A stretch of DNA of 64,000 nt, from assembly GCF_001953175.1 (NCBI RefSeq), contig NZ_CP018258.1, forward strand, positions 896,210 to 960,209, read 5' to 3'. This DNA comes from Dehalogenimonas formicexedens. Lineage in GTDB: Bacteria; Chloroflexota; Dehalococcoidia; Dehalococcoidales; Dehalococcoidaceae. Below, in pieces: positions 1 to 64,000 of this stretch (position 1 is the first letter of the stretch; each line of letters starts with the position of its first letter). The notes beneath the pieces are model-generated. The model saw only the letters and a list, made by a program, of their open reading frames with translations. It was not told where the DNA came from and searched no databases. The translations under genes were made by a program, and so were the position numbers.

Positions 1-418
1 CCACTTCGAAAGAGATATCGAAAGCGGCCGCACCAACCCGATGCTACTTAAAAAGCGGTTGGCCAGGGAGATAATCAACCAACTGTACAACCAGTCTGAA
101 GCCGCCGACGCCGAGATAGCGTTCGAGCGAGTCCATCAACGCCGGGAGATGCCGGAAGAAATCAGCGAATGCAAAGTTTCATTCGAAGCCATGAAATCCG
201 GCGATTGCGAGGATATCGACCTGCCGTGCCTGATGGTGGCTACCGGGTTGGCAGCCAGCAAGGGAGAAGCCAAAAGGTTGATCCAGCAGGGCGGCGTATC
301 ACTTGAGGGCGAAAAGGTCACCTCGGAAAAGGCTCGAATCACGAGCGGTTGCGTTTTAAAAGCCGGCAAGCGGAAATTTGCCCGTATCATCAATACCGAT
401 ATTATCAGCGCTTCATAG
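1..418 (+). CDS. tyrS: Tyrosyl-tRNA synthetase, C-terminal part (5' end outside window)
   Basis: The reading frame is already open at base 2, so only the last ~138 residues are visible. They begin in the segment that ends the catalytic/anticodon domain of TyrRS (the KKRLAREI motif and the PEEI motif) and finish with an S4 RNA-binding domain (LMVATGLAASKGEAKRLI followed by GGVSLEGEKV). This layout is characteristic of bacterial TyrRS, a cytosolic enzyme charging tRNA-Tyr. The HIGH and KMSKS signatures would lie upstream and cannot be checked. The next gene starts 29 bases downstream on the same strand, so co-transcription is plausible. Confidence 0.9.
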   Translation, partial: HFERDIESGRTNPMLLKKRLAREIINQLYNQSEAADAEIAFERVHQRREMPEEISECKVSFEAMKSGDCEDIDLPCLMVATGLAASKGEAKRLIQQGGVSLEGEKVTSEKARITSGCVLKAGKRKFARIINTDIISAS

Positions 419-446
419 ACCCATTTTTTTGAAGGAGAGATTCCAG

Positions 447-1535
447 ATGCAGAACCTACGTATTCCCGGCCCCACGCCCTGCCCTCCCGAAGTCCTGGCA
501 GCGATGGGACGCCAGATGATCAACCACCGCGGCAGCGAGTTCGCCGAGATCATCAAGGACGTCACCGTCAAAATGAAACATGTCTTTCAGACCAAGAACG
601 AACTGATGCTTTTAACCGGCTCCGGTACCGCGGGTCTAGAGGCGGCGGTGGTCAACATGCTTTCACCCGGGGATACGGTGCTGGGGGTGGCTATCGGTGT
701 TTTCGGCGAACGTTTCGCCAAGATTGCTCAAACTTTTGGTGCCAACGTCATACCGTTGAATTTTGAGCACGGCAAAGCCGCCGATCCAGCCCTGATGAAG
801 GAAGCCCTGGACGCCAACCCGCAAATCAAGGCGGTTTTGGTCACTCATAACGAAACCTCCACCGGCGTCACCAATGATCTGGCTGCCATCAGCAAGATCG
901 TAAAAGGCGCGGGAAAACTACTCCTGGTTGACTGCATCTCATCGCTCGGTTCTCTCAATGTCCCCGTTGACGAATTGGGCATCGACGTTGCCATTTCAGG
1001 TTCTCAAAAAGGCTGGATGGTTCCTCCGGGTATGGCCATGATATCGGTTTCTGAAACCGGCTGGCAGGCATACGCCCAGGCGAAAATGCCGCGATTCTAT
1101 TGGGATCTTGGCAAGGCCAAAGCCGGGCTTGAGAAAGGCCAAACGCCATGGACACCCAACGTGTCGGTGGTTTTTGCCTTTCAGGTTGCCCTGGAGATGA
1201 TGCTTAAGGAAGGCATAAATAATATCTTTACCAGGCACGCGAGGATCGGCAAATTTACGCGTGAGGGAGTCAAGTCCCTGGGCCTAACGTTGTTAGCCGA
1301 CGAAAAGTTTGCCTCGAACACAGTTACCTCGGTAGTCGCCGACCGCGGACTCGACGCCAAAAAATTGAACAAGATCATGAAAGAAGAATTTGATATTGTC
1401 TTGGCCGGCGGCCAAGGGCCTCTGGAAGGCAAGATCTTCCGCATCGGTCATCTGGGTATGGTTAATGAAAAAGATATCCAGGCGGTTTTTGATGGCCTTA
1501 AGGTGGCTTTGCCGAAGGCCGGTTTCGTAAAATAA
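447..1535 (+). CDS. Class V aminotransferase, serine-pyruvate/alanine-glyoxylate type
   Basis: A 362-residue PLP-dependent aminotransferase of the serine-glyoxylate/alanine-glyoxylate family. The start at 447 is chosen over an upstream ATG at 378 because AAGGAGAG sits just before it and the protein then begins with the family's RIPGPTPCPPEV motif. The Schiff-base lysine is Lys188 in SGSQKGW, and the GSGTAGLEAAVVN segment binds the PLP phosphate. serA follows after 17 bases, so this enzyme probably supplies the transaminase step of serine synthesis (3-phosphohydroxypyruvate to phosphoserine) or a serine/glyoxylate exchange. It is not a classical SerC, so the exact substrate is inference. Confidence 0.88.
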   Translation: MQNLRIPGPTPCPPEVLAAMGRQMINHRGSEFAEIIKDVTVKMKHVFQTKNELMLLTGSGTAGLEAAVVNMLSPGDTVLGVAIGVFGERFAKIAQTFGANVIPLNFEHGKAADPALMKEALDANPQIKAVLVTHNETSTGVTNDLAAISKIVKGAGKLLLVDCISSLGSLNVPVDELGIDVAISGSQKGWMVPPGMAMISVSETGWQAYAQAKMPRFYWDLGKAKAGLEKGQTPWTPNVSVVFAFQVALEMMLKEGINNIFTRHARIGKFTREGVKSLGLTLLADEKFASNTVTSVVADRGLDAKKLNKIMKEEFDIVLAGGQGPLEGKIFRIGHLGMVNEKDIQAVFDGLKVALPKAGFVK

Positions 1536-1552
1536 GGAGAATATTCAGGACG

Positions 1553-3130
1553 ATGAAAAAGGTATTAGTTGCGGACGCTCTTTCAGCAGCCGGGGTCGAA
1601 CGGCTCAAGGCTATCGCCGAAGTTGACGTTAAAACCGGTCTCAAACCGGAAGAACTGATCGCTATCGTCGGTAGTTATGACGCCCTGCTCGTCAGGTCGC
1701 AGACCCAGGTTACCGCCGATGTCATCAGCGCAGGCAAAAAGCTGCAGGTTATCGGCCGCGCCGGAGTCGGTGTCGATAATATCGACATAAAAGCCGCGAC
1801 TGAAGCCGGAATCATTGTCGTCAACGCCCCAACCGGGAATACTATATCCGCCGCGGAACACACCCTGGCCCTGATGCTATCCATGGCGCGGCATATTCCC
1901 CGTGCCAATTCCTGCCTCAAAGGCGGCGTTTGGGAGCGGGGCAAGTTCCTAGGGACCGAACTTCGCGGCAAGACGCTTGGCATTATCGGCCTGGGGAACA
2001 TCGGCTCTGAAGTAGCCAAACGGGCCCGGGCTTTCGAAATGAAAGTGATTGGGTACGATCCTTTCGTTTCAGCCGAACGCGCCAAGAACATGCAGATCGA
2101 ACTGGCTTCACTGGAAAGAATCTACAAGGAAGCCGATTTTATCACCCTGCACGTACCGCTTACCGCACAGACCAAGAATATGGTCGGCGCTAAAGAATTG
2201 GAAATGATGAAACCCACCGCCCGCATTGTTAACGCCGCGCGGGGCGGTCTTATCGATGAAGAGGCACTGGTAGCCGCCGTAAACGCCAAGAAATTAGCCG
2301 GGGCAGCCATCGACGTATTCATCAAAGAGCCGTGCACCGATAACGTCTGTTTCGCCGCCGAGAATATCGTGGTCACGCCGCACCTCGGCGCTTCAACCAT
2401 CGAAGCTCAAGACCTGGCGACATCGGATGTTGTCGACCAGGTGATCGATATCTTCAACGGCGCTCCGGCCCGCTACGCGGTTAATGCCCCGTTCTTCGCC
2501 ATCGAAGCCCTGCCGGTAATTAATCCGTTCCTGAAAGTAGCAAACACTGTCGGCAAGCTTGTTTCTCAACTGGCCGAAGGACAAATGACAGCGGTCAATA
2601 TCAAGTATTCCGGCGAAATCTCCGGTTATGACAGCCGGGCGCTGAAAGCCCTGGTGCTCGGCGGCATCCTCGAGCAGATATCCGAAGAACGTGTAAATAT
2701 GGTCAACGCGGACATCGTCGCCGCCCGGCGGGGGATGAATATCACCGAACAGAAAGAAAGCGCCTGCGACAATTACGCCAGCATCATCACCGTTGAAGCG
2801 GTCACCACCGAAGGCAGCACCATCGTCGCGGGTACGATTACCCGGGGTGAAACCCACATTGTACGCATCGATCAATACTACCTGGATATCGTTCCCACCG
2901 GCGGCTATTTCCTGTTCGCTGACCACCGGGACCGCCCTGGGCTCATCGGCGCGGTCGGCAGCATCACCGGAAAATATGACGTCAACGTCAGCTACATGCA
3001 TCTTTCACGGCTTAAGCCGCGCGGCCAGGCGCTGATGATCCTTGCCCTCGATGAAGCTCTACCTGACGCCGGGATGAAACAGATCCGGGCGCTCGAGGGT
3101 GTGCAGACCGTCAAACTGGTGAAGATATAG
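1553..3130 (+). CDS. serA: D-3-phosphoglycerate dehydrogenase
   Basis: A 525-residue long-form SerA that oxidises 3-phosphoglycerate to 3-phosphohydroxypyruvate with NAD, the first step of serine synthesis. In order it shows the N-terminal substrate-binding half, a Rossmann fold with GIIGLGNIGSEVAKRA (about residues 142-157), the catalytic Arg in NAARGGLIDE, the Glu in FIKEP and the His in TPHLGAST. An intervening allosteric-substrate-binding domain (about 325-440) and a C-terminal ACT domain with GGYFLFADHRDRPGLIG follow. Length and layout match Bacillus/Mycobacterium-type SerA, where the ACT domain senses serine. It lies between the aminotransferase and pdxT on the same strand. Confidence 0.96.
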   Translation: MKKVLVADALSAAGVERLKAIAEVDVKTGLKPEELIAIVGSYDALLVRSQTQVTADVISAGKKLQVIGRAGVGVDNIDIKAATEAGIIVVNAPTGNTISAAEHTLALMLSMARHIPRANSCLKGGVWERGKFLGTELRGKTLGIIGLGNIGSEVAKRARAFEMKVIGYDPFVSAERAKNMQIELASLERIYKEADFITLHVPLTAQTKNMVGAKELEMMKPTARIVNAARGGLIDEEALVAAVNAKKLAGAAIDVFIKEPCTDNVCFAAENIVVTPHLGASTIEAQDLATSDVVDQVIDIFNGAPARYAVNAPFFAIEALPVINPFLKVANTVGKLVSQLAEGQMTAVNIKYSGEISGYDSRALKALVLGGILEQISEERVNMVNADIVAARRGMNITEQKESACDNYASIITVEAVTTEGSTIVAGTITRGETHIVRIDQYYLDIVPTGGYFLFADHRDRPGLIGAVGSITGKYDVNVSYMHLSRLKPRGQALMILALDEALPDAGMKQIRALEGVQTVKLVKI

Positions 3131-3143
3131 CCTGGGGCGAAGC

Positions 3144-3746
3144 ATGAAAATCGGCGTTTTAGCGATGCAGGGGGCTTTCGCCGAGCATATAGGCGTCCTT
3201 CAGCGCCTGGAAATCGAAGCCGTTGAGGTTCGCAAGATCGATCAACTCGACGATCTCGCGGGGCTCATCATACCCGGTGGCGAAAGTACCACCATGCTCA
3301 AACTGGCCGATATCTATCGTATAAACGAGACGGTAAAAACGAAGGCGTCGGCGGGACTGCCGGTATGGGGCACTTGCGCCGGAGCGATACTTCTCGCGGA
3401 TGAAGTCACCAACGCCGGGCCACATATGCCGGTGAGTCTGGGATTGATGCGGATGACCGTCCGCCGCAACGCGTTCGGGCGCCAGGTAGACAGTTTCGAG
3501 GTCAAGCTCCCCGTAGCAGGCCTCGGTTGCGAGCCCTTCCCCGCCGTTTTCATCAGGGCGCCGCTTATCGAGAGCGTTTTGCCTCCGGCGGAAGTGATGG
3601 CCAGGCTCGGTAACGGAACTATCGTGGCCGTCCGCCAGGGTAACCTCCTTGCCACCAGTTTCCACCCGGAACTATCGCTTGACGACAGGTTTCACCGTTA
3701 CTTCATAGGAATGGCGGAGACCTATCTGGCCCAGAAGCGCGCCTAG
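3144..3746 (+). CDS. pdxT: Pyridoxal 5'-phosphate synthase glutaminase subunit
   Basis: A 200-residue class-I-like glutamine amidotransferase that supplies ammonia to the PLP synthase subunit PdxS. The triad is visible: Cys78 in WGTCAGAI and His174/Glu176 in SFHPEL, with the PGGESTT loop near residue 45. It starts 13 bases after serA, which puts PLP supply next to a PLP-dependent aminotransferase. The partner pdxS is not in this window. The stop overlaps the convergent DUF1015 gene by four bases. Confidence 0.95.
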   Translation: MKIGVLAMQGAFAEHIGVLQRLEIEAVEVRKIDQLDDLAGLIIPGGESTTMLKLADIYRINETVKTKASAGLPVWGTCAGAILLADEVTNAGPHMPVSLGLMRMTVRRNAFGRQVDSFEVKLPVAGLGCEPFPAVFIRAPLIESVLPPAEVMARLGNGTIVAVRQGNLLATSFHPELSLDDRFHRYFIGMAETYLAQKRA

Positions 3747-5044
3747 TCGCGCAGCCGATAAACCACTATCCCCGACGGCAACTTGGGGTAAAAGTACGTG
3801 CTCTTGCGCGGCATCCTGTCTTTGGCATCCGAAATTGCCTGGATCGTTTCCGGCTTGACTGGTTTGAGGATAAAGGCGAATTGGAACTCACCCGACTTGA
3901 CCCGTGAAATGGTCGAGTCCATATCATGATCGTAAGCCACTCGCTCCTCGTCCATGGCGTTCATGCCGAGGATGTCCTCCAGGACAACGTGGTCTACGAC
4001 ACTGACATCCATGCCGCGATAAGTTGCCGTATGGCCCGATGGCATAAAGCCTTCGACTTTGGGCTGATTCTTCACCGTCAGGCTCAAAATATCGTCGCCG
4101 CTCAAGCCAAAAATGAAGAAGCGCGAACTATCCTCAGCCATCAGCGTCTTCAGGTTTTCCCAACCGCCGTTTGAGGCTTTCAAAGTCTCGACGTTGAAAT
4201 GCTCCCGGAGGCGTTCCGGCAAGATATAGAGCAGGTTTTTGGACAGACCTTTTATCACGCGATGAGTCGGCAGGATCAACAAGCCGGGATCAGCCATGTC
4301 AGTGAGCGACATCATCACGAAATTAACCGCCGCATCCGGCGGAATTTTTGGATCAAGGTTATTCCGTTCGTTCCGGTAAGCCAACGAACTCTCATAGCGG
4401 TGGTGGCCGTCGGCGATGTAGATCGGTTTTTCGGTGAAGGCGCGCTGGATAGCCGACACGGCTTCAACATCGGTGATGACCCACAGGCGATGAGACTCTC
4501 CCGGTTCACCGGCAAATTCGATCGCTTCAGGCCAGGCGGTCACCTGGTCCAGGACGGAACCGATGAACCTGCCATCATCCTGGTACAACCCGAAGACCGG
4601 GCTGGTGTCAGCTTCCAGGGTGCCGATGAGTTTGATCCGGTCTTTTTTCGGTCCGGCCATGGTCCGCTCGTGGGGACGAACAATCATCTTATCCCATTCT
4701 TCCAGCCGAACCCGTGCGAACAACCCACGCCTGATGACTTTCTCCCCACCGAAGGTGTAAGTGTGCTCGTGAAGATAGTAAGCGGGTTTATCATCCTGCT
4801 TCAATACCTCGTCCCGCAGCCACTTCTGAAGATGGGATAAGGCCCGGGTGTAACGGTTGCAGGTTTCATCATCGCCGGGGATCGTTTTAGCGTATTCGAT
4901 GCGGATGAAGTTGTGCGGATCGTTTGCCAGGAGAGCCGCTTCCTGCTGCGGACTGATCACATCGTATGGAGGGCAGATTACCGCGGACATATTTTCCGTC
5001 GCCGTGTTGTAGCGGAGAGCCTTAAAGGGTCGAATATCAGCCAT
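3743..5044 (-). CDS. DUF1015 family protein
   Basis: A 433-residue protein of the DUF1015 (COG4198) family, function not established. Family marks are the PPYDVIS motif near residue 25 and ADGHHRYESSLAYRNERN in the middle. There is no signal peptide or membrane segment, so it is probably cytosolic. From memory, DUF1015 genes in many anaerobes lie next to serA and its aminotransferase, which is also true here although on the opposite strand and convergent with pdxT. The catalytic-looking His-His-Arg cluster suggests an enzyme, but no substrate can be named from sequence. Confidence 0.85.
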   Translation of the reverse strand: MADIRPFKALRYNTATENMSAVICPPYDVISPQQEAALLANDPHNFIRIEYAKTIPGDDETCNRYTRALSHLQKWLRDEVLKQDDKPAYYLHEHTYTFGGEKVIRRGLFARVRLEEWDKMIVRPHERTMAGPKKDRIKLIGTLEADTSPVFGLYQDDGRFIGSVLDQVTAWPEAIEFAGEPGESHRLWVITDVEAVSAIQRAFTEKPIYIADGHHRYESSLAYRNERNNLDPKIPPDAAVNFVMMSLTDMADPGLLILPTHRVIKGLSKNLLYILPERLREHFNVETLKASNGGWENLKTLMAEDSSRFFIFGLSGDDILSLTVKNQPKVEGFMPSGHTATYRGMDVSVVDHVVLEDILGMNAMDEERVAYDHDMDSTISRVKSGEFQFAFILKPVKPETIQAISDAKDRMPRKSTYFYPKLPSGIVVYRLRD

Positions 5045-5106
5045 TGAGTTCCTTTCTAAACCTTAAGAAAGCCGTAAGTTTACCCGATTGTGACCGGTTG
5101 TTCAAC

Positions 5107-7745
<2,639 letters not shown>

Positions 7746-7992
7746 TTATATCACAATTGAGATTGAGTGTCAGGTCTGCCTGTCTTTGATATTTGTTTGG
7801 GCCCTGATAATGAAATTCACCGAAACGACTCCATTATTCAGCTTTGAGATTTTGCGACTCATACTCGCAGTCGTCTGGAACAAACAATTCAAACAATCCG
7901 GACAACTCGGACAATCTTGCTTTCAGTAATCATTCTACTAATACCAATTTCGAGGGGTTGTAGCGGCTTGGAATTCATGCCGGAACCAGGCG

Positions 7993-8014
7993 CGGGCGAG
8001 CAGCCGCTCGCCCG
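7993..8014. repeat. Inverted repeat, 9-bp stem
   Basis: CGGGCGAGC, loop AGCC, then GCTCGCCCG forms a perfect 9-bp GC-rich hairpin. No T-run follows on either side, so it is not an obvious terminator. It resembles the palindromic core of a dispersed REP-like element, as does the hairpin at 34139-34159. Confidence 0.6.
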
Positions 8015-8203
8015 TACCCCCAACCCAACCCCTTTTGCCTCGGAGTTTTATTCAAGGATCATTACCAAGGACCTCTCCTTCATTTCCTCTTCCACTCGGG
8101 AGCGAAGGAAGACCTTTCTAATTTGTTATTCCGAGTCCCAATATTACCGGCGAAAAATCTGGGAGCTTCTCTTTCGGGGAATGCACGGTTTCGAGGGCAA
8201 CAC

Positions 8204-8231
8204 CGAGATTCTTCGCTACGCTCAGAAAGAC
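8204..8231. repeat. Dispersed repeat copy (GAGATTCTTCGCT..CAGAA.GAC)
   Basis: A roughly 27-base sequence sharing most positions with the copies at 31406-31432 and 35748-35774, with one mismatch in the CAGAATGAC end. It is intergenic like the others. Confidence 0.65.
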
Positions 8232-8451
8232 AAAGAGGCATATGGAATCGAAGAGAACTAGACATTATAGCACTAGTGTTCACTGGGTTTGTCAAGCGGC
8301 TCGTGACGTTTTTGGTGGATTATTTTGTTATGTAAATCAAGATTCAGGATTAAAAGCCGGCAGACAGTCTTTTGCCATATTGAATTGGTCTGCCCGCGGA
8401 TTTATGATTAGTCATCGGCCTATATATCCCATCACGGAGGTTTAAGGCTAA

Positions 8452-9123
8452 TTGACTGACGTAATAAAGGTGGTAATTGCCGATAGCGAAGAGGTCTTCG
8501 TCCAGGGCCTGGAGAAGATCTTGACAGAGCACCCACAAATTCAGGTGGTTTCACGGTGTCATAAATCTGAAGAGATCGTGCAAGAAGGCAGGCGGATACA
8601 CCCTGATGTTCTCCTGGTTGAAGACGAACTTACTGGAGAAGAAACTGCTTCTTTTGTGAAATCCGTGACAGAGGATTGTCCTGAAACTAAAATCGCAATT
8701 CTTAAAAGACAGGGAGAAATCAATGACGGATTTTCTGGCCTGAAGGCTGGGGCCAGGGCCTATCTTTCAAAAAATATCTCTCCCGAAGATTTGGTTAAGT
8801 CTATTGAATTGATTTCAAGCGGGCGTATCATCATCTCTCCCGTATTTGCCCAACAGTTCACCGACAGCCTCAACACACGAACTATGATGGAAGAGCACCC
8901 GTCTGGAGAAGAAGTCACTCAAAGGGAGCGAGAGGTGGCAACGATGATCGCGCACGGTAAAACGAATCGTGAAATTGCAACGGAACTTTACATTTCCGAA
9001 AACACCGTGAAAATGCATGTCAAAAACACGCTCGGGAAACTCGAACTGAAAAATAGGCAACAATTGTCGGTTTATGCGGTCCTCCACGAATGGATAAGAC
9101 AAGAGGATAAGCCTCACCTTTAG
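8452..9123 (+). CDS. LuxR/NarL-type response regulator with atypical receiver domain
   Basis: A 223-residue protein with an N-terminal receiver-like domain (about 5-125) and a clear C-terminal LuxR helix-turn-helix (about 155-215; TQREREVATMIAHGKTNREI and ISENTVKMHVKN). The start is a TTG preceded by CACGGAGG. In the receiver, the position of the phospho-accepting Asp reads Glu57 (LLVEDEL), the paired acidic residues at the N-terminus are reduced to A10-D11, and the switch Thr/Ser is Lys85; the conserved Lys107 is kept. It may therefore not be phosphorylated conventionally. Asp58 lies directly after Glu57, so a one-residue slip cannot be excluded. No histidine kinase is adjacent. A strong terminator follows. 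Confidence 0.88.
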   Translation: MTDVIKVVIADSEEVFVQGLEKILTEHPQIQVVSRCHKSEEIVQEGRRIHPDVLLVEDELTGEETASFVKSVTEDCPETKIAILKRQGEINDGFSGLKAGARAYLSKNISPEDLVKSIELISSGRIIISPVFAQQFTDSLNTRTMMEEHPSGEEVTQREREVATMIAHGKTNREIATELYISENTVKMHVKNTLGKLELKNRQQLSVYAVLHEWIRQEDKPHL

Positions 9124-9146
9124 TCGCGGGAAAATATTGATACTCT

Positions 9147-9186
9147 AACCGAAGGGATTACTTAAAGGTAATCCCTTCGGTTTTTT
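9147..9186 (+). terminator. Intrinsic terminator after the LuxR-type regulator
   Basis: AACCGAAGGGATTAC (9147-9161) pairs with GTAATCCCTTCGGTT (9168-9182), a perfect 15-bp stem followed by a run of T. It separates the regulator from the downstream genes. Confidence 0.92.
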
Positions 9187-9242
9187 CAAAATGCCCCTTT
9201 TGGGGAATAGGCAACAAACAGAATTGGAGGCAAAATATTCGT

Positions 9243-9557
9243 ATGGACACAGTGACTTTGTCGGTAAGTCCAAAAGCTGTTGGTAAGCTGAAAGATATAC
9301 TGGCCGAAAGATGCCGCAACAGAGGTATCGGATTCCGTCTCCTGCCAACCGCGGGGCGAGAATCGCCAAACGGGCTCACAATAAAACTGGACAAGGTCAC
9401 CGAGGCAGATAGGATCATCCTTGTAGGTGAAATGTTAATCTTCGTCGAGCCGGCGGTACTTAAACAATTCAACGGGTGGCGGCTGGACTATTCCGAAAAT
9501 GAGGACGTTGGATTGTGTTTGATGAGAACAAACGGCAAACGACCGGAGATCGAATAA
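9243..9557 (+). CDS. IscA/HesB-like (A-type) fold protein lacking the cluster cysteines
   Basis: A 104-residue protein that follows the A-type Fe-S carrier pattern: VTLSVSPKAVGKLKDILAER at the start, a middle strand region, and FVEPAVLKQFNGWRLDYSEN near the end. The three cysteines that bind the cluster in IscA/ErpA (one in the GGCSG loop, two near the C-terminus) are absent; the corresponding loop reads TAGRESPNG. It therefore has the fold signature but not the metal site, and its role is unknown. GGAG upstream in a GAATTGGAGGC context supports the start. It opens the short gene run that ends in the CetZ-like gene and usp. Confidence 0.7.
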   Translation: MDTVTLSVSPKAVGKLKDILAERCRNRGIGFRLLPTAGRESPNGLTIKLDKVTEADRIILVGEMLIFVEPAVLKQFNGWRLDYSENEDVGLCLMRTNGKRPEIE

Positions 9558-9605
9558 ATAAAAATCGTCGCACGCGATAACAATTGTTGGAAAGGAGGTC
9601 GAAAT

Positions 9606-9782
9606 ATGCTGTGCCGCCATTGCAACCGGAACAGGTATCCATGCAAGTGTCCCAGCGCCTCCCGCGGGATCAACTCGTGTCGATTCTTTATTCGACGCAT
9701 CGCCGCGCCTTGGGGATCAAGCGCGCTTCGCTTCCCGGTGACTTCCGCAATAGCCAGGACATTGAAGCTAGCGAATATTTAA
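9606..9782 (+). CDS. Small Cys-rich ORF (58 codons), tentative
   Basis: An ATG lies 7 bases after the strong AAAGGAGG site at 9591-9598. The product starts MLCRHCNRNRYPCKC, a knuckle-like cluster of four cysteines, with a fifth at position 25, and has no recognisable remainder. An overlapping frame (open 9584-9901, internal ATG at 9641) runs nearly to the CetZ-like gene and encodes a more ordinary-looking second half. Either frame, or a frameshifted combination, could be the real gene. Not recognised; the spacing suggests co-transcription with its neighbours. Confidence 0.35.
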   Translation: MLCRHCNRNRYPCKCPSASRGINSCRFFIRRIAAPWGSSALRFPVTSAIARTLKLANI

Positions 9783-9949
9783 GCGAGGTCCCGCCTGGTG
9801 GGTCAACTCTCATTATTGAATTCGAACTCCGAACTTCCGAGCGAGAAATATGCTCAACGAGGACCGGTCTAACAGGAAGGCAATTGGACACCTGGGTTTG
9901 AAATAACCAAAGAGTCGTATCTACTTCAAAACGATAAGGAGGCAGTCAA

Positions 9950-11056
9950 ATGAAACTCATGGTTATTGGTTTAGGACAGTGCGGCGGCCGTCTAGCCGAC
10001 GATTTTATCACTCTACAGAAACGGGCTCACGATTTTCGAAAAGTGGAAATCCTGACTGGTGTTTATGTGGTAGACACGGACGCCTCTTCACTCCGGGGGC
10101 TATCGCAAGTGCCCCAAAAAAACCGATTGGTAATTGGTGAAAATAAAACCCGCGGCAGGGGAGTGGGCAGACAGAGCGAAGTGGCGGCGCAAATTGCTCG
10201 CGATGAGGGATTCAAGGTTATCGATGCAATCAGACAATCCAAGCGATTTGCTGAATCCGATGCCTTTCTTCTGGTTGGGGCTACCGCCGGTGGTACTGCC
10301 GCAGGGTGTATGCCGGTTATCGCTGAAATCTTGAAGGAAAGGTTCCGCGATCTCCCGGTATACGGAATTGAGGTATTACCCTTCGAGCATGAAGAATCTT
10401 TGGAAAAGATCAATGTCACGAACACTGCGTATTGCCTGGTTAACTCCAAGGCGAACATGGACGCGGTTTTCGTCATCGACAACCAGCGGTATGCGAAGAA
10501 AGGTTTGTCCTGGAGTTCCAATATTTCCGAAATCAACCGTGCCATCGTTGAGCCATTTTATGGGCTCCTTTGCGCAGGTGAAGAAAAGAAGCGGCAGCAC
10601 ATCGGCGTCAGTATGTTATCAACCAGTGATGTCCAGAGCATGTTGAGTGGATGGACAACTATTGGATACGGCAAGACCTTGATACCGATGATTACTTTGC
10701 CATGGGATAAGCAAGGTGATGAGACGACCAGCGGCCGCAAGGCAATGGAGGAGGCCATCAGCGAACTTTCGGTTCAGTGTGATACCAAGCAAGCAACCAA
10801 GGCTATGTATCTGGTTTCTGCTCCTGAAAAGGAGATTGGTACTGACCTCGTCAAATACCTCGGGGAGTTTATGAAGAGTATAGCTCCTGAAGCGCCTATC
10901 AGGTACGGCGATTATCCGGTCGAAAAAGGACTGGTTGATGTGACGGCGGTCCTATCTGGTTTCCCGACTTTCGAAAAAATCCAAGGGTATTTTACATCTA
11001 TGGACAAGCAATTGGCTGAAATGCCTAAAGCGAGCGAAGTCCAAAAGGTGGCATGA
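9950..11056 (+). CDS. CetZ-like tubulin/FtsZ-superfamily GTPase
   Basis: A 368-residue protein starting MKLMVIGLGQCGGRLADDF, almost the same pattern as archaeal CetZ (MKL..IG.GQ.GG...D.F). Further matches are VDTDASSL, GRGVG (69-73), the tubulin glycine loop as AGGTAAG (113-119) followed by MPVIAEILK, VYGIEVLP, the FVIDNQRY segment, a T7 region STSDVQSML..TTIGYG with Asp227 at the catalytic position, and RYGDYPV in the C-terminal half. It is not canonical FtsZ: there is no NLDFAD motif and no conserved C-terminal tail. The glycine loop departs from GGGTGTG, so nucleotide handling may differ. A strong AAGGAGG precedes the ATG. Assignment to the superfamily is firm; the CetZ affinity is by comparison with recalled CetZ1 sequence. 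Confidence 0.85.
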   Translation: MKLMVIGLGQCGGRLADDFITLQKRAHDFRKVEILTGVYVVDTDASSLRGLSQVPQKNRLVIGENKTRGRGVGRQSEVAAQIARDEGFKVIDAIRQSKRFAESDAFLLVGATAGGTAAGCMPVIAEILKERFRDLPVYGIEVLPFEHEESLEKINVTNTAYCLVNSKANMDAVFVIDNQRYAKKGLSWSSNISEINRAIVEPFYGLLCAGEEKKRQHIGVSMLSTSDVQSMLSGWTTIGYGKTLIPMITLPWDKQGDETTSGRKAMEEAISELSVQCDTKQATKAMYLVSAPEKEIGTDLVKYLGEFMKSIAPEAPIRYGDYPVEKGLVDVTAVLSGFPTFEKIQGYFTSMDKQLAEMPKASEVQKVA

Positions 11057-11110
11057 CACTAATACCCGGGATTGAGAAAACTAATTTTACCGATTACCGG
11101 GGGAACAGCT

Positions 11111-11539
11111 ATGTTTAATAAGATACTGGTATGTCTTGATGGTTCAAAAGAATCCGAAAAGATTTTGCCCTATGCTGAGGCTCAAGCCAAAGCCTTCGGT
11201 AGTCAATTATGTCTCGTTGAATCGGTTGGACTTGGAGTTATGCAGTCGCAAGATTTCCGCGCTCCCGATCTTCAAAAAAAGCTTGAGAATGAGGCAGTTG
11301 GTTATCTGGCGATGAAAGCAGCCGAGCTTCGCTCTAAAGGGCTAAAAGCCGAATATTCAGTTTTCCGTTCAAACGAAGCTGGCGAATCAATATTGGACTG
11401 CGCCGAAGAAGGAGGATACGACCTTATCGCGCTGGCAACCCATGGCCATTGTGGCTTGGTTAAATTCCTTAGCGGAAGTGTCGCTGATCATCTCCTGCAC
11501 AAGTCCAATGTGCCTCTTATGATAATAAAATCAGGTTGA
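11111..11539 (+). CDS. Universal stress protein (UspA family)
   Basis: A 142-residue Usp domain protein. The start at the ATG at 11111 (MFNKILVCLDGSKES) is preferred to an upstream TTG because the family begins exactly there and GGGGGAA precedes it. The ATP-binding pattern is intact: THGHCGLVKFLSGSVADHLL fits G-2x-G-9x-G-S. Length is typical. It follows the CetZ-like gene by 54 bases and closes the module. No terminator was seen after it. Confidence 0.93.
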   Translation: MFNKILVCLDGSKESEKILPYAEAQAKAFGSQLCLVESVGLGVMQSQDFRAPDLQKKLENEAVGYLAMKAAELRSKGLKAEYSVFRSNEAGESILDCAEEGGYDLIALATHGHCGLVKFLSGSVADHLLHKSNVPLMIIKSG

Positions 11540-11650
11540 TAAACCGAAACCCCCACTTTCGTGTAACACCTAGCAGTGAAACCTCGGTTCTTCGGCTTTC
11601 AGCTTAGGCTAAATAACGCCACAGTATTTTGCCCGCAAACGAATCCCGAT

Positions 11651-11658
11651 GCTATAAT
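11651..11658 (+). promoter_or_regulatory. Extended -10 promoter for eno
   Basis: TGCTATAAT (TATAAT at 11653-11658) with a weak TTGCCC 18 bases upstream. It would give a leader of about 65 bases before eno. Confidence 0.6.
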
Positions 11659-11729
11659 CCGCCCGCGAATAAACCCGGTTGTCTCACCTTTTTGCCTGTT
11701 CAATACACTAGTGTGATCGGAGAATACGC

Positions 11730-13010
11730 ATGCCAAAGATAACGAGTGTCAAGGGCCATGAAATCCTGGATTCACGCGGCAATCCCACAGTGGCGGCCAC
11801 AGTGGTTCTGTCAGACGGGACGAGCGGTTGGGCGGCGGTGCCTTCCGGCGCCAGCACCGGTACTCATGAAGCTGTCGAACTGCGGGACAAAAACCCGCAA
11901 CGCTACAACGGCAACGGCGTCCTCAACGCCGTCAAGAATGTCGATACCGAAATTGCCAAAGCCCTGAACGGAAAAGAAGCTACCGCCCAAAAAGACTTGG
12001 ACGAGACGATGATCGCCCTGGACGGCACAGATAATAAAGGCCGCCTGGGCGCCAACGCCATGCTCGCCGTCTCGCTGGCCGCCGCCCGAGCTGCCGCCAA
12101 CTCCAAAAAGGTGCCGCTGTTCCGGTACCTTAATCCGGATGGAGGATATACTCTGCCCGTCCCGCTTCTTAATATCCTGAACGGCGGACGGCACGCCACC
12201 AACTCGACCGACCTGCAGGAGTTCATGATCGCACCCGCCGGCGCTCCGAGTTTTTCCGACGCGCTGCGAATGGGTTCCGAAATATATCACGCCCTAAAAG
12301 CCCTGTTGAAAAAACAGGGCTACGGCACCAATGTCGGAGATGAAGGCGGTTTTGCGCCCTCGCTCAAGTCCAACGCCGAGGCGGTCGAGTTGATCGTCAA
12401 GGCCATCGAAAAAGCCGGCTACGCCCCGGGAAAAGATTGCTTTATCGCCCTTGACCCCGCTGCTTCCGAACTCTACAAGGACGGAGTCTACGTTCTTGAA
12501 CGGGAAGGTAAAACCTTCTCTTCGGAAGAGTTTATCGACTTCTACGCCAAATGGGTTGCCGATTACCCGATCATCAGTATCGAGGACGGATTGTTTGAAG
12601 ATGACTGGAACGGTTGGAAACTGCTGAACCAAAGGATCGGCAAGAAAGTGCAATTGGTCGGTGACGACCTCTACGTCACCAATATCAGGCGTCTGGAAAA
12701 AGGCATCTGCGAAAAGTCGTCCAATTCGATTCTGATCAAGCCGAATCAGATCGGCACTCTCACCGAAACCATCGCCGCGATCAGGATGGCGCACGACAAC
12801 GGTTGGACGGCTATCGCCAGCCACCGGTCAGGCGAAACCGAGGACACGACCATCGCCGACCTGTCGGTCGCCCTGGCAACCGGCCAAATCAAAACCGGAG
12901 CCCCCTGCCGCGGCGAGCGGACGTGCAAATACAACCGCCTGCTGGCGATCGAATCTGAGTTGGGCGCCGCCGCGAAATACGCGGGAATGGCGGCTTTCAA
13001 ACAACACTAG
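11730..13010 (+). CDS. eno: Enolase
   Basis: A 426-residue phosphopyruvate hydratase interconverting 2-phosphoglycerate and phosphoenolpyruvate. It opens [18 protein letters not shown] and contains GGRHA, the Mg ligands in [19 protein letters not shown] and [10 protein letters not shown], the catalytic lysine region [14 protein letters not shown], and SHRSGETED. Full length. It stands alone; the convergent nitroreductase gene ends 6 bases away. Confidence 0.97.
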
Positions 13011-13016
13011 CGGATC

Positions 13017-13532
13017 TTATCCCGGTTTCCTGTCGTGGACGACCAACTCCGAGAGAGGTCTGCGAGTCCTGTTTTTGGCGTATCCTTCGGCATAGCCCAG
13101 GGGAGTGAAAGCAACCGGTTCCCATTCGTCCGGGATATTCAGGACTTTGCGGGCTGTCGGCACGTCGAAAGCGGCTACCCAACAGGTGCCCAGGCCTTCG
13201 TTGACGGCTGCCAGTACCAGGTGATCCATGACGATGGCGGCGTCAACATCGGCGTAATTTTTGCCGTCGTGCCGTTTCCAGGCCTTGTCTTTGATGCCGC
13301 AGATACATATTAGTATCGGAGCTTTGGAGAACCAGGCGGCGGGATAAATCTGCTGAAGCTCCAAATCACGATCTTCAGTGTGAATTACCAGGATCCGGAA
13401 GGGCTGGCGGTTGGCGGCGGTAGGCGCGATGACCGCCGCTTCAAGGACTCGCGCCAGGACATCGTCAGGGACGGGATCCGAGCGGTAAGATCTGACCGAA
13501 TAGCGCTGTTTGATGACCTCGGTAAATTCCAC
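13017..13532 (-). CDS. Nitroreductase family protein
   Basis: A 171-residue FMN-dependent nitroreductase-fold protein. It shows the FMN-phosphate contact RYSVRSY near residue 10, the APTAANRQPF region, and the C-terminal LGYAEGYAKNRTRRPLSE segment. The family reduces flavins, quinones or nitro compounds with NAD(P)H, and the substrate cannot be told from sequence. The start is a GTG with GAGGAAA upstream. Single gene. Confidence 0.9.
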   Translation of the reverse strand: MEFTEVIKQRYSVRSYRSDPVPDDVLARVLEAAVIAPTAANRQPFRILVIHTEDRDLELQQIYPAAWFSKAPILICICGIKDKAWKRHDGKNYADVDAAIVMDHLVLAAVNEGLGTCWVAAFDVPTARKVLNIPDEWEPVAFTPLGYAEGYAKNRTRRPLSELVVHDRKPG

Positions 13533-13561
13533 AGATTTCCTCGCCGTATTTTGATATTAGA

Positions 13562-13567
13562 ATTATA
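13562..13567 (-). promoter_or_regulatory. -10 element for the nitroreductase gene
   Basis: TATAAT on the minus strand 29 bases upstream of the GTG start; no clear -35 element. Confidence 0.45.
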
Positions 13568-13680
13568 CTACGCTAAAAACCCAACTCCTCAGTCGAAATT
13601 ATCATCGCCCGGCAGGATAATTCGTTATCAGATATAATAACGGTTCAAACCTAGTTCGTATTGTTTCAGGACGCTATTCC

Positions 13681-13708
13681 GTTCATGGTTCGACAGGCTC
13701 GCCACGAA
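13681..13708. repeat. Dispersed-type intergenic sequence (GTTCATGGTTCGACAGGCTC..)
   Basis: This stretch matches a sequence I recall as a common intergenic repeat in many bacterial genomes (GTTCATGGTTCGACAAGCTCACCACGAAC type), with partial dyad symmetry between GTTC..TGG and CCACGAA. Only one copy lies in the window, so it is not proven to be a repeat here. Confidence 0.4.
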
Positions 13709-13742
13709 AGGAATAAGAGAGAATTTTGACGAGATTGATTGA

Positions 13743-14741
13743 ATGAAAAGGATCGGCATTACGACGACTGTGCCCGTCGAAGTTATCCTTGCCGCGGGCG
13801 CTGTCCCGGTAGACCTTAACAATCTCTTCGTCAGCGATGGCGACCCGGCATCGCTTATCGCCGCGGCGGAACGGGCAGGTTTCCCGCTCAACACGTGCGC
13901 CTGGATCAAGGGTATCTACGGGGCTACCCTCAAATACGGTATCGAAGAAGTAATCTGCGTCACCGGCGGCGACTGCTCGAACACCCTGATGCTGATGGAG
14001 GTGCTGCGGCACCGGGGCGTCAAGACGATCCCTTTCGCCTATCCCGGCGAACCCGATCAAGGACAGGTGAAAGCAGCTATCGAAACTCTGGCCTTTAAAC
14101 TGGGCACAACCGCCGATGCCGCAGAGTCGGTCAGGCAAGACCTGGCATCCGTGCGCGCCTTCAGTTCGGAATTGGACCGCATGACCTGGCAAGACAACAA
14201 GGTCAGTGGCAAGGAAAACCACTACTGGCTGGTGTCTTCATCCGATTTCAACCAGGACGTGAAGCGGTTTTCAACAGAGCTTTCCGAAGTCATCAACGAG
14301 GCAGCCGAACGCGAGCCTCATCCACCGACCGAACTCCGCCTGGGATTCGCCGGCGTTCCCCCGATATACGCGGCAGAATTATACCCGTTCTTGGAAAGAT
14401 GCGCCGGGCGGGTGGTTTTCAATGAGGTCCAGAGGCAATTCTCAATGCCCTACAAGCTCTCAAACCTCACCGAACAATACTGTAGATACACCTATCCCTA
14501 TGAAACCTCCGGCAGAGTTTCGGACATCAGGCAGGCGATAAAGGAGCGCAGGCTCGACGGTGTCATCCATTATGTGCAGTCATTCTGCCACCGGGCTATC
14601 GGCGACATCATCATCAGGTCGGAACTGGATGTCCCGGTATTAACGATCGAAGGCAACGCCGATTTTGGATTGTCACAGCATTTAAGGACCAGGCTGGAAG
14701 CATTTCTCGACGTGGTGCGATTTCAACGCCGGTCCCGATAG
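13743..14741 (+). CDS. 2-hydroxyacyl-CoA dehydratase D-component family protein (HgdB/FldC-like)
   Basis: A 332-residue protein with the pattern of HgdB/FldC/BcrB-type subunits: KRIGITTTVPVEVILAAGAVPVDLN at the start (split here by the family pattern IG.T..VP.E...AAG..PVDLN), cysteines in NTCAWIKG, GGDCSN and QSFCHRAIGD that could ligate a 4Fe-4S cluster, and a C-terminal VLTIEGNADFG. In known systems such subunits work as heterodimers with an ATP-dependent activator. Neither a partner nor an activator is next to it. Stand-alone members with unknown roles are common in anaerobes. Confidence 0.82.
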   Translation: MKRIGITTTVPVEVILAAGAVPVDLNNLFVSDGDPASLIAAAERAGFPLNTCAWIKGIYGATLKYGIEEVICVTGGDCSNTLMLMEVLRHRGVKTIPFAYPGEPDQGQVKAAIETLAFKLGTTADAAESVRQDLASVRAFSSELDRMTWQDNKVSGKENHYWLVSSSDFNQDVKRFSTELSEVINEAAEREPHPPTELRLGFAGVPPIYAAELYPFLERCAGRVVFNEVQRQFSMPYKLSNLTEQYCRYTYPYETSGRVSDIRQAIKERRLDGVIHYVQSFCHRAIGDIIIRSELDVPVLTIEGNADFGLSQHLRTRLEAFLDVVRFQRRSR

Positions 14742-14838
14742 TTACACTGGAATGGTTATTCGCATTTATTTTCAAGCTCCATTTCTGATACCATTAGTTG
14801 GATAAAAAACCCTACCAAAATTTGAAGCAGGAGGTATC

Positions 14839-15852
14839 ATGGTAACCCGCATCGGTATCAATGGATTTGGTCGCATCGGCCGCCTGACTTTCCGGGCTAT
14901 GAAGAAGTACCACCAGGATGAACTCGAGATTGTCGCCATCAACGACCTGGCTGACACCGCCACCAACGCTCACCTGTTGAAACATGATACCAGCTACGGC
15001 GCTTATCCCGGAACAGTGGAGGCCGGCGAGGGGTTTATCACCGTTGACGGCAAAATGGTGAAAGCCTTCTCCGAGAAAGAACCGAACAAGATCCCGTGGG
15101 GAGACTACGGTGTCGACATCGTCATCGAGTCGACCGGACGTTTTTCCGACAAGGACAAGGCGGCGCTGCACCTGGGCGGTGGAGCCAAGAAAGTCATCAT
15201 TTCCACCACATCCTCCAACGCCGACCTGACGGTAGTCATGGGTGTGAACCAAAAGATGTACAACCCGGCCAAGCACGTGGTAATTTCCAACGCTTCCTGC
15301 ACCACCAACTGCGTGACGCCGATGACCAAGGTAATCTTCGACAAATTCGGCATTGAAAAGGCGCTCATCAACACCGTTCACGCCTACACCAACGACCAGA
15401 GCCTGCTGGACATCTACCACCAAGATCTCAGGCGGGCCCGCGCCGCCGCTCTGAACATCATTCCCACCACCACCGGCGCCGCCAAGGCTGTGGCACAGGT
15501 CATCCCGGAACTGAAGGGACTGATCCACGGCATTTCTCTCAGGGTCCCGGTCGGCAGCGTGTCCATCGCCGATCTCACCGCTATCGTCAAACGAAAGGTG
15601 ACCGCTGAAGAAGTCAACGCGGCATTGGAAGAAGCCGCAAACGGCGAACTCAAGGGCATCATGTCATTCTGTAAGGAAGAACTGGTAAGTTCCGATTTCA
15701 GGGGCGACCCCGCCAGCTGCGTCATCGACGCGGCTTCAACCATGGTCATGGACGGCAACATGGTCAAGGTGCTCGGTTGGTACGATAACGAATGGGGATA
15801 TTCCACCCGCCTTGGCGACCTGGCGGCCTACATGGGCGCCCAGGGCTTCTAA
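14839..15852 (+). CDS. gap: Glyceraldehyde-3-phosphate dehydrogenase, type I
   Basis: A 337-residue GAPDH that oxidises glyceraldehyde-3-phosphate to 1,3-bisphosphoglycerate. It shows INGFGRIGRLTFRA (NAD fold), the catalytic cysteine in SNASCTTNCVTP, the following His in TVHAYTNDQ, and WYDNEWGYS near the C-terminus. AGGAGG precedes the ATG. It is followed by a good terminator, so it is probably monocistronic. Confidence 0.97.
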   Translation: MVTRIGINGFGRIGRLTFRAMKKYHQDELEIVAINDLADTATNAHLLKHDTSYGAYPGTVEAGEGFITVDGKMVKAFSEKEPNKIPWGDYGVDIVIESTGRFSDKDKAALHLGGGAKKVIISTTSSNADLTVVMGVNQKMYNPAKHVVISNASCTTNCVTPMTKVIFDKFGIEKALINTVHAYTNDQSLLDIYHQDLRRARAAALNIIPTTTGAAKAVAQVIPELKGLIHGISLRVPVGSVSIADLTAIVKRKVTAEEVNAALEEAANGELKGIMSFCKEELVSSDFRGDPASCVIDAASTMVMDGNMVKVLGWYDNEWGYSTRLGDLAAYMGAQGF

Positions 15853-15870
15853 AGAAATAACCCGGCGCGA

Positions 15871-15901
15871 GAGAGGGGCTGAATGAGCCCCTCTTTATTT
15901 T
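15871..15901 (+). terminator. Intrinsic terminator after gap
   Basis: AGAGGGGCT, loop GAATG, AGCCCCTCT, then TTATTTT: a 9-bp GC-rich stem with a T-rich tail. Confidence 0.9.
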
Positions 15902-15943
15902 CGTTGCCAGAGGCAGATTCTTGTACTACAATGCCTCAAATAG

Positions 15944-17017
15944 ATGGATAACTGCCGCAAATACAAAAACACCAGATTTAAATTACCCGGGCTATTGCTA
16001 TTGCCTGTCGCGCTTTTTGCCTTGGGATTTTTACCGGTGACGGTATCAGCGGCAGTTCCCGGTAACCAAGAAAGCGCCGTTTCCGGCATTCATTACCAGG
16101 TGACAGGCACCCCAACGACCTCCGCGCCGGCAGAACTGGAGGTCCCGTCCAACTGGTGGGTCAATATGCTGGCGGCGGCCGCCGGCGTTCTGTTGGCCTA
16201 CGGCGTTTATTACCTGAGACTGCGAGCTATCGCCCGGCAAAAGGCGGTGCTGGAATCCGAAGTGGCAATGAGAACCGCCGAACTTAAATTACTGAACGAG
16301 GAATTGGACCGGGAAATACACCGCAGGGAGGAATTCAACCGTGCCCTTGTCCATGAACTGAAGACGCCGCTGACGGCCATGCTGGCGTCGGCGGAATTAT
16401 TCGTCGATGAATTGAACGGCGATCCCAGGGTGGAACTGGCAAAAAACATTTACCGGGCGGCCCAAAATCTTGATCGCCGTACCGATGAACTGCTGGACGT
16501 AGCCCGCGGCGAGGTTGGGATGCTGACCATATCGCCTGCCTCAGGGGATGTGCGGCAACTATTATTCTCAATGGCGGATAACATTAAAGCCGCGGCCGCG
16601 CGAAAAAAACAAACGTTATCGGTCGATATTTCCCCGGAATTACCCCAGGTGTCAGTTGATGAAGACCGGCTGAGACAGGTGATGTATAATTACCTCACCA
16701 ACGCCGTTAAGTACACCCCCGAAGCTGGGCATATCACGCTCAGCGCCCATGGCGACGCCGGAGAACTTGTGGTTGAAGTAACCGATACAGGGCCCGGAAT
16801 CAGCGATGATGGTCAGAAAAGGCTCTTCGAACCCTATTACCGGGTGCCGCAGCGCGGGGGAGAGAGGCTTTCAGGGCTGGGACTGGGGCTTGCCCTGTCC
16901 AAGATGATCATCCAATTGCACGGCGGGCGAGTATGGGTCAAAAGCGCCCCTGGAAAAGGTTCTTCCTTCGGGTTCGCCCTGCCCGGGCTGGGCCGCGCCC
17001 CGGAGGTGAAGGGATAA
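15944..17017 (+). CDS. Membrane sensor histidine kinase (HisKA type)
   Basis: A 357-residue kinase. Residues ~13-37 form a signal/first membrane segment, 38-70 a short extracytoplasmic stretch, and 71-92 a second membrane helix. A coiled coil (~97-130) leads to the HisKA box with His137 in LVHELKTPLTAM. HATPase motifs follow: YNYLTNAVKYTPE (N), VTDTGPGIS (G1) and GLGLGLALSKMI (G2). The small sensor loop suggests that it senses the membrane or a partner protein rather than a large ligand. The response regulator gene starts 2 bases after its stop. Confidence 0.92.
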   Translation: MDNCRKYKNTRFKLPGLLLLPVALFALGFLPVTVSAAVPGNQESAVSGIHYQVTGTPTTSAPAELEVPSNWWVNMLAAAAGVLLAYGVYYLRLRAIARQKAVLESEVAMRTAELKLLNEELDREIHRREEFNRALVHELKTPLTAMLASAELFVDELNGDPRVELAKNIYRAAQNLDRRTDELLDVARGEVGMLTISPASGDVRQLLFSMADNIKAAAARKKQTLSVDISPELPQVSVDEDRLRQVMYNYLTNAVKYTPEAGHITLSAHGDAGELVVEVTDTGPGISDDGQKRLFEPYYRVPQRGGERLSGLGLGLALSKMIIQLHGGRVWVKSAPGKGSSFGFALPGLGRAPEVKG

Positions 17018-17019
17018 TT

Positions 17020-17715
17020 ATGAAAGTACTGATGATTGAGGACGATGCCCAGATAGTCGACTCGGTAGCCTGGGCATTCCGGATGCGCTGGCCTGACGTT
17101 GAATTCACGTCCACCGACTCCGGCGAGCGCGGCGCCTCCCTGGCGAAGGAGACGCGTCCCGACCTGGTGATCCTGGACCTGGGGCTGCCCGACATACCCG
17201 GCTTTGAGGTCCTGAAAAACATCCGCCAATTTTCGACGATGCCGATAATCATCCTCACGGCAAGGAAAGACGAATTCGACATCGTCAAAGCTCTTGAAGC
17301 CGGCGCCGACGATTACCTTGTTAAACCCTTCAGGCAGATGGAACTGCTGTCCCGGATCAAAGCCTTGTTGAGGCGATCCGCCTCTCCGGCGCCCGAATCA
17401 ACCATGTCTGTCGGCGAACTCAAGCTTTCACCGGCTACCGGGGTACTTCATTATCAAAACAAAGAAATCCCCCTTACTCGGACGGAAGAAATCATAGTCA
17501 GCAAACTGATGCAAAGCGCGGGCGGAGTAGTTACCTATACCGCTTTAGCCGAGGCGCTATGGAATGATTACTACCCCGATTGCGTGGCGGCGTTGAGAGT
17601 ATATATCAGGCAGTTACGCCAAAAGATCGAAGCCGATGTGGATAATCCCAAGGTAATCCTGAACAAGCACGGCGTGGGTTACATGCTGGCCAACTCCGCC
17701 AGGCCAACGGAATGA
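17020..17715 (+). CDS. OmpR/PhoB-type response regulator
   Basis: A 231-residue regulator. The start at ATG 17020 follows GGAGGTGAAGG and gives the standard MKVLMIEDDAQ opening. The receiver has the acidic pair ED-D, the phosphoacceptor Asp in LVILDLGLPD and the Lys in YLVKPF. The C-terminal winged helix carries LTRTEEIIVSKLM and VYIRQLRQKIE..NPKVI. It is the cognate partner of the kinase immediately upstream; its target genes are unknown. Confidence 0.95.
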   Translation: MKVLMIEDDAQIVDSVAWAFRMRWPDVEFTSTDSGERGASLAKETRPDLVILDLGLPDIPGFEVLKNIRQFSTMPIIILTARKDEFDIVKALEAGADDYLVKPFRQMELLSRIKALLRRSASPAPESTMSVGELKLSPATGVLHYQNKEIPLTRTEEIIVSKLMQSAGGVVTYTALAEALWNDYYPDCVAALRVYIRQLRQKIEADVDNPKVILNKHGVGYMLANSARPTE

Positions 17716-17758
17716 ACCGGTCAACCCGCTCTCCGGGCGGGCCGGATATGAGGCGTCG

Positions 17759-17998
17759 ATGGGTATCCTGAGCATGTCGCTTGGCATCGTGAGCCTGTTC
17801 TTACTGGGGATCGGGACGGCGACCGATACCCGCTTAATGGTCGTCCTGACAGCGGTCCCCGCTATTGGGGGGATTTTCTCCGGGCTGGCAGGTTTGGCCA
17901 GGAAGCAAAAGCGGGCGGCGGCTTGGGGAGGTGTCGCCGGTTCCAGCATAGCACTGGTTGCCGGCGCAATAATTTACGGCATCGGACATAACCTGTGA
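17759..17998 (+). CDS. Small two-helix membrane protein
   Basis: A 79-residue hydrophobic protein with two or three membrane helices (about 4-22, 26-46 and 55-75) separated by ARKQKRAAAWGG, a positively charged turn. Not recognised beyond a resemblance to small DUF4190-like proteins. It follows the two-component pair by 43 bases. The start has only a weak ribosome site, so expression is less certain than for neighbours. Confidence 0.55.
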   Translation: MGILSMSLGIVSLFLLGIGTATDTRLMVVLTAVPAIGGIFSGLAGLARKQKRAAAWGGVAGSSIALVAGAIIYGIGHNL

Positions 17999-18027
17999 TA
18001 AGCTAAACATCGAGTGGGAGTATAGGC

Positions 18028-18585
18028 ATGGAAGAAAACGAAGCCCCAAACCTGCCTGACGGCATTGACCCTTCCAGGTTTCGCAGCATCAAGGTGTTTA
18101 TTTACACCACCACCGGGGTATTCTCCGGCTATACCTATTGCCAATACCAGCAGCGTTTACTGGACGCCCTCAACAAGGGATTCGTAACATCGAAGCTGCA
18201 GAGCGGGTCGGACTTTTTACCGTTGTTCGATCTCGATGTTTTTTCACCGGGGATACCGACGAGACACATGGACACGGTCTACATCAGGAAAAACAATGTC
18301 CTCATGGTCGGAGAGACTGAAAGCCCAAAATCAGGAACCTCAGCCAGCGCCTACCCTATCCGCCGAAAAAAAACGCTGGAAACGATAATCAACCTGCCTC
18401 AGACCAGCGTAAAGGGAAACATGTACGCCGAGATGTGGGAAGAACTGCAGGACTCCTTGAACCGGAGCGACCAGTTCATTCCAGTGACTGACGCCGATAT
18501 CGCGCCGGAGTTGCCCAGCGGAATAAGCCACTCAAGTTTTGTGGCGGTCAACAAAGACCACATTGTTTACGTGGGCAAGCAATAA
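18028..18585 (+). CDS. Hypothetical protein with internal duplication
   Basis: A 185-residue soluble protein of unknown function. Two halves look related. Residues ~40-95 (YQQRLLDALN ... FLPLFDLDVFSPGIP.. DTVYIRKNNVLMVGE) and ~130-185 (MWEELQDSLN ... FIPVTDADIAPELPSG.. SFVAVNKDHIVYVGK) share the order helix, strand FIPL.D.D, Pro turn, strand V.V....I.YVG. GGGAG upstream supports the start. No membrane segment is seen. Confidence 0.75.
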   Translation: MEENEAPNLPDGIDPSRFRSIKVFIYTTTGVFSGYTYCQYQQRLLDALNKGFVTSKLQSGSDFLPLFDLDVFSPGIPTRHMDTVYIRKNNVLMVGETESPKSGTSASAYPIRRKKTLETIINLPQTSVKGNMYAEMWEELQDSLNRSDQFIPVTDADIAPELPSGISHSSFVAVNKDHIVYVGKQ

Positions 18586-18612
18586 GCTCCAGGTAATTGC
18601 AGACTTATCAAA

Positions 18613-19008
18613 CTAGGACTTGCGCGAAAACTGTTCCGCGATGTCCCCTGCTACAGGCAACCTGAAGAGAGAACCCTGATACGCCTTTATCATCAGGACA
18701 ATCCACAAGACAAAGAACAAAACGGATAGGGCGACGTTAATGCTTGTGGCAACAGCGGAGAAAAACCATCCGCCGCGGACGGTATTGAACATAGCCCCGA
18801 TTATGCTCAGTCCGCCGAAGGTGACGACCGACTGAATGGCGTGGAATCTCACGAAACGGTTATCAGGTTCCAAGATGAGAAAAATGACGCCGGTAACCCA
18901 GGCTCCGGCATAGCATAACAGCCCGGCAATATTCTCCTGTAAGCCAGTCGAGGTCTTTTCCACGTTAGATCCTTTTATGCTGAAGGCTGGATTATCCCGG
19001 TAATACAA
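18613..19008 (-). CDS. DUF4870-like membrane protein
   Basis: A 131-residue protein with three or four hydrophobic segments. It has the pattern of small DUF4870/Tic20-like membrane proteins: LLCYAGAWVTGVIFLILEPDNRFVRFHA is split by the typical (N/K)-(R/K)-FVRFHA-QS turn, followed by FVLWIVLMIKAYQG. An in-frame GTG 15 codons in (VEKTSTG) is an equally possible start. Function unknown; probably in the cytoplasmic membrane. Confidence 0.75.
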   Translation of the reverse strand: MYYRDNPAFSIKGSNVEKTSTGLQENIAGLLCYAGAWVTGVIFLILEPDNRFVRFHAIQSVVTFGGLSIIGAMFNTVRGGWFFSAVATSINVALSVLFFVLWIVLMIKAYQGSLFRLPVAGDIAEQFSRKS

Positions 19009-19023
19009 GGATAATCAATGAAA

Positions 19024-20142
19024 TCAGCGGGACGCTTCCTGTTTCAATTGGATATAGTTCAACAGATCCGACCGGGAAATCAATCCCCGCAGTTGCCCCC
19101 CTGAGATGACCGGCAACTGGTTGAAGCCCTCACTCTGAAGCAGTTCCAGAGCCCTGGTCAAATCATCATCGGGAGCCACGGTTTTCACTGAAGCGGCGGG
19201 CGTCATAATTCGGTCGATGGTCTCCACCGGCCAATTTTCACGGGAGGAACGCTTGATGTCGGTCATGCTCACCAGACCCGACATCCGGCCGTCTTCCATC
19301 ACCGGCAATGCCCGCTGGCGGGAATCCAGCATGATAGATAATGCCTGTTCAATGGTAAGGTTCGGTTGCCCGGTTTTAATTTCCGGCTTGGCAATCTCGC
19401 GCACTTTCACACCTTTGAGCGTATCGAGCAAAACCGATTGCTGCAGACTGGCTGAAGCAGCCGAAGCGAGAAACCATCCGACAAAAGCGAGCCAAAGACC
19501 GCTGATGCTCAAGGTGAATGCCAGCGCGATGCCGCCGAAGATAAATATATAGGCTATGATCTGGCCGGTTGTGGCGGCGATCCTGGTGGCCTTCATTGCG
19601 TCGTGATTGATCGTCCACACGATGCTGCGAAAAACGCGGCCTCCGTCGAGCGGAAAGCCGGGCACCAGGTTGAAGGCGCCTAAAATCAGGTTGATTTGCC
19701 CAAGATAGACCATGACGGCGTTAAAAGCGGTTTTTGTCCCGGAACCGCCAGCCGCGAAATAGATGGCCAGAAAGATACCGCCCAGGATGAAACTGACTAC
19801 CGGTCCGGTGACCGCCATCCTGAATTCAGCGCCGGCACTCTCCGCCTCACGGGTGATATTGGAGGCGCCGCCGAAGATGAACAGCGTAATATCCTTTACC
19901 GGGATGCCGTTGCGGCGAGCCACGATGGAATGCCCGATCTCATGGGCGAGAACCGAAGCGAACAACGCGATGCTGGAAACGGCGCCCAGCAGCCAGTATT
20001 CCGCGGTGCTGCCATCCGGCAGCAGGGAAGGGAAATAGCCCGCAGCCAGGGACCAGGTTAGAAAAGCAAAGATCAGAAGCCAGGAAACGTGAATGCGTAC
20101 CTCTATACCCAGTATCCGTCCCAGTCTAAAAGAAGAACGCAT
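19024..20142 (-). CDS. Site-2 protease family (M50) metalloprotease with CBS domains
   Basis: A 372-residue intramembrane zinc protease. Several membrane helices carry the HExxH site (His67-Glu68..His71 in LAHEIGHSIVA) and the second metal motif in NLVPGFPLDGGRVFRS. A pair of CBS domains (about 245-370) follows, with ALPVMEDGRMSGLVSMTDI and QLPVISGGQLRGLISRSDLL. This is the Rip3-like class, in which CBS domains may sense adenine nucleotides. The substrate (often an anti-sigma factor) is not evident nearby. Confidence 0.93.
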   Translation of the reverse strand: MRSSFRLGRILGIEVRIHVSWLLIFAFLTWSLAAGYFPSLLPDGSTAEYWLLGAVSSIALFASVLAHEIGHSIVARRNGIPVKDITLFIFGGASNITREAESAGAEFRMAVTGPVVSFILGGIFLAIYFAAGGSGTKTAFNAVMVYLGQINLILGAFNLVPGFPLDGGRVFRSIVWTINHDAMKATRIAATTGQIIAYIFIFGGIALAFTLSISGLWLAFVGWFLASAASASLQQSVLLDTLKGVKVREIAKPEIKTGQPNLTIEQALSIMLDSRQRALPVMEDGRMSGLVSMTDIKRSSRENWPVETIDRIMTPAASVKTVAPDDDLTRALELLQSEGFNQLPVISGGQLRGLISRSDLLNYIQLKQEASR

Positions 20143-20168
20143 TTCGGGCCTCCTTGGCGCTCAGGTTT

Positions 20169-20984
20169 CTATTCTATGCACTCGATGGTGAACCGGTGGA
20201 CAAAAGCAGGCGCCACGACTTCGATAATTTCCCCGGCTGAATGTCCGATAATGGCTTTACCGATGGGAGAAGCCGGCGAAATCCGGCCCGTTTTCGGGTT
20301 TACTTCCCTGGTGGTAACCAGGGTGTAGACGGTTACAACGCCGGTTTTCTGGTCCCGCAGGGTGACCTTGTGGCCCAATTCGGCGGTGGCTCCGGCCAGG
20401 CATTCTTTCTGTTCACTGATTACGGCGTGCTTAAGCAAAGTTTCCAGTTCTTTGATCTTGCCATCTATCTTGGCTTTTTCTTCCCTGGCGGCGTGATAGG
20501 GGGCGTTTTCCTTAAGGTCTTTGTCGGCGGCGGCGCGCTTGATGTCCTCGATCACGTGAAAACGCCGCTCTTTCAACCCGGACAGTTCCTGCTGCATTGC
20601 CGTTTGTTTCTCCGGCGTCAGCACCAGCCGCTCCACTTCCGGCAATCTGACCGCCGCGGCAGCCTTAAGGCGCGAAGGAGACTTTTTAGCTTTGAGATGA
20701 ATTCCGTAGTTTGTTTCTGTCCAGCCCTTTTTGGCAGCGAATCCCAGGAATTCCCGTAGCGCTTTCATGCGCTCACCGCCATCCGCACCGGAGGGTTGAC
20801 CATCGGCGTATTCGCCCAGTTTAGGCGGCGAGAGGTTTTCGATCTGATTGCCGCCGCCGTACCAGCGTACAAAATTCATGATCGCCGGGGTCACGGCATC
20901 CCGCTTGGCGGGCGAAAGAGTCCCCAGGTAGGCTACCGCGGCATCGGCCAGATTTGATGGTAATTGAATTTCGTTCGGGGTCAT
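20169..20984 (-). CDS. GreA-type transcript cleavage factor with recombinase-like N-terminal domain
   Basis: A 271-residue protein, much longer than GreA (about 158). Residues ~10-100 follow the SAM-like core-binding domain of tyrosine recombinases: LSPAKRDAVTPAIMNFVRWY, ENLSPPKLGEY and RMKALREFLGFAAKKGW. Residues ~115-190 are the GreA coiled coil, with the acidic tip DLKENAPYHAAREEK that reaches the RNA polymerase active site. Residues ~205-270 are the FKBP-like domain (SPIGKAIIGHSAGEIIEV). The Gre half looks functional, so it should rescue backtracked polymerase; the N-terminal half may add DNA binding. The frame is continuous across the junction. Confidence 0.88.
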   Translation of the reverse strand: MTPNEIQLPSNLADAAVAYLGTLSPAKRDAVTPAIMNFVRWYGGGNQIENLSPPKLGEYADGQPSGADGGERMKALREFLGFAAKKGWTETNYGIHLKAKKSPSRLKAAAAVRLPEVERLVLTPEKQTAMQQELSGLKERRFHVIEDIKRAAADKDLKENAPYHAAREEKAKIDGKIKELETLLKHAVISEQKECLAGATAELGHKVTLRDQKTGVVTVYTLVTTREVNPKTGRISPASPIGKAIIGHSAGEIIEVVAPAFVHRFTIECIE

Positions 20985-21124
20985 CCATACCTCACATAAA
21001 AATATCGATTACTTAACAAACACTTTAGAATAATTCGGGTGTCGCCTTCAATTAAAAGTATATACTCAGCCTTCCCCTGGGACAAAACCAAACGTCTTGC
21101 ACGCAAAGGAAACGCAGACCCCGT

Positions 21125-21316
21125 TCATACATTGGCGAACACGTAAATTACGACCAGAACGGCGATAATCAGATATTCGGGCGCGTCCAAAAAAGGCGGC
21201 AGCCATTTCCGCTTCACCAGGGCGCGGATCGCCAGGCCAAGAAGAGCGGCCACAACCAAAGCAAAGGCCAGGAAAATGTGGTATTGGATGATGATGCTGG
21301 CGGCGCTAAGCACCAT
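21125..21316 (-). CDS. Small two-helix membrane protein
   Basis: A 63-residue product starting [15 protein letters not shown] from the ATG at 21316, with GGAG just upstream. An in-frame start at 21340 would overlap the upstream gene further. Two membrane helices (about 10-32 and 45-62) are joined by RALVKRKWLPPFLDAPE. It overlaps the end of the PrsW-like gene by 11 bases, implying coupling. Not recognised. Confidence 0.6.
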   Translation of the reverse strand: MVLSAASIIIQYHIFLAFALVVAALLGLAIRALVKRKWLPPFLDAPEYLIIAVLVVIYVFANV

Positions 21317-22094
21317 TGTTCTCCCGCTCAGCCTTTTCAAACTGGAAGAACAAAACGCTCATGGTGAAGATACTGATCAACATCAACAGGCCAGCCGTGG
21401 CGATGTCAGGAATATCCAGCTGGTTGGCGGCATCCCAGATGCCGTGAAGCACGGCCGCCAAAACAAAGATACCTAATATCTGAGCGGTATTGACCCTGCC
21501 GCGGGATCTCTGCAGCCAAAGAAAGACACAAATAAGCGCGGTCCATGCCGGGTGGCCGAACGGCGTGAAGAAACCCCGGGTAAGCATGGTATAGCCGACA
21601 TTGCCGCCGTCGGCGAGAACGATTAGCCCTTTACCGATGGTTTCCAGCACGGCGAAACCCATGCCGGAAGCCGCCCCGATCAAAATGCCGTCGGAAAGTT
21701 TTTTAAAGCGCCATTGATAGAAAAGTATCAGGGGAAAAATAATCTTGGCGGATTCCTCAATCACGCCCACAGAAAGATCGCCCCCCAGGGTTCTGGTGAC
21801 TCTAAGGTTGTATTCCAGAAAACCGGCGATGATCAGTCCGATAGCGCCGCCCACCATGAAGACATTCGCCAGGTCCCTGGCGGTGACGCCGCCGCGGTAA
21901 TCCAGGCGGTTGAATAGGAACACCATGACCGGAATTGGAACAGTACAAGTTCCGACCAAGATCAATACGGCAGCGGCAATGCGGTTATCGGTCTGGCTCC
22001 AGATCAAATAGGCGCCGATGGAAACAACCAGGAAAGCGAAAAACAGCCTCCTGGGATCGCGCAACAAGTCTTTGGCGGCCTTGATCACGCGCAC
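21306..22094 (-). CDS. PrsW-like intramembrane protease (CPBP/PrsW group)
   Basis: The product from the GTG at 22094 is 262 residues with about eight membrane helices. PrsW-type motifs are [10 protein letters not shown] (glutamate pair), [26 protein letters not shown] (His) and AVLHGIWDA (His). The open frame extends to 22244 but that part overlaps thiC. Two GTG codons at 22094 and 22088 sit over the thiC stop, with GGGGACG upstream of the first. The B. subtilis relative cleaves an anti-sigma factor; the substrate here is unknown. Confidence 0.8.
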
Positions 22095-23386
22095 CGTCCA
22101 ACGGTCGTCCCCAGGTATTTTGAGGCTAGTTCCATGGCGCAAAACTCGCCGCACATGGTGCACGCGGAACCGGAAGTCTGATGGGCGCCGTGGCGCCGTT
22201 TGGATAACTCGGGATCGATGGAAAGTCCGGCCTGGGCTTCCCAATCCAGTTCCTTGCGGGCACGAGCCATCTTAAGATCCCAATCCCCTGCCCCTTTTAA
22301 CCCCTTGGCAATGTCGGCAGCATGCGCGGCGATGCGGGAAGCGATGACGCCTTGCTTGACATCCTCGACATCCGGAAGGGCCAGGTGTTCCGCCGGCGTC
22401 ACGTAACACAGGAAATCGGCGCCGTGCATCGCCGCCAAAGCTCCGCCGATGGCGGAGGTGATATGGTCGTAACCGGGCGCGATGTCGGTGACGAGCGGCC
22501 CCAGGACATAGAACGGCGCATTGCGGCAGACCGATTTCTGTAATTCAATGTTAGTCTGTATGCGGTTCAGCGGAACATGGCCGGGCCCCTCGACCATGAC
22601 CTGAACGCCGGCAGAACGGGCTCGGTCGACAAGTTCGCCCAGGGTCAATAGTTCCTCGATCTGGGCGCGGTCGGTGGCGTCGGCGAGGCAACCCGGTCTC
22701 AAGCCGTCGCCGAGGCTCAGGGTGACATCATATTCGGCGGCGATTTGAAGAAGCCGGTCGTATTGTTCGTACAGGGGATTTTCACGGCGGTGATAGGCCA
22801 TCCAGCCGGCCAGCAATGCGCCGCCACGCGACACGATGTCGGTGACCCGGCCTTGCTCCTTCAAGCGGCTGATGACGGCGCGGGTAACGCCGCAGTGCAC
22901 CGTGACAAAATCAACACCTTCTCGGGCATGATTTTCAATAACTTCAAATAGACCGTCGGCGGTCAGTTCCACGATGGAACCTCGGGTCATCCGGGCTGTC
23001 GCGCCCGCATCGTAAATCGGAACGGTACCCAGGGCTATCGAGCAACGTTCGAGGACTGCCTGTCTGATAGCGACTAGATCTCCCCCGGTCGAAAGGTCCA
23101 TGACCGCGTCAGCGCCGAAATCCTGGGCGACGGCGAGTTTCGCTAATTCATTTTCCAGGTCGACACAATCTGAGGAAGTGCCGATATTGGCGTTGACCTT
23201 GGTGCGCAGTCCCCAGCCGATACCGCACGGTTTCAAATGCCGGTGGTTGGGATTGGCTGGAATGACGACCGTCCCATCAGCCAAGCCCTCTCGGATGGTC
23301 TCCGGCGACAGTCCCTCGGCGGCGGCCACCGAGAGCATTTCGGGTGAAATAATACCCTTGCGGGCGAGTTGTAATTGTGTCGTCAT
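22085..23386 (-). CDS. thiC: Phosphomethylpyrimidine synthase (HMP-P synthase)
   Basis: A 433-residue radical-SAM enzyme that converts 5-aminoimidazole ribotide to HMP-phosphate, the pyrimidine branch of thiamine synthesis. It has the family motifs [19 protein letters not shown] and the C-terminal cluster motif [10 protein letters not shown], the CX2CX3C spacing of shorter anaerobic ThiC proteins rather than CX2CX4C. The paralogous 5-hydroxybenzimidazole synthase is similar, but a TPP riboswitch directly upstream argues for ThiC. The stop overlaps the PrsW-like start. Confidence 0.94.
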
Positions 23387-23395
23387 TCAGCGGCA

Positions 23396-23479
23396 CCGCT
23401 TTCCTACGCTCGGATTATCGAGTTCAGGTGCCAGGGTTGTCCGATAGGTGGACTCTCAGCAGGCTCGCACCCCTAGCGG
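23396..23479 (-). ncRNA. TPP riboswitch (THI element)
   Basis: Read on the minus strand the element has CTAGGGGTGCG, GCTGAGAGT, ACCCTGGCACCTGAACT, CGATAATCCG and GCGTAGGAAAGCGG, matching the conserved thi-box order (AGGGG, CUGAGA, ACCC..GAACCUGA, GCGnAGGGA-like end). It ends 10 bases before the thiC ATG, so the 3' strand includes the likely ribosome site. This fits control of translation initiation by thiamine pyrophosphate. No T-run terminator is present. Confidence 0.93.
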
Positions 23480-23526
23480 TCTGGTTCGGTTAGCATAACA
23501 TAATCTCCAATGGCAGGACAAAAATT

Positions 23527-23534
23527 GCTATAAT
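23527..23534 (+). promoter_or_regulatory. Extended -10 promoter for rsmG
   Basis: TGCTATAAT with TATAAT at 23529-23534, only 7 bases before the ATG at 23542. Transcription would start at or next to the start codon, and no ribosome site fits between them. There is no recognisable -35 element. Confidence 0.6.
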
Positions 23535-23541
23535 CTGGGAC

Positions 23542-24258
23542 ATGATTCTACCCACCCTGAGAACCGGCGCCGAAGAACTGGGGTTACGTCTTTCCGAAGA
23601 GCAGTTCGGCCAATTTGAGAAGTATTTTCACCTGCTGGTTGAATGGAACGGGCGGTTCAACCTCACCGCCGTTACGGATTACACCGGGGTTCAAACCACG
23701 CATTTCCTGGATTCACTGAGCCTGGTCAAATCCGGGATCGATTTCGAAAGTCTCAAGGTAATCGACATCGGCGCCGGAGCGGGTTTCCCGGGCTTGCCTC
23801 TCAAAGTCGCGTTCCCCGCGATCAAGCTCATCCTGCTTGAGGCAACGGGGAAAAAGGCGGTCTTTTTGAAGGAAACGGCGGCAGCGCTGGGGTTGGAAGG
23901 AGTCACCGTGCTGAATGCCCGGGCTGAAGACGCCGCAAGGCAGCCTGATTACCGGGAAAGAATCGACCTGGCAGTCTCCCGCGCGGTGGCTTCACTGGAT
24001 ACTTTATGTGAACTGTGCCTGCCCTTCTGCCGGGTGGGGGCGACCTTCATAGCCATGAAAAAGGGCGAGATCGCCTCCGAGATCGAATACGCGAAAGCGG
24101 CCATTGAAACCCTCGGCGGGCGGCTTTACGAGGTAAAGGAAATCTCCCTGGCCGGCCTGCCCGACCCCCGACAACTGGTCATTATCGAGAAGATCAAACG
24201 CACCCCGCCGGAATACCCGAGGCGCAGCGGCATCCCGGCTAAAAATCCGCTGCGATAA
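23542..24258 (+). CDS. rsmG: 16S rRNA (guanine-527-N7)-methyltransferase
   Basis: A 238-residue SAM methyltransferase of the RsmG/GidB family, which modifies G527 of 16S rRNA. It shows YFHLLVEWNGRFNLTAV, HFLDSL, the SAM loop DIGAGAGFPGLPLKVAFP, and the RAVASLDTLCELCLPF region followed by FIAMKKGE. Full length. It heads a long plus-strand run to 30077. Confidence 0.95.
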   Translation: MILPTLRTGAEELGLRLSEEQFGQFEKYFHLLVEWNGRFNLTAVTDYTGVQTTHFLDSLSLVKSGIDFESLKVIDIGAGAGFPGLPLKVAFPAIKLILLEATGKKAVFLKETAAALGLEGVTVLNARAEDAARQPDYRERIDLAVSRAVASLDTLCELCLPFCRVGATFIAMKKGEIASEIEYAKAAIETLGGRLYEVKEISLAGLPDPRQLVIIEKIKRTPPEYPRRSGIPAKNPLR

Positions 24259-24321
24259 CGTTGCCCGTATATGCTGCGAATAGTAGAATAATCATTGAAT
24301 CTGCCTGCCGGGAGGCTGCAA

Positions 24322-25845
24322 TTGCCAAACCTTATCACCGACGACCTGGAAGCTCTCCTGGATACCCTCCCCGTTGAAATCCGCCGCCCTTTGAGCCTGC
24401 AACCTGATCTGAGCCAACTCGTGGAAGTGGTTATGGACCTGGGACGGGCGCCTGAAGGCCGGTTTGCCGAGCGAGAAGCAGTCTTACGAACCGAAGAGGT
24501 CACGGAAGCGGACCTTGAATACGTTATCGCCAGGGTAAGCGCCTTCGGGGCGGACAACCGGGCGGGGATAGAGAGAACGCTTCACCGGATTTCGGCTATC
24601 AGGAACCGTAAAGGCAAGGTCATCGGTCTGACATGCCGGGTTGGTCGGGCGGTCTTCGGCACCATAAAGATTATCGAGGATCTCATACAATCCGGTAAAA
24701 GCGTACTGCTCCTGGGGAGGCCGGGCGTGGGGAAGACGACGATGCTGCGGGAGGTGGCCCGGGTCCTGGCCGACGACCTGAAAAAGCGCGTGGTGATTGT
24801 AGACACCTCAAATGAGATTGCCGGCGACGGCGACATCCCCCACCCTGCCATCGGGCGGGCACGGCGGATGCAGGTGGCCATGCCGGACATGCAGCACGCG
24901 GTGATGATCGAAGCGGTGGAAAATCACATGCCGGAAGTCATCGTCATCGATGAAATCGGCACGGAGTTGGAGGCTCTGGCGGCGCGGACCATCGCCGAGC
25001 GGGGCGTTCAGCTGGTCGGCACAGCCCATGGCAACACGCTGGACAACCTGATGCAGAACCCGACCCTTTCCGACCTTATCGGCGGAATTCAGGCCGTCAC
25101 CCTGGGCGACGAGGAAGCCAGGCGGCGCGGCACCCAGAAAACGGTACTGGAACGCAAAGCCCCACCGACCTTTGATATCATAGTTGAAATCCAGGAGCGC
25201 GACACCGTAGCGGTACATTGCGATACTTCGGAGGCGGTGGACGCTCTCTTGCGGGGCAACGAGCTTGAAACTGAAATCCGATCGGTGGGCGAAGACGGTG
25301 AAGTCAAAACCACCCATGCCGCGCCGGAAGCGGTCCAGGCGGAAGGGCGGCGAAGAGCGGCGGCTCAGCCGGTGGCGGAAACCCCGAGCCTCTACCTGTT
25401 CGGCATCAACCGTTCCCGCCTGGAGCAGGTGGCGGAAGAGATGCACGTGAGGCTCAACATCACCGAGAAATTAGGTGAGGCGGGCATGCTGGTAACCTCC
25501 CGCAATTACTTCAGGCGCCGCCCGCAGCGCATCCGGGATGCCGAGGCTCATAATCTGCCTGTATACGTTCTCAAAAGCCACACTCCCGCCCAGTTCCGGC
25601 AGTTCCTGGGCATGCTCTCCCGTCATGAACCTGAGCAGGCTGAAGAATCCGGTGCGCTCAACCGGGCATTATTCGAAGCGGAAGAAGCGGTGCATCGCGT
25701 CAAGAGCGGCAGCGAACGGGTGGACCTGTCGCCACAGAGCGCTTACATCCGCCGGTTGCAGCACATGGTGGCGGAGCGGGCCAACCTGAAATCTGACAGC
25801 CAGGGCAACGAACCCAACCGCCGGGTCAGTATCTTCAAGGAGTAG
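24322..25845 (+). CDS. Ycf45-type AAA ATPase with C-terminal R3H domain
   Basis: A 507-residue protein from the TTG at 24322, chosen because GGGAGG lies 6 bases upstream; an upstream TTG at 24295 lacks a site. The ATPase part (about 100-270) has Walker [10 protein letters not shown], Walker B VIVIDEIG and a sensor region [10 protein letters not shown]. It resembles chloroplast/cyanobacterial Ycf45 and the SpoIIIAA-like group. The C-terminal ~60 residues form an R3H single-stranded nucleic-acid binding domain ([16 protein letters not shown] .. RRVSIF). The cellular role is not established. It stops 2 bases before tmk. Confidence 0.88.
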
Positions 25846-25847
25846 CG

Positions 25848-26483
25848 ATGTCATTGTTCGTAACTTTTGAGGGCGGCGAAGGATCCGGGAAGAGTACCCA
25901 GGCCGGGATACTGGCCGAACGCCTGGCTACGGCGGGACTTAAGGCCGTCTTGACCCATGAGCCCGGAGGCACCGGCCTGGGTGAAAAGATCACCCAGTTG
26001 CTCAAATGGAGTGAAGACGAACATATCTCGCCTTTGGCGGAAGTCATGTTATTCAACGCCTCGAGAGCCGAACTGGTCAGCCGGATCATCAAACCCGCCC
26101 TGGCATCCGGGAAGGTCGTTGTGTGCGACCGGTACGTAGACTCCACGCTGGTGTACCAGGGCTACGGCCGGGGTTTGACTGTTTCTACGGTAAAAGCCAT
26201 CAACTCCATGGCCGCCCAGGGTTTGATGCCGGAGATTACCTTTTTCCTCGACCTCCCGGTGGATGAAGGCGCGCGCCGGAAATTCGGCACCAAGGCCGAC
26301 CGCTTCGAAAGAGAAAGCACCGATTTCCACCGCCGCGTCCGAGACGGATATCGAGCGCTGGCGGCAACTGAGCCCTCACGTTGCGTGGTGATCGACGCAT
26401 TACTCCCCAAAGATGAGATCGCAAACATTATCTGGAACAAAACCCTGGCGGCGCTTGAACTCCGCGCCTCCATGATGCCATGA
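25848..26483 (+). CDS. tmk: Thymidylate kinase
   Basis: A 211-residue kinase that phosphorylates dTMP to dTDP. It has the P-loop FEGGEGSGKSTQAG, the DR(Y) motif in VVCDRYVDSTLVYQG and the downstream LDLPVDEGARR. The lid region RFERESTDFHRRVRDGYR is typical of bacterial Tmk. It overlaps mnmA by four bases (ATGA). Confidence 0.96.
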   Translation: MSLFVTFEGGEGSGKSTQAGILAERLATAGLKAVLTHEPGGTGLGEKITQLLKWSEDEHISPLAEVMLFNASRAELVSRIIKPALASGKVVVCDRYVDSTLVYQGYGRGLTVSTVKAINSMAAQGLMPEITFFLDLPVDEGARRKFGTKADRFERESTDFHRRVRDGYRALAATEPSRCVVIDALLPKDEIANIIWNKTLAALELRASMMP

Positions 26484-27517
26484 CCCGTTTCAGGGTAGCC
26501 GTCGCCATGAGCGGAGGCGTAGATTCCTCCGTTGCCGCGCTACGGCTTAAAGAAGCCGGCTATGACGTCAGCGGAGTTACCATGCGGCTCACCGGCTTAC
26601 CGAACAGCATCGCTCTTGCCGATTCCGCCTCGATCATCGCCGCCAAAATGGGAATCAGGCACTATATCTTCGACCTCACTCAACAGTTTCAAAAGGATGT
26701 AATCGACTATTTTTGCGAAGGATACCGGGCGGGCCGGACACCGAATCCGTGCATCATCTGCAATCAGCAGATAAAGTTCGGCGCTCTTTTAAAACTCGCC
26801 GAAACAATCGGCGCCACCTATCTGGCAACCGGTCACTACGCCAGAATCCAAAGCGACGAGACCGGATATCACATTTATAAAGCCACGGATCCACGGAAGG
26901 ACCAGTCATATTTCCTTTACCGGTTGAGCCAGGCTCAGCTTAGCCGGGTAATTCTGCCCCTTGGAGAGCTGGAAAAGGACCGCGTCCGCCAGATCGCCGC
27001 AGATGCCGCCATCCCCGTTCAAACAAACGAAAGTCAGGATATCTGTTTTCTTGAAAGCGGCGACTACCAATCGTTTTTGGAAAGCCGTTTTCCCATGGCG
27101 CCGGGAGAAATCATCGATACGCGGGGCGAAGTTGTCGGACGGCATCGAGGCATAGCCCGATACACTATCGGGCAGCGCCACGGACTTGATATCGTCGCTA
27201 ATTGCCCTCGATACGTCACACGTATCGACGCCGTGAGGAACCAAATCACCGTCGGTGACGAAAACGCGCTCTTTCAACACGAAGTCAGAATTGAAAACAT
27301 TCACTGGATCTCCGGGTCGTGGCCGGCGGACGTTTCCGGACTGTCGGCGAGGATCAGATACCGCATGCCGGATTCATGTGTCACATCCATAGAACCCGAT
27401 TCTCCGGATTCAGCCGTAATTGCCTTCGAAAAACCGGTGAGGGCGGTCACCCCGGGGCAATCGGCGGTCATATACCGGTGCGACGAGGTGCTGGGGGGTG
27501 GTATAATCACCGCCTGA
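26480..27517 (+). CDS. mnmA: tRNA-specific 2-thiouridylase
   Basis: A 345-residue enzyme that thiolates U34 of Lys, Glu and Gln tRNAs. It has the PP-loop SGGVDSS (residues 11-17), the catalytic Cys94 in NPCIICNQQIKFG, ATGHYARI, the KDQSYFLY motif and the second catalytic Cys189 in ESQDICFLESGDY. It is slightly short for the family but all active-site parts are present. A tRNA-Gln(TTG), a likely substrate, is encoded at 45293-45366. It overlaps rnhB as TGATG. Confidence 0.96.
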   Translation: MTRFRVAVAMSGGVDSSVAALRLKEAGYDVSGVTMRLTGLPNSIALADSASIIAAKMGIRHYIFDLTQQFQKDVIDYFCEGYRAGRTPNPCIICNQQIKFGALLKLAETIGATYLATGHYARIQSDETGYHIYKATDPRKDQSYFLYRLSQAQLSRVILPLGELEKDRVRQIAADAAIPVQTNESQDICFLESGDYQSFLESRFPMAPGEIIDTRGEVVGRHRGIARYTIGQRHGLDIVANCPRYVTRIDAVRNQITVGDENALFQHEVRIENIHWISGSWPADVSGLSARIRYRMPDSCVTSIEPDSPDSAVIAFEKPVRAVTPGQSAVIYRCDEVLGGGIITA

Positions 27518-28155
27518 TGCCGGGAAAGATGATCTGTCCAACTTTCAGAGAAGAAAACGCGCTCTATGACCGCGGACTGACTCTCATTGCCGGAGTGGAC
27601 GAGGCGGGGCGCGGCGCTCTAGCCGGCCCGGTAGTCGCCGGAGCGGTCATCCTGGCCCGACGCCGGAGATGCGGCTGGCTTAAAGACATCCGCGATTCGA
27701 AAATGCTGACGGCGGAAGCGCGCGAGGAACTCTACCGGGCTATTACTTCCGAAGCCGTCTCTTTCGGGGCGGGGATCGTTTCTCACATATACATCGACGA
27801 GAACGGCATCGCGCCCGCCACCAAGCTGGCGATGAAATTGGCGATAGAAGCCATGTCCTCCAAACCGCAGGCGTTGTTGATAGATTACCTGACATTGCCG
27901 TCGTTCAATCTGCCTCAAAAAGGCATTACCGACGGCGACGCGCTGTGCGTTTCTATCGCCTGCGCTTCAATCATCGCCAAGGTAACCCGCGACAGGTTGA
28001 TGCAGCGCCTGGATACCGAACATTGCGGCTACGGCCTGGGACAGCATAAAGGTTACTGCACACCTGAGCACATCCAGAGATTGAATAAGCTGGGACCGTC
28101 GCCCATTCACCGATATACCTTCGACCCGGTAAATTCGTTCAGGTCGCTACTTTGA
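27517..28155 (+). CDS. rnhB: Ribonuclease HII
   Basis: A 212-residue RNase HII that nicks at ribonucleotides in DNA. The start at 27517 overlaps the mnmA stop. The active-site acids appear in AGVDEAGRGALAGPV (Asp-Glu), IRDSKML, and ALLIDYLTLP. Conserved SIACASIIAKVTRDR and HCGYGLGQHKGYCTPEH follow. The plus-strand frame open from 27319 is only read-through over mnmA and is not used. Confidence 0.95.
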   Translation: MPGKMICPTFREENALYDRGLTLIAGVDEAGRGALAGPVVAGAVILARRRRCGWLKDIRDSKMLTAEAREELYRAITSEAVSFGAGIVSHIYIDENGIAPATKLAMKLAIEAMSSKPQALLIDYLTLPSFNLPQKGITDGDALCVSIACASIIAKVTRDRLMQRLDTEHCGYGLGQHKGYCTPEHIQRLNKLGPSPIHRYTFDPVNSFRSLL

Positions 28156-28514
28156 ATAAACAGCAGACGGGCAGGCTCGCCGAGGTAATTGCAAGAGAGT
28201 ATCTTGAAAAGGAAGGCTTCCGGATCAAAACAACCAACTGGCGCTGCCGTGAATCAGAGATCGACATCATCGCCGAGCAGAACGGCGAAACAGTTTTCGT
28301 CGAAGTCAGAGCCAAATCATCTGCCGAATTTGGAAGCCCCGCAGAATCCGTTACCCGCTGTAAGCAGGAAAAACTGATCGCCGCCGCTGAGCGCTACGTC
28401 TCTGAGTCGGCTGATCCGGCGATGCTCTGGCGAATCGACTTCATCGGTATCGAGTTTACCGCGTCCGGTCCCCGCCTGGACCATATCCCAAACGCCGTAG
28501 ACGCCATCGAGTAA
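28152..28514 (+). CDS. YraN/UPF0102 family nuclease-like protein
   Basis: A 120-residue protein of the UPF0102 family with the restriction-endonuclease-like core: E..A..YLEKEGF, then SEIDIIAEQNGETVFVEVRAKS (the E-D..EVR/K active-site pattern). It starts with TTG overlapping the rnhB stop. Its placement directly after rnhB is common in bacteria. A nuclease role is suspected for the family but not proven. Confidence 0.9.
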   Translation: MNKQQTGRLAEVIAREYLEKEGFRIKTTNWRCRESEIDIIAEQNGETVFVEVRAKSSAEFGSPAESVTRCKQEKLIAAAERYVSESADPAMLWRIDFIGIEFTASGPRLDHIPNAVDAIE

Positions 28515-28579
28515 CCGGATTTTGTCGCCGTCAACTGCGTGATGATAAAATCGTAAGAATTGATCTTAAAGCAGATCGA

Positions 28580-29425
28580 ATGAACAGCCAAAACCTGCGT
28601 ATCATCGATGCCAATCTCGACCGCGCGACCGAGGGCTTGCGGGTCCTTGAAGACATTGCGCGGTTCACGCTTGACGACATCAACCTTTCCGCCAGGCTTA
28701 AGGCGATGAGGCATGCCATCCACCAGTCTTTCCCCCACCAAACCGTTGACTTGATTTCAGCGCGTGACAGCGCCGGGGATATTGGCCGTAAGGTCGAACA
28801 CCAAAAGGAACCGGCCTCACACCTTGCCGATACGGTGGTTGCCAACGCCCGTCGCGTCGAACAGTCACTCCGTGTCCTTGAAGAAATATCGCGGGTGCCG
28901 GGCATATGCCAAAATGGTCTGGTTTTTGAAGAAGCCCGCTATGCGATTTATGCCATCGAAAAAGAAATCTTGTCGCGCTTGAACCGGTCCGCCAAGGCTG
29001 AGAGGCTTAAATTCTATAAAATCGCCCAAAACCAGGCGCAATTGTCGCAGGCGGTCGAAGCGGGCGCCCAGGCTATTCAGTTGGAGCGTGGCACACTTGC
29101 GCCAAACCATTTTTACGACCTTGTCCAGGAATCGAAAACGCGCTGCGCCGAAAACGACGTGCTTTTGATCGTCGAAGACAGCGTTGATATCGCTCTGGCA
29201 GCCAACGTTGATGGTGTCGCCCTGGATGAGTTTTCGCTGCCGATTTCAGTCGTCCGGAAACTGCTGAAAATAGACCGTCTTATCGGTTATGCCGCGAAAA
29301 GTCCCGAAGAGGCCGTCCAGGCGCAAAGCTGCGGCGCCGATTACATACTCTGCCCCGAAGTCCTGAACCTTGAAATTTCAACGGCGGTCAACATCCCGGT
29401 GGTATCGCCGGTACATGAGGATTGA
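28580..29425 (+). CDS. ThiD2-type HMP-P kinase domain with a degenerate ThiE-like C-terminus
   Basis: 281 residues. The N-terminal ~140 match the ThiD2 domain found on some ThiE proteins: RIIDANLDRATEGLRVLEDI, SARDSAGDIGRKV, and ANARRVEQSLRVLEEI. The C-terminal half has the ThiE barrel outline but lacks its signatures. The usual HLGQ.DLP is ALDEFSLP, the S-x-H of GVSTHS is GYAAKS, and the protein stops where the last barrel strands should follow. Therefore HMP-P kinase activity is plausible, whereas thiamine-phosphate synthase activity looks lost. Complete ThiD2-ThiE fusions are ~340 residues. It sits in the rsmG-to-translin run, away from thiC. Confidence 0.8.
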   Translation: MNSQNLRIIDANLDRATEGLRVLEDIARFTLDDINLSARLKAMRHAIHQSFPHQTVDLISARDSAGDIGRKVEHQKEPASHLADTVVANARRVEQSLRVLEEISRVPGICQNGLVFEEARYAIYAIEKEILSRLNRSAKAERLKFYKIAQNQAQLSQAVEAGAQAIQLERGTLAPNHFYDLVQESKTRCAENDVLLIVEDSVDIALAANVDGVALDEFSLPISVVRKLLKIDRLIGYAAKSPEEAVQAQSCGADYILCPEVLNLEISTAVNIPVVSPVHED

Positions 29426-29429
29426 AATC

Positions 29430-30077
29430 ATGTCCGAAACTTTCAATGAACGGCTCGACTCCATTATCGAATCCATCCGCCAATCTTTCACCGAAAAGGA
29501 TGGCGCCCGCGAAAAAGCACTGCCGCTTTGCCGCGAAGCGATCAGGCACTGCTCAGAGTCAATCAGGTCCATTCACCGGCATCAATTCGATGACGCCGGG
29601 AGATCCCTCGCAAAGGCCAAATCCCTCATCGATGAAGGTGAAGCCACCATAAAGTCCTGCGAGGAACTGTCCAATACCGCTTTCTTCCGGGACGCCCAGA
29701 AGGAGTATTCGGAAGGAAGCATCACTCTGGCTATCACCACCGGCAGCCCGATTCCCACTCCTGAGGAACTAGCCGTCGATTCGGCCGCGTACCTGAACGG
29801 CATGGGCGAAGTAGTGGGAGAACTCAGGCGCTACATTTTGGACGGGATGCGTTCCGGAGACCTTTCCAGGGCTGAAGAATTACTGTCTGATATGGATTCC
29901 ATCTATGAGGTCCTGGTGACCATGGACTTCCCGGATGCCATCACCGGCAGCCTGAGAAGGACTACGGACATGGTCCGAGGCATTCTTGAGAAGACGCGCT
30001 CCGACCTTACCCTGACGCTTCAGCAGAAGCGGCTGGAAGAACGCCTTGACGCATTCAGCGACCGGCTCGGAAAATAA
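29430..30077 (+). CDS. Translin family protein
   Basis: A 215-residue all-helical protein with the translin pattern: EKALPLCREAIRHCSESIRSIHR, the long heptad-rich middle, and RRYILDGMRSGDLSRAEELLSDMDSIYEVLVTMDFPDAITGSLRRTTD (key residues only; D-x-x-R..G and the E-L-L..MD..Y..L..DFPDA motif are clear). Translins are octameric nucleic-acid binding proteins of eukaryotes and archaea, where some act as RNases. Bacterial members are few. The start at 29430 is 4 bases after the ThiD2 gene, with GAGG upstream. Confidence 0.85.
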   Translation: MSETFNERLDSIIESIRQSFTEKDGAREKALPLCREAIRHCSESIRSIHRHQFDDAGRSLAKAKSLIDEGEATIKSCEELSNTAFFRDAQKEYSEGSITLAITTGSPIPTPEELAVDSAAYLNGMGEVVGELRRYILDGMRSGDLSRAEELLSDMDSIYEVLVTMDFPDAITGSLRRTTDMVRGILEKTRSDLTLTLQQKRLEERLDAFSDRLGK

Positions 30078-30081
30078 TGCT

Positions 30082-30720
30082 TTAGCATTGTTTTCGCGGC
30101 GGGTTGACCAGGAATGGATTGTGATCCCGTTCAAACCCGATGGTCGTCGGGTCGCCGTGGCCGGGATAAACCTTGATCTCATTATCTAAGGCGAGCAACC
30201 GGGTGTTGATGCTCTCAATGATCACATCGTAGTCGCCGCCCGGCAGGTCCGTCCGGCCGATGCTGCCTTCAAATAAGGTATCCCCGGTGAAAACTGCATC
30301 CTGCCCGTATAACGCGATGCCTCCGGGGGTGTGGCCGGGAACGCTCAACACGGTGAAGCGCAATTCACCGACGGAGAGTTCCTCCCAGCCTTTTAACAGG
30401 ATATCGGGGTGGGGCACCGGTTGGTGAATAAAACCAGCGAGTCGCGCCAGCATGCCATCATTCAGGGACGCGGCGTCAGCCTGGTGAACCGCCAGCTTGG
30501 CGCCGGTGGCTTTCCTGACCGCGGCGGTGGCCGAAACATGGTCAAAGTGCCCGTGGGTCAGGACGACGAAGCTGATTTTCAGACCCAACCGGCCTATCGC
30601 TTGAATAATATCTTCGGCGTCGTCACCGGGATCGATGACCATACCTTGTTTCGTCTTCTCGTCGCCGACGATGTAACAGTTTGCCTCGATGGGACCGACA
30701 ACAAGGCGTTCAATGATCAT
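30082..30720 (-). CDS. MBL-fold hydrolase (glyoxalase II-like)
   Basis: A 212-residue metallo-beta-lactamase fold protein. It begins at the ATG at 30720 (MIIERLVVGPIEANCY) with GGAAGGAA upstream; the open frame extends further but the family begins here. Metal ligands are in VLTHGHFDHVSA (HxHxDH), VPGHTPGG (His), FTGDTLFEGSIGRTDLPGG (Asp) and YPGHGDPTTIG (His). It is closest to the small GloB-like hydrolases; the thioester substrate is unknown. Convergent with the translin gene. Confidence 0.93.
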   Translation of the reverse strand: MIIERLVVGPIEANCYIVGDEKTKQGMVIDPGDDAEDIIQAIGRLGLKISFVVLTHGHFDHVSATAAVRKATGAKLAVHQADAASLNDGMLARLAGFIHQPVPHPDILLKGWEELSVGELRFTVLSVPGHTPGGIALYGQDAVFTGDTLFEGSIGRTDLPGGDYDVIIESINTRLLALDNEIKVYPGHGDPTTIGFERDHNPFLVNPPRKQC

Positions 30721-30830
30721 TGGCGTTCCTTCCAGGAAGCGTTTTCTCATATTGTAGGGAAATCCTCGGACCCTGTCATTCAGGAGGGCGTACCTTTTAA
30801 CCGAACCCGGATTCAGGTAAAATACGTGAG

Positions 30831-31376
30831 ATGAATCAGCCATCCCAAAATCCACCGACCCCCAGCCCTTTGAAATTTCGCGCAAGCTTCATCATCCTGC
30901 CGCTTCTCTGCTTGCTGGCAACGATAATCATATCGGCGGTTTACTACGGCCAGTTACCGGATAACGTGACTTTCAGGTTCGATATTCACGGAAATCCCTC
31001 AGCCGAGATGGCGAAAACCTCATTTATCGTCCTGATGATCGGCATCCAGGCTTTGCTAACCCTCGTCGCCTATATTACTACCTCAGCTATCGGAAACATC
31101 CCGGTGCTCCGCGATAACACCGATAAATTCAAGTTCAACCCGGGACGCCTTCTGGCGCTTATAGGGAATATGCCCGCTATTATCCAGTTGATCATGGCCT
31201 ACGTTCTGGTGGATGCCGTTATCTACGCCAAACAAGCGGAGCATATTATCCCGCTGTGGGTCTTTGCCGTAGTCACCCTGGTTATAGGCGGGGGTATAAT
31301 TCTGGTTTTTGGCGTTCCTATCGCCATCAAAGGTTACAAAGCGATAACGGGCGTCGAAGAAAAGAAAAAGGACTAA
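30831..31376 (+). CDS. DUF1648-type membrane protein
   Basis: A 181-residue protein with four membrane helices (about 17-38, 62-85, 105-128 and 138-160). The first loop reads YYGQLPDNVTFRFDIHGNP, the usual mark of DUF1648 (a LP..VP.HFD..G.P-like pattern). Such proteins sit in the cytoplasmic membrane and some relate to SdpI-type immunity proteins; no toxin gene is nearby. Transcribed divergently from the MBL hydrolase. Confidence 0.8.
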   Translation: MNQPSQNPPTPSPLKFRASFIILPLLCLLATIIISAVYYGQLPDNVTFRFDIHGNPSAEMAKTSFIVLMIGIQALLTLVAYITTSAIGNIPVLRDNTDKFKFNPGRLLALIGNMPAIIQLIMAYVLVDAVIYAKQAEHIIPLWVFAVVTLVIGGGIILVFGVPIAIKGYKAITGVEEKKKD

Positions 31377-31405
31377 GCGGCCGTTGAGCATTTTCTGAGG
31401 CATTT

Positions 31406-31432
31406 GAGATTCTTCGCTTCGTTCAGAATGAC
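31406..31432. repeat. Dispersed repeat copy
   Basis: GAGATTCTTCGCTTCG followed by TTCAGAATGAC, the best-preserved copy in the window, lying just upstream of the glyS ribosome site. Confidence 0.7.
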
Positions 31433-31456
31433 ATTGGGTTTATAAGGAGTAATTAC

Positions 31457-32782
31457 TTGGCCGAAAATCAAAGCAATCATGTGGAAATGGAAAAGATCGT
31501 CTCATTGAGCCGCCGCCGCGGCTTTGTATTTCAATCTTCCGAAATTTACGGTCCTCCTGGCGGCTGCTGGGATTACGGCCCGCTGGGAGTTCTGCTGAAG
31601 AACAACGTCAAGCAGGCGTGGTGGCAATCGATGGTCCAGGAGCGAGACGACGTCGTCGGCGTCGACGCATCGATATTGATGAACCCCAAGGTGTGGGAAG
31701 CCTCCGGCCATGTCACCGGATTTTCAGATCCGATGCAGGATTGCATGGTCTGTAAAATGCGCTGGCGTCCCGGTGATTTCGAAGGCACGGTATGCCCGGC
31801 CTGCGGCGGAAAGCTGACCGAGCCCCGGCAGTTCAACCTGATGTTCAAGACCTTCATGGGACCGCTCGAGGATACCGCCAGCGTCGTTTACCTCCGCCCT
31901 GAAACGGCACAGGGCATCTTCACCAACTTCGATAACGTGCTTAACACCCAACGCAAAAAGCTGCCCTTCGGCATCGGCCAGATCGGCAAGAGCTTCCGCA
32001 ACGAAATCACCACCGGCAATTTCATCTTCCGCAGCCGCGAGTTCGAACAGATGGAACTGGAGTATTTCGTCAAACCGGGTACCGACGAAGACTGGCATGC
32101 CCACTGGCTCAAGACACGGCTTGAGTGGTATGTCTCCCTGGGAATGAAAAAGGAACACCTGCAGATGCGCGACCACTGCAAGGAAGAACTGGCGCACTAC
32201 GCCAAAGCCTGCGCCGATATCCAGTACCTGTTCCCCATGGGCTGGAGCGAGCTTGAGGGCATCGCCAACCGGCAGGACTTTGATTTGAAACAGCACTCCA
32301 AGTTCAGCGGCAAAAACCTCGAATATTTCGATGAAGAGACCAAAGAACGCTTCACACCTTACGTTATCGAGCCTTCCGCCGGGGTCGACCGCTCTGTTCT
32401 GGCGTTCATGTTGGACGCCTACACCGAAGAACCCGACAAAGATGAGATACGTACCGTTCTCAAGCTCCATCCACGGCTGGCGCCCTACAAAGCCGCCATC
32501 CTTCCACTCTCGAAGAAGGAGCCGTTGACCACCCTGGCGAAGGAGATCTACGCCTCCCTGCGTAAAGCCTGGATGGTTACCTACGATGAAGCCCAGAGTA
32601 TCGGCCGCCGCTACCGTAGGCAGGATGAGATCGGCACGCCGTACTGCATTACCGTGGACTTTGATTCCTTAAACGATAAGATGGTTACGGTTCGCGATCG
32701 CGATACCATGACACAGGATAGAATTCCGATCGATGAGATCAAAGCCTACCTGTTCCCGAGGCTGAAAAGGGAGGGGATGTAG
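31457..32782 (+). CDS. glyS: Glycyl-tRNA synthetase (homodimeric type)
   Basis: A 441-residue class II synthetase of the alpha-2 type. Start is TTG with AAGGAG at 31444-31449. It shows [15 protein letters not shown], the four-cysteine zinc site (CMVCKMRW then CPACGGK), motif 2 with [21 protein letters not shown], and motif 3 [14 protein letters not shown], then the anticodon domain beginning [13 protein letters not shown]. Complete. The tRNA-Gly(TCC) gene at 49826-49900 encodes one of its substrates. Confidence 0.96.
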
Positions 32783-32815
32783 GCGAGAAACCCGGGTCGT
32801 TCCGATAGCCACCAT

Positions 32816-32842
32816 GGATCCTCCGCTTTCGCGTAGGATGAC
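32816..32842. repeat. Diverged copy of the dispersed repeat
   Basis: GGATCCTCCGCTTTCGCGTAGGATGAC (read in two parts: GGATCCTCCGCTTTCG, CGTAGGATGAC) keeps the frame of the GAGATTCTTCGCTTCG..CAGAATGAC repeat with paired changes at the two ends, and lies just before sbcD. Confidence 0.45.
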
Positions 32843-32848
32843 AAGACG

Positions 32849-34084
32849 ATGAAAATCATTCACTTCGCTGACCTGCACCTGGGCGTCGAGGTCTATGGTA
32901 GGCCCGACCCCACCACCGGCCTCGACACCCGGCTTTTAGATTTCCTGGCGGCCTTCGATAAACTGGTTGATTACGCTATCTGCCAGAAGGTTGACCTGGT
33001 TCTTTTCTGCGGGGATGCGTTCAAAAGCCGCGACCCGTCGCAGACCCAGCAGCGGGAGTTCGCCCGCCGTATCCGGAAATTGGCGGACGCCGGCATCCCG
33101 GTGTTCCTGCTTATAGGAAACCACGATCTTCCGGCGGCCTCTGGACGAGCGACCTCCACTGAGATTTATGAAACCCTCCGAATTGACAAGGTCACCGTGG
33201 CGGCGCAACCGAAGGTTTATAACATCGAAACGGATTCAGGGCCCGTTCAGATTGCCGCCCTGCCTTGGCCTCGAAAAAGTACTCTAGAAGGCAAAGCTCA
33301 GAGCGAAGGACAGAGCCTGTCCTCCGATGAACTTAAAGCCAAGATCGAAGGGGCTATGTCTTCCAAAATCCAACAAATGGCGGATGCCATCGACCCGATG
33401 CAACCTTCGATTTTGGCAGCCCACATCTGGGTTGACGGCGCGGCTACGGCTTCCGAACGAAAATTCATCCTCGGCGCCGAACCTACCGTTATGTTAAGTA
33501 ATATTGCCTTGCCCGTTTTCGATTATGTGGCTCTCGGCCACCTGCACAAGCGACAGGAACTGAGTGGAACGCCACCCGTGGTTTACAGCGGCAGCCTGGA
33601 ACGGCTGGATTTCGGCGAAGAAAATGATGATAAAGGTTTCTACGTTATCGAGATAACCGTTCGCGACGGACGGAAAATTGTCGGGCACCGTTTTCAAAAA
33701 CTGGACGGCCGCCGTTTCCTGACACTTGAAAAGACCCTCGATGAGGAAGATCTGAACCCTAACGCGTCAGTCCTGAAACTGCTTGCCGACCGCCGGGAAG
33801 ATATCAAGGACGCCATAGTCCAATTAAAAATCAAAATGCCGGAATCACTGGCTCCCCTGCTCCGCAACGCTGAGATCAAAAGCGCGCTCAAAGACGCCTA
33901 TTATTTTGCGGTCTCGCGGGAGATTGAGCGCCAGGCACGAAATCGATTAGGCGCCGAACACGATGAATCTTTAACCCCGATGCAGGCATTGGAGAAATAT
34001 CTCTCGATGAAAGGCGTCTCAGAATCTCGAAAGAAAGAATTGATGGAAAAAGCGGAAGATTTGATAGCGAGTTTAGGATCATGA
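32849..34084 (+). CDS. sbcD: SbcD/Mre11-like DNA repair exonuclease
   Basis: A 411-residue calcineurin-like phosphoesterase of the SbcD/Mre11 group. The five metal motifs are visible: HFADLHLG, LFCGDAFKSRDPSQ, LLIGNHDLP, ILAAHIWVDG and ALGHLHKRQ. A C-terminal ~130-residue capping region follows. These nucleases normally act with the SbcC/Rad50 ATPase to open hairpins and DNA ends. No sbcC is adjacent; the next gene is an RNA pseudouridine synthase overlapping by ATGA. Confidence 0.9.
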   Translation: MKIIHFADLHLGVEVYGRPDPTTGLDTRLLDFLAAFDKLVDYAICQKVDLVLFCGDAFKSRDPSQTQQREFARRIRKLADAGIPVFLLIGNHDLPAASGRATSTEIYETLRIDKVTVAAQPKVYNIETDSGPVQIAALPWPRKSTLEGKAQSEGQSLSSDELKAKIEGAMSSKIQQMADAIDPMQPSILAAHIWVDGAATASERKFILGAEPTVMLSNIALPVFDYVALGHLHKRQELSGTPPVVYSGSLERLDFGEENDDKGFYVIEITVRDGRKIVGHRFQKLDGRRFLTLEKTLDEEDLNPNASVLKLLADRREDIKDAIVQLKIKMPESLAPLLRNAEIKSALKDAYYFAVSREIERQARNRLGAEHDESLTPMQALEKYLSMKGVSESRKKELMEKAEDLIASLGS

Positions 34085-34998
34085 ATCCCAAAGATAAAAT
34101 AAATACAAGGGCCAGTTTTCGGCCCCCTATGGGCGGGCGGGCGGGGCAAAGACCCGCCCCTACGGGTGAACCGCTGTTGGGCGGGCGAACAGCAGCAGCC
34201 CCAGCGCAGAACCCGTCGAAAATTAAGCCTTCCAGGCAAGCTCCAGGCAGGCAAGGCAGCTCTTCGCAACGGTGTAAGAGCGGTCCACAACTGGAAATTC
34301 CGACTCTCTTGAAAACGCTGAGGGATAAGCGGCTGGGTTCACGCCGGGACCTAGCGGAGGCGATCAAGGCGGGGCGAGTCAAAGTGAACGACGTCATCGC
34401 CGAGAGTTTCAGCCTGCCGCTTAAACCGGCTGATAGCATCACTTTTGACGACAAGCCTATCGAACGCGCCAAGACGCAACAAGTTTACCTTGCCTTGAAC
34501 AAGCCGCTGGATGTGATCTCGACCACCGAAGACAAACACGGCCGCCGAACGGTCATAGATCTTCTACCGGAGGATTACAAGCATTTCCAGCTTTTCCCCG
34601 TCGGCCGGCTGGATGAGGACACAACGGGGCTGATATTGCTGACCAACGACGGTGACCTGGCTTATCGGCTGACACATCCGAAATTCGAGGTTGAAAAAGA
34701 ATACCTGGTGGCGGTGGACGGCGCTTTGAACGTGACGCAGGTCGACCAATTACAAAAAGGCATCGAACTCGATGACGGCATGTCGGCGCCGGCAAAACTG
34801 AAGCCGGTTCTCCTGGCGCCGTACAACTACCGAATCATAATACACGAGGGGCGAAAACGGATCGTCCGGAGGCTGTTCGCGGCGGTGGGGCACCAGGTAC
34901 GACTCCTGAAGCGCATACGCATCGGCAAGCTTAAACTGGAGAACCTGAAAGAGGGCGAGACCAGAAGATTGACCCACGCAGAGGTTCGGGAACTTTAA
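34081..34998 (+). CDS. RsuA/RluB-family pseudouridine synthase
   Basis: A 305-residue rRNA pseudouridine synthase. Residues ~73-130 are an S4 RNA-binding domain (LRDKRLGSRRDLAEAIKAGRVKVND). The catalytic part has LALNKPLDVISTTED, the catalytic Asp in GRLDEDTTGLILLTNDG, and IHEGRKRIVRRLFAAVGH. The first ~70 residues are low complexity, rich in Pro, Gly, Arg and Gln, and partly encoded by a GC-rich palindromic repeat. They have no counterpart in the family as I know it. The start overlaps the sbcD stop by ATGA. Confidence 0.92.
   Translation: MNPKDKINTRASFRPPMGGRAGQRPAPTGEPLLGGRTAAAPAQNPSKIKPSRQAPGRQGSSSQRCKSGPQLEIPTLLKTLRDKRLGSRRDLAEAIKAGRVKVNDVIAESFSLPLKPADSITFDDKPIERAKTQQVYLALNKPLDVISTTEDKHGRRTVIDLLPEDYKHFQLFPVGRLDEDTTGLILLTNDGDLAYRLTHPKFEVEKEYLVAVDGALNVTQVDQLQKGIELDDGMSAPAKLKPVLLAPYNYRIIIHEGRKRIVRRLFAAVGHQVRLLKRIRIGKLKLENLKEGETRRLTHAEVREL
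34131..34163. repeat. GC-rich palindromic repeat inside the pseudouridine synthase gene
   Basis: GGGCGGGCGGGCGGGGC followed by AAAGACCCGCCCCTAC. GGGCGGG (34139-34145) pairs with CCCGCCC (34153-34159). This resembles the intergenic REP-like sequence type (GTAGGGGCGGGTCTTTGCCCC) but lies within codons ~17-28 of the gene. Confidence 0.6.
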
Positions 34999-35687
34999 CC
35001 TTTGGGCGTCGTTTTGAACCTTCTGGTTTCCCACTCTCGCAGACACTTGATCGCCTCTTCCTCCGGCATATCGTTCCAGAAGCGATAAAAGTAGGAAACA
35101 TAGAACTTGGGGACGAGGGTGGTGTGGGCGGTTATCACGCGGTCAGCAACTTTGGAAACGGTACGGACCGCCAGTTCTGACGCCACGGGTACCGCGGCGA
35201 TGATACGCGCCGGACGCCGCCGCCGGACCGATTCGATTGCGGCCATCATGGTGTACCCTGAAGCCAGGCCGTCATCCACGATTATCGCCGTCTTTCCCGT
35301 CACAACCGATAAGGGCCGGTTGTTACGATAAGCCAGGCTGCGCTGCCGGATATCCTTCCTGACTTTGGCGGTTTGATAGGTTATCTGCGGCTGGGTCAAA
35401 CCCAGCGACCTGACAAGTTCGTGGTTAAGGACGGTCGTGCCGTCATCGGCGACGGCTCCAAAGCCGCCTTCCGGACGCAAAGGGATGGGAAGTTTTCGGG
35501 CGACGACCACGTCAAGTTCAGCGCCAAGAGCTAATGCGACCTGAAGCCCTACCGGCAAGCCGCCGTTGGGTATGGCAAGGACAATGACTGGCTCGTTTCT
35601 AAACGTTGAAAGGTTCTCCGCCAATTGGCGCCCGGCATCGAAACGGTTTTCAAAAAGGGGGGAGGGATTGGGTTGGCGGTAGACCAT
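34995..35687 (-). CDS. Phosphoribosyltransferase (COG1926 type)
   Basis: A 230-residue type I PRTase. It opens with FENRFDAGRQLAENL, then VLAIPNGGLPVGLQVALAL and the PRPP loop AIIVDDGLASGYTM. This class of stand-alone predicted phosphoribosyltransferases has no settled substrate. It ends by a four-base overlap with the convergent pseudouridine synthase gene. Confidence 0.88.
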   Translation of the reverse strand: MVYRQPNPSPLFENRFDAGRQLAENLSTFRNEPVIVLAIPNGGLPVGLQVALALGAELDVVVARKLPIPLRPEGGFGAVADDGTTVLNHELVRSLGLTQPQITYQTAKVRKDIRQRSLAYRNNRPLSVVTGKTAIIVDDGLASGYTMMAAIESVRRRRPARIIAAVPVASELAVRTVSKVADRVITAHTTLVPKFYVSYFYRFWNDMPEEEAIKCLREWETRRFKTTPKG

Positions 35688-35747
35688 AAAGGGAATCCTT
35701 CCATCGTTTTATCTTTAAGAAATCAATAAGTACCACAATCCAGCACC

Positions 35748-35774
35748 GAGATTCTTCAATGCGTTCAGAATGAC
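35748..35774. repeat. Dispersed repeat copy
   Basis: GAGATTCTTCAATGCG followed by TTCAGAATGAC, between ade and the phosphoribosyltransferase gene; differs from the 31406 copy at three internal bases. Confidence 0.65.
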
Positions 35775-35781
35775 AAATCCC

Positions 35782-37470
35782 CTAGATCAGTTTAAAGGCA
35801 TTGACGTCGACCAATCCCAGGTCGGTCAGCTTGAGTTCTGGGATAACGGGCAGGGCGAGGAATGATAATGCGGCGAAAGGCGCCTGGAGCCTGACGCCTA
35901 TGTCCTGTGCCGCCGCTTCGACCGATTCGAAACGCTCGATCACCGAATCAAGAGGTTCCGAAGACATCAATCCGGCCACCGGCAAAGGCAGCCTGGCAAC
36001 AACTTTGCCTCCGGCAACGGTTACCAGCCCGCCGCCCATTTCGATAACAGCCTTAACTCCCGCGAAGATGTCCTCGTCGGAGGCCCCGACACAGATGATG
36101 TTATGTGAGTCATGGGCAACCGAAGAGGCGATAGCGCCCCTGGCCATGCCGAAGCCCTTGACTAAACCTTTGCCGATTTTGCCGGTGCCCTTGTGACGCT
36201 CGACGACAACAATTTTGAGGATATCGCGTTCGAAATCCGGAACGCACTTGACCGGTTCGCTAAGATACCGGGTGACGATCTGGCCGGGAATGATTCCAAT
36301 CACGGGCACTGTTTCATGACTGAGATCGACGGCAAGATCGGCAATGGTGAACGGTCCGACATTCATGCTCTTTTGAAGCCGGGAGGACGATCGGTGGCGG
36401 GGCTTGAACAACGCCGTGCCCTCTTTGGCAACGAGCTTGCCTCTGAAATATACGCCAGTGATCTCAAGCGTCTCAAGGTTGCCAACAATTAACATATTGG
36501 CGGCGTAACCGGGCGCTATGGCTCCAGTCTGGCGCAAACCAAAATATTCAGCGGGGTTGATCGTTGCCAGTTGGATGGCGCGCACCGGATCAAGACCGAG
36601 AGCGATGGCTCTACGGACCACCGCGTCGATGTCTCCGTCGCGCCTGAGATCGGAACAACTCCGGTCATCCACGACGAACATGCAACGCTTGTAGGTCTTA
36701 TCGGTAACCAGCGGCAATAGTTCGGCTAAATTCTTCTCTGTAGAACCCTCGCGGATCATGATGTGAAGGCCGCGGGCGAGTTTCTCACGGGCTTCGTCGA
36801 GCCGGGTCGATTCGTGATCGGAGCCGATGCCGGCAGAGATGTAGGCGTTGAGGTCTCGACCAGTGAGGAAGGGAGCGTGGCCGTCGAGGACCTTGCCGTA
36901 TGACGCTTTGATCTTGCCGAGAACGCTTTCATCTCCGAAAATGACCCCCGGGAAGTTCATCATCTCGCCCAGGCCGATGACGCCGTCTTTCTTCAAGAGC
37001 CTGGAGATATCTTTTGAGGTGACAGTCGCCCCAGAGGTTTCCAGGTGGGTGGCGGGAACGCATGAAGGCGCCATGACGTGGAGATCGATAGGCAAAGTTT
37101 TGACGGATTTCAGGACGTATTCAACTCCTTCGGTGCCAACCACGTTAGTGAGTTCATGAAGATCAGTGATTACGGAAGTGGTGCCGCGGGCGACGACAGC
37201 GCGCGCGTATTCGCCGATGTCCAACATGGAGCTTTCTACGTGAGTGTGTCCGTCAATGAGTCCCGGAACGAGGAACTTACCCCCGAGATCGATTACTTCT
37301 TTGGCAGCGGTGTAGTGGCCTATGCCGGCGATTACGCCGTCGCTGACAGCAACCGATCCGCTTTCGATTTCGCCGGTGAAGACGTTTACGATCCTGGCGT
37401 TCTTGAACAGGAGGTCGGCGGGTTCGGCGCCACGGGCAACCTTAATCGTCCGAAGCAAGTTGTCCGGCAT
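35782..37470 (-). CDS. ade: Adenine deaminase
   Basis: A 562-residue amidohydrolase-superfamily enzyme that deaminates adenine to hypoxanthine. The start is ATG 37470 (MPDNLLRTIKVARG) with GGAGGAAAAG upstream; the frame reads open to 37587 inside hpt. Metal-binding signature GLIDGHTHVESSML, the VVDDRSCSDL metal region, and the C-terminal family block (SVAHDSHNIICVG) are present. It overlaps the hpt 3' end by 29 bases, so deaminase and hypoxanthine PRTase form a purine-salvage pair (adenine to hypoxanthine to IMP). Confidence 0.95.
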   Translation of the reverse strand: MPDNLLRTIKVARGAEPADLLFKNARIVNVFTGEIESGSVAVSDGVIAGIGHYTAAKEVIDLGGKFLVPGLIDGHTHVESSMLDIGEYARAVVARGTTSVITDLHELTNVVGTEGVEYVLKSVKTLPIDLHVMAPSCVPATHLETSGATVTSKDISRLLKKDGVIGLGEMMNFPGVIFGDESVLGKIKASYGKVLDGHAPFLTGRDLNAYISAGIGSDHESTRLDEAREKLARGLHIMIREGSTEKNLAELLPLVTDKTYKRCMFVVDDRSCSDLRRDGDIDAVVRRAIALGLDPVRAIQLATINPAEYFGLRQTGAIAPGYAANMLIVGNLETLEITGVYFRGKLVAKEGTALFKPRHRSSSRLQKSMNVGPFTIADLAVDLSHETVPVIGIIPGQIVTRYLSEPVKCVPDFERDILKIVVVERHKGTGKIGKGLVKGFGMARGAIASSVAHDSHNIICVGASDEDIFAGVKAVIEMGGGLVTVAGGKVVARLPLPVAGLMSSEPLDSVIERFESVEAAAQDIGVRLQAPFAALSFLALPVIPELKLTDLGLVDVNAFKLI

Positions 37471-38002
37471 CGGTCTTTTCCTCCAGGGTGAATATCTCAG
37501 GCAAATGGCGGTAACGCTGGGAAAAATCAAGGCCGTAACCGACAACGAATTTGTCCGGGATGGTGAAGCCGGTATAAGCGATCTCAACCGGCACCTGGTG
37601 CCTGGCAGGCTTATTCATGAGAGTACAAACACTGACCGAGGCAGGATCCCGTTTGGACAGATATTCCACGATGGCTTCGATACACAGGCCCGTATCGACA
37701 ATATCTTCGACGATCAAGATATGGCGGCCGGCCAGAGAAGAGGTGGGCTCCGCGGTTATCCTGATATGACCGGAACTTGTTGTGGCGTTGCCGTAACTTG
37801 AGGTACCGATAAAATCGATTTCAACGGGAATACTCAACTCCCTAACGAGATCGGACAAGAAGATGAACGACCCCTTCAGCACGCCGATGACCAAGAGGTC
37901 TCTGCCTTCGAAATCACGCGAAATTCGAGCCGACAGATCAGTCACAACAGCGGCGATCTGTTCCCGGGAATACAGCAGTTTCAACTCATAAGGGGGTGTC
38001 AC
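37442..38002 (-). CDS. hpt: Hypoxanthine phosphoribosyltransferase
   Basis: A 186-residue type I PRTase that makes IMP/GMP from hypoxanthine/guanine and PRPP. It has LLVIGVLKGSFIFLSDLVR, TSSYGNATTS, the PRPP motif ILIVEDIVDTGLCI and YTGFTIPDKFVVGYGLD. The GTG at 38002 (VTPPYEL) is chosen because TATAAT lies 8 bases upstream. A second in-frame GTG at 38008 would sit only 2 bases from that element, too close to be transcribed. No ribosome site is seen, so the mRNA may be leaderless. Confidence 0.94.
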   Translation of the reverse strand: MTPPYELKLLYSREQIAAVVTDLSARISRDFEGRDLLVIGVLKGSFIFLSDLVRELSIPVEIDFIGTSSYGNATTSSGHIRITAEPTSSLAGRHILIVEDIVDTGLCIEAIVEYLSKRDPASVSVCTLMNKPARHQVPVEIAYTGFTIPDKFVVGYGLDFSQRYRHLPEIFTLEEKTDAGQLASDD

Positions 38003-38010
38003 GGCCACAA

Positions 38011-38016
38011 ATTATA
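38011..38016 (-). promoter_or_regulatory. -10 element for hpt-ade
   Basis: TATAAT on the minus strand (GACTATAATTTG), ending 8 bases before the proposed GTG start of hpt. Confidence 0.55.
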
Positions 38017-38071
38017 GTCATCAGACCAGCTTGTGTCTACCCAAAAAGCTAGTTCCCGCGGCGGATGTACA

Positions 38072-38080
38072 TGTTATAAT
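38072..38080 (+). promoter_or_regulatory. Extended -10 promoter for the first ABC-2 exporter
   Basis: TGTTATAAT with TATAAT at 38075-38080, about 50 bases upstream of the GTG start at 38131. Confidence 0.5.
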
Positions 38081-38130
38081 AGCTTTCGTTTTAGCCTGAA
38101 CATGCGGATAAAGACCGTAAAGGAGAATAA

Positions 38131-39048
38131 GTGGTTATCAAGGTTGAAAACCTGGTCAAGGTCTACGGACCTATTCGAGCGGTCGACGGCATCAGCTTTG
38201 AAGTGAATAAGGGCGAAGTCTTCGGCATGCTGGGACCCAACGGCGCCGGTAAGACCACGACCGTAGAAATCATCGAAGGTCTGCGTACCCAGGACTCAGG
38301 GAAAGTTACCGTTCTTGGACTGGACTCACAAAAAGCCACCAAAGAGATCAAACAGCGGATCGGGGCTCAACTGCAGACTCCTTCCCTCATGCCTTCTTTG
38401 ACCGTTGAAGAATTGCTCGAAGTATTCGCAGGATTTTACGATAAATCCCTGCCGACCGAAGAACTTCTGGAAATCGTTTCGCTGAAAGAAAGTAGACGTG
38501 TGCTAGTCAAAAATCTCTCCGGTGGACAGCTACAGCGTCTCTCGGTTGCTATGGCGCTGGTCAATGACCCCGAGATCACCTTCCTGGACGAACCCACCAC
38601 AGGCCTCGATCCCCAGGTGCGGCGGAGCATGTGGCAGGTTATCGAGGACATGAAAGCCAAAGGCAAAACGGTTTTCTTGACCACCCACTATATGGAAGAG
38701 GCTGAACGCCTTTGCGACCGAATTGCCATCGTCGACCACGGCAAGATCATCGCCCTCGATACGCCGCGAGGCCTGATCAATTCCAATTTCAAAGAACAGG
38801 CAATCCAATTCGAACTTGATCCCAGGCCTTCCGACGATATACTGCTATCGTTTCCCGGCGCCACAAGCGTCGCGACCGACCTGAACGAGGTTGTTGTGTA
38901 CACCAAGGACGTCCCGGCAACCATGTCCGCGGCCATCAAGTACGCCGAAATGAATTGCAGCCCGCCCCAACTCAAAGACCTCCGTGTCCGCCAGGCTTCG
39001 CTCGAGGATGTGTTCCTGAAACTGACCGGCAGAAAGATCAGAGAATGA
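38131..39048 (+). CDS. ABC-2 type exporter, ATP-binding protein
   Basis: A 305-residue ATPase with Walker A GPNGAGKTTTVE, signature LSGGQLQRLSVAMAL, Walker B ITFLDEPTTGLD and the His switch LTTHYMEEAERLCD. The C-terminal ~80-residue extension is that of DrrA/NatA-like exporters. Start is GTG with AAGGAGAATAA upstream. It is coupled (ATGA) to the permease gene. The substrate cannot be predicted. Confidence 0.95.
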   Translation: MVIKVENLVKVYGPIRAVDGISFEVNKGEVFGMLGPNGAGKTTTVEIIEGLRTQDSGKVTVLGLDSQKATKEIKQRIGAQLQTPSLMPSLTVEELLEVFAGFYDKSLPTEELLEIVSLKESRRVLVKNLSGGQLQRLSVAMALVNDPEITFLDEPTTGLDPQVRRSMWQVIEDMKAKGKTVFLTTHYMEEAERLCDRIAIVDHGKIIALDTPRGLINSNFKEQAIQFELDPRPSDDILLSFPGATSVATDLNEVVVYTKDVPATMSAAIKYAEMNCSPPQLKDLRVRQASLEDVFLKLTGRKIRE

Positions 39049-40127
39049 CCGCTTTCAATAAATTGTTGATAGCCAACTTTAAAATGTTCCTGAGAGACAG
39101 GACCGCTCTATTTTTTACTTTCGCCTTCCCTCTAATCTTCATCGCACTCTTCGGCATGGTATTCGGTGGAAACAACTCGGTAAATTACAAAGTCGGCCTG
39201 GTGCAGGAAGACACGTCGGTCACAGGTCAGCACATGGCCGACGCCCTGAAACAAATCCCCATATTTACCGTTTCCGAGTACGCTTTTGACGCCTCACTCG
39301 ACGCATTGAAAAAGGGCGATATTTCGGCGGTGGTGGTGATCCCCGCGGGTATCGATGCCACCATCGGGAGCGGAAACGCCGCGGATATTACTCTGTTCCA
39401 CGACCCATCGCAAACCGCTACAGCCCAGGTTATCCTCCCGGTGATGCAGCAATTTGTCGACCAGTTCAACCGGCAGATAACGCAGGCGCCGGTTGCCGTT
39501 ACCCTGGCTGAAAAATCGATCCTTTCCACCAACCTGCGGTTCATTGACTTCTTCGTGCCGGGCATTCTGGGTATGTCCATCATGCAAAGCGGCCTGTTCG
39601 GAGTTCTGCCTTTGATCGAATGGCGGGAGAAAAAGGTCCTCAAGCGACTGGGAGTAACGCCGCTTTCCCGGAGTACGGTCGTCACCAGTCAACTGGTTTT
39701 CCGCCTCGGAATTGTGGTTCTGCAGTCGGCGGTTATTTTGGTGGTGGCTAAATTCGCATATCATGTGCCGATCCTCGGCAACTGGGTGTTGCTCCTCGGT
39801 CTGATCATACTCGGCACCCTGCTCTTTGTGGCCCTGGGTTATGTCGTGGGAGCGCGGGTCAAGACCGTCGAAGGCGCCAATCCCATCGTCCAGTTGATTT
39901 CATTCCCGATGATGTTCTTGTCCGGTGTGTTCTGGCCGGTTGACATCATGCCTGCATTTATCCGCCCGGTGGTCACAGCACTACCCCTCACCTACCTTGG
40001 CGACGGTTTGAGACAGGTGATGGTCAAATCCACGCCGCTGTACCCTCTTGGCATCGACATACTGGTAATGGCCGGATGGCTGGCGGTGTGCATGCTGGTG
40101 ACTGTGAAACTGTTTAAATGGGAATAA
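39045..40127 (+). CDS. ABC-2 type exporter, permease
   Basis: A 360-residue membrane protein. The first helix (~18-38) follows RDRTALFFTFAFPLIFI, then a large extracytoplasmic domain (~45-180), then five helices in the C-terminal half including FFVPGILGMSIMQSG and FPMMFLSGVFWPVDIMP, the typical ABC-2/DrrB signature. The ATG at 39045 overlaps the ATPase stop. It forms the transporter with the upstream protein. A strong terminator follows. Confidence 0.94.
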   Translation: MTAFNKLLIANFKMFLRDRTALFFTFAFPLIFIALFGMVFGGNNSVNYKVGLVQEDTSVTGQHMADALKQIPIFTVSEYAFDASLDALKKGDISAVVVIPAGIDATIGSGNAADITLFHDPSQTATAQVILPVMQQFVDQFNRQITQAPVAVTLAEKSILSTNLRFIDFFVPGILGMSIMQSGLFGVLPLIEWREKKVLKRLGVTPLSRSTVVTSQLVFRLGIVVLQSAVILVVAKFAYHVPILGNWVLLLGLIILGTLLFVALGYVVGARVKTVEGANPIVQLISFPMMFLSGVFWPVDIMPAFIRPVVTALPLTYLGDGLRQVMVKSTPLYPLGIDILVMAGWLAVCMLVTVKLFKWE

Positions 40128-40147
40128 TGTAACTCTGTGAAGGAATG

Positions 40148-40178
40148 AAAAAGTCGCTTCCTCGTGAAGCGACTTTTT
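40148..40178. terminator. Bidirectional intrinsic terminator
   Basis: AAAAAGTCGCTTC, loop CTCGT, GAAGCGACTTTTT: a 13-bp stem flanked by A-run and T-run. It can end both the plus-strand exporter operon and the minus-strand queA transcript. Confidence 0.93.
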
Positions 40179-40195
40179 CTTATTCCGCAATTTTA

Positions 40196-41233
40196 TCAAA
40201 GAATGAGCATGCTGTCCCCGAAGCTGTAGAAGCGATATCTCTCATCGACCGCGTTTCGGTAGCCTTGTTTTAACGTCTCCCATCCGGCAAAGGCGGCTGC
40301 GAGCATAAGGGGAGTGCCGCGGGGCAGGTGGAAATTTGTGATCAAATTATCAATGACCTGGAACTTGAAGCCGGGCAGGATAAACAATTCAACCCAACCC
40401 TCGAAAGGCTTCAGCGGCAATCCCTGGTTTTTCGCTGCCCATTCAAGGGTTCTTACCGCGGATGTACCAACACCAAAAACCCTGCCCCCGGATGCCTTAA
40501 CCTGATTTATCGCTTCGGCGGTTTCAGCAGAAAGCACGGCATATTCACGATGGATGGGATGAAGCGCCGGGTCTTCTTCTTTTACCGGCCTGAAGGTGTC
40601 GAGCCCGATGTTAAGCGTCACAAACAGCAGCCGCACCCCTTTGCTTTCAATGGCTTTCAGTAGTTCCGGGGTGAAATGAAGCCCGGCGGTAGGCGCGGCA
40701 ACACTGCCGGCTATCCGGCTGTAAACGGTTTGGTAGCGTTCGGCCTCAGATTCGGAAAGTTGATGGTGAATATATGGCGGCAGAGCGAGGATACCAAGTT
40801 CGGTAAGGCGATTTTCGTCGGACAAACGGACAACCGCGGTTCCATCTTCTGATTTTGACAGAACTTCGAGTGTCTGCCCGCTTGGACTTCCTGACCGGTC
40901 GTAAAGATCGACAATAGCCCCAACTCCGAGACGCTGAGCTGGTTTGAGAAGCGCCTGCCATTCGCCGAAGCCGCGGCGAAGCAGGAGCAAGGCTTCAACC
41001 CGAGCGCCGGTACTCTTTTTCAACCCGAATAACCGGGCAGGAATCACCCTGGAGTCATTGAAGACTAGAGCGTCGCCCGGGTGGAGGTAACCGATTATGT
41101 CGAAGAACCGCCGGTGTTCGATTTTCCCACCCTTCCGGTCAAGAACCAGCAACCGCGACGCATCCCGGGGTTCTGCGGGGGTTTGGGCAATCAGCTCGGG
41201 TGGCAGCTCGTAGTCAAAATCTGAAGTTTTCAA
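40196..41233 (-). CDS. queA: S-adenosylmethionine:tRNA ribosyltransferase-isomerase
   Basis: A 345-residue QueA that makes epoxyqueuosine on tRNA from preQ1 and SAM. It has FDYELPPELIAQTPAEPRDASRL near the start (split: YELPPELIAQTP, EPRDASRLL), FNDSRVIPARL, GSVAAPTAGLHFTPELL and NFHLPRGTPLMLAAAFAG. Full length. Start is TTG at 41233 with no ribosome site; TATAAT lies 8 bases upstream. Confidence 0.95.
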   Translation of the reverse strand: MKTSDFDYELPPELIAQTPAEPRDASRLLVLDRKGGKIEHRRFFDIIGYLHPGDALVFNDSRVIPARLFGLKKSTGARVEALLLLRRGFGEWQALLKPAQRLGVGAIVDLYDRSGSPSGQTLEVLSKSEDGTAVVRLSDENRLTELGILALPPYIHHQLSESEAERYQTVYSRIAGSVAAPTAGLHFTPELLKAIESKGVRLLFVTLNIGLDTFRPVKEEDPALHPIHREYAVLSAETAEAINQVKASGGRVFGVGTSAVRTLEWAAKNQGLPLKPFEGWVELFILPGFKFQVIDNLITNFHLPRGTPLMLAAAFAGWETLKQGYRNAVDERYRFYSFGDSMLIL

Positions 41234-41241
41234 AGCAGCCT

Positions 41242-41247
41242 ATTATA
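41242..41247 (-). promoter_or_regulatory. -10 element for queA
   Basis: TATAAT on the minus strand, 8 bases from the TTG start codon, predicting a leaderless or nearly leaderless mRNA. Confidence 0.5.
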
Positions 41248-41319
41248 CTGGTTCGGAAACCTCGACCGCCACGAATGCCGGTTTTACCGGGTACAGCCGA
41301 TGTGTTATCCTAACCTCTC

Positions 41320-42102
41320 GTGAAAATCCTTATTTCCAACGACGACGGTATTCACTCCGCAGGACTTTGGGTCCTGGCTAATCATTTGAGAACGGTGGGT
41401 TCGGTCACAATTGTGGCGCCTGACCGGGAACAGAGCGCGACAGGAACGTCACTCACCCTCCGGCACCCGTTGCGTGTCAGCAAAGTGGCTTCTCAACTCG
41501 AAGGCGTCGAATGCTGGGCTACGGAGGGCTTGCCTGGCGATGCTGTAATTCTAGGGTTGGAACATGTCCTGGAAAAACCAGTTGACCTTGTGGTGTCAGG
41601 AATTAACAACGGGCCAAATGTTGGCGACGACGTCCTGATTTCCGGCACCGTCGGGGCGGTGCTGCAAGCCTACCTCAGGAATGTCCCGGCAATCGCCGTT
41701 TCAACATTCAATATTGAATCTACCAACCACGAGACGCCCGCGAGATTGGCCGCCATCATTGCGAAAGATATCGCGGACGGTAAATTGTCGGGAGATATCT
41801 TCCTGAATATCAACACCCCTGATATTCCACTCGACAATATCAAGGGTATCCGGCTTTGTCACCTGGCGCATAAAACCCATATCGACACTGTCAAGGAAGG
41901 CCATGACGGCAGGCGCGAGTTTTATTGGTTAGTGCGGCGAAAGCTAGACCTTGAGGCTGCCGACGGGACCGACATCAAGGCAATCGAGCGGGACTGTATA
42001 TCGGTAACCGAACTACATGTCGATTTATTCCGTACAGCCCCAATTTCCAACCTGGAAACGCTCTGCCAGGAATGGTTCAAAAAACTAGAATCACCCAAAT
42101 AG
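41320..42102 (+). CDS. surE: 5'/3'-nucleotidase SurE
   Basis: A 260-residue metal-dependent nucleotidase. It begins KILISNDDGIHSAGLWVL with the metal-binding DD, continues with VVAPDREQSATGTSLTL-type sequence, SGINNGPNVGDDVLISGTVGA, and a C-terminal TDIKAIERDCISVTEL block. Start is GTG. It acts on nucleoside monophosphates under stress. Divergent from queA. Confidence 0.95.
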   Translation: MKILISNDDGIHSAGLWVLANHLRTVGSVTIVAPDREQSATGTSLTLRHPLRVSKVASQLEGVECWATEGLPGDAVILGLEHVLEKPVDLVVSGINNGPNVGDDVLISGTVGAVLQAYLRNVPAIAVSTFNIESTNHETPARLAAIIAKDIADGKLSGDIFLNINTPDIPLDNIKGIRLCHLAHKTHIDTVKEGHDGRREFYWLVRRKLDLEAADGTDIKAIERDCISVTELHVDLFRTAPISNLETLCQEWFKKLESPK

Positions 42103-42136
42103 GAAGCCCCGATTTCCTAATTTTCGAGGCATCCTT

Positions 42137-42142
42137 TATAAT
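42137..42142 (+). promoter_or_regulatory. -10 element for the pantothenate operon
   Basis: TATAAT in CTTTATAATTAGG, about 100 bases upstream of the first gene; no convincing -35. Confidence 0.45.
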
Positions 42143-42189
42143 TAGGTCAATCAGTCCGCTTGTATCTTTTTTCTGAGAGAACGAGACGG

Positions 42190-42235
42190 CAATAGCCCGG
42201 AAGGAATGCCTTCCCTGCTTTTGCCGGGGAGGCAT
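42190..42235 (+). promoter_or_regulatory. Alternative hairpins covering the ribosome site of the pantothenate operon
   Basis: GGAAGG (42199-42204) can pair with CCTTCC (42209-42214). Alternatively ATGCCTTCCC (42206-42215) can pair with GGGGAGGCAT (42226-42235), which includes the GGGGAGG ribosome site. The two structures share CCTTCC, so they are mutually exclusive. Chloroflexi carry a known 'pan motif' RNA upstream of pan genes; whether this is an instance could not be checked. Confidence 0.5.
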
Positions 42236-42244
42236 TGGCGTTTA

Positions 42245-43111
42245 ATGGCAGACAACGGCTTGAGGATCGGTTTCATCGGGGCGGGAAAAGTCGGCAACAC
42301 CCTGGCTATGGCCCTGGTTAAGGCGGGGTATTCGGTAAATGCCGTCACCAGCAACGATGTTTCCTCGGCGTACAAAATGGCCGATAAGTTGCCTTCGGCG
42401 GTCGTCTTCGACAGCCCGGAGGAAATGGGCAGCGCCTGCGATCTTATTTTCATAACCACTCCGGACTCCGTAATCAGCGAAATTGCTGCTTCTATTCCCT
42501 TTCATCCCGGCCTGATGATCTGCCATACCGCCGCTGCGGTAGCTGTTTCAGCCCTCGATGGACTGAAGAAAAGCGGAGCGCTGACGGGTGTTTTCCATCC
42601 GTTACAGGCGATCGGGTCAAAAAACGCTGAAATTTTGCCTGGAATCACGTTCGCCATCGAAGCCGATGAACCATTATTAACCATACTCCGACAAATGGCG
42701 GTAAGGTTGGATGGGCGTACCATTGCACTGAAAGAAAATGACCGGGTTCTATATCACGCCTCGGCTATATTCGCGTCCAACTACCTCGTAACCCTGGTGA
42801 GCCTTGCTGCCGAATTATGGCAGGGTTTCGGGACCAGCGAACAGGCGGTGCGGGCGTTGATGCCGCTTATGAGGGGCACCCTGGACAACGTCGAACAAAT
42901 CGGTATTCCGGAATGCCTGACAGGTCCCGTCGCCCGCGGAGATATTGACTCAATCAAACTTCACCTCGAGGCGCTGGTTGAGCACGCCCCCACCGTTCTT
43001 GATGTCTACCGCATCCTCGGGCTTCATACTGTACCGATCGCGCTGGCAAAGGGCGGTATTGATAGGGAAAAAGCCGATCGACTATTACAAATCCTGGAGA
43101 AGAAACAATGA
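42245..43111 (+). CDS. Rossmann-fold/DUF2520 protein, probable ketopantoate reductase
   Basis: A 288-residue protein from the ATG at 42245 (MADNGLRIGFIGAGKVG). The N-terminal NAD(P)-binding fold has GFIGAGKVGNTLAMAL and FITTPDSVI. The C-terminal DUF2520 helical domain has GVFHPLQAIG, FAIEAD, YHASAIFASNYLV and GPVARGD. It is not PanE, but it heads an operon with panD, panB and panC where the ketopantoate reductase would be the missing enzyme. From memory, PanG-type ketopantoate reductases belong to this Rossmann/DUF2520 group. It overlaps panD by four bases. Confidence 0.82.
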   Translation: MADNGLRIGFIGAGKVGNTLAMALVKAGYSVNAVTSNDVSSAYKMADKLPSAVVFDSPEEMGSACDLIFITTPDSVISEIAASIPFHPGLMICHTAAAVAVSALDGLKKSGALTGVFHPLQAIGSKNAEILPGITFAIEADEPLLTILRQMAVRLDGRTIALKENDRVLYHASAIFASNYLVTLVSLAAELWQGFGTSEQAVRALMPLMRGTLDNVEQIGIPECLTGPVARGDIDSIKLHLEALVEHAPTVLDVYRILGLHTVPIALAKGGIDREKADRLLQILEKKQ

Positions 43112-43485
43112 GAACGATGCTCAAAAGCAAACTTCACCGCGCACGGGTCACCCGCTGCAATCTGGATTACGAAGGAAGTATTACTATCGACAGGGACCTC
43201 ATGAAAGCCGCAGATATCCTGCCTTTCGAGCAGGTACAGGTCTTGGATCTGAACAACGGAGCCCGATTCGCAACTTACACCATCGAGGGCGAGCCAGGCA
43301 GCGGCGAGATCGGTCTTAATGGAGCTGCCGCCCGGTGCGCCTGCAAAGGTGATACCGTCATCATTTTGACCTACGATCAGGTAGCCGAGGAACAGCTCTC
43401 CAGCCACATGCCGAAGCTCGTTTATGTTGATGAGAATAATCGGATCGTCGACGTCAAACACGCCCTTGGCGCCATCTCATTCTAG
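43108..43485 (+). CDS. panD: Aspartate 1-decarboxylase
   Basis: A 125-residue pyruvoyl enzyme that makes beta-alanine. The self-cleavage site is Gly-Ser in LDYEGSITID (Ser ~24), and the NGARFATY and LNGAAARCACKGDTVIILTY blocks are typical. Length matches the family. It is coupled to the DUF2520 gene and followed by panB after 8 bases. Confidence 0.96.
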   Translation: MRTMLKSKLHRARVTRCNLDYEGSITIDRDLMKAADILPFEQVQVLDLNNGARFATYTIEGEPGSGEIGLNGAAARCACKGDTVIILTYDQVAEEQLSSHMPKLVYVDENNRIVDVKHALGAISF

Positions 43486-43493
43486 GAGTTGAG

Positions 43494-44339
43494 ATGAAAA
43501 CCACAATCCAGCAGATCAAGGAATTCAAGCTCAGGGGCGAAAAATTCGCCATGCTCACCGCTTATGACTACCCGACGGCGCAGATCATCGATCGGTGTGG
43601 GATACCAGTCATCCTGGTCGGGGATAGCCTGGGAAACGTGGTGCTTGGGTATGATTCGACCATCCCGGTAACCATGGATGACATGATCCACCACACCAAA
43701 GCTGTCGTTAGAGGATCGAATAATGCCCTTGTTGTCGGCGACATGCCTTTCATGACTTACCAGATAAACGTGGAGGAAACCCTTCGGAATGCCTCGCGGT
43801 TTATACAGGAAGCCGGGGCACAAGCTGTGAAACTGGAAGGCGGGGTGACCGTAGCAGACAAAGTAAAGAAACTCGTCGAATGCGGCATTCCCGTCATGGG
43901 ACATATCGGACTGACGCCCCAATCTATCAATCAATTGAGCGGTCATAAAGTCCAGGGGCGCAGCCTCGACGCTGCGCGGAAGCTAATCGCCGATGCCAGG
44001 GCTCTTGAAGAAGCCGGGGCGTTTGCGGTGGTCCTCGAGACGATCCCCGCCGAACTTTCGGCGTTTATTACCTCTAAGATCGGCATACCGACGATCGGAA
44101 TCGGAGCCGGACCTGCCTGTGACGGCCAGGTACAGGTCATTTCTGATTTGCTGGGATTGTTCACTGATTTTGTACCCAAACACGCCGGACAGTATGCCAA
44201 ACTTGCCGGTCTGATGGCTGAGGGAATTACAGGCTATGCCAAGGATGTGAGTAAAGGCGAATTCCCGACCGCCCAACAAAGTTTCACAATGGACAGTTCG
44301 GTTTTGGACACACTGAAACAAGAAAATGAAGCTGCTTAA
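43494..44339 (+). CDS. panB: 3-methyl-2-oxobutanoate hydroxymethyltransferase
   Basis: A 281-residue enzyme making ketopantoate from 2-oxoisovalerate and methylene-THF. It has MLTAYDYPTAQI, VGDSLGNVVLGYDST, AVKLEGG, GHIGLTPQS and the C-terminal GIGAGPACDGQVQV. The start follows TAGGAGTTGAG. It overlaps panC by 14 bases. Confidence 0.97.
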   Translation: MKTTIQQIKEFKLRGEKFAMLTAYDYPTAQIIDRCGIPVILVGDSLGNVVLGYDSTIPVTMDDMIHHTKAVVRGSNNALVVGDMPFMTYQINVEETLRNASRFIQEAGAQAVKLEGGVTVADKVKKLVECGIPVMGHIGLTPQSINQLSGHKVQGRSLDAARKLIADARALEEAGAFAVVLETIPAELSAFITSKIGIPTIGIGAGPACDGQVQVISDLLGLFTDFVPKHAGQYAKLAGLMAEGITGYAKDVSKGEFPTAQQSFTMDSSVLDTLKQENEAA

Positions 44340-45159
44340 CACAGTCTCCGAACTTCGAACGTACAGGAGTAGCCTTTCCGGTTCCGTCGGCTTCGTTCCG
44401 ACAATGGGTTTTCTTCACGAAGGGCATCTTTCTCTGGTGCGTCGATCAACATCGGATTGCGATCATTCCATTGTCAGCATCTTCGTAAACCCCACCCAGT
44501 TCGGTCCAAATGAAGACTTCAATTCGTATCCCCGAGACATCGATCGAGACCTAGCGATGCTGGAAGCTGCCGGCGCTGATGCCGTGTTTCTCCCCGCTGC
44601 CGAAGAAATGTACCCACCTGGCGCAGATACGTTTGTCGTTCCCGGCAAAATCGCCGAAAGACTTGAAGGCGCTGTCCGCCCCGGCCACTTCAAAGGTGTG
44701 GCCACGATTGTTCTAAAACTCTTCAACCTTGTTCGAGCCCAGAAGGCATACTTTGGGCAGAAGGATGCCCAACAGGTAGCAGTTTTGAGAAAAATGGTGG
44801 CTGACCTGAATGTCCCGGTTGAACTGCTCGTGATGCCCATCGTCCGGGAAAGCGACGGACTGGCAATGAGCAGCCGGAATACCTACCTTAACGAGGATGA
44901 ACGACAGGCCGCGACAATATTGTATCAATCACTGAAGATGGCTGAAAGCCTCATCGAAAGCGGCGAAAAACACGCCGAAACAGTTAAACAGAAAATGGCG
45001 GAATTTATCTCGAACGAGAAACTTGCCTGTACTGATTATATCAGTATTTCCGACGGAGATAGCCTGGCAGAGCAGACTATAATTACAAGACCGGCTTTGA
45101 TCTCGCTCGCCGTGAGGTTTGGACGGACTCGGCTGATAGATAATCTGATATTGGTGTAA
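44326..45159 (+). CDS. panC: Pantothenate synthetase
   Basis: A 277-residue ligase joining pantoate and beta-alanine with ATP. It shows VPTMGFLHEGHLSLVR (HIGH-like motif), FVNPTQFGPNEDFNSYPRD, HFKGVATIVLKLFNLV, the FGQKDAQQ motif and MSSRNTYL. Full length. It ends the operon, with the converging tRNA cluster downstream. Confidence 0.97.
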   Translation: MKLLNTVSELRTYRSSLSGSVGFVPTMGFLHEGHLSLVRRSTSDCDHSIVSIFVNPTQFGPNEDFNSYPRDIDRDLAMLEAAGADAVFLPAAEEMYPPGADTFVVPGKIAERLEGAVRPGHFKGVATIVLKLFNLVRAQKAYFGQKDAQQVAVLRKMVADLNVPVELLVMPIVRESDGLAMSSRNTYLNEDERQAATILYQSLKMAESLIESGEKHAETVKQKMAEFISNEKLACTDYISISDGDSLAEQTIITRPALISLAVRFGRTRLIDNLILV

Positions 45160-45208
45160 TTGAATGGAGCCTATCGGAGATATTCGATAGGACGTCTGAT
45201 AATAAAAT

Positions 45209-45283
45209 TGGCTCCCGAGGAAGGATTCGAACCTTCGACCAATCGGTTAACAGCCGACCGCTCTACCACTGAGCTACTCGGGA
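45209..45283 (-). tRNA. tRNA-Asn (GTT)
   Basis: On the minus strand: acceptor TCCCGAG pairs with CTCGGGA, D arm GCTCAGTGGTAGAGC, anticodon loop CTGTTAA (GTT), T loop TTCGAAT, discriminator G, and CCA encoded. Confidence 0.96.
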
Positions 45284-45292
45284 GCGAGTATT

Positions 45293-45366
45293 TGGCTGCC
45301 GAGCCAGGGTTCGAACCTGGGCAAAAGGATTCAAAGTCCTCCGTGCTACCACTACACAACTCGGCA
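45293..45366 (-). tRNA. tRNA-Gln (TTG)
   Basis: On the minus strand: acceptor TGCCGAG with CTCGGCA, anticodon loop CTTTGAA (TTG), T loop TTCGAAC, discriminator G and encoded CCA. The U34 anticodon is a substrate class for MnmA (gene at 26480). Confidence 0.95.
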
Positions 45367-45390
45367 ATTGGCTTTCGCAGCCTCAAAAGC

Positions 45391-45478
45391 TGGTGCCGAA
45401 GGTCGGACTCGAACCGACACAGGAGTTGCCCCCTAGCAGTTTTTGAGACTGCCGCGTCTACCATTCCGCCACTCCGGC
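45391..45478 (-). tRNA. tRNA-Leu (CAA)
   Basis: On the minus strand: acceptor GCCGGAG with CTTCGGC, anticodon loop CTCAAAA (CAA), a long variable arm typical of Leu tRNA, T loop TTCGAGT, discriminator A and encoded CCA. Confidence 0.95.
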
Positions 45479-45507
45479 GTAAAGCCGAATGCTATTAAAG
45501 AACAAAG

Positions 45508-45580
<73 letters not shown>

Positions 45581-45596
45581 GCAGACAACGAAAGAT

Positions 45597-45625
45597 ATTG
45601 TAGCCGTTCTGCGTAGGTGGGTCAA
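45597..45625 (-). promoter_or_regulatory. Promoter of the four-tRNA cluster
   Basis: On the minus strand TTGACC (45620-45625), a 17-base spacer, then TACAAT (45597-45602), 16 bases upstream of tRNA-Phe. Confidence 0.75.
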
Positions 45626-45657
45626 GCGATTGAACTTGTCCAGAGCGTGTTTCAGGT

Positions 45658-46257
45658 TTAGAACTGTATAACGCCGTACTGTGAAAAGGTAACCAGCAAG
45701 ATCACAGTGGAAAGAGCCGAACCCGCGGCTACCTGCCACAAGGTATGCTGGGCCAGATTCAGCCTGGCCCACCAGATTGCCGGCAGCAAAATTAACGAGA
45801 ACGCCGCCCACCAGCCGAACAGAACGAATAGCAGGGTTACGAAGGCAGCCATGGTCGAAGAATGGACCGATATCTTCCACCAAAGATTGATGAAAGCCAG
45901 GCAAACGACCGATGCCAACCCGGCTACCAGGCCGGCAATCAGGATCGTCGGCGCGTTCAACAGGTTTAAGATCCAGATCGTCAAAACGTCGAAAAACAGG
46001 CCGACGACATAAACCCGGTGACGCTGGTGCCTGCGGTTGGAGAAAAGGGAATCCATGCGCCCCGTCTTAACCATGTATAGCGATATTAGCAATACCGGTA
46101 GGATCACAAGACCCGTCGCCAGGAGAAACCAGCCAAAACCCTCAGCGGCTGTGGCGGAATCGTCGAAAGCGAGCAAGGCGGTCATGAGAATGCCCAATAC
46201 CAGGGGGCTTAGACCATTTGAAATCAGATGTGCAATTCGGGTTCGCAAACTATTCAC
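45658..46257 (-). CDS. PAP2-like membrane phosphatase family protein
   Basis: A 199-residue protein with about six membrane helices. The C-terminal half carries a PAP2-like pair: WWKISVHSSTMAAF (His-Ser) and WWARLNLAQHTLWQVAAGSALS (Arg..His..G), spaced by a helix as in phosphatidic acid phosphatases. The first PAP2 motif (K......RP) is only partly matched by NLWWK. It could be a lipid phosphatase or a divergent relative. Distinct from its neighbours in function. Confidence 0.7.
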   Translation of the reverse strand: MNSLRTRIAHLISNGLSPLVLGILMTALLAFDDSATAAEGFGWFLLATGLVILPVLLISLYMVKTGRMDSLFSNRRHQRHRVYVVGLFFDVLTIWILNLLNAPTILIAGLVAGLASVVCLAFINLWWKISVHSSTMAAFVTLLFVLFGWWAAFSLILLPAIWWARLNLAQHTLWQVAAGSALSTVILLVTFSQYGVIQF

Positions 46258-46281
46258 GCCTGCTCATAAAAGAATTCGCCA

Positions 46282-46290
46282 ATTATAGCA
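46282..46290 (-). promoter_or_regulatory. Extended -10 for the PAP2-like gene
   Basis: TGCTATAAT on the minus strand with TATAAT at 46282-46287, about 24 bases upstream of the start. Confidence 0.5.
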
Positions 46291-46308
46291 CACCGAACAA
46301 TAAATCTA

Positions 46309-46337
46309 TTGACAAACGTTGTACCCGGTATTACAGT
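46309..46337 (+). promoter_or_regulatory. Candidate promoter of the second ABC-2 exporter
   Basis: TTGACA (46309-46314), 17-base spacer, TACAGT (46332-46337). The ATG at 46352 follows 14 bases later with no ribosome site between, so the leader would be very short. Confidence 0.5.
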
Positions 46338-46351
46338 GACACCCAATAACC

Positions 46352-47098
46352 ATGATAGCCAGTGACGCCGTTTCCATCTTTGACGTAAGCTTCAAGTACG
46401 GCCACCTCACCGTAATTGACCATTTGTCTTTGAAAATCCCACAGGGGCAGGCCTTCGGCTTGCTTGGACCCAACGGAGCCGGTAAGACCACCCTTATAAG
46501 ACTCATGGCCGGTCTGCTACAGCCTGATGAGGGCTCGATTCAGGTACTGAACGAACCTCTCACCCGTAAGAGATCATCCATTATCGGCTACATGCCCCAA
46601 ACCCCTTCGGTGTATCAGGAGCTGAGTGTGCGGCAGAACGTGGAATTTTTCGCCAAAATCTACGGCATGGCCGCGGGGTCAAAGCGGAAGACACGCGTCG
46701 AAGAGGTCATCAAAATTGTCGACCTTTGGCCCAAAAGAGATACCAGTGCCCACGAGCTTTCCGGTGGCATGCGGCAGCGTTTGAGCCTGGCTTGCGCCAT
46801 CGTTCACAACCCGAGCATCATCTTTCTCGACGAACCGACGGTTGGATTGGATCCTGAGCTCCGCGTCCATTTCTGGGATTATTTCCGGAAACTTACCGCC
46901 GCAGGCCACACCCTGATAATTTCCAGCCATACCATGGACGACGCTACTCATTGCGATTGCCTGGTTTTCCTGCGCGAAGGGAAAGTTATCGCCCGCGGAT
47001 CCCCATCCGAATTAAAAGAAGCCGTCGGCGATCCTGAAGCCTCTCTGGAAGATGCATTCCTGTATTTTATCCGTAAAGGTGCGAATGAAAATGCCTAA
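46352..47098 (+). CDS. ABC-2 type exporter, ATP-binding protein
   Basis: A 248-residue ATPase: Walker A GPNGAGKTTLIR, signature ELSGGMRQRLSLACAI, Walker B IIFLDEPTVGLD, His switch ISSHTMDDATHCD. It lacks the longer C-terminal extension of the ATPase at 38131. It pairs with the permease that overlaps its 3' end. Substrate unknown. Confidence 0.94.
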   Translation: MIASDAVSIFDVSFKYGHLTVIDHLSLKIPQGQAFGLLGPNGAGKTTLIRLMAGLLQPDEGSIQVLNEPLTRKRSSIIGYMPQTPSVYQELSVRQNVEFFAKIYGMAAGSKRKTRVEEVIKIVDLWPKRDTSAHELSGGMRQRLSLACAIVHNPSIIFLDEPTVGLDPELRVHFWDYFRKLTAAGHTLIISSHTMDDATHCDCLVFLREGKVIARGSPSELKEAVGDPEASLEDAFLYFIRKGANENA

Positions 47099-47828
47099 AC
47101 TGGCATTTGCTATCTCACAACGTGTGATTACTCAATTACGCCGCGATCATCGCACACTCGGGCTGATCATCGTAGTTCCGGTGGTAGTCATGACACTCAT
47201 CGGATTCAGCATGCCCAACCGAAACGCTCAACTTGAAATCACCGCTCCGGCGCTGATCGCCATGATGGCCCTTTTCTTCAGTTTTTTGCTCACGGGAATC
47301 AGCTTCCTGCGTGAACGTTCCCAGGGCACCATGGAAAGACTGATGGTATCGCCTGTTTCGAGAACGGATATCGTCCTGGGGTATCTCTTGGGTTTCATGA
47401 TCTTCGCCCTGGTTCAGACGTTGATCATCTTTTTCTTCACGGTATGGGTATTCAATGTTCCTTACAAAGGGGCGCTCTGGGAAATCCTGGTGTTCCAAAC
47501 CGCCATCGTTGTCGGCTCGGTAACGCTGGGCATATTCATCTCGACGTTCGCCAAAAACGAGTTCCAGATGGTCCAATTCATCCCGCTGATCATCGTACCC
47601 CAGGTCTTCCTGGCCGGCGTCCTTTGGCCGGTCGAGCAAATGAACGGTTTCCTCCAGGGCGTCTCCAAGTTTCTTCCGCTGACCTACGCCGTCGAAGGCC
47701 TCCGCGGCATCATGCGGCAGGGAGAATCGCTGGGTGGCGTTGGGAGCGATCTGCTGTTTCTCCTGGGATTCGCTGTAGTGACTTCCGCCCTGGCTGCCTT
47801 AACACTGCGCCGCCGGGCAAGCGGCTGA
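47085..47828 (+). CDS. ABC-2 type exporter, permease
   Basis: A 247-residue protein from the ATG at 47085 (MKMPKLAFAISQRVI), preferred because AAAGGTG precedes it; an upstream frame start at 47052 has none. Six membrane helices with the ABC-2 signature (FIPLIIVPQVFLAGVLWPVEQM) and a short RERSQGTMERLMVSPVSRTDI cytoplasmic elbow, common in multidrug-type ABC-2 permeases. It overlaps the ATPase gene by 14 bases. Confidence 0.93.
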   Translation: MKMPKLAFAISQRVITQLRRDHRTLGLIIVVPVVVMTLIGFSMPNRNAQLEITAPALIAMMALFFSFLLTGISFLRERSQGTMERLMVSPVSRTDIVLGYLLGFMIFALVQTLIIFFFTVWVFNVPYKGALWEILVFQTAIVVGSVTLGIFISTFAKNEFQMVQFIPLIIVPQVFLAGVLWPVEQMNGFLQGVSKFLPLTYAVEGLRGIMRQGESLGGVGSDLLFLLGFAVVTSALAALTLRRRASG

Positions 47829-47966
47829 CGTTTCCAAAGAATTTGGCTCAGCCTGCGACATTTGATTACCAAACACTCGTTGACACCTTTTTGGGAGCGA
47901 CTTATTATAGTCCGGGTTTAACCCGCGACGTGTTTTCAGGTTCCTGGATTCAACGCTGGGAAGGAT

Positions 47967-49127
47967 ATGCAGGACCCGTCTTCGTTCACCCAGGCAATGA
48001 GATTCGGCGGCAGATTGAGGTTTTACCTGAATCTGTACCGGGCGCTGGCTTTGGTTATCGCGGGCAGCCAACTAAGCGTCAACGGCGTTGTGTCGCCGTT
48101 ACCTGTGGGTGTTATCTTTTGGGGGGTTACCGGTTACACTTTTTTTAAATTCCTCACCCCCGCATCTCCCAAACGATACATCACAGGCCAACTGCTGCTT
48201 GCCCTTGATCTCGTGTTCTCCGGCTTTTTGATCTGGCTTACCGGTGGCGTCAGCAGCCCCTTCCTCCTCTATACGTTATCCCCCGTCCTGACAGCCTCGC
48301 TGTTTTATTCTTCATATTTGGCGATGACGGTTGGCGTTGCTTCAATTCTGGATGTTTTGCTCGCCCAACTGGTGGCGCCGGTTGAAAGCGCCAGTTTTGA
48401 CGCCACGGAAATCAGCTACTTTTTGATATATATCGCAGCGGTAAGCCTTGCTGCTTCCTTGCCTTACCTGGTCAATATCAACCTTCAGCAGCGCCTGGAA
48501 AAAGAATTTGTGACCGAAGAAAGGCAGAGGTTATCGCGTGAAATCCATGACGGCACCGTACAGACCCTTTCAGCGATCAACTGGCAGGTACAGATTATCG
48601 AACGGGAACTGAACCGCCGCGGCATCGAGATGCAGGAGGTAGATAAACTTCTGCGGCTCGTCGAGGAATCAAGGATCGAAGCCCTGGAATCATTGGAGTT
48701 GCTGCGTAAGTATTCCGGCGCCGGGCAGATGATGTCGCACCTCAAGAATTACCTCCATCACTTGAAACAGGATGCCGGAATCAATTACAGCATCAACCTG
48801 CCTGAGGCGGAGCCATCACTACCGCCGCAGATCGAACTGCAGGTTTTACGTATCTGCCAGGAAGCTATGAACAATATCCGGAAACATGCCGAGGCTAAGA
48901 ACATACACTTCGAGATGGTGCGGCGAGACGAGCACCTTCGGGTGTCCATTCAAGATGATGGCAAGGGATTCGATTCCGGCCAGTATTATCACGGGCAGTC
49001 ACGGCACGGTCACGGTCTCAACGTGATGAAAGAACGCGCTATTTCAGCGGGCGGCGTTCTCAAGATCAACAGTGTGCCGGGGAAAGGCACGATTTTGACC
49101 ATCGATATTCCATTGGAGAGGAGATAG
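47967..49127 (+). CDS. Sensor histidine kinase, NarX/DesK (HisKA_3) type
   Basis: A 386-residue kinase with about six membrane helices in residues ~15-175. The HisKA_3 box is ERQRLSREIHDGTVQTLSAI (His in EIHDG), followed by HATPase motifs QEAMNNIRKHAEA and IQDDGKGFD, HGLNVMKERA. There is no large external loop, so it may sense a membrane-linked signal. The response regulator gene starts 2 bases downstream. Confidence 0.94.
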   Translation: MQDPSSFTQAMRFGGRLRFYLNLYRALALVIAGSQLSVNGVVSPLPVGVIFWGVTGYTFFKFLTPASPKRYITGQLLLALDLVFSGFLIWLTGGVSSPFLLYTLSPVLTASLFYSSYLAMTVGVASILDVLLAQLVAPVESASFDATEISYFLIYIAAVSLAASLPYLVNINLQQRLEKEFVTEERQRLSREIHDGTVQTLSAINWQVQIIERELNRRGIEMQEVDKLLRLVEESRIEALESLELLRKYSGAGQMMSHLKNYLHHLKQDAGINYSINLPEAEPSLPPQIELQVLRICQEAMNNIRKHAEAKNIHFEMVRRDEHLRVSIQDDGKGFDSGQYYHGQSRHGHGLNVMKERAISAGGVLKINSVPGKGTILTIDIPLERR

Positions 49128-49129
49128 TC

Positions 49130-49777
49130 ATGGCTGAAAATACTCGTATACTTATCGTCGATGACCACGCGATTGTCCGAAGCGGGCTTACTTCTATCCT
49201 GGCCGGCGAGGATAAGATGCATATCATCGGCGAAGCCGCCGATGGAAACGAAGCCATCACTAAAGCTACCGCCCTGCAACCGGATGTCATTCTGCTGGAT
49301 ATCCTGATGCCCCGCTGTACCGGTCTTGAAGCGTTGCCGGTAATCAGGGAAAAAGCGCCCGCCGCCAGGATACTCATGCTTACCGTTTCCGCCGAGGAAA
49401 AAGACCTGTTCACCGCCCTTAAATACGGCGCCCAAGGCTACCTCCTTAAAGGATCCGGAATCACGGAAGTCGTCTCGGCTATCAGGCGGGTGGCCAGTGG
49501 GGAGGTCATTCTTTCGCCGCAGATGGCGGGATCGCTGGTCTCGGAATTTCGTCAGCGTCAGGCTAACAAAGAAGATATCGACCTTTCTCCGCGTGAAATG
49601 GAAGTCTTGAAACTTGTAGGCGATGGCCTGACCAACTCGGAAATTGCTGAGAAAATGTTTTTGGGAGAAAGCACCGTCCGCACTTACCTGTCCCGGCTCC
49701 TGGACAAACTCCAGCTTAGGAACAGGGCAGCCGCCGTTGCGTATGCCACCAGGCGGGGACTGTCTTCAAACAAATAA
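49130..49777 (+). CDS. NarL/LuxR-type response regulator
   Basis: A 215-residue regulator with a conventional receiver (IVDDHAIVR, phosphoacceptor Asp in VILLDILMPRCTG, Lys in YLLKGSG) and a LuxR helix-turn-helix (LSPREMEVLKLVGDGLTNSEI, FLGESTVRTYLSRLLDKL). GGAGAGGAGATAG precedes the ATG. It is the partner of the upstream kinase. Its intact phosphorylation site contrasts with the regulator at 8452. Confidence 0.95.
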   Translation: MAENTRILIVDDHAIVRSGLTSILAGEDKMHIIGEAADGNEAITKATALQPDVILLDILMPRCTGLEALPVIREKAPAARILMLTVSAEEKDLFTALKYGAQGYLLKGSGITEVVSAIRRVASGEVILSPQMAGSLVSEFRQRQANKEDIDLSPREMEVLKLVGDGLTNSEIAEKMFLGESTVRTYLSRLLDKLQLRNRAAAVAYATRRGLSSNK

Positions 49778-49825
49778 AATGTCCCGATTCGATTGATCGA
49801 GATCCGGGACAAACAAGTTCGAAAA

Positions 49826-49900
49826 TGGAGCGGGCGACGGGATTCGAACCCGCGACAACCTGCTTGGAAGGCAGGAACTCTACCACTGAGTTACACCCGC
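49826..49900 (-). tRNA. tRNA-Gly (TCC)
   Basis: On the minus strand: acceptor GCGGGTG with CGCCCGC, anticodon loop CTTCCAA (TCC), T loop TTCGAAT, discriminator T and encoded CCA. Confidence 0.95.
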
Positions 49901-49912
49901 AATACAAGGCAA

Positions 49913-49941
49913 TTTTAACCTTGAGCGGCCGCGTTTGTAAA
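49913..49941 (-). promoter_or_regulatory. Promoter of tRNA-Gly
   Basis: On the minus strand TTTACA (49936-49941), 17-base spacer, TTAAAA (49913-49918), 12 bases before the mature 5' end. Confidence 0.6.
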
Positions 49942-49989
49942 GCGCCCGCCGGCATCTAACTTCCAATATGGTTTCCCGGCATCCCAGTT

Positions 49990-49997
49990 GCTATAAT
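49990..49997 (+). promoter_or_regulatory. Extended -10 promoter for cobQ
   Basis: TGCTATAAT (TATAAT 49992-49997); the ATG follows after 20 bases containing TGGAGGAC as ribosome site. Confidence 0.6.
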
Positions 49998-50017
49998 CTG
50001 CGTGCCTGGAGGACATT

Positions 50018-51544
50018 ATGCCCAACGACAAACAAGCAAAAGTTATCATGGTGCAGGGAACATCTTCCAACGTTGGCAAGAGCGTGTTAGTGGCTGCCCT
50101 CTGCAGAATTTTCAAACAAGACGGCTATAAAGTAGCGCCCTTCAAAGCACAAAACATGGCCCTCAACGCCTTTGTTACGCCTGAGGGCGGTGAGATAGGC
50201 CGGGCTCAAGCGATGCAGGCCGAAGCATCTGAAATCGCCCCCAGTATCCACATGAATCCGGTTCTGCTGAAACCTGAAGCCAATTCGCGTGCCCAGATAA
50301 TAGTGCACGGCAAGGTTTTCGACACCTCCTCTGCCAGAGACTACTACAACTACACCATGATGCTCCTTGAGAAAGTGAAGGAGTCGCTGGAATATCTCAG
50401 ATCGCGGAATGACATTGTAGTCATCGAAGGGGCCGGTTCCCCGGCAGAGATCAACCTGAAAGCCCGTGAAATCGCTAACATGCGCATCGCCAAGCTGGCG
50501 AAGTCACCTGTGCTGCTTGCCGGAGATATCGACCGCGGCGGCGTTTACGCTTTCCTCGTCGGAACTCTCGAACTGCTCGATGAGAGCGAACGGAAATTGG
50601 TAAAGGGTTTCATCATCAATAAATTCCGGGGCGATGTCAGCCTGATCAAGGATGCCAACGACTTCCTGGAAGAACGAACTAAATTGCCTGTTCTCGGAGT
50701 GGTTCCTTACTACCGGGATATCCTGCTTGCCCAGGAAGATTCCGTATATCTCGACGAGCGCCGCAATGCCGCTTCCAACGCCGACCTCGATATCGCCATC
50801 ATCCGCAGTCCCAGGATATCCAACTACGATGATTTTGATCCGCTTGAGGAGGACGGAGCCAACCTGCGGTTTATCTGCCGTCCCGAAGAAATGGGAAACC
50901 CCGACCTCATTATCATTCCGGGTTCCAAAACCACGGTCCCCGACCTTTTAGCCATCCGAGAATCAGGCGTCGCTGATGCCATTGTCAACAAAGCCAGATC
51001 AGGCACACCGGTGTTCGGCGCCTGCGGCGGCTACCAGATGCTGGGGAACTTGATCCACGATCCTGACCATGTCGAATCGGATAACGATAGGGTGCAGGGC
51101 CTTGGCCTGATAGACGCGGAAACGACTTTTGTCAGCGAGAAAGCGACCACCCAGGTGAAAGGCATCGTCACCGGCGGCAGCGGGTTGCTGGAGGGCTTGA
51201 AAGGTGAAATCCTGACCGGTTATGAGATCCACATGGGCCGGACAGAAAGCCGTGTGCGCCCGTTCCAGATCACAGAAACCCAGGACGGACCGGCATTTTA
51301 TGCTGACGGCAGCGCCAACGAAAATGGCACGGTTATCGGTAGCTACATCCACGGGATCTTTCAGAGCCACGGCTTCAGGCGGGGTTTGTTGAACAATCTG
51401 CGCCGCCGGAAAGGTCTGCCGGAACGGATATACGATGCTCCTCTGGACAAGGAAAAGCATTATGACGCCCTGGCTGATCTGGTGCGAAGTTCGCTGGACA
51501 TGAAAACCGTCTACAGGATTATCGATGAAGGCGTCGAGGCGTGA
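50018..51544 (+). CDS. cobQ: Cobyric acid synthase
   Basis: A 508-residue enzyme that amidates four side chains of adenosylcobyrinic acid a,c-diamide in cobamide synthesis. The N-terminal dethiobiotin-synthetase-like ATPase has VQGTSSNVGKSVLVAALCRI, KAQNMALN and IEGAGSPAEINL. The C-terminal glutaminase has the nucleophile Cys in FGACGGYQMLG and the His in SYIHGIFQS. Cobamides are the cofactor of reductive dehalogenases in this clade, although none is encoded here. It overlaps the next gene by four bases. Confidence 0.96.
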   Translation: MPNDKQAKVIMVQGTSSNVGKSVLVAALCRIFKQDGYKVAPFKAQNMALNAFVTPEGGEIGRAQAMQAEASEIAPSIHMNPVLLKPEANSRAQIIVHGKVFDTSSARDYYNYTMMLLEKVKESLEYLRSRNDIVVIEGAGSPAEINLKAREIANMRIAKLAKSPVLLAGDIDRGGVYAFLVGTLELLDESERKLVKGFIINKFRGDVSLIKDANDFLEERTKLPVLGVVPYYRDILLAQEDSVYLDERRNAASNADLDIAIIRSPRISNYDDFDPLEEDGANLRFICRPEEMGNPDLIIIPGSKTTVPDLLAIRESGVADAIVNKARSGTPVFGACGGYQMLGNLIHDPDHVESDNDRVQGLGLIDAETTFVSEKATTQVKGIVTGGSGLLEGLKGEILTGYEIHMGRTESRVRPFQITETQDGPAFYADGSANENGTVIGSYIHGIFQSHGFRRGLLNNLRRRKGLPERIYDAPLDKEKHYDALADLVRSSLDMKTVYRIIDEGVEA

Positions 51545-51954
51545 GCAAGGAAAATATCCAGAGGATGCGCCAGGCAAGTATTGGTGAGCCCGCCTGGCAG
51601 TTGCTCGGGATAAGGCTGGAAGCCATCGAGGATGGATTTGCCAGGGTCAATCTCACGGTCAGGCCGGACTTCCTGAATTTTGTGGGCACGGTTCATGGCG
51701 GAATCATTGCGACCCTGGCTGACTCGGCTTTCGGTTATGCGCTGAATTCGTTATATTTTCCGACAGTGGCCAGCCAGTTCAATATCCATTTCCTTAACCC
51801 GGCGAATCTTGGCGATGAATTGGAAGCCGAATGCCGGGTAGTTAAAGCCGGGAAACGCACTGTGATGGCTGAAATAACGGTATCGACAACATCTGGTAAA
51901 ATCATCGCCAAAGCAACGGGCACAGGAATACCCTTGGAAAGGCAGCAGGAATAG
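51541..51954 (+). CDS. PaaI-type hotdog thioesterase
   Basis: A 137-residue hotdog-fold protein of the PaaI/YbgC-related group, with FVGTVHGGIIATLADSAFGYALN as its core signature and the matching SQFNIHFLNPANLGDELEAEC strand. Such enzymes hydrolyse aryl- or acyl-CoA thioesters. GTG start overlapping cobQ (GTGA). Its possible links are the acyl-CoA ligases at 53459 and beyond, 1.5 kb away on the other strand. Confidence 0.9.
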   Translation: MSKENIQRMRQASIGEPAWQLLGIRLEAIEDGFARVNLTVRPDFLNFVGTVHGGIIATLADSAFGYALNSLYFPTVASQFNIHFLNPANLGDELEAECRVVKAGKRTVMAEITVSTTSGKIIAKATGTGIPLERQQE

Positions 51955-52194
51955 TTATTGTTTCCTGATCAAAGACCATAGAGCCGAAACGGTTAATAAG
52001 AAACCGGTGACCACTAACACCGATGTCGCCGCCCATTGGGTTATTGTCGTAGAGTAGCCGATCGCCAGCCCTCCCAGCGCCAAACCAAAAACCAGCAGCC
52101 CGCCGATAAGCTGAGAAATACCCTTTTCAATAGATTCAGGATATTGGGCCGCGGCAACTTTAATCTGTTCTCGCCTGATCGATGTGTCCGCCAT
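51955..52194 (-). CDS. Small two-helix membrane protein
   Basis: A 79-residue protein with a charged N-terminal tail (MADTSIRREQIKVAA) and two membrane helices (about 27-47 and 52-74). It ends directly against the convergent thioesterase gene and has GGGGAGAATTCC upstream of its ATG. No family recognised. Confidence 0.65.
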   Translation of the reverse strand: MADTSIRREQIKVAAAQYPESIEKGISQLIGGLLVFGLALGGLAIGYSTTITQWAATSVLVVTGFLLTVSALWSLIRKQ

Positions 52195-52313
52195 AGGAAT
52201 TCTCCCCGAAAAAGTGTTTCTAATAATAGAAACGTTTTTAGAGGCAAAATGTTAGTTATGTCAAAGACAACGTTCATACGAAAATGGGAGAATATTCCCA
52301 GGTATGCCCCTGT

Positions 52314-52321
52314 GCTATAAT
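52314..52321 (+). promoter_or_regulatory. Extended -10 promoter for the 86-residue protein gene
   Basis: TGCTATAAT with TATAAT at 52316-52321, 9 bases before the ATG at 52331 and no ribosome site between. Confidence 0.55.
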
Positions 52322-52330
52322 ACCTGCACT

Positions 52331-52591
52331 ATGCAAAAGCCGGACTGGCAGTTAACAGCCACCACGATCAAATGCGATATCGTCAGCGATGAAGTGACCA
52401 TCATGGTTTACCCTGACGGGACCGCAAAATGCGCCAGTTTCTTGAAATATGGCGCAACAGATAAAAAAAACCTGGCTAATCTCGAAAGACGGGCCAGGAA
52501 GCTCGGGATTACCACCAGGTGCGAAGGCCCGCAGTGCAGGAGCGTCACCGAATACCGCGATAAAATTATGGCTGAGGAAGCCGTAAAGTAA
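52331..52591 (+). CDS. Conserved-looking small soluble protein
   Basis: An 86-residue protein from the ATG at 52331 (MQKPDWQLTATTIKC). Two-part layout: a strand-rich first half with CDIVSDEVTIMVYPDGTAKC and a helical second half ending ITTRCEGPQCRSVTEYRDKI. Four cysteines (two in CEGPQC) could bind metal. Not recognised. It is flanked by its own promoter-like element. Confidence 0.65.
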   Translation: MQKPDWQLTATTIKCDIVSDEVTIMVYPDGTAKCASFLKYGATDKKNLANLERRARKLGITTRCEGPQCRSVTEYRDKIMAEEAVK

Positions 52592-52617
52592 TCCGCGTCA
52601 AAAATGGGAAACGCTTT

Positions 52618-53457
52618 TTAGCGTTTTGAGCTCTCCCCCAAATAAGCTGAGATCACCTGCGTATTGTTCTTGATTTCCTCCGGGGTGCCTTCGGCGATCT
52701 TACGACCGAAATCCAGCACCACGATGCGGTCTGCCAGGTCCATGACAACACCCATGTCGTGTTCTATCAGCACGATGGTACGAACTCCATCCCGTAGGAC
52801 GGGAGTATCCGGGTAGGACTCTCCCTGGCCTTCAAAGATATCTACGATGAACCGGGCGATGTCTTCCTTTTCCTCCGTGTTCATGCCCGCCATAGGCTCA
52901 TCAAGGAGCAGCACCTTGGGCTCGAGTGCCAGAGCGCGCGCCAGCTCAATCCTTTTACGCATGCCGTAAGGAAGAGAAGCCACCGTTTTGTTGCGCACCG
53001 GCTCGATCTCCAGGAAATCGATGATGTCCTCGACGACTCTCCGATGCCGGATCTCTTCGTTATGCGCGGGACCAAAATAAAGAGCACCAGTCAGCAGATT
53101 CTGCTTCATGAACACGTGCCTGGCCGCCATGGCATTTTCAAGGGTTGTCAGGCCGGAAAATAGTTCGATATTCTGGAAGGTTCGCGCCAGGCCCAATTTT
53201 GCGGCCTTGTCCGGGCGGATGCGGGAGATATTCTTACCTTCAAACAATATCTCGCCTTTTTGGGGCTTGTAGAAGCCGTTGAGGCAATTCAACAGGCAGG
53301 TCTTGCCGGCGCCGTTTGGTCCGATGATCGCCAGGATTTCGTTTTCCCGGATGTCGACCGACACGTCTTTAAGCGCGTTGATGCCGCCGAAAGAAAGGGT
53401 AAGGTTTCGCAGGCTGACCTTGACACCGTTTGCAACGGAGGTTATCGGCTGTCCCAT
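52618..53457 (-). CDS. livG: Liv-type ABC transporter ATP-binding protein LivG
   Basis: A 279-residue ATPase from the ATG at 53457 (MGQPITSVANG); the longer open frame overlaps the ligase gene. Walker A GPNGAGKTCLLNCLNG, the LivG family insert AARHVFMKQNLL, a signature region SLPYGMRKRIELARAL (SYGxx variant normal for LivG) and Walker B VLLLDEPMAGMN. It starts one base after the stop of the phenylacetate-CoA-ligase-like gene. It ends the operon. Confidence 0.94.
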   Translation of the reverse strand: MGQPITSVANGVKVSLRNLTLSFGGINALKDVSVDIRENEILAIIGPNGAGKTCLLNCLNGFYKPQKGEILFEGKNISRIRPDKAAKLGLARTFQNIELFSGLTTLENAMAARHVFMKQNLLTGALYFGPAHNEEIRHRRVVEDIIDFLEIEPVRNKTVASLPYGMRKRIELARALALEPKVLLLDEPMAGMNTEEKEDIARFIVDIFEGQGESYPDTPVLRDGVRTIVLIEHDMGVVMDLADRIVVLDFGRKIAEGTPEEIKNNTQVISAYLGESSKR

Positions 53458-53458
53458 C

Positions 53459-54727
53459 TTAGTCCCATTTTCTTTCGTCAATGACCGGTTTGGCGTCTGC
53501 AGCGATGGTTCCCGGAGGTAAAAGCACCACGGAGTCCAGCTTAACGATACTCGTTTTTTGAAAAACAGATTCGATGCGGTTCTGAAGTTCAAGGTTAGCG
53601 GTAACGCCGGACTTTAATTCTGTTATTAGAGTCAGTTCATCCCGTGTCCCGTTTCGGCGGACCACCAGTTGGAACCTCCCGACCTCGGCGACCGCCGCTA
53701 AAGCCGTCTCAACCTGCTTGGGTACGACGAACATCCCGCGGACCTTGACCGCCTCTCCCGACCGCCCAAGTAGCCCCGCCAGTTTTGGAGCCGTCCTGCC
53801 GCAGGGACAGTTGTCGATGAGCATTTTAGAAAGGTCGCCTGTTCCAAAGCGAAGCAAACCCCAATGAGGATTGTGCAAGGGCGTCACTACTACTTCACCC
53901 ACCTCCCCTGGCGGCAGTTGTTTTCCGGTCAATGGGTCGACAATTTCAATGACATAATCATCCATCAGATGCAGGCCGGATTTATCCGAACACTCGTAGG
54001 CAAGCGCCCCGCCGGGTTCGGTAACCGCATAGGCCTGGTAGGTGTCGATGCCATAATCACTCTCCAGGACTTTCCTGATCGACGGCGACAGCATTTCTCC
54101 CGTGAACCAGGCTTTGTTTATGCGATAATCTTTCCTGTAATCGCCACCGGTCTCTTCGATCTTCTTTATGAGGGACATCAGGTAGCTCGGCGTGCCGACA
54201 AAGGCGTTAACGGAGAGATCTTTTATTGTCTTGATATGAATATCGGTGTTCCCAGCCCCGGCTACTATGACGGTCGCCCCGCAATCGCGCAGCCCTTCCT
54301 GGAAAAGCGTTCCCGCTGGCGAAAGATGATAAGTAAAGGTATTGATTACAATGTCACCTTTACGGAACCCCGCCGCCCAGAATGACCTGGCGAACCATTC
54401 GATTTTGGACGAGTGCAGGGGTTCATAGACCGGCCCGGGCGAGACGAAAATACGTTCGATCTCTTCCGGTTTACCGATATAATAGCCGCCATAAGGCGGG
54501 GCCAGTTTCTGGGAATCGATAAGATCGGTCTTGCGGCTGATGGGCAATTTTTCAAGGTCGGCGACGGTCTTGATTTCGGAAGGCCTGACCCCGGTTTCCA
54601 ACATCATTGCCCTGGACGCGGGCGCCCCGCGGTAAGCCCGGGAGACCGCCGTCCTCAGACGGCCATCCATGTATACTTTCCGCTCCGCAGCGGTCATCGA
54701 TTCCAGCTTATCGTAATGCTGATCCAT
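53459..54727 (-). CDS. Phenylacetate-CoA ligase-like AMP-forming enzyme
   Basis: A 422-residue adenylate-forming enzyme of the PaaK type. It has the substrate-side MTAAERKVYMDGRLRTAV region, RKTDLIDSQKLAPPYGGY, FTYHLSPAGTLFQEGLRDCGATVIVAGAGNT in pieces, the AYAVTEPGGALAYEC and RFGTGDLSKML motifs, and CPCGRTAPKLAGLLGR near the C-terminal hinge. These activate aromatic or related acids to CoA thioesters. It lies between livF and livG, so its substrate may be what the transporter imports. Confidence 0.88.
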   Translation of the reverse strand: MDQHYDKLESMTAAERKVYMDGRLRTAVSRAYRGAPASRAMMLETGVRPSEIKTVADLEKLPISRKTDLIDSQKLAPPYGGYYIGKPEEIERIFVSPGPVYEPLHSSKIEWFARSFWAAGFRKGDIVINTFTYHLSPAGTLFQEGLRDCGATVIVAGAGNTDIHIKTIKDLSVNAFVGTPSYLMSLIKKIEETGGDYRKDYRINKAWFTGEMLSPSIRKVLESDYGIDTYQAYAVTEPGGALAYECSDKSGLHLMDDYVIEIVDPLTGKQLPPGEVGEVVVTPLHNPHWGLLRFGTGDLSKMLIDNCPCGRTAPKLAGLLGRSGEAVKVRGMFVVPKQVETALAAVAEVGRFQLVVRRNGTRDELTLITELKSGVTANLELQNRIESVFQKTSIVKLDSVVLLPPGTIAADAKPVIDERKWD

Positions 54728-54769
54728 TCGACTAATCTACTCTATTTTCTAATATCGATTTTCGTGCTT

Positions 54770-55561
54770 TTATAGCCAGCGTTTGCGCCGTTTGTAATGC
54801 TTTACATCGCGGTAACTCTTTTGCTTGCCAACCGCCGAAAGCCCCATGTAAAACTCTTTGACGTCCTCATTATTCTTCAGGAAGTCCGCCGTGCCATCGA
54901 GTACCACCCGGCCGTTTTCCATGACATACCCGTAATGGGCGATGGAAAGGGCGATCCGGACGTTTTGTTCGACGAGTAAGACGGAAGTTTTTTGATCCTC
55001 ATTGAAGCGTCTGATAATGGAGTAGATCTCATCGACCATCAACGGGGCCAGTCCCAAAGATGGTTCATCGAGCATCATGAGTTTCGGCCGGGCCATCATA
55101 GCCCTTCCTATTACCACCATCTGTTGTTCGCCGCCGGACAGGTAGCCGGCGGTGTTGTTGCGCAAGTTCCGCAACCGGGAGAAGTAGTTGTAGACCATCT
55201 CCAGGTCATTCTTCACCTCGGAGCGGTCTTTGCGATGAAAAGCGCCTACCAGAAGGTTCTCTTCCGCGGTAAGGTGCTCAAAAACGCGCCTGCCTTCCAA
55301 CGCCTGGACGATGCCGAGCCGCCCGATATACTCAGCATTCTTCTTATCTATCCGCTCGCCGTTCCACTCGATGTTGCCGTCGGTGACTTCTCCCTCCTCC
55401 ACATGAAGGAGGCCGGAAATGGCCTTCAGGGTCGTCGTCTTGCCGGCGCCGTTAGCTCCAAGTAAAGTGACGATTTGCCCGTCAGGCACGCCCAGCGAGA
55501 CACCGTGCAGGACGCGGATGACGTTGAGGTAGGCGACTTCGATATTGTTTATCTTGAGCAT
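54770..55561 (-). CDS. livF: Liv-type ABC transporter ATP-binding protein LivF
   Basis: A 263-residue ATPase: Walker A GANGAGKTTTLKAI, signature YLSGGEQQMVVIGRAM, Walker B LMMLDEPSLGLAPL and a C-terminal helix ending in basic residues (KRRKRW). LivF and LivG form the ATPase pair of branched-chain amino acid-type importers. A strong hairpin separates it from livK upstream. Confidence 0.94.
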   Translation of the reverse strand: MLKINNIEVAYLNVIRVLHGVSLGVPDGQIVTLLGANGAGKTTTLKAISGLLHVEEGEVTDGNIEWNGERIDKKNAEYIGRLGIVQALEGRRVFEHLTAEENLLVGAFHRKDRSEVKNDLEMVYNYFSRLRNLRNNTAGYLSGGEQQMVVIGRAMMARPKLMMLDEPSLGLAPLMVDEIYSIIRRFNEDQKTSVLLVEQNVRIALSIAHYGYVMENGRVVLDGTADFLKNNEDVKEFYMGLSAVGKQKSYRDVKHYKRRKRWL

Positions 55562-55571
55562 CGTTGAGGTT

Positions 55572-55595
55572 GGGAGGGGGTTTTAGCCCCCTCCC
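55572..55595 (-). other. Strong intercistronic hairpin between livK and livF
   Basis: On the minus strand GGGAGGGGG, loop CTAAAA, CCCCCTCCC: a 9-bp GC stem with no U-run after it. Such hairpins after binding-protein genes often protect the upstream mRNA and so raise binding-protein levels over the ATPases. Confidence 0.75.
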
Positions 55596-55604
55596 GCTTT
55601 CCTT

Positions 55605-56885
55605 CTATTTGAATCCGTAGTCGATGAACGGAGCATCAATCCAGCTGCCGACAGCGGTTATCTTGCCGGTTTTAACCTGGTAGAGCTTGACGGTTTTGCT
55701 GAAACGGTTGTCGCCAACGGTGTAGCTTGCTGAGCCCTGTAGTCCGCCCACATCGAATCCGCTTAACTTCTTGAAGCCGTTAGCCTCGACCAGCGCCGGG
55801 GTGAGGGCATTGCCGCCGCCCGGAGTGTTGGTAATGGCCTTGTTCAGGATTTCGGCGATAAGTAAGCCCTCAGCCCATCCGGTGATGTAGTCCATGTTAT
55901 TGGCATCCTCAGGATGGTTCTTGGTCATGTATTCGGTCATCTTGGCCATCGCCGGAACGTTATCTCCCCAGCCGACGGTCGGGTAGATGCCCCAGACGCC
56001 TTCAGCGGCAGCACCGGCCAGGTTGACCATTTCGCTGGTAAACGAAGCACCGCCGCAGCCGATGGTGATGGCGGGGGTCATGCCCAGGGTCGCCGCGTTC
56101 TTCAGTATTACCGCGGTCGGCGGCGGTGTGGAGGAAATGTAGATCACATCGGGATTTTTAGCTTTGATGCGGGTCAGGCTTTCGATCTCGGAAGCGGTCG
56201 TTGAGGTATGGGTTTCAACGGCCACGATTTCGATGCCGAGGCTGGCAGCCAGTTTATCGGCAGCGTCTTTCGCGCCCTGACCGGTGGCATTGTTGAGAAG
56301 GTGCAATGCCATCTTGGGTTTGCCGGTCCCCTTCCAGATGTTAGCCATGTAGTATTTGGCGAAGGCCACCCAGTCATCGCCGTAATCAGGGAACGAGGCG
56401 TATTGATGCTTTGCAGGCTGGGTAATGTTGGGGGCTGAAAAGACGGTGAAACCCGGCAAGCCAGCTTCGTTGGCGATGCCCATGACGGCGGTCATTTCGG
56501 CCGAAGCCTGCGTAGCGAACATGACGATGCCGCTGGACGGCGAGATGAATTCATTGATAATGGTTGTTTCATTGGCGGCAGTGTACTGGTCGTCCCGGAA
56601 CACCACCTGGATCTGGTGACCCTGAACTCCGCCCAACTCCGTATTGATGTACTTGATCGCATCTTGAACACCGTCCCCCATGGGCTTGCCCTTGGATGCC
56701 GCCACACCGGTGTAAGGGGCCATGATACCCACTTTGATTGGGTTCTTCACCGCGTCGGTTGTCGAACCGGGTGTTGTCGTTGAACCGTTGCCGTTCCCGC
56801 AGCCAGAGGCCAGTACGGGCAGTCCGGCGACAACAATGGTCACGAGCGCAATTATTGCCTTGCTGAACCAGGTTTTTCCTTTCAT
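55605..56885 (-). CDS. livK: Liv-type ABC transporter substrate-binding lipoprotein
   Basis: A 426-residue periplasmic-binding-protein-like protein. The signal sequence ends in a lipobox (PVLASGC, Cys~29), followed by a Gly/Thr/Ser linker. The mature part begins NPIKVGIMAPYTGVAASKGK, the usual opening of type 1 Liv/urea/aromatic-acid binding proteins. It has the GHQIQVVFRDDQYTAANE loop. The ligand cannot be assigned; the neighbouring CoA ligases point to an organic acid as likely as to an amino acid. AAAGGAGGGGAG precedes the start. Confidence 0.94.
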   Translation of the reverse strand: MKGKTWFSKAIIALVTIVVAGLPVLASGCGNGNGSTTTPGSTTDAVKNPIKVGIMAPYTGVAASKGKPMGDGVQDAIKYINTELGGVQGHQIQVVFRDDQYTAANETTIINEFISPSSGIVMFATQASAEMTAVMGIANEAGLPGFTVFSAPNITQPAKHQYASFPDYGDDWVAFAKYYMANIWKGTGKPKMALHLLNNATGQGAKDAADKLAASLGIEIVAVETHTSTTASEIESLTRIKAKNPDVIYISSTPPPTAVILKNAATLGMTPAITIGCGGASFTSEMVNLAGAAAEGVWGIYPTVGWGDNVPAMAKMTEYMTKNHPEDANNMDYITGWAEGLLIAEILNKAITNTPGGGNALTPALVEANGFKKLSGFDVGGLQGSASYTVGDNRFSKTVKLYQVKTGKITAVGSWIDAPFIDYGFK

Positions 56886-56948
56886 TCTCCCCTCCTTTAA
56901 TCTATGGCTTGGTCGCCGGGCAGTTCGTCACATCTTTTCCTCCCGAAC

Positions 56949-58004
56949 CTAATATGAAAAGGGCCAGAGCCGGTAGGAGGCTTTGAAGAGGTTCCAGCGG
57001 TGGGCCAGACCTCGCGGCTCGAGGACCAGGAACAATACGATCACAAGTCCGAATAAAAAGGGTCCCAACCCGGCGGTAAAGCCGGAAGGTAAATTGCCTG
57101 AAAATGTGCTCTCCAGGATCGGCGAAACGTAGGTGACCCCCTGCTGCAATAGCCGGATGATGACCGCCCCCAGGATCGGCCCGAGGGTGGTTCCGGCGCC
57201 GCCGATGATAATCATGCCGACGTAGAGAATCGACTCCGTGATGGAGAACTGTTCGGCAGAGACGTAGGTCACCCAATGGGCGGTGAGCGATCCGGCCACA
57301 CCGGCAAGGAAGCACCCCAGGAAGAAAGCCAGGAGTTTATATCTGAAGAGGTTTATGCCCATGACTTCAGCGGCCAGGTCGTTATCACGGATAGCGACGA
57401 ACGCCCTGCCGATGCGGGTCCGGGCCAGGTTCTTAGCGAAGAAAATGACGGCAACGGCAACGGTCATAATCAGGAAGAACAGGCTCTGAGGGGTCTTGAA
57501 CGTGAAGCCGAAAATTTCCGCTCTCGGTACCGCCATGCCCATGAAGCCGCCGGTGATATTGTCCAGGTGATTGATCACCCATAGGATGATAATCTGGGCG
57601 GCGATAGTCGAAATAGCCAGGTAGAAGCCTTTTACCCTTAAAGAGGCAACCCCGAAGATGATGCCGATAAACCCGGCGAGGAGCCCGGCGGCCGGCAAGG
57701 CAACCAAAAACGGCAGGTCCAGCTTGGCGGTGAATACCGCCGACGTAAAGGCGCCGACGGCAATAAATCCGGCGTGACCGACCGAAAGCTGGCCGCAATA
57801 GCCGGTGAGGAGATTGAGTCCCGTCGCGGCGATGATCGTTATTCCTATAAGGTTGACCACACCAAGCCAGTAGAAGGACAACCATAGCGGGGCGGTGAAA
57901 AGGACGGCCAGGCCGATAAGCAGCAGCGCCAACTGCGTTTTGGTACGGAATATGGCCATGTCCGCGGCATAGCTGAAATTGCGGGTCCCGCAAGGAAGTG
58001 CCAC
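56949..58004 (-). CDS. livM: Liv-type ABC transporter permease LivM
   Basis: A 351-residue permease with about ten helices. LivM signatures: LNLLTGYCGQLSVGHAGFIAVGAF, LRVKGFYLAISTIAAQ, GRAFVAIRDNDLAAEVMGIN (EAA-like loop) and YVGMIIIGGAGTTLGPILGA. Start is GTG, one base after the livH stop. It forms the membrane channel with LivH. Confidence 0.94.
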   Translation of the reverse strand: MALPCGTRNFSYAADMAIFRTKTQLALLLIGLAVLFTAPLWLSFYWLGVVNLIGITIIAATGLNLLTGYCGQLSVGHAGFIAVGAFTSAVFTAKLDLPFLVALPAAGLLAGFIGIIFGVASLRVKGFYLAISTIAAQIIILWVINHLDNITGGFMGMAVPRAEIFGFTFKTPQSLFFLIMTVAVAVIFFAKNLARTRIGRAFVAIRDNDLAAEVMGINLFRYKLLAFFLGCFLAGVAGSLTAHWVTYVSAEQFSITESILYVGMIIIGGAGTTLGPILGAVIIRLLQQGVTYVSPILESTFSGNLPSGFTAGLGPFLFGLVIVLFLVLEPRGLAHRWNLFKASYRLWPFSY

Positions 58005-58005
58005 G

Positions 58006-58890
58006 CTAGATCCTCTCTATCCTTTCCTGCCCGAACAGCCCAAAGGGCTTGATGAACAGGACGATGACGATAATGATGAACGGAATAACGTCCTTGACTC
58101 CCGACCAGGTGAGATCGGTTAGATAGCCGCCCCCGACATTTTCCGCCAGGCCGATGACCGGTCCGGCAACTATCGCTCCGAGGAACGAATCAAGCCCGCC
58201 CAGAATAACCACGGAGAACGATTTAAGCCCCGTTTCGACAAGTCCGGTGGTAATACCGCCGATAGAACTCATCAACACCCCGCCTATGGCGGCAAGGGCT
58301 CCGGCGAACATCCATGACACCGAGAATATCCTGGTCACCGGGATACCGCACGCCCAGACAGCCATCTGATCGTCGGCGGTGGCTCTCATGGCGACTCCGT
58401 ATCGATGGTAGCGGAAAAATAAGCTGACGATGATAAAGAGTACGAGAGCTATGCCCGCCGCCCACAGGTATTCCTGGGATACCACCGCACCCAGAATGTG
58501 GACCGGTTCGTCGGGAATGAAATCAGGCATGGCGGCCGTTGAAATCGGCCAGAACATCGCCACCAGCCCCTCGAAAACAAAGGCGACGCCAAGGGTTACT
58601 GTTATGAGCGACAGGATGGGCTGTCCGATAAGCGGCCTCAAAATGACCCGTTCGAGGATCCAACCTATTCCGGCAGCCGCAGCGATTGTCACCGGCAGTC
58701 CCAGCCAGAAAGGCATACCGGCTTGCTGCATCGTGCCGTAAGCGATCCAGGAAAACAGCAGCACCATCTGGCCTAGCGCCAGGTTGGCCACTGATGATGA
58801 TTTCCAGATGAACGTAAAGCCGAGCGCGATCAGAGAGTACACCAGCCCCACAGTGATGCCGGTCAGGACGAACTGCATCAGATCAGCCAT
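58006..58890 (-). CDS. livH: Liv-type ABC transporter permease LivH
   Basis: A 294-residue permease with about eight helices. LivH signatures: GLVYSLIALGFTFIWKSSSVANLALGQ, YGVAMRATADDQMAVWACGIP (EAA-like loop) and FSVVILGGLDSFLGAIVAGPVIG. The start overlaps the stop of the acyl-CoA ligase gene (TAATG), so ligase and permease are translationally coupled. Confidence 0.94.
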   Translation of the reverse strand: MADLMQFVLTGITVGLVYSLIALGFTFIWKSSSVANLALGQMVLLFSWIAYGTMQQAGMPFWLGLPVTIAAAAGIGWILERVILRPLIGQPILSLITVTLGVAFVFEGLVAMFWPISTAAMPDFIPDEPVHILGAVVSQEYLWAAGIALVLFIIVSLFFRYHRYGVAMRATADDQMAVWACGIPVTRIFSVSWMFAGALAAIGGVLMSSIGGITTGLVETGLKSFSVVILGGLDSFLGAIVAGPVIGLAENVGGGYLTDLTWSGVKDVIPFIIIVIVLFIKPFGLFGQERIERI

Positions 58891-60800
58891 TACAGTCCCC
58901 TCACCTTGATAGAAGTAGTCACAACGCCTTTACGCCCGTCGCGATAAGTAACAGGGGCTTCTACTACCACATCCTTACGCTCGCCATACATCGCTTCGAT
59001 AAGATCGGCGTATTTCTGGTACACAGCCCCACGCCGCAACTTTCGCGTGCGGGTGAGTTCAGCCTCATCCGGGTCAAATTCCTTATGTAAAATAACGAAT
59101 TTTTTCACTCGTGAGTTTTCAGGTAAAAAGCTGTTGACTCGGGCGACATCTTTAGAAACAAGATCCGCGATCTCCTTTTTCTGAGACAGATCGACGTAAG
59201 TGGTGAAATTGAGGCGATTGTTCTGCGCCCATTTGCTTACCATGGCAAAATCGATGTTGATGACAGCTGAGGCATAATCCTTGTCTTTGTCACCCAGGAC
59301 CATTGCGTCCTTGATGTACGGTGAAAACCTCAACCGGCCTTCGATGTATTGAGGGGCGAACTTGACGCCGCTCTTCAGTTCACCCATGTCTTTGAGTCGA
59401 TCCAGGAAAATAATATGTCCGGCCTCATTGATGTTGACCGCATCTCCGGTTTTGAACCAACCGCCGGGAGCGAAGCTTTCTTTGGTCTTGGCTTCATCCT
59501 TGTAATAACCGGAGAACATGCAGTCGGAGCGGACAAACAGTTCACCTTCATTGGTAAGGCGAACTTCGGTATTCAAAGCGGGGCGGCCGACGCTTTCGAA
59601 AGCGATATCGCCTTGGCCGTGGGAAGCGATGAATCCGGCTTCGGTCGAAGCGTAATTCTGCCGGAGTTCTATCCCGATGGCATGGATGAGCTTGAAAGTA
59701 TCCAGCGCCAAAACTGATGAGCCAGTAACCGCCCAGCGCACTCGCGAAAGACCTAGTTTGTCTTTAAGCGGATGGAACATCAGCCCATCGGAGACCCTTC
59801 CGAGCGACTTCCAGAAAATATTGGGCTCGACACCCGATAATTTGGCTTCAGCCAGCCTATAACCGACCGGCAGAAAGGCTTTATAGGCTAATTTCTTAAA
59901 TGGGTGGGCATCCATCATCTTCACCTGGATATCGGAAACGATGCCCTCCCATTGCCTCGGGCCGTAAATGGCGAAATGCGGCCCGATTTCCCTGGTGTCG
60001 GCAGCAATGGTTTCCGGTTCCTCGGGAAAGTTCAACCTCGCCCCGGACAAAATGTGCGGGATGGTGGCAAAAAAACTATCGCCGACCCATGCCGCCGGAA
60101 AATTGGAAATGAGATCGCTCTTCTGATCTAGCGGATAGCGGGTAACGAAACCGGAGGCGGTGGCGATAAGCGCTTTATGGGTTAAAATCGCGGCTTTCTG
60201 TTGTCCCGTGGTGCCGGAGGTGTAGTAGATGAAAGCGGTGTCTGCAGGTTTGACCCGGGACAATTTTTCTTCAAACACGCCGGGGTAGTTCTTTTCGTAT
60301 TCCCGGCCCATTGCGATTACTTCAATGAATCCGATAAGGAGCGGGTCGTCGTAATTCTTGAGCCCTTTCGGGTCCCAGTAGATGACTTTCTTCAACTGGG
60401 GAGCGGCGTCCCGAATCTCCAGGAATTTATCGGCTTGTTCCTGGTCATTGACGATAGCGAAAGTTGCTCCCGAGTGATTGACGACGAATTTGACCTCGTC
60501 AGGCACGGCGTCTACAAAAATACCCGTTGGGATTGCCCCAGCTGCTTGGACGGCAAACTCGCCCCAGAACCATTCCGGTTCGTTGTCGCCGATGATGGCG
60601 ACGACGTCTCCGGTCTTAAGACCCAGGCTCAGTAACCCCAGCGAAAAATGCCTGACCGAGGTGAAATAATCTGCCCAGGTGTAGCGGTGCCACACGCCGA
60701 GGTTCTTGTAGCACATGGCCGCCTTGTCCGACCAACGCTCGGCATTTCGTTTTATGAGGCCCGGTATGGTCTGTGGATCCAAACTGGTGAATACCCCCAT
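58890..60800 (-). CDS. Long-chain-type acyl-CoA ligase (AMP-forming)
   Basis: A 636-residue enzyme from the ATG at 60800 (MGVFTSLDPQTIPGL); a TTG two codons earlier is less likely. It has YTSGTTGQQKAAILTH (P-loop), NYASTEAGFIASHGQG in place of the YG.TE motif, and KTGDAVNINEAGHIIFLDRLKDMG, KSGVKFAPQYIEGRL (the hinge lysine region). Its size and the C-terminal KIRKLRRGAVYQ-like end match bacterial long-chain/ACSBG-type ligases. It is the first gene of the Liv operon and has no free ribosome site: GGGGGTGG lies inside the hairpin just upstream. Confidence 0.9.
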   Translation of the reverse strand: MGVFTSLDPQTIPGLIKRNAERWSDKAAMCYKNLGVWHRYTWADYFTSVRHFSLGLLSLGLKTGDVVAIIGDNEPEWFWGEFAVQAAGAIPTGIFVDAVPDEVKFVVNHSGATFAIVNDQEQADKFLEIRDAAPQLKKVIYWDPKGLKNYDDPLLIGFIEVIAMGREYEKNYPGVFEEKLSRVKPADTAFIYYTSGTTGQQKAAILTHKALIATASGFVTRYPLDQKSDLISNFPAAWVGDSFFATIPHILSGARLNFPEEPETIAADTREIGPHFAIYGPRQWEGIVSDIQVKMMDAHPFKKLAYKAFLPVGYRLAEAKLSGVEPNIFWKSLGRVSDGLMFHPLKDKLGLSRVRWAVTGSSVLALDTFKLIHAIGIELRQNYASTEAGFIASHGQGDIAFESVGRPALNTEVRLTNEGELFVRSDCMFSGYYKDEAKTKESFAPGGWFKTGDAVNINEAGHIIFLDRLKDMGELKSGVKFAPQYIEGRLRFSPYIKDAMVLGDKDKDYASAVINIDFAMVSKWAQNNRLNFTTYVDLSQKKEIADLVSKDVARVNSFLPENSRVKKFVILHKEFDPDEAELTRTRKLRRGAVYQKYADLIEAMYGERKDVVVEAPVTYRDGRKGVVTTSIKVRGL

Positions 60801-60942
60801 AAACAAAGACCACCCCCGCTTGGGAGGTGGTCTTTAGTTTTCGCCTTCTAAGTACTTTATTAGTTCATATTCGACCGGCCCAAGCGCACCCTGGTGCGCC
60901 GGGTAAAGGCGAATGTATAGCCGAACCTGCCTGTGAACATGA
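60801..60942 (-). ncRNA. Structured leader with terminator-like hairpin, candidate cis-regulatory RNA
   Basis: On the minus strand TTCGCCTT (60906-60913) can pair with AAGGCGAA (60840-60847), enclosing a hairpin GCGCAC-CAGG-GTGCGC (60884-60899) extended by CCC/GGG. Next comes AAAGACCACC pairing with GGTGGTCTTT (60805-60814 with 60826-60835), with CCC/GGG inside and a GCGG-side loop. This is followed at once by TGTTTA and the ligase start codon. It looks like an aptamer-like domain plus an expression hairpin that holds GGGGGTGG. No known riboswitch class was recognised. An alternative is that the last hairpin merely ends read-through from pepA. Confidence 0.55.
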
Positions 60943-60948
60943 TGCCGT

Positions 60949-60977
60949 AGAATATCATGTGCCTAAAACCGTGTCAA
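60949..60977 (-). promoter_or_regulatory. Promoter of the acyl-CoA ligase/Liv operon
   Basis: On the minus strand TTGACA (60972-60977), 17-base spacer, TATTCT (60949-60954). It lies 21 bases after the pepA stop and gives a leader of about 140 bases. Confidence 0.7.
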
Positions 60978-60997
60978 ATAGGCATCGGACTTTGGGA

Positions 60998-62494
60998 CTA
61001 GGACTCCGACATCATTTCCGCCAGGTTCACCAGTGTCGCCACCGGCACTCCGCTGCCGCCTTTGGTGATGATGCCCTTTTCTTTTTCTCCGTATGCGGTA
61101 CCGGCGATATCCAGGTGGACCCACGGGGTGTCGCCCACAAACTCGCCGAGGAACAGCCCCGCGGTGATGGTACCCGCCGGACGCCCGCCAACGTTTTTGA
61201 AATCTGCGTAGTCGCTCTTGTACTGTTCTTTGTAATCATCGTAACCCGGGAGTTGCCAGATGCGTTCGCCTGCCGCTGCTCCAGCTTTGATAACCTTGTC
61301 AACAAGAGCCTGATTGTTGGTAATGGCGGCCGTCGTGATCATGCCGAGTGCGATAACGCAGGCCCCCGTTAAAGTCGCCATGTCCACCATCGCCGCGGGT
61401 TTCTCTTTATTGATGTAACCCAGCGCGTCCGCCAGGATAAGCCGGCCTTCGGCGTCTGTAGAGATGACCTCAACAGTCTTGCCGGTGAACATTTTCAGGA
61501 CGTCACCCGGTTTATAGGAACCACCGTCCGGCATGTTCTCCGTCGCCGGGACAGCGGCGATGACGTTGACCTTGAGTTTGAGTTTGCCTATGGCGCCCAT
61601 CGCGGCGATAGTGGCGGCGCCGCCGGTCATATCGAACTTCATGTCTTCCATCTTGTCGGCAGGCTTGATGGAGATGCCGCCGGTATCGAAGGTCAACCCC
61701 TTGCCGATGAGCGCCAGATCCCAACCGTCGGCTTCTTTACCTTTGTAACGCATGATAATTAACTTGGGCGGGTTTTTATCGAAGGACGCTTTCGATACCC
61801 CGAGCAAACCTCCCATCCCCAGTTTTTCCATATCGCGCCGTTCTAAAACCTCAACCTTGAAACCCGATTCCTTAGCGACTTTCTCGGCGGTGTCAGCCAT
61901 GTCCTGCGGGGTCATGAAGTTGGATGGCTCGTTGCCCATGTCACGGGCAAGCATGATCGCCTGGGCAACGATTTGCCCTCTGTTGGCTCCTGTCGCAAAA
62001 TCATCTTGTTGCGGTTTCGTCGAAAACAGAACCCCGAGTGACTTGATTTCGCCAAATTCCGCTTCCTTAGTCAAATGCTTTCTGAAATTATAGCTACCCA
62101 GATAAGCCGCCTCGGCTGACACGCGGCCGATCTCTTTCACGCTGATCCCGGTATCCGGCAACGCAAGTATCAGATCGAGGCTGTTTTTTCTGTGAAGAGC
62201 CCTGACCGCGTCGGCAACGGCAGCGCGTAATTTGGTGGCGTCGAGGTCTTTTTTCTTGCCCAGGCCGAGAACGGCTACTTTGGCGGCGGCTACCTTGCCC
62301 ATGGAGTGAATCACGTTGATTTCGCCAGATTTGCCTTTGATTTCTTTTTTCAGCCGAAGTTCGGCAATTGCACCGCCTAAAGCTTCATCGAGCGACTGTT
62401 CCAAGTTATTGCCTTCGCCGTTTTCGAACACCCCGAGAATGATCGCATCAGCCTTGATTTTTTCCAGGTCTCCGGTGATGAGCTTGATGTCCAT
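60998..62494 (-). CDS. pepA: Leucyl aminopeptidase (M17)
   Basis: A 498-residue cytosolic aminopeptidase. N-terminal macro-like domain, then the catalytic domain with IGKGLTFDTGGISIKPA (Lys and Asp ligands), DMTGGAATIAAM, and the signature STDAEGRLILADAL. AGTAAT..AAGGAGTCTC lies upstream of the ATG. It lies between a P-loop kinase gene and the Liv operon on the same strand. Confidence 0.96.
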   Translation of the reverse strand: MDIKLITGDLEKIKADAIILGVFENGEGNNLEQSLDEALGGAIAELRLKKEIKGKSGEINVIHSMGKVAAAKVAVLGLGKKKDLDATKLRAAVADAVRALHRKNSLDLILALPDTGISVKEIGRVSAEAAYLGSYNFRKHLTKEAEFGEIKSLGVLFSTKPQQDDFATGANRGQIVAQAIMLARDMGNEPSNFMTPQDMADTAEKVAKESGFKVEVLERRDMEKLGMGGLLGVSKASFDKNPPKLIIMRYKGKEADGWDLALIGKGLTFDTGGISIKPADKMEDMKFDMTGGAATIAAMGAIGKLKLKVNVIAAVPATENMPDGGSYKPGDVLKMFTGKTVEVISTDAEGRLILADALGYINKEKPAAMVDMATLTGACVIALGMITTAAITNNQALVDKVIKAGAAAGERIWQLPGYDDYKEQYKSDYADFKNVGGRPAGTITAGLFLGEFVGDTPWVHLDIAGTAYGEKEKGIITKGGSGVPVATLVNLAEMMSES

Positions 62495-62504
62495 GAGACT
62501 CCTT

Positions 62505-63098
62505 TTATAAATTACTGTTAATTTCAGCGACTATTTTATCAATAACGGGGGAAATGTCCATAATGCCTTTGACCTCGAAATGCGGTTCCCGAATAGGTTC
62601 AAAAGCAGGCTCCAATTTCTGATAAACAGTCCAATCCGCGTCCGAATAGCCGTCGCGCCTAAACTGCCGCCCCAGCAAACGTTCCTCTGCCACCTCCCTG
62701 GGGGTGTTCAGGTGGATGATAATAAGTTTTGCGCCTGTTTCCTTCGCGATGTTGTACAGAGGTCGCCGCGAATCCTCGCTCAGATTCGTCGCGTCGAGAA
62801 TCACATTGTGTTTTTCTTTGAGGATCTCTCTTATCAATTTATGGATAGCATGAAAGAGCCGAAAACTCTCGAATTGGGTGTATATCGGCCGCCTGACCAG
62901 GATTTTACGGAGGAAGTCACTTTCAAGAACCACGGCTGAGACTTTTTCGATCAGGCGGGAGGCAAGATAACTTTTACCGCTGCCCGGTAAGCCGACAAAA
63001 ACGATCAAGGCCGGATGATCGGTCCGCGAACCGGCTTTGGTGTTAACAGCCTTACGGAGCCGGGTTGCGTCCCGGGCCAGTAACTGCTCATCCCTCAT
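62505..63098 (-). CDS. P-loop kinase of the AAA_33/zeta-like group
   Basis: A 197-residue protein from the ATG at 63098; a TTG at 63128 overlapping the upstream ligase stop is an alternative. It has Walker A VFVGLPGSGKSYLASRL, VLESDFLRKILVRRPIY, VILDATNLSEDSRRPLY (Walker B-like) and a lid with RLLGRQFRRDG. This pattern fits small kinases acting on nucleosides, sugars or RNA ends; the substrate is unknown. TATAAT lies 7 bases before the ATG at 63098. Confidence 0.85.
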   Translation of the reverse strand: MRDEQLLARDATRLRKAVNTKAGSRTDHPALIVFVGLPGSGKSYLASRLIEKVSAVVLESDFLRKILVRRPIYTQFESFRLFHAIHKLIREILKEKHNVILDATNLSEDSRRPLYNIAKETGAKLIIIHLNTPREVAEERLLGRQFRRDGYSDADWTVYQKLEPAFEPIREPHFEVKGIMDISPVIDKIVAEINSNL

Positions 63099-63105
63099 CG
63101 AAGCT

Positions 63106-63111
63106 ATTATA
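63106..63111 (-). promoter_or_regulatory. -10 element for the P-loop kinase gene
   Basis: TATAAT on the minus strand, 7 bases before the ATG at 63098, the same spacing as at rsmG. Confidence 0.5.
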
Positions 63112-63124
63112 CGCTGAGGGCTTA

Positions 63125-64000
63125 TCAAACCTGAACAGGTCTGTCTAGCAAACCGAAGGTATCCAGTTCGCCCTTTGCCTTCCTGGGGATATCATTGACG
63201 AAAACAACTTTTTTGGGGCATTTATAGTTGGCAAGTTTTTCGAGGAAGAATTTCTTGACCTCCTGTTCGGTCATTGCCGCGCCGATTTTCAGCTTGATAA
63301 CGGCAAGCACAACCTCACCCCTCATGCCATCGGGATCCAGGATTCCTGAAGCGGCGGCATCAGCTACCGCAGGATGGGTCAGCAGTAAGTCGGAAATATC
63401 GGAAAAATAGATATTCTGCCCCTTGGTGATCAGCATCGGTTTCTTGACGCCTTTGATGAACAGTTCGCCTTGACCGTCGATGACACCGATGTCGTCGGTA
63501 TATAGCCAGCCTGACCGGATGAACTCTTCCGTCAGGCCGGGCAGGTTGTGATAAGCGCGCATTATCGGTCCCTTGATAATGACTTCGCCGGCTTCTCCCG
63601 CCGCGGCGTCGATGCCGTCTTCGGTCACGACCCGGACTGCAAATCCGGGAATCGCTTTGCCCACCCCGCCGCTCCGTCCGCTTTTTGTTACGTCCTGGCA
63701 AGTGACGTGGCTGGTGGACTCGGTCAGACCGTAGTACTGCACCAGGTTTTTCCCAGTCAATTCTTCAAAATCAGTGATCACCTTTACAGGTATCGGAGCC
63801 CCGGCGCTGCCGCAGAAACGCAGTGTGCTTAAATTGTATTTGAGCCCGTTGTCTTTGATGTGCTTAACGATCATGGCATGGATAAAAGGCACACCGTGGA
63901 ACATGGTGGCGCGTTCTTTCTCAACGGCGCATAAAGCCGCATCCATGGATACGCCGCAGACAATAACCACCCGGCTGCCGGCGAAAAGCGAGGTCATCAT
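63125..64000 (-). CDS. Acyl-CoA ligase (AMP-forming), C-terminal part; 5' end outside window
   Basis: The last ~291 residues of an adenylate-forming CoA ligase. The frame is open at the window edge. Visible motifs are FHGVPFIHAMIV, RFCGSAGAPIPVKV, VQYYGLTESTSHVT (YG.TE motif), SGWLYTDDIGVIDGQGELFIKG and the C-terminal hinge and lysine region IPRKAKGELD. It differs from the two ligases at 53459 and 58890, so this stretch carries three distinct CoA ligases. The substrate cannot be told from this part. Confidence 0.92.
   Translation of the reverse strand: MMTSLFAGSRVVIVCGVSMDAALCAVEKERATMFHGVPFIHAMIVKHIKDNGLKYNLSTLRFCGSAGAPIPVKVITDFEELTGKNLVQYYGLTESTSHVTCQDVTKSGRSGGVGKAIPGFAVRVVTEDGIDAAAGEAGEVIIKGPIMRAYHNLPGLTEEFIRSGWLYTDDIGVIDGQGELFIKGVKKPMLITKGQNIYFSDISDLLLTHPAVADAAASGILDPDGMRGEVVLAVIKLKIGAAMTEQEVKKFFLEKLANYKCPKKVVFVNDIPRKAKGELDTFGLLDRPVQV

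Follow-up and report, generated by a model that had tools for sequence, protein, structure and literature searches.

A CetZ-like tubulin-superfamily protein with an altered nucleotide pocket in Dehalogenimonas formicexedens

The CetZ-like gene and the segment that carries it

The window analyzed here is a 64,000-nucleotide stretch of the Dehalogenimonas formicexedens genome (contig NZ_CP018258.1, positions 896,210 to 960,209 of the forward strand), and coordinates are positions within it unless a contig is named. The gene of interest, its domains and loops, and its immediate setting are as follows:

7774..11627, no strand: 3.85-kb segment that its closest relative, G200, does not have (nucleotide alignment)
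9950..11056, + strand: CetZ-like tubulin-superfamily protein, 368 aa, ATG start (domain, sequence, tree and fold evidence)
9956..10492, + strand: Tubulin/FtsZ GTPase domain, residues 3-181 (PF00091, 1.7e-26)
9968..9988, + strand: T1 loop GLGQCGG; CetZ-type Q10 in place of the G of FtsZ
10070..10093, + strand: T2 loop VDTDASSL; N42D and D47S depart from 99-100% of relatives
10151..10168, + strand: T3 loop RGRGVG; H70R departs from 99% of relatives
10277..10306, + strand: T4 glycine loop GATAGGTAAG; G117A and S118A, relatives xGGTGSG
10475..10486, + strand: T5, IDNQ; base-contact Asn178 kept
10517..10984, + strand: CetZ_C domain, residues 190-345 (PF21011, 1.2e-11)
10535..10537, + strand: N196 kept, Asn in CetZ versus Asp in FtsZ
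10619..10633, + strand: T7 loop STSDV; first Asp gone (S224), second acid D227 present
11105..11539, + strand: universal stress protein (USP), 48 bp downstream of the CetZ-like gene on the same strand

An earlier, sequence-only reading of this DNA had quoted seven motifs from the frame at 9950-11056, and all are present in the order given: MKLMVIGLGQCGGRLADDF, VDTDASSL, GRGVG, AGGTAAG, FVIDNQRY, STSDVQSMLSGWTTIGYG and RYGDYPV. The Pfam matches of the protein are far above chance level, with 94.1 bits for Tubulin (PF00091; cut-off 33, E 1.7e-26) and 44.9 bits for CetZ_C (PF21011; about twice the cut-off of 21.6, E 1.2e-11). Among PDB sequences, the top matches are two Haloferax volcanii proteins, CetZ1 (4b46, 7.9e-36) and CetZ2 (4b45, 5.1e-25).

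On either side of the segment at 7774-11627, the window aligns without a break to G200, its closest relative among complete genomes (enolase 91%); the segment itself corresponds to about 14 bp there. The segment encodes a LuxR-type response regulator, an IscA-like open reading frame (ORF), a 105-aa ORF, the CetZ-like protein and the USP; the IscA-like ORF (9243-9557, 104 aa) has a weak similarity to IscA/HesB that falls below the cut-off (E 0.005). The GC content of the segment genes is 0.45-0.54, versus 0.56-0.57 for ligA, eno and GAPDH on its flanks, and neither repeats nor mobility genes were found at the segment ends. The segment is best taken as an insertion, probably acquired by transfer; a loss in G200 is less likely. 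Because no CetZ was found in G200, the CetZ-like gene is dispensable in the genus. In genome G083, the same gene occupies another place and has a host-like GC content, and among relatives in general CetZ-like genes often adjoin GAPDH or dnaX. The neighborhood of the window gene itself lends no support to the shape or membrane role that the earlier reading had assigned to the protein.

CetZ affinity and position within a Dehalococcoidia family

Sequence, tree and fold agree that the protein is CetZ-like rather than an FtsZ, as had been proposed. It scores 47 bits against the NCBIfam ftsZ equivalog model, for which the threshold is 295.2. The FtsZ marks that had been described as missing are indeed missing: T7 reads MLSTSDV in place of the FtsZ motif N-x-D-x-x-D, and the C-terminus, EVQKVA, contains no docking peptide. 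The AlphaFold2 model, built from an alignment of 71 relatives (pLDDT 90.8, pTM 0.90), contains the tubulin core. In VIA-align, this model ranked closest to CetZ1 (Z 44.9, rmsd 1.6 over 326 residues) and CetZ2 (Z 44.2), followed by 3zid (37.7), FtsZ (Z ≤35.1) and tubulins (Z ≤34.1). In a 101-row tree, which like all trees here was a quick search with long stems and had no TubZ sequences among its rows, bacterial and archaeal FtsZ were split from every CetZ-like row with an SH-aLRT of 100. The NCBIfam score, tree position and fold ranking together rule out FtsZ proper as the identity of the protein. The FtsZ of the same genome shares the tubulin GTPase domain with it and belongs to a separate clade with 100% support.

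The likeness to CetZ is nonetheless partial. The protein resembles H. volcanii CetZ1 and CetZ2 in fold and in both domains, and has in common with them the T1 pattern GxGQxGG, the DN of T5, N196 and an R-x-GDxP motif near the C-terminus; D227 is the equivalent of CetZ1 E218. It is only 25-29% identical to them, however, and differs in T4 (AGGTAAG versus GGGTGSG), in T7 (SxxD versus DxxE) and in the absence of an archaeal-type C-terminal tail. At 44 columns that split archaeal CetZ from FtsZ, picked from our own alignment in an approach after Brown and Duggin (PMC9856176), the protein has the CetZ residue at 13, the FtsZ residue at 7 and neither at 24, so that the majority of CetZ-specific residues are lacking. 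Given how few CetZ residues it has at these columns, the protein is CetZ-like and not a canonical CetZ.

CetZ has been termed archaea-specific in recent papers (PMC9856176, PMC11621097). CetZ-like proteins were, however, listed for Chloroflexota-Dehalococcoidia by Santana-Molina et al. in 2023, who also found their C-terminal homology to CetZ (PMC9871819), and these are very probably the same family as the window protein. CetZ_C is present in 105 of the 393 Dehalococcoidia genomes; in a sample of the phylum it was found in 22 of 350 genomes, all 22 within Dehalococcoidia. Relatives of the window protein occur in nearly all sampled genomes of its order (105/121), with 1-5 paralogues per genome. 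The class-wide family that had been predicted is thus real, but its presentation as a new bacterial branch does not stand, since CetZ-like proteins of Dehalococcoidia had already been reported (PMC9871819).

In the 101-row tree, this family (family A) forms one clade on a long stem, with a support of 100 and the window protein inside it; the support is 94 in a tree of 73 rows from which long rows were left out. Within family A, the window protein and those of genomes G083, G189 and G405 form a branch with 100% support (the window branch). The G083 and G189 proteins are 76% identical to the window protein and one G405 protein is 59% identical; all others are at most 53% identical. Other Dehalococcoidia carry a second, more archaeal-like CetZ set (set B, L004-L013). 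Its identity to archaeal CetZ, from Hecatellales, Nitrososphaeria and other groups, reaches 51%, and it falls among these sequences in the 101-row tree. CetZ residues occupy 35% of the discriminating columns in family A and 59% in set B. Two separate origins of bacterial CetZ, one for family A and one for set B, could not be established: grouping the two as a single clade is compatible with an AU test (p 0.81), and the tree constrained in this way scored even better. The Dehalococcoidia family falls with CetZ in the FtsZ/CetZ split, yet is not canonical archaeal CetZ.

Three further observations were made in the course of this survey. In three loci of the second CetZ set (L004-L013, L104-L112), the neighbors are, judged by eye, a small protein that looks secreted, an MBL-fold-like protein and a symporter-like protein. 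An unclassified archaeal contig (L149) carries three clustered CetZ/FtsZ-like genes (3001-4140, 4128-5165 and 5972-7101), two of them very divergent. Viral contigs as long as 246 kb contain only six weak tubulin-like relatives (L264-L269, 23-31%).

Remodeled pocket, C-terminal tail and coiled-coil neighbors

At positions that are 99-100% conserved among 67 relatives, the window protein differs by N42D, D47S, L61V, H70R, G117A, S118A and D224S. Most of these seven substitutions sit in T2, T3, T4 and T7, mostly around the nucleotide pocket, whereas Asn178, Asn196 and D227, the second acid of T7, are retained. The second acidic residue of T7 is thought to be catalytic in tubulin-like proteins. 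The G083 and G189 proteins are altered at the same sites, with Ala as residue 224; the G405 protein has all the changes of the branch except S118A, with Glu at 224. The altered glycine loop that had been noted is therefore real in the window protein but confined to its small branch; a family-wide alteration is ruled out, as relatives outside the branch keep GGTGSG. Between the G083 and G189 genes, dN is 0.011 and dS 0.279 (dN/dS about 0.04); between the window gene and that of G083, dN is 0.179 with dS saturated, and enolase of the same pair has a dN of 0.149. The window branch is under purifying selection.

The branch also differs at the C-terminus. A [DE]-[ILV]-P-[ST]-L-L tail or a close variant, most commonly DIPSLL, ends 86 of the 90 family-A proteins (83 under a stricter pattern), which are related and hence not independent sequences, and is present in none of the four members of the window branch; it is a common trait of family A, not a defining one. 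In a structure model of a Dehalococcoides-like paralogue, the tail follows a 35-residue helix. FtsZ C-termini in these genomes carry ELEIPAFLR or ELDVPSFLR, and the resemblance between the DIPSLL tail and the docking peptide of the FtsZ in the same genome suggests a shared docking partner. FtsA was found in all five genomes tested by Pfam search; SepF was found in none of the five, which speaks against it as the tail partner. No convincing MreB was detected in the five genomes either, the partial matches being confined to long DnaK-sized frames and FtsA. The genome that contains the window (2.09 Mb, one contig) has two other tubulin-family genes, both true FtsZ and each adjoining FtsA, and no second CetZ. 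The two FtsA-FtsZ pairs lie at C1:625264-626417 and C1:1573262-1574439, and relatives have two pairs as well.

Tailed paralogues of one CetZ subclade have a recurrent neighbor. In 14 contexts, a coiled-coil protein of 440-910 aa is encoded convergently (tail to tail) with a CetZ paralogue, 59-809 bp apart, and the pairing occurs in several different surroundings (L067, L070, L073, L075, L079, L081, L084, L087, L090, L091, L093-L095 and L122). A Pfam search gave no family for these proteins, whose C-termini share the conserved motif R-[LM]-[ED]-x-L-x-x-M-[YF]; L071 was left out of the set, as it showed low-complexity similarity alone, 3.2 kb off, and no C-terminal motif. A BLAST search with one member as the query yielded matches in genomes with tailed paralogues and none in the window genome, G083, G189 or G200. 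It yielded none in G365 either, although tailed paralogues are present there; therefore, either the association is not general or the search lacks sensitivity. At seven loci, a second coiled-coil gene, encoding about 170 aa, lies beside a CetZ paralogue.

The main text of Santana-Molina et al. (PMC9871819), as far as it was available to us, describes neither the DIPSLL tail, the paralogue groups and the coiled-coil neighbor nor the altered branch. In the literature covered, no description was found of the order-wide paralogues, the confinement of CetZ_C to Dehalococcoidia within the phylum sample, the tail, the coiled-coil pairing or set B, and nothing useful was found on tubulins in Dehalococcoides proteomics.

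A putative scaffold with slow nucleotide turnover

We tentatively read the window protein as a GTP-binding CetZ-like scaffold or cap with a remodeled pocket and weak hydrolysis and filament turnover, with a probability of roughly 0.45. The protein most likely binds guanine nucleotide and, as in other tubulin-fold proteins, most likely self-associates head to tail, which would place the active site between subunits. From the changes in T2, T3, T4 and the first Asp of T7, together with the absent docking peptide, we infer weak hydrolysis and turnover; slow turnover would in turn make the protein a static cytosolic scaffold or cap instead of a membrane-tethered dynamic filament. Consistent with this reading are the CetZ affinity and position outside FtsZ, the fully supported branch with its common pocket substitutions, the kept Asn178, Asn196 and D227, the loss of the tail (0/4 versus 86/90) and the purifying selection. 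Published work on FtsZ indicates which way such changes act: in yeast, the D209A variant of E. coli FtsZ aggregates instead of forming filaments, and a thaumarchaeal FtsZ whose T4 and T7 are altered fails to polymerize (PMC3684127). These precedents are FtsZ proteins, however, and point to the absence of a polymer as much as to a static one. Several other points weigh against the static scaffold: hydrolysis may be normal, since the second T7 acid is kept; the pocket changes may be compensated in ways that sequence does not reveal; CetZ signature residues are present just in part; and no other CetZ and no coiled-coil protein that could partner a scaffold were detected in the window genome.

In a rather unlikely alternative, the protein is a CetZ-type cytoskeletal GTPase with full activity and determines cell shape, as the earlier reading had it, and the pocket changes are neutral or compensate one another. 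The strong CetZ match in fold and domains, the second T7 acid, both base-contact Asn residues and the purifying selection all fit such a protein, and a further shape protein would be useful because no MreB was found; yet conserved pocket residues and the tail were lost in the window branch only, and G200 survives with no CetZ at all. The changes in T4 and T7 could instead have turned a CetZ into an adaptor or sensor that binds GTP but does not polymerize, perhaps acting with the co-directional USP. Comparable defects do abolish filaments in FtsZ proteins (PMC3684127), and the order CetZ then USP recurs in G405, a member of another family. Against such an adaptor, which we consider unlikely, the window and G405 USPs are just 27% identical, the gene has no USP beside it in either G083 or G189, and the fold is intact in the AlphaFold2 model. 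Loss of polymerization is nevertheless a real alternative to the reduced turnover that we prefer. It is highly improbable that the gene is degenerating and without function, carried on a mobile segment: the low-GC segment missing from G200 and the lost conserved residues and tail are what such a copy might display, but the frame is open, the fold is predicted with high confidence, dN/dS is about 0.04 between G083 and G189, and the same changes recur in four genomes, one of them from another family.

The static scaffold thus remains our preferred reading of a protein that is a derived exception within the CetZ-like family of a known, little-studied bacterial group. On a broader and quite doubtful view, Dehalococcoidia, with no MreB found in the five genomes searched, may run a multi-paralogue CetZ cytoskeleton whose tailed members dock by the FtsZ-like DIPSLL tail, perhaps on FtsA, and which has a coiled-coil partner in one subclade; the window branch would have evolved out of this system and would use nucleotide differently. 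If CetZ-like proteins form a bacterial branch that is widespread, rich in paralogues and equipped with an FtsZ-like docking tail, the role of CetZ in a bacterium becomes directly testable. The family also bears on shape control in cells without detected MreB, and the altered pocket of the window branch amounts to a natural experiment on tubulin-fold proteins.
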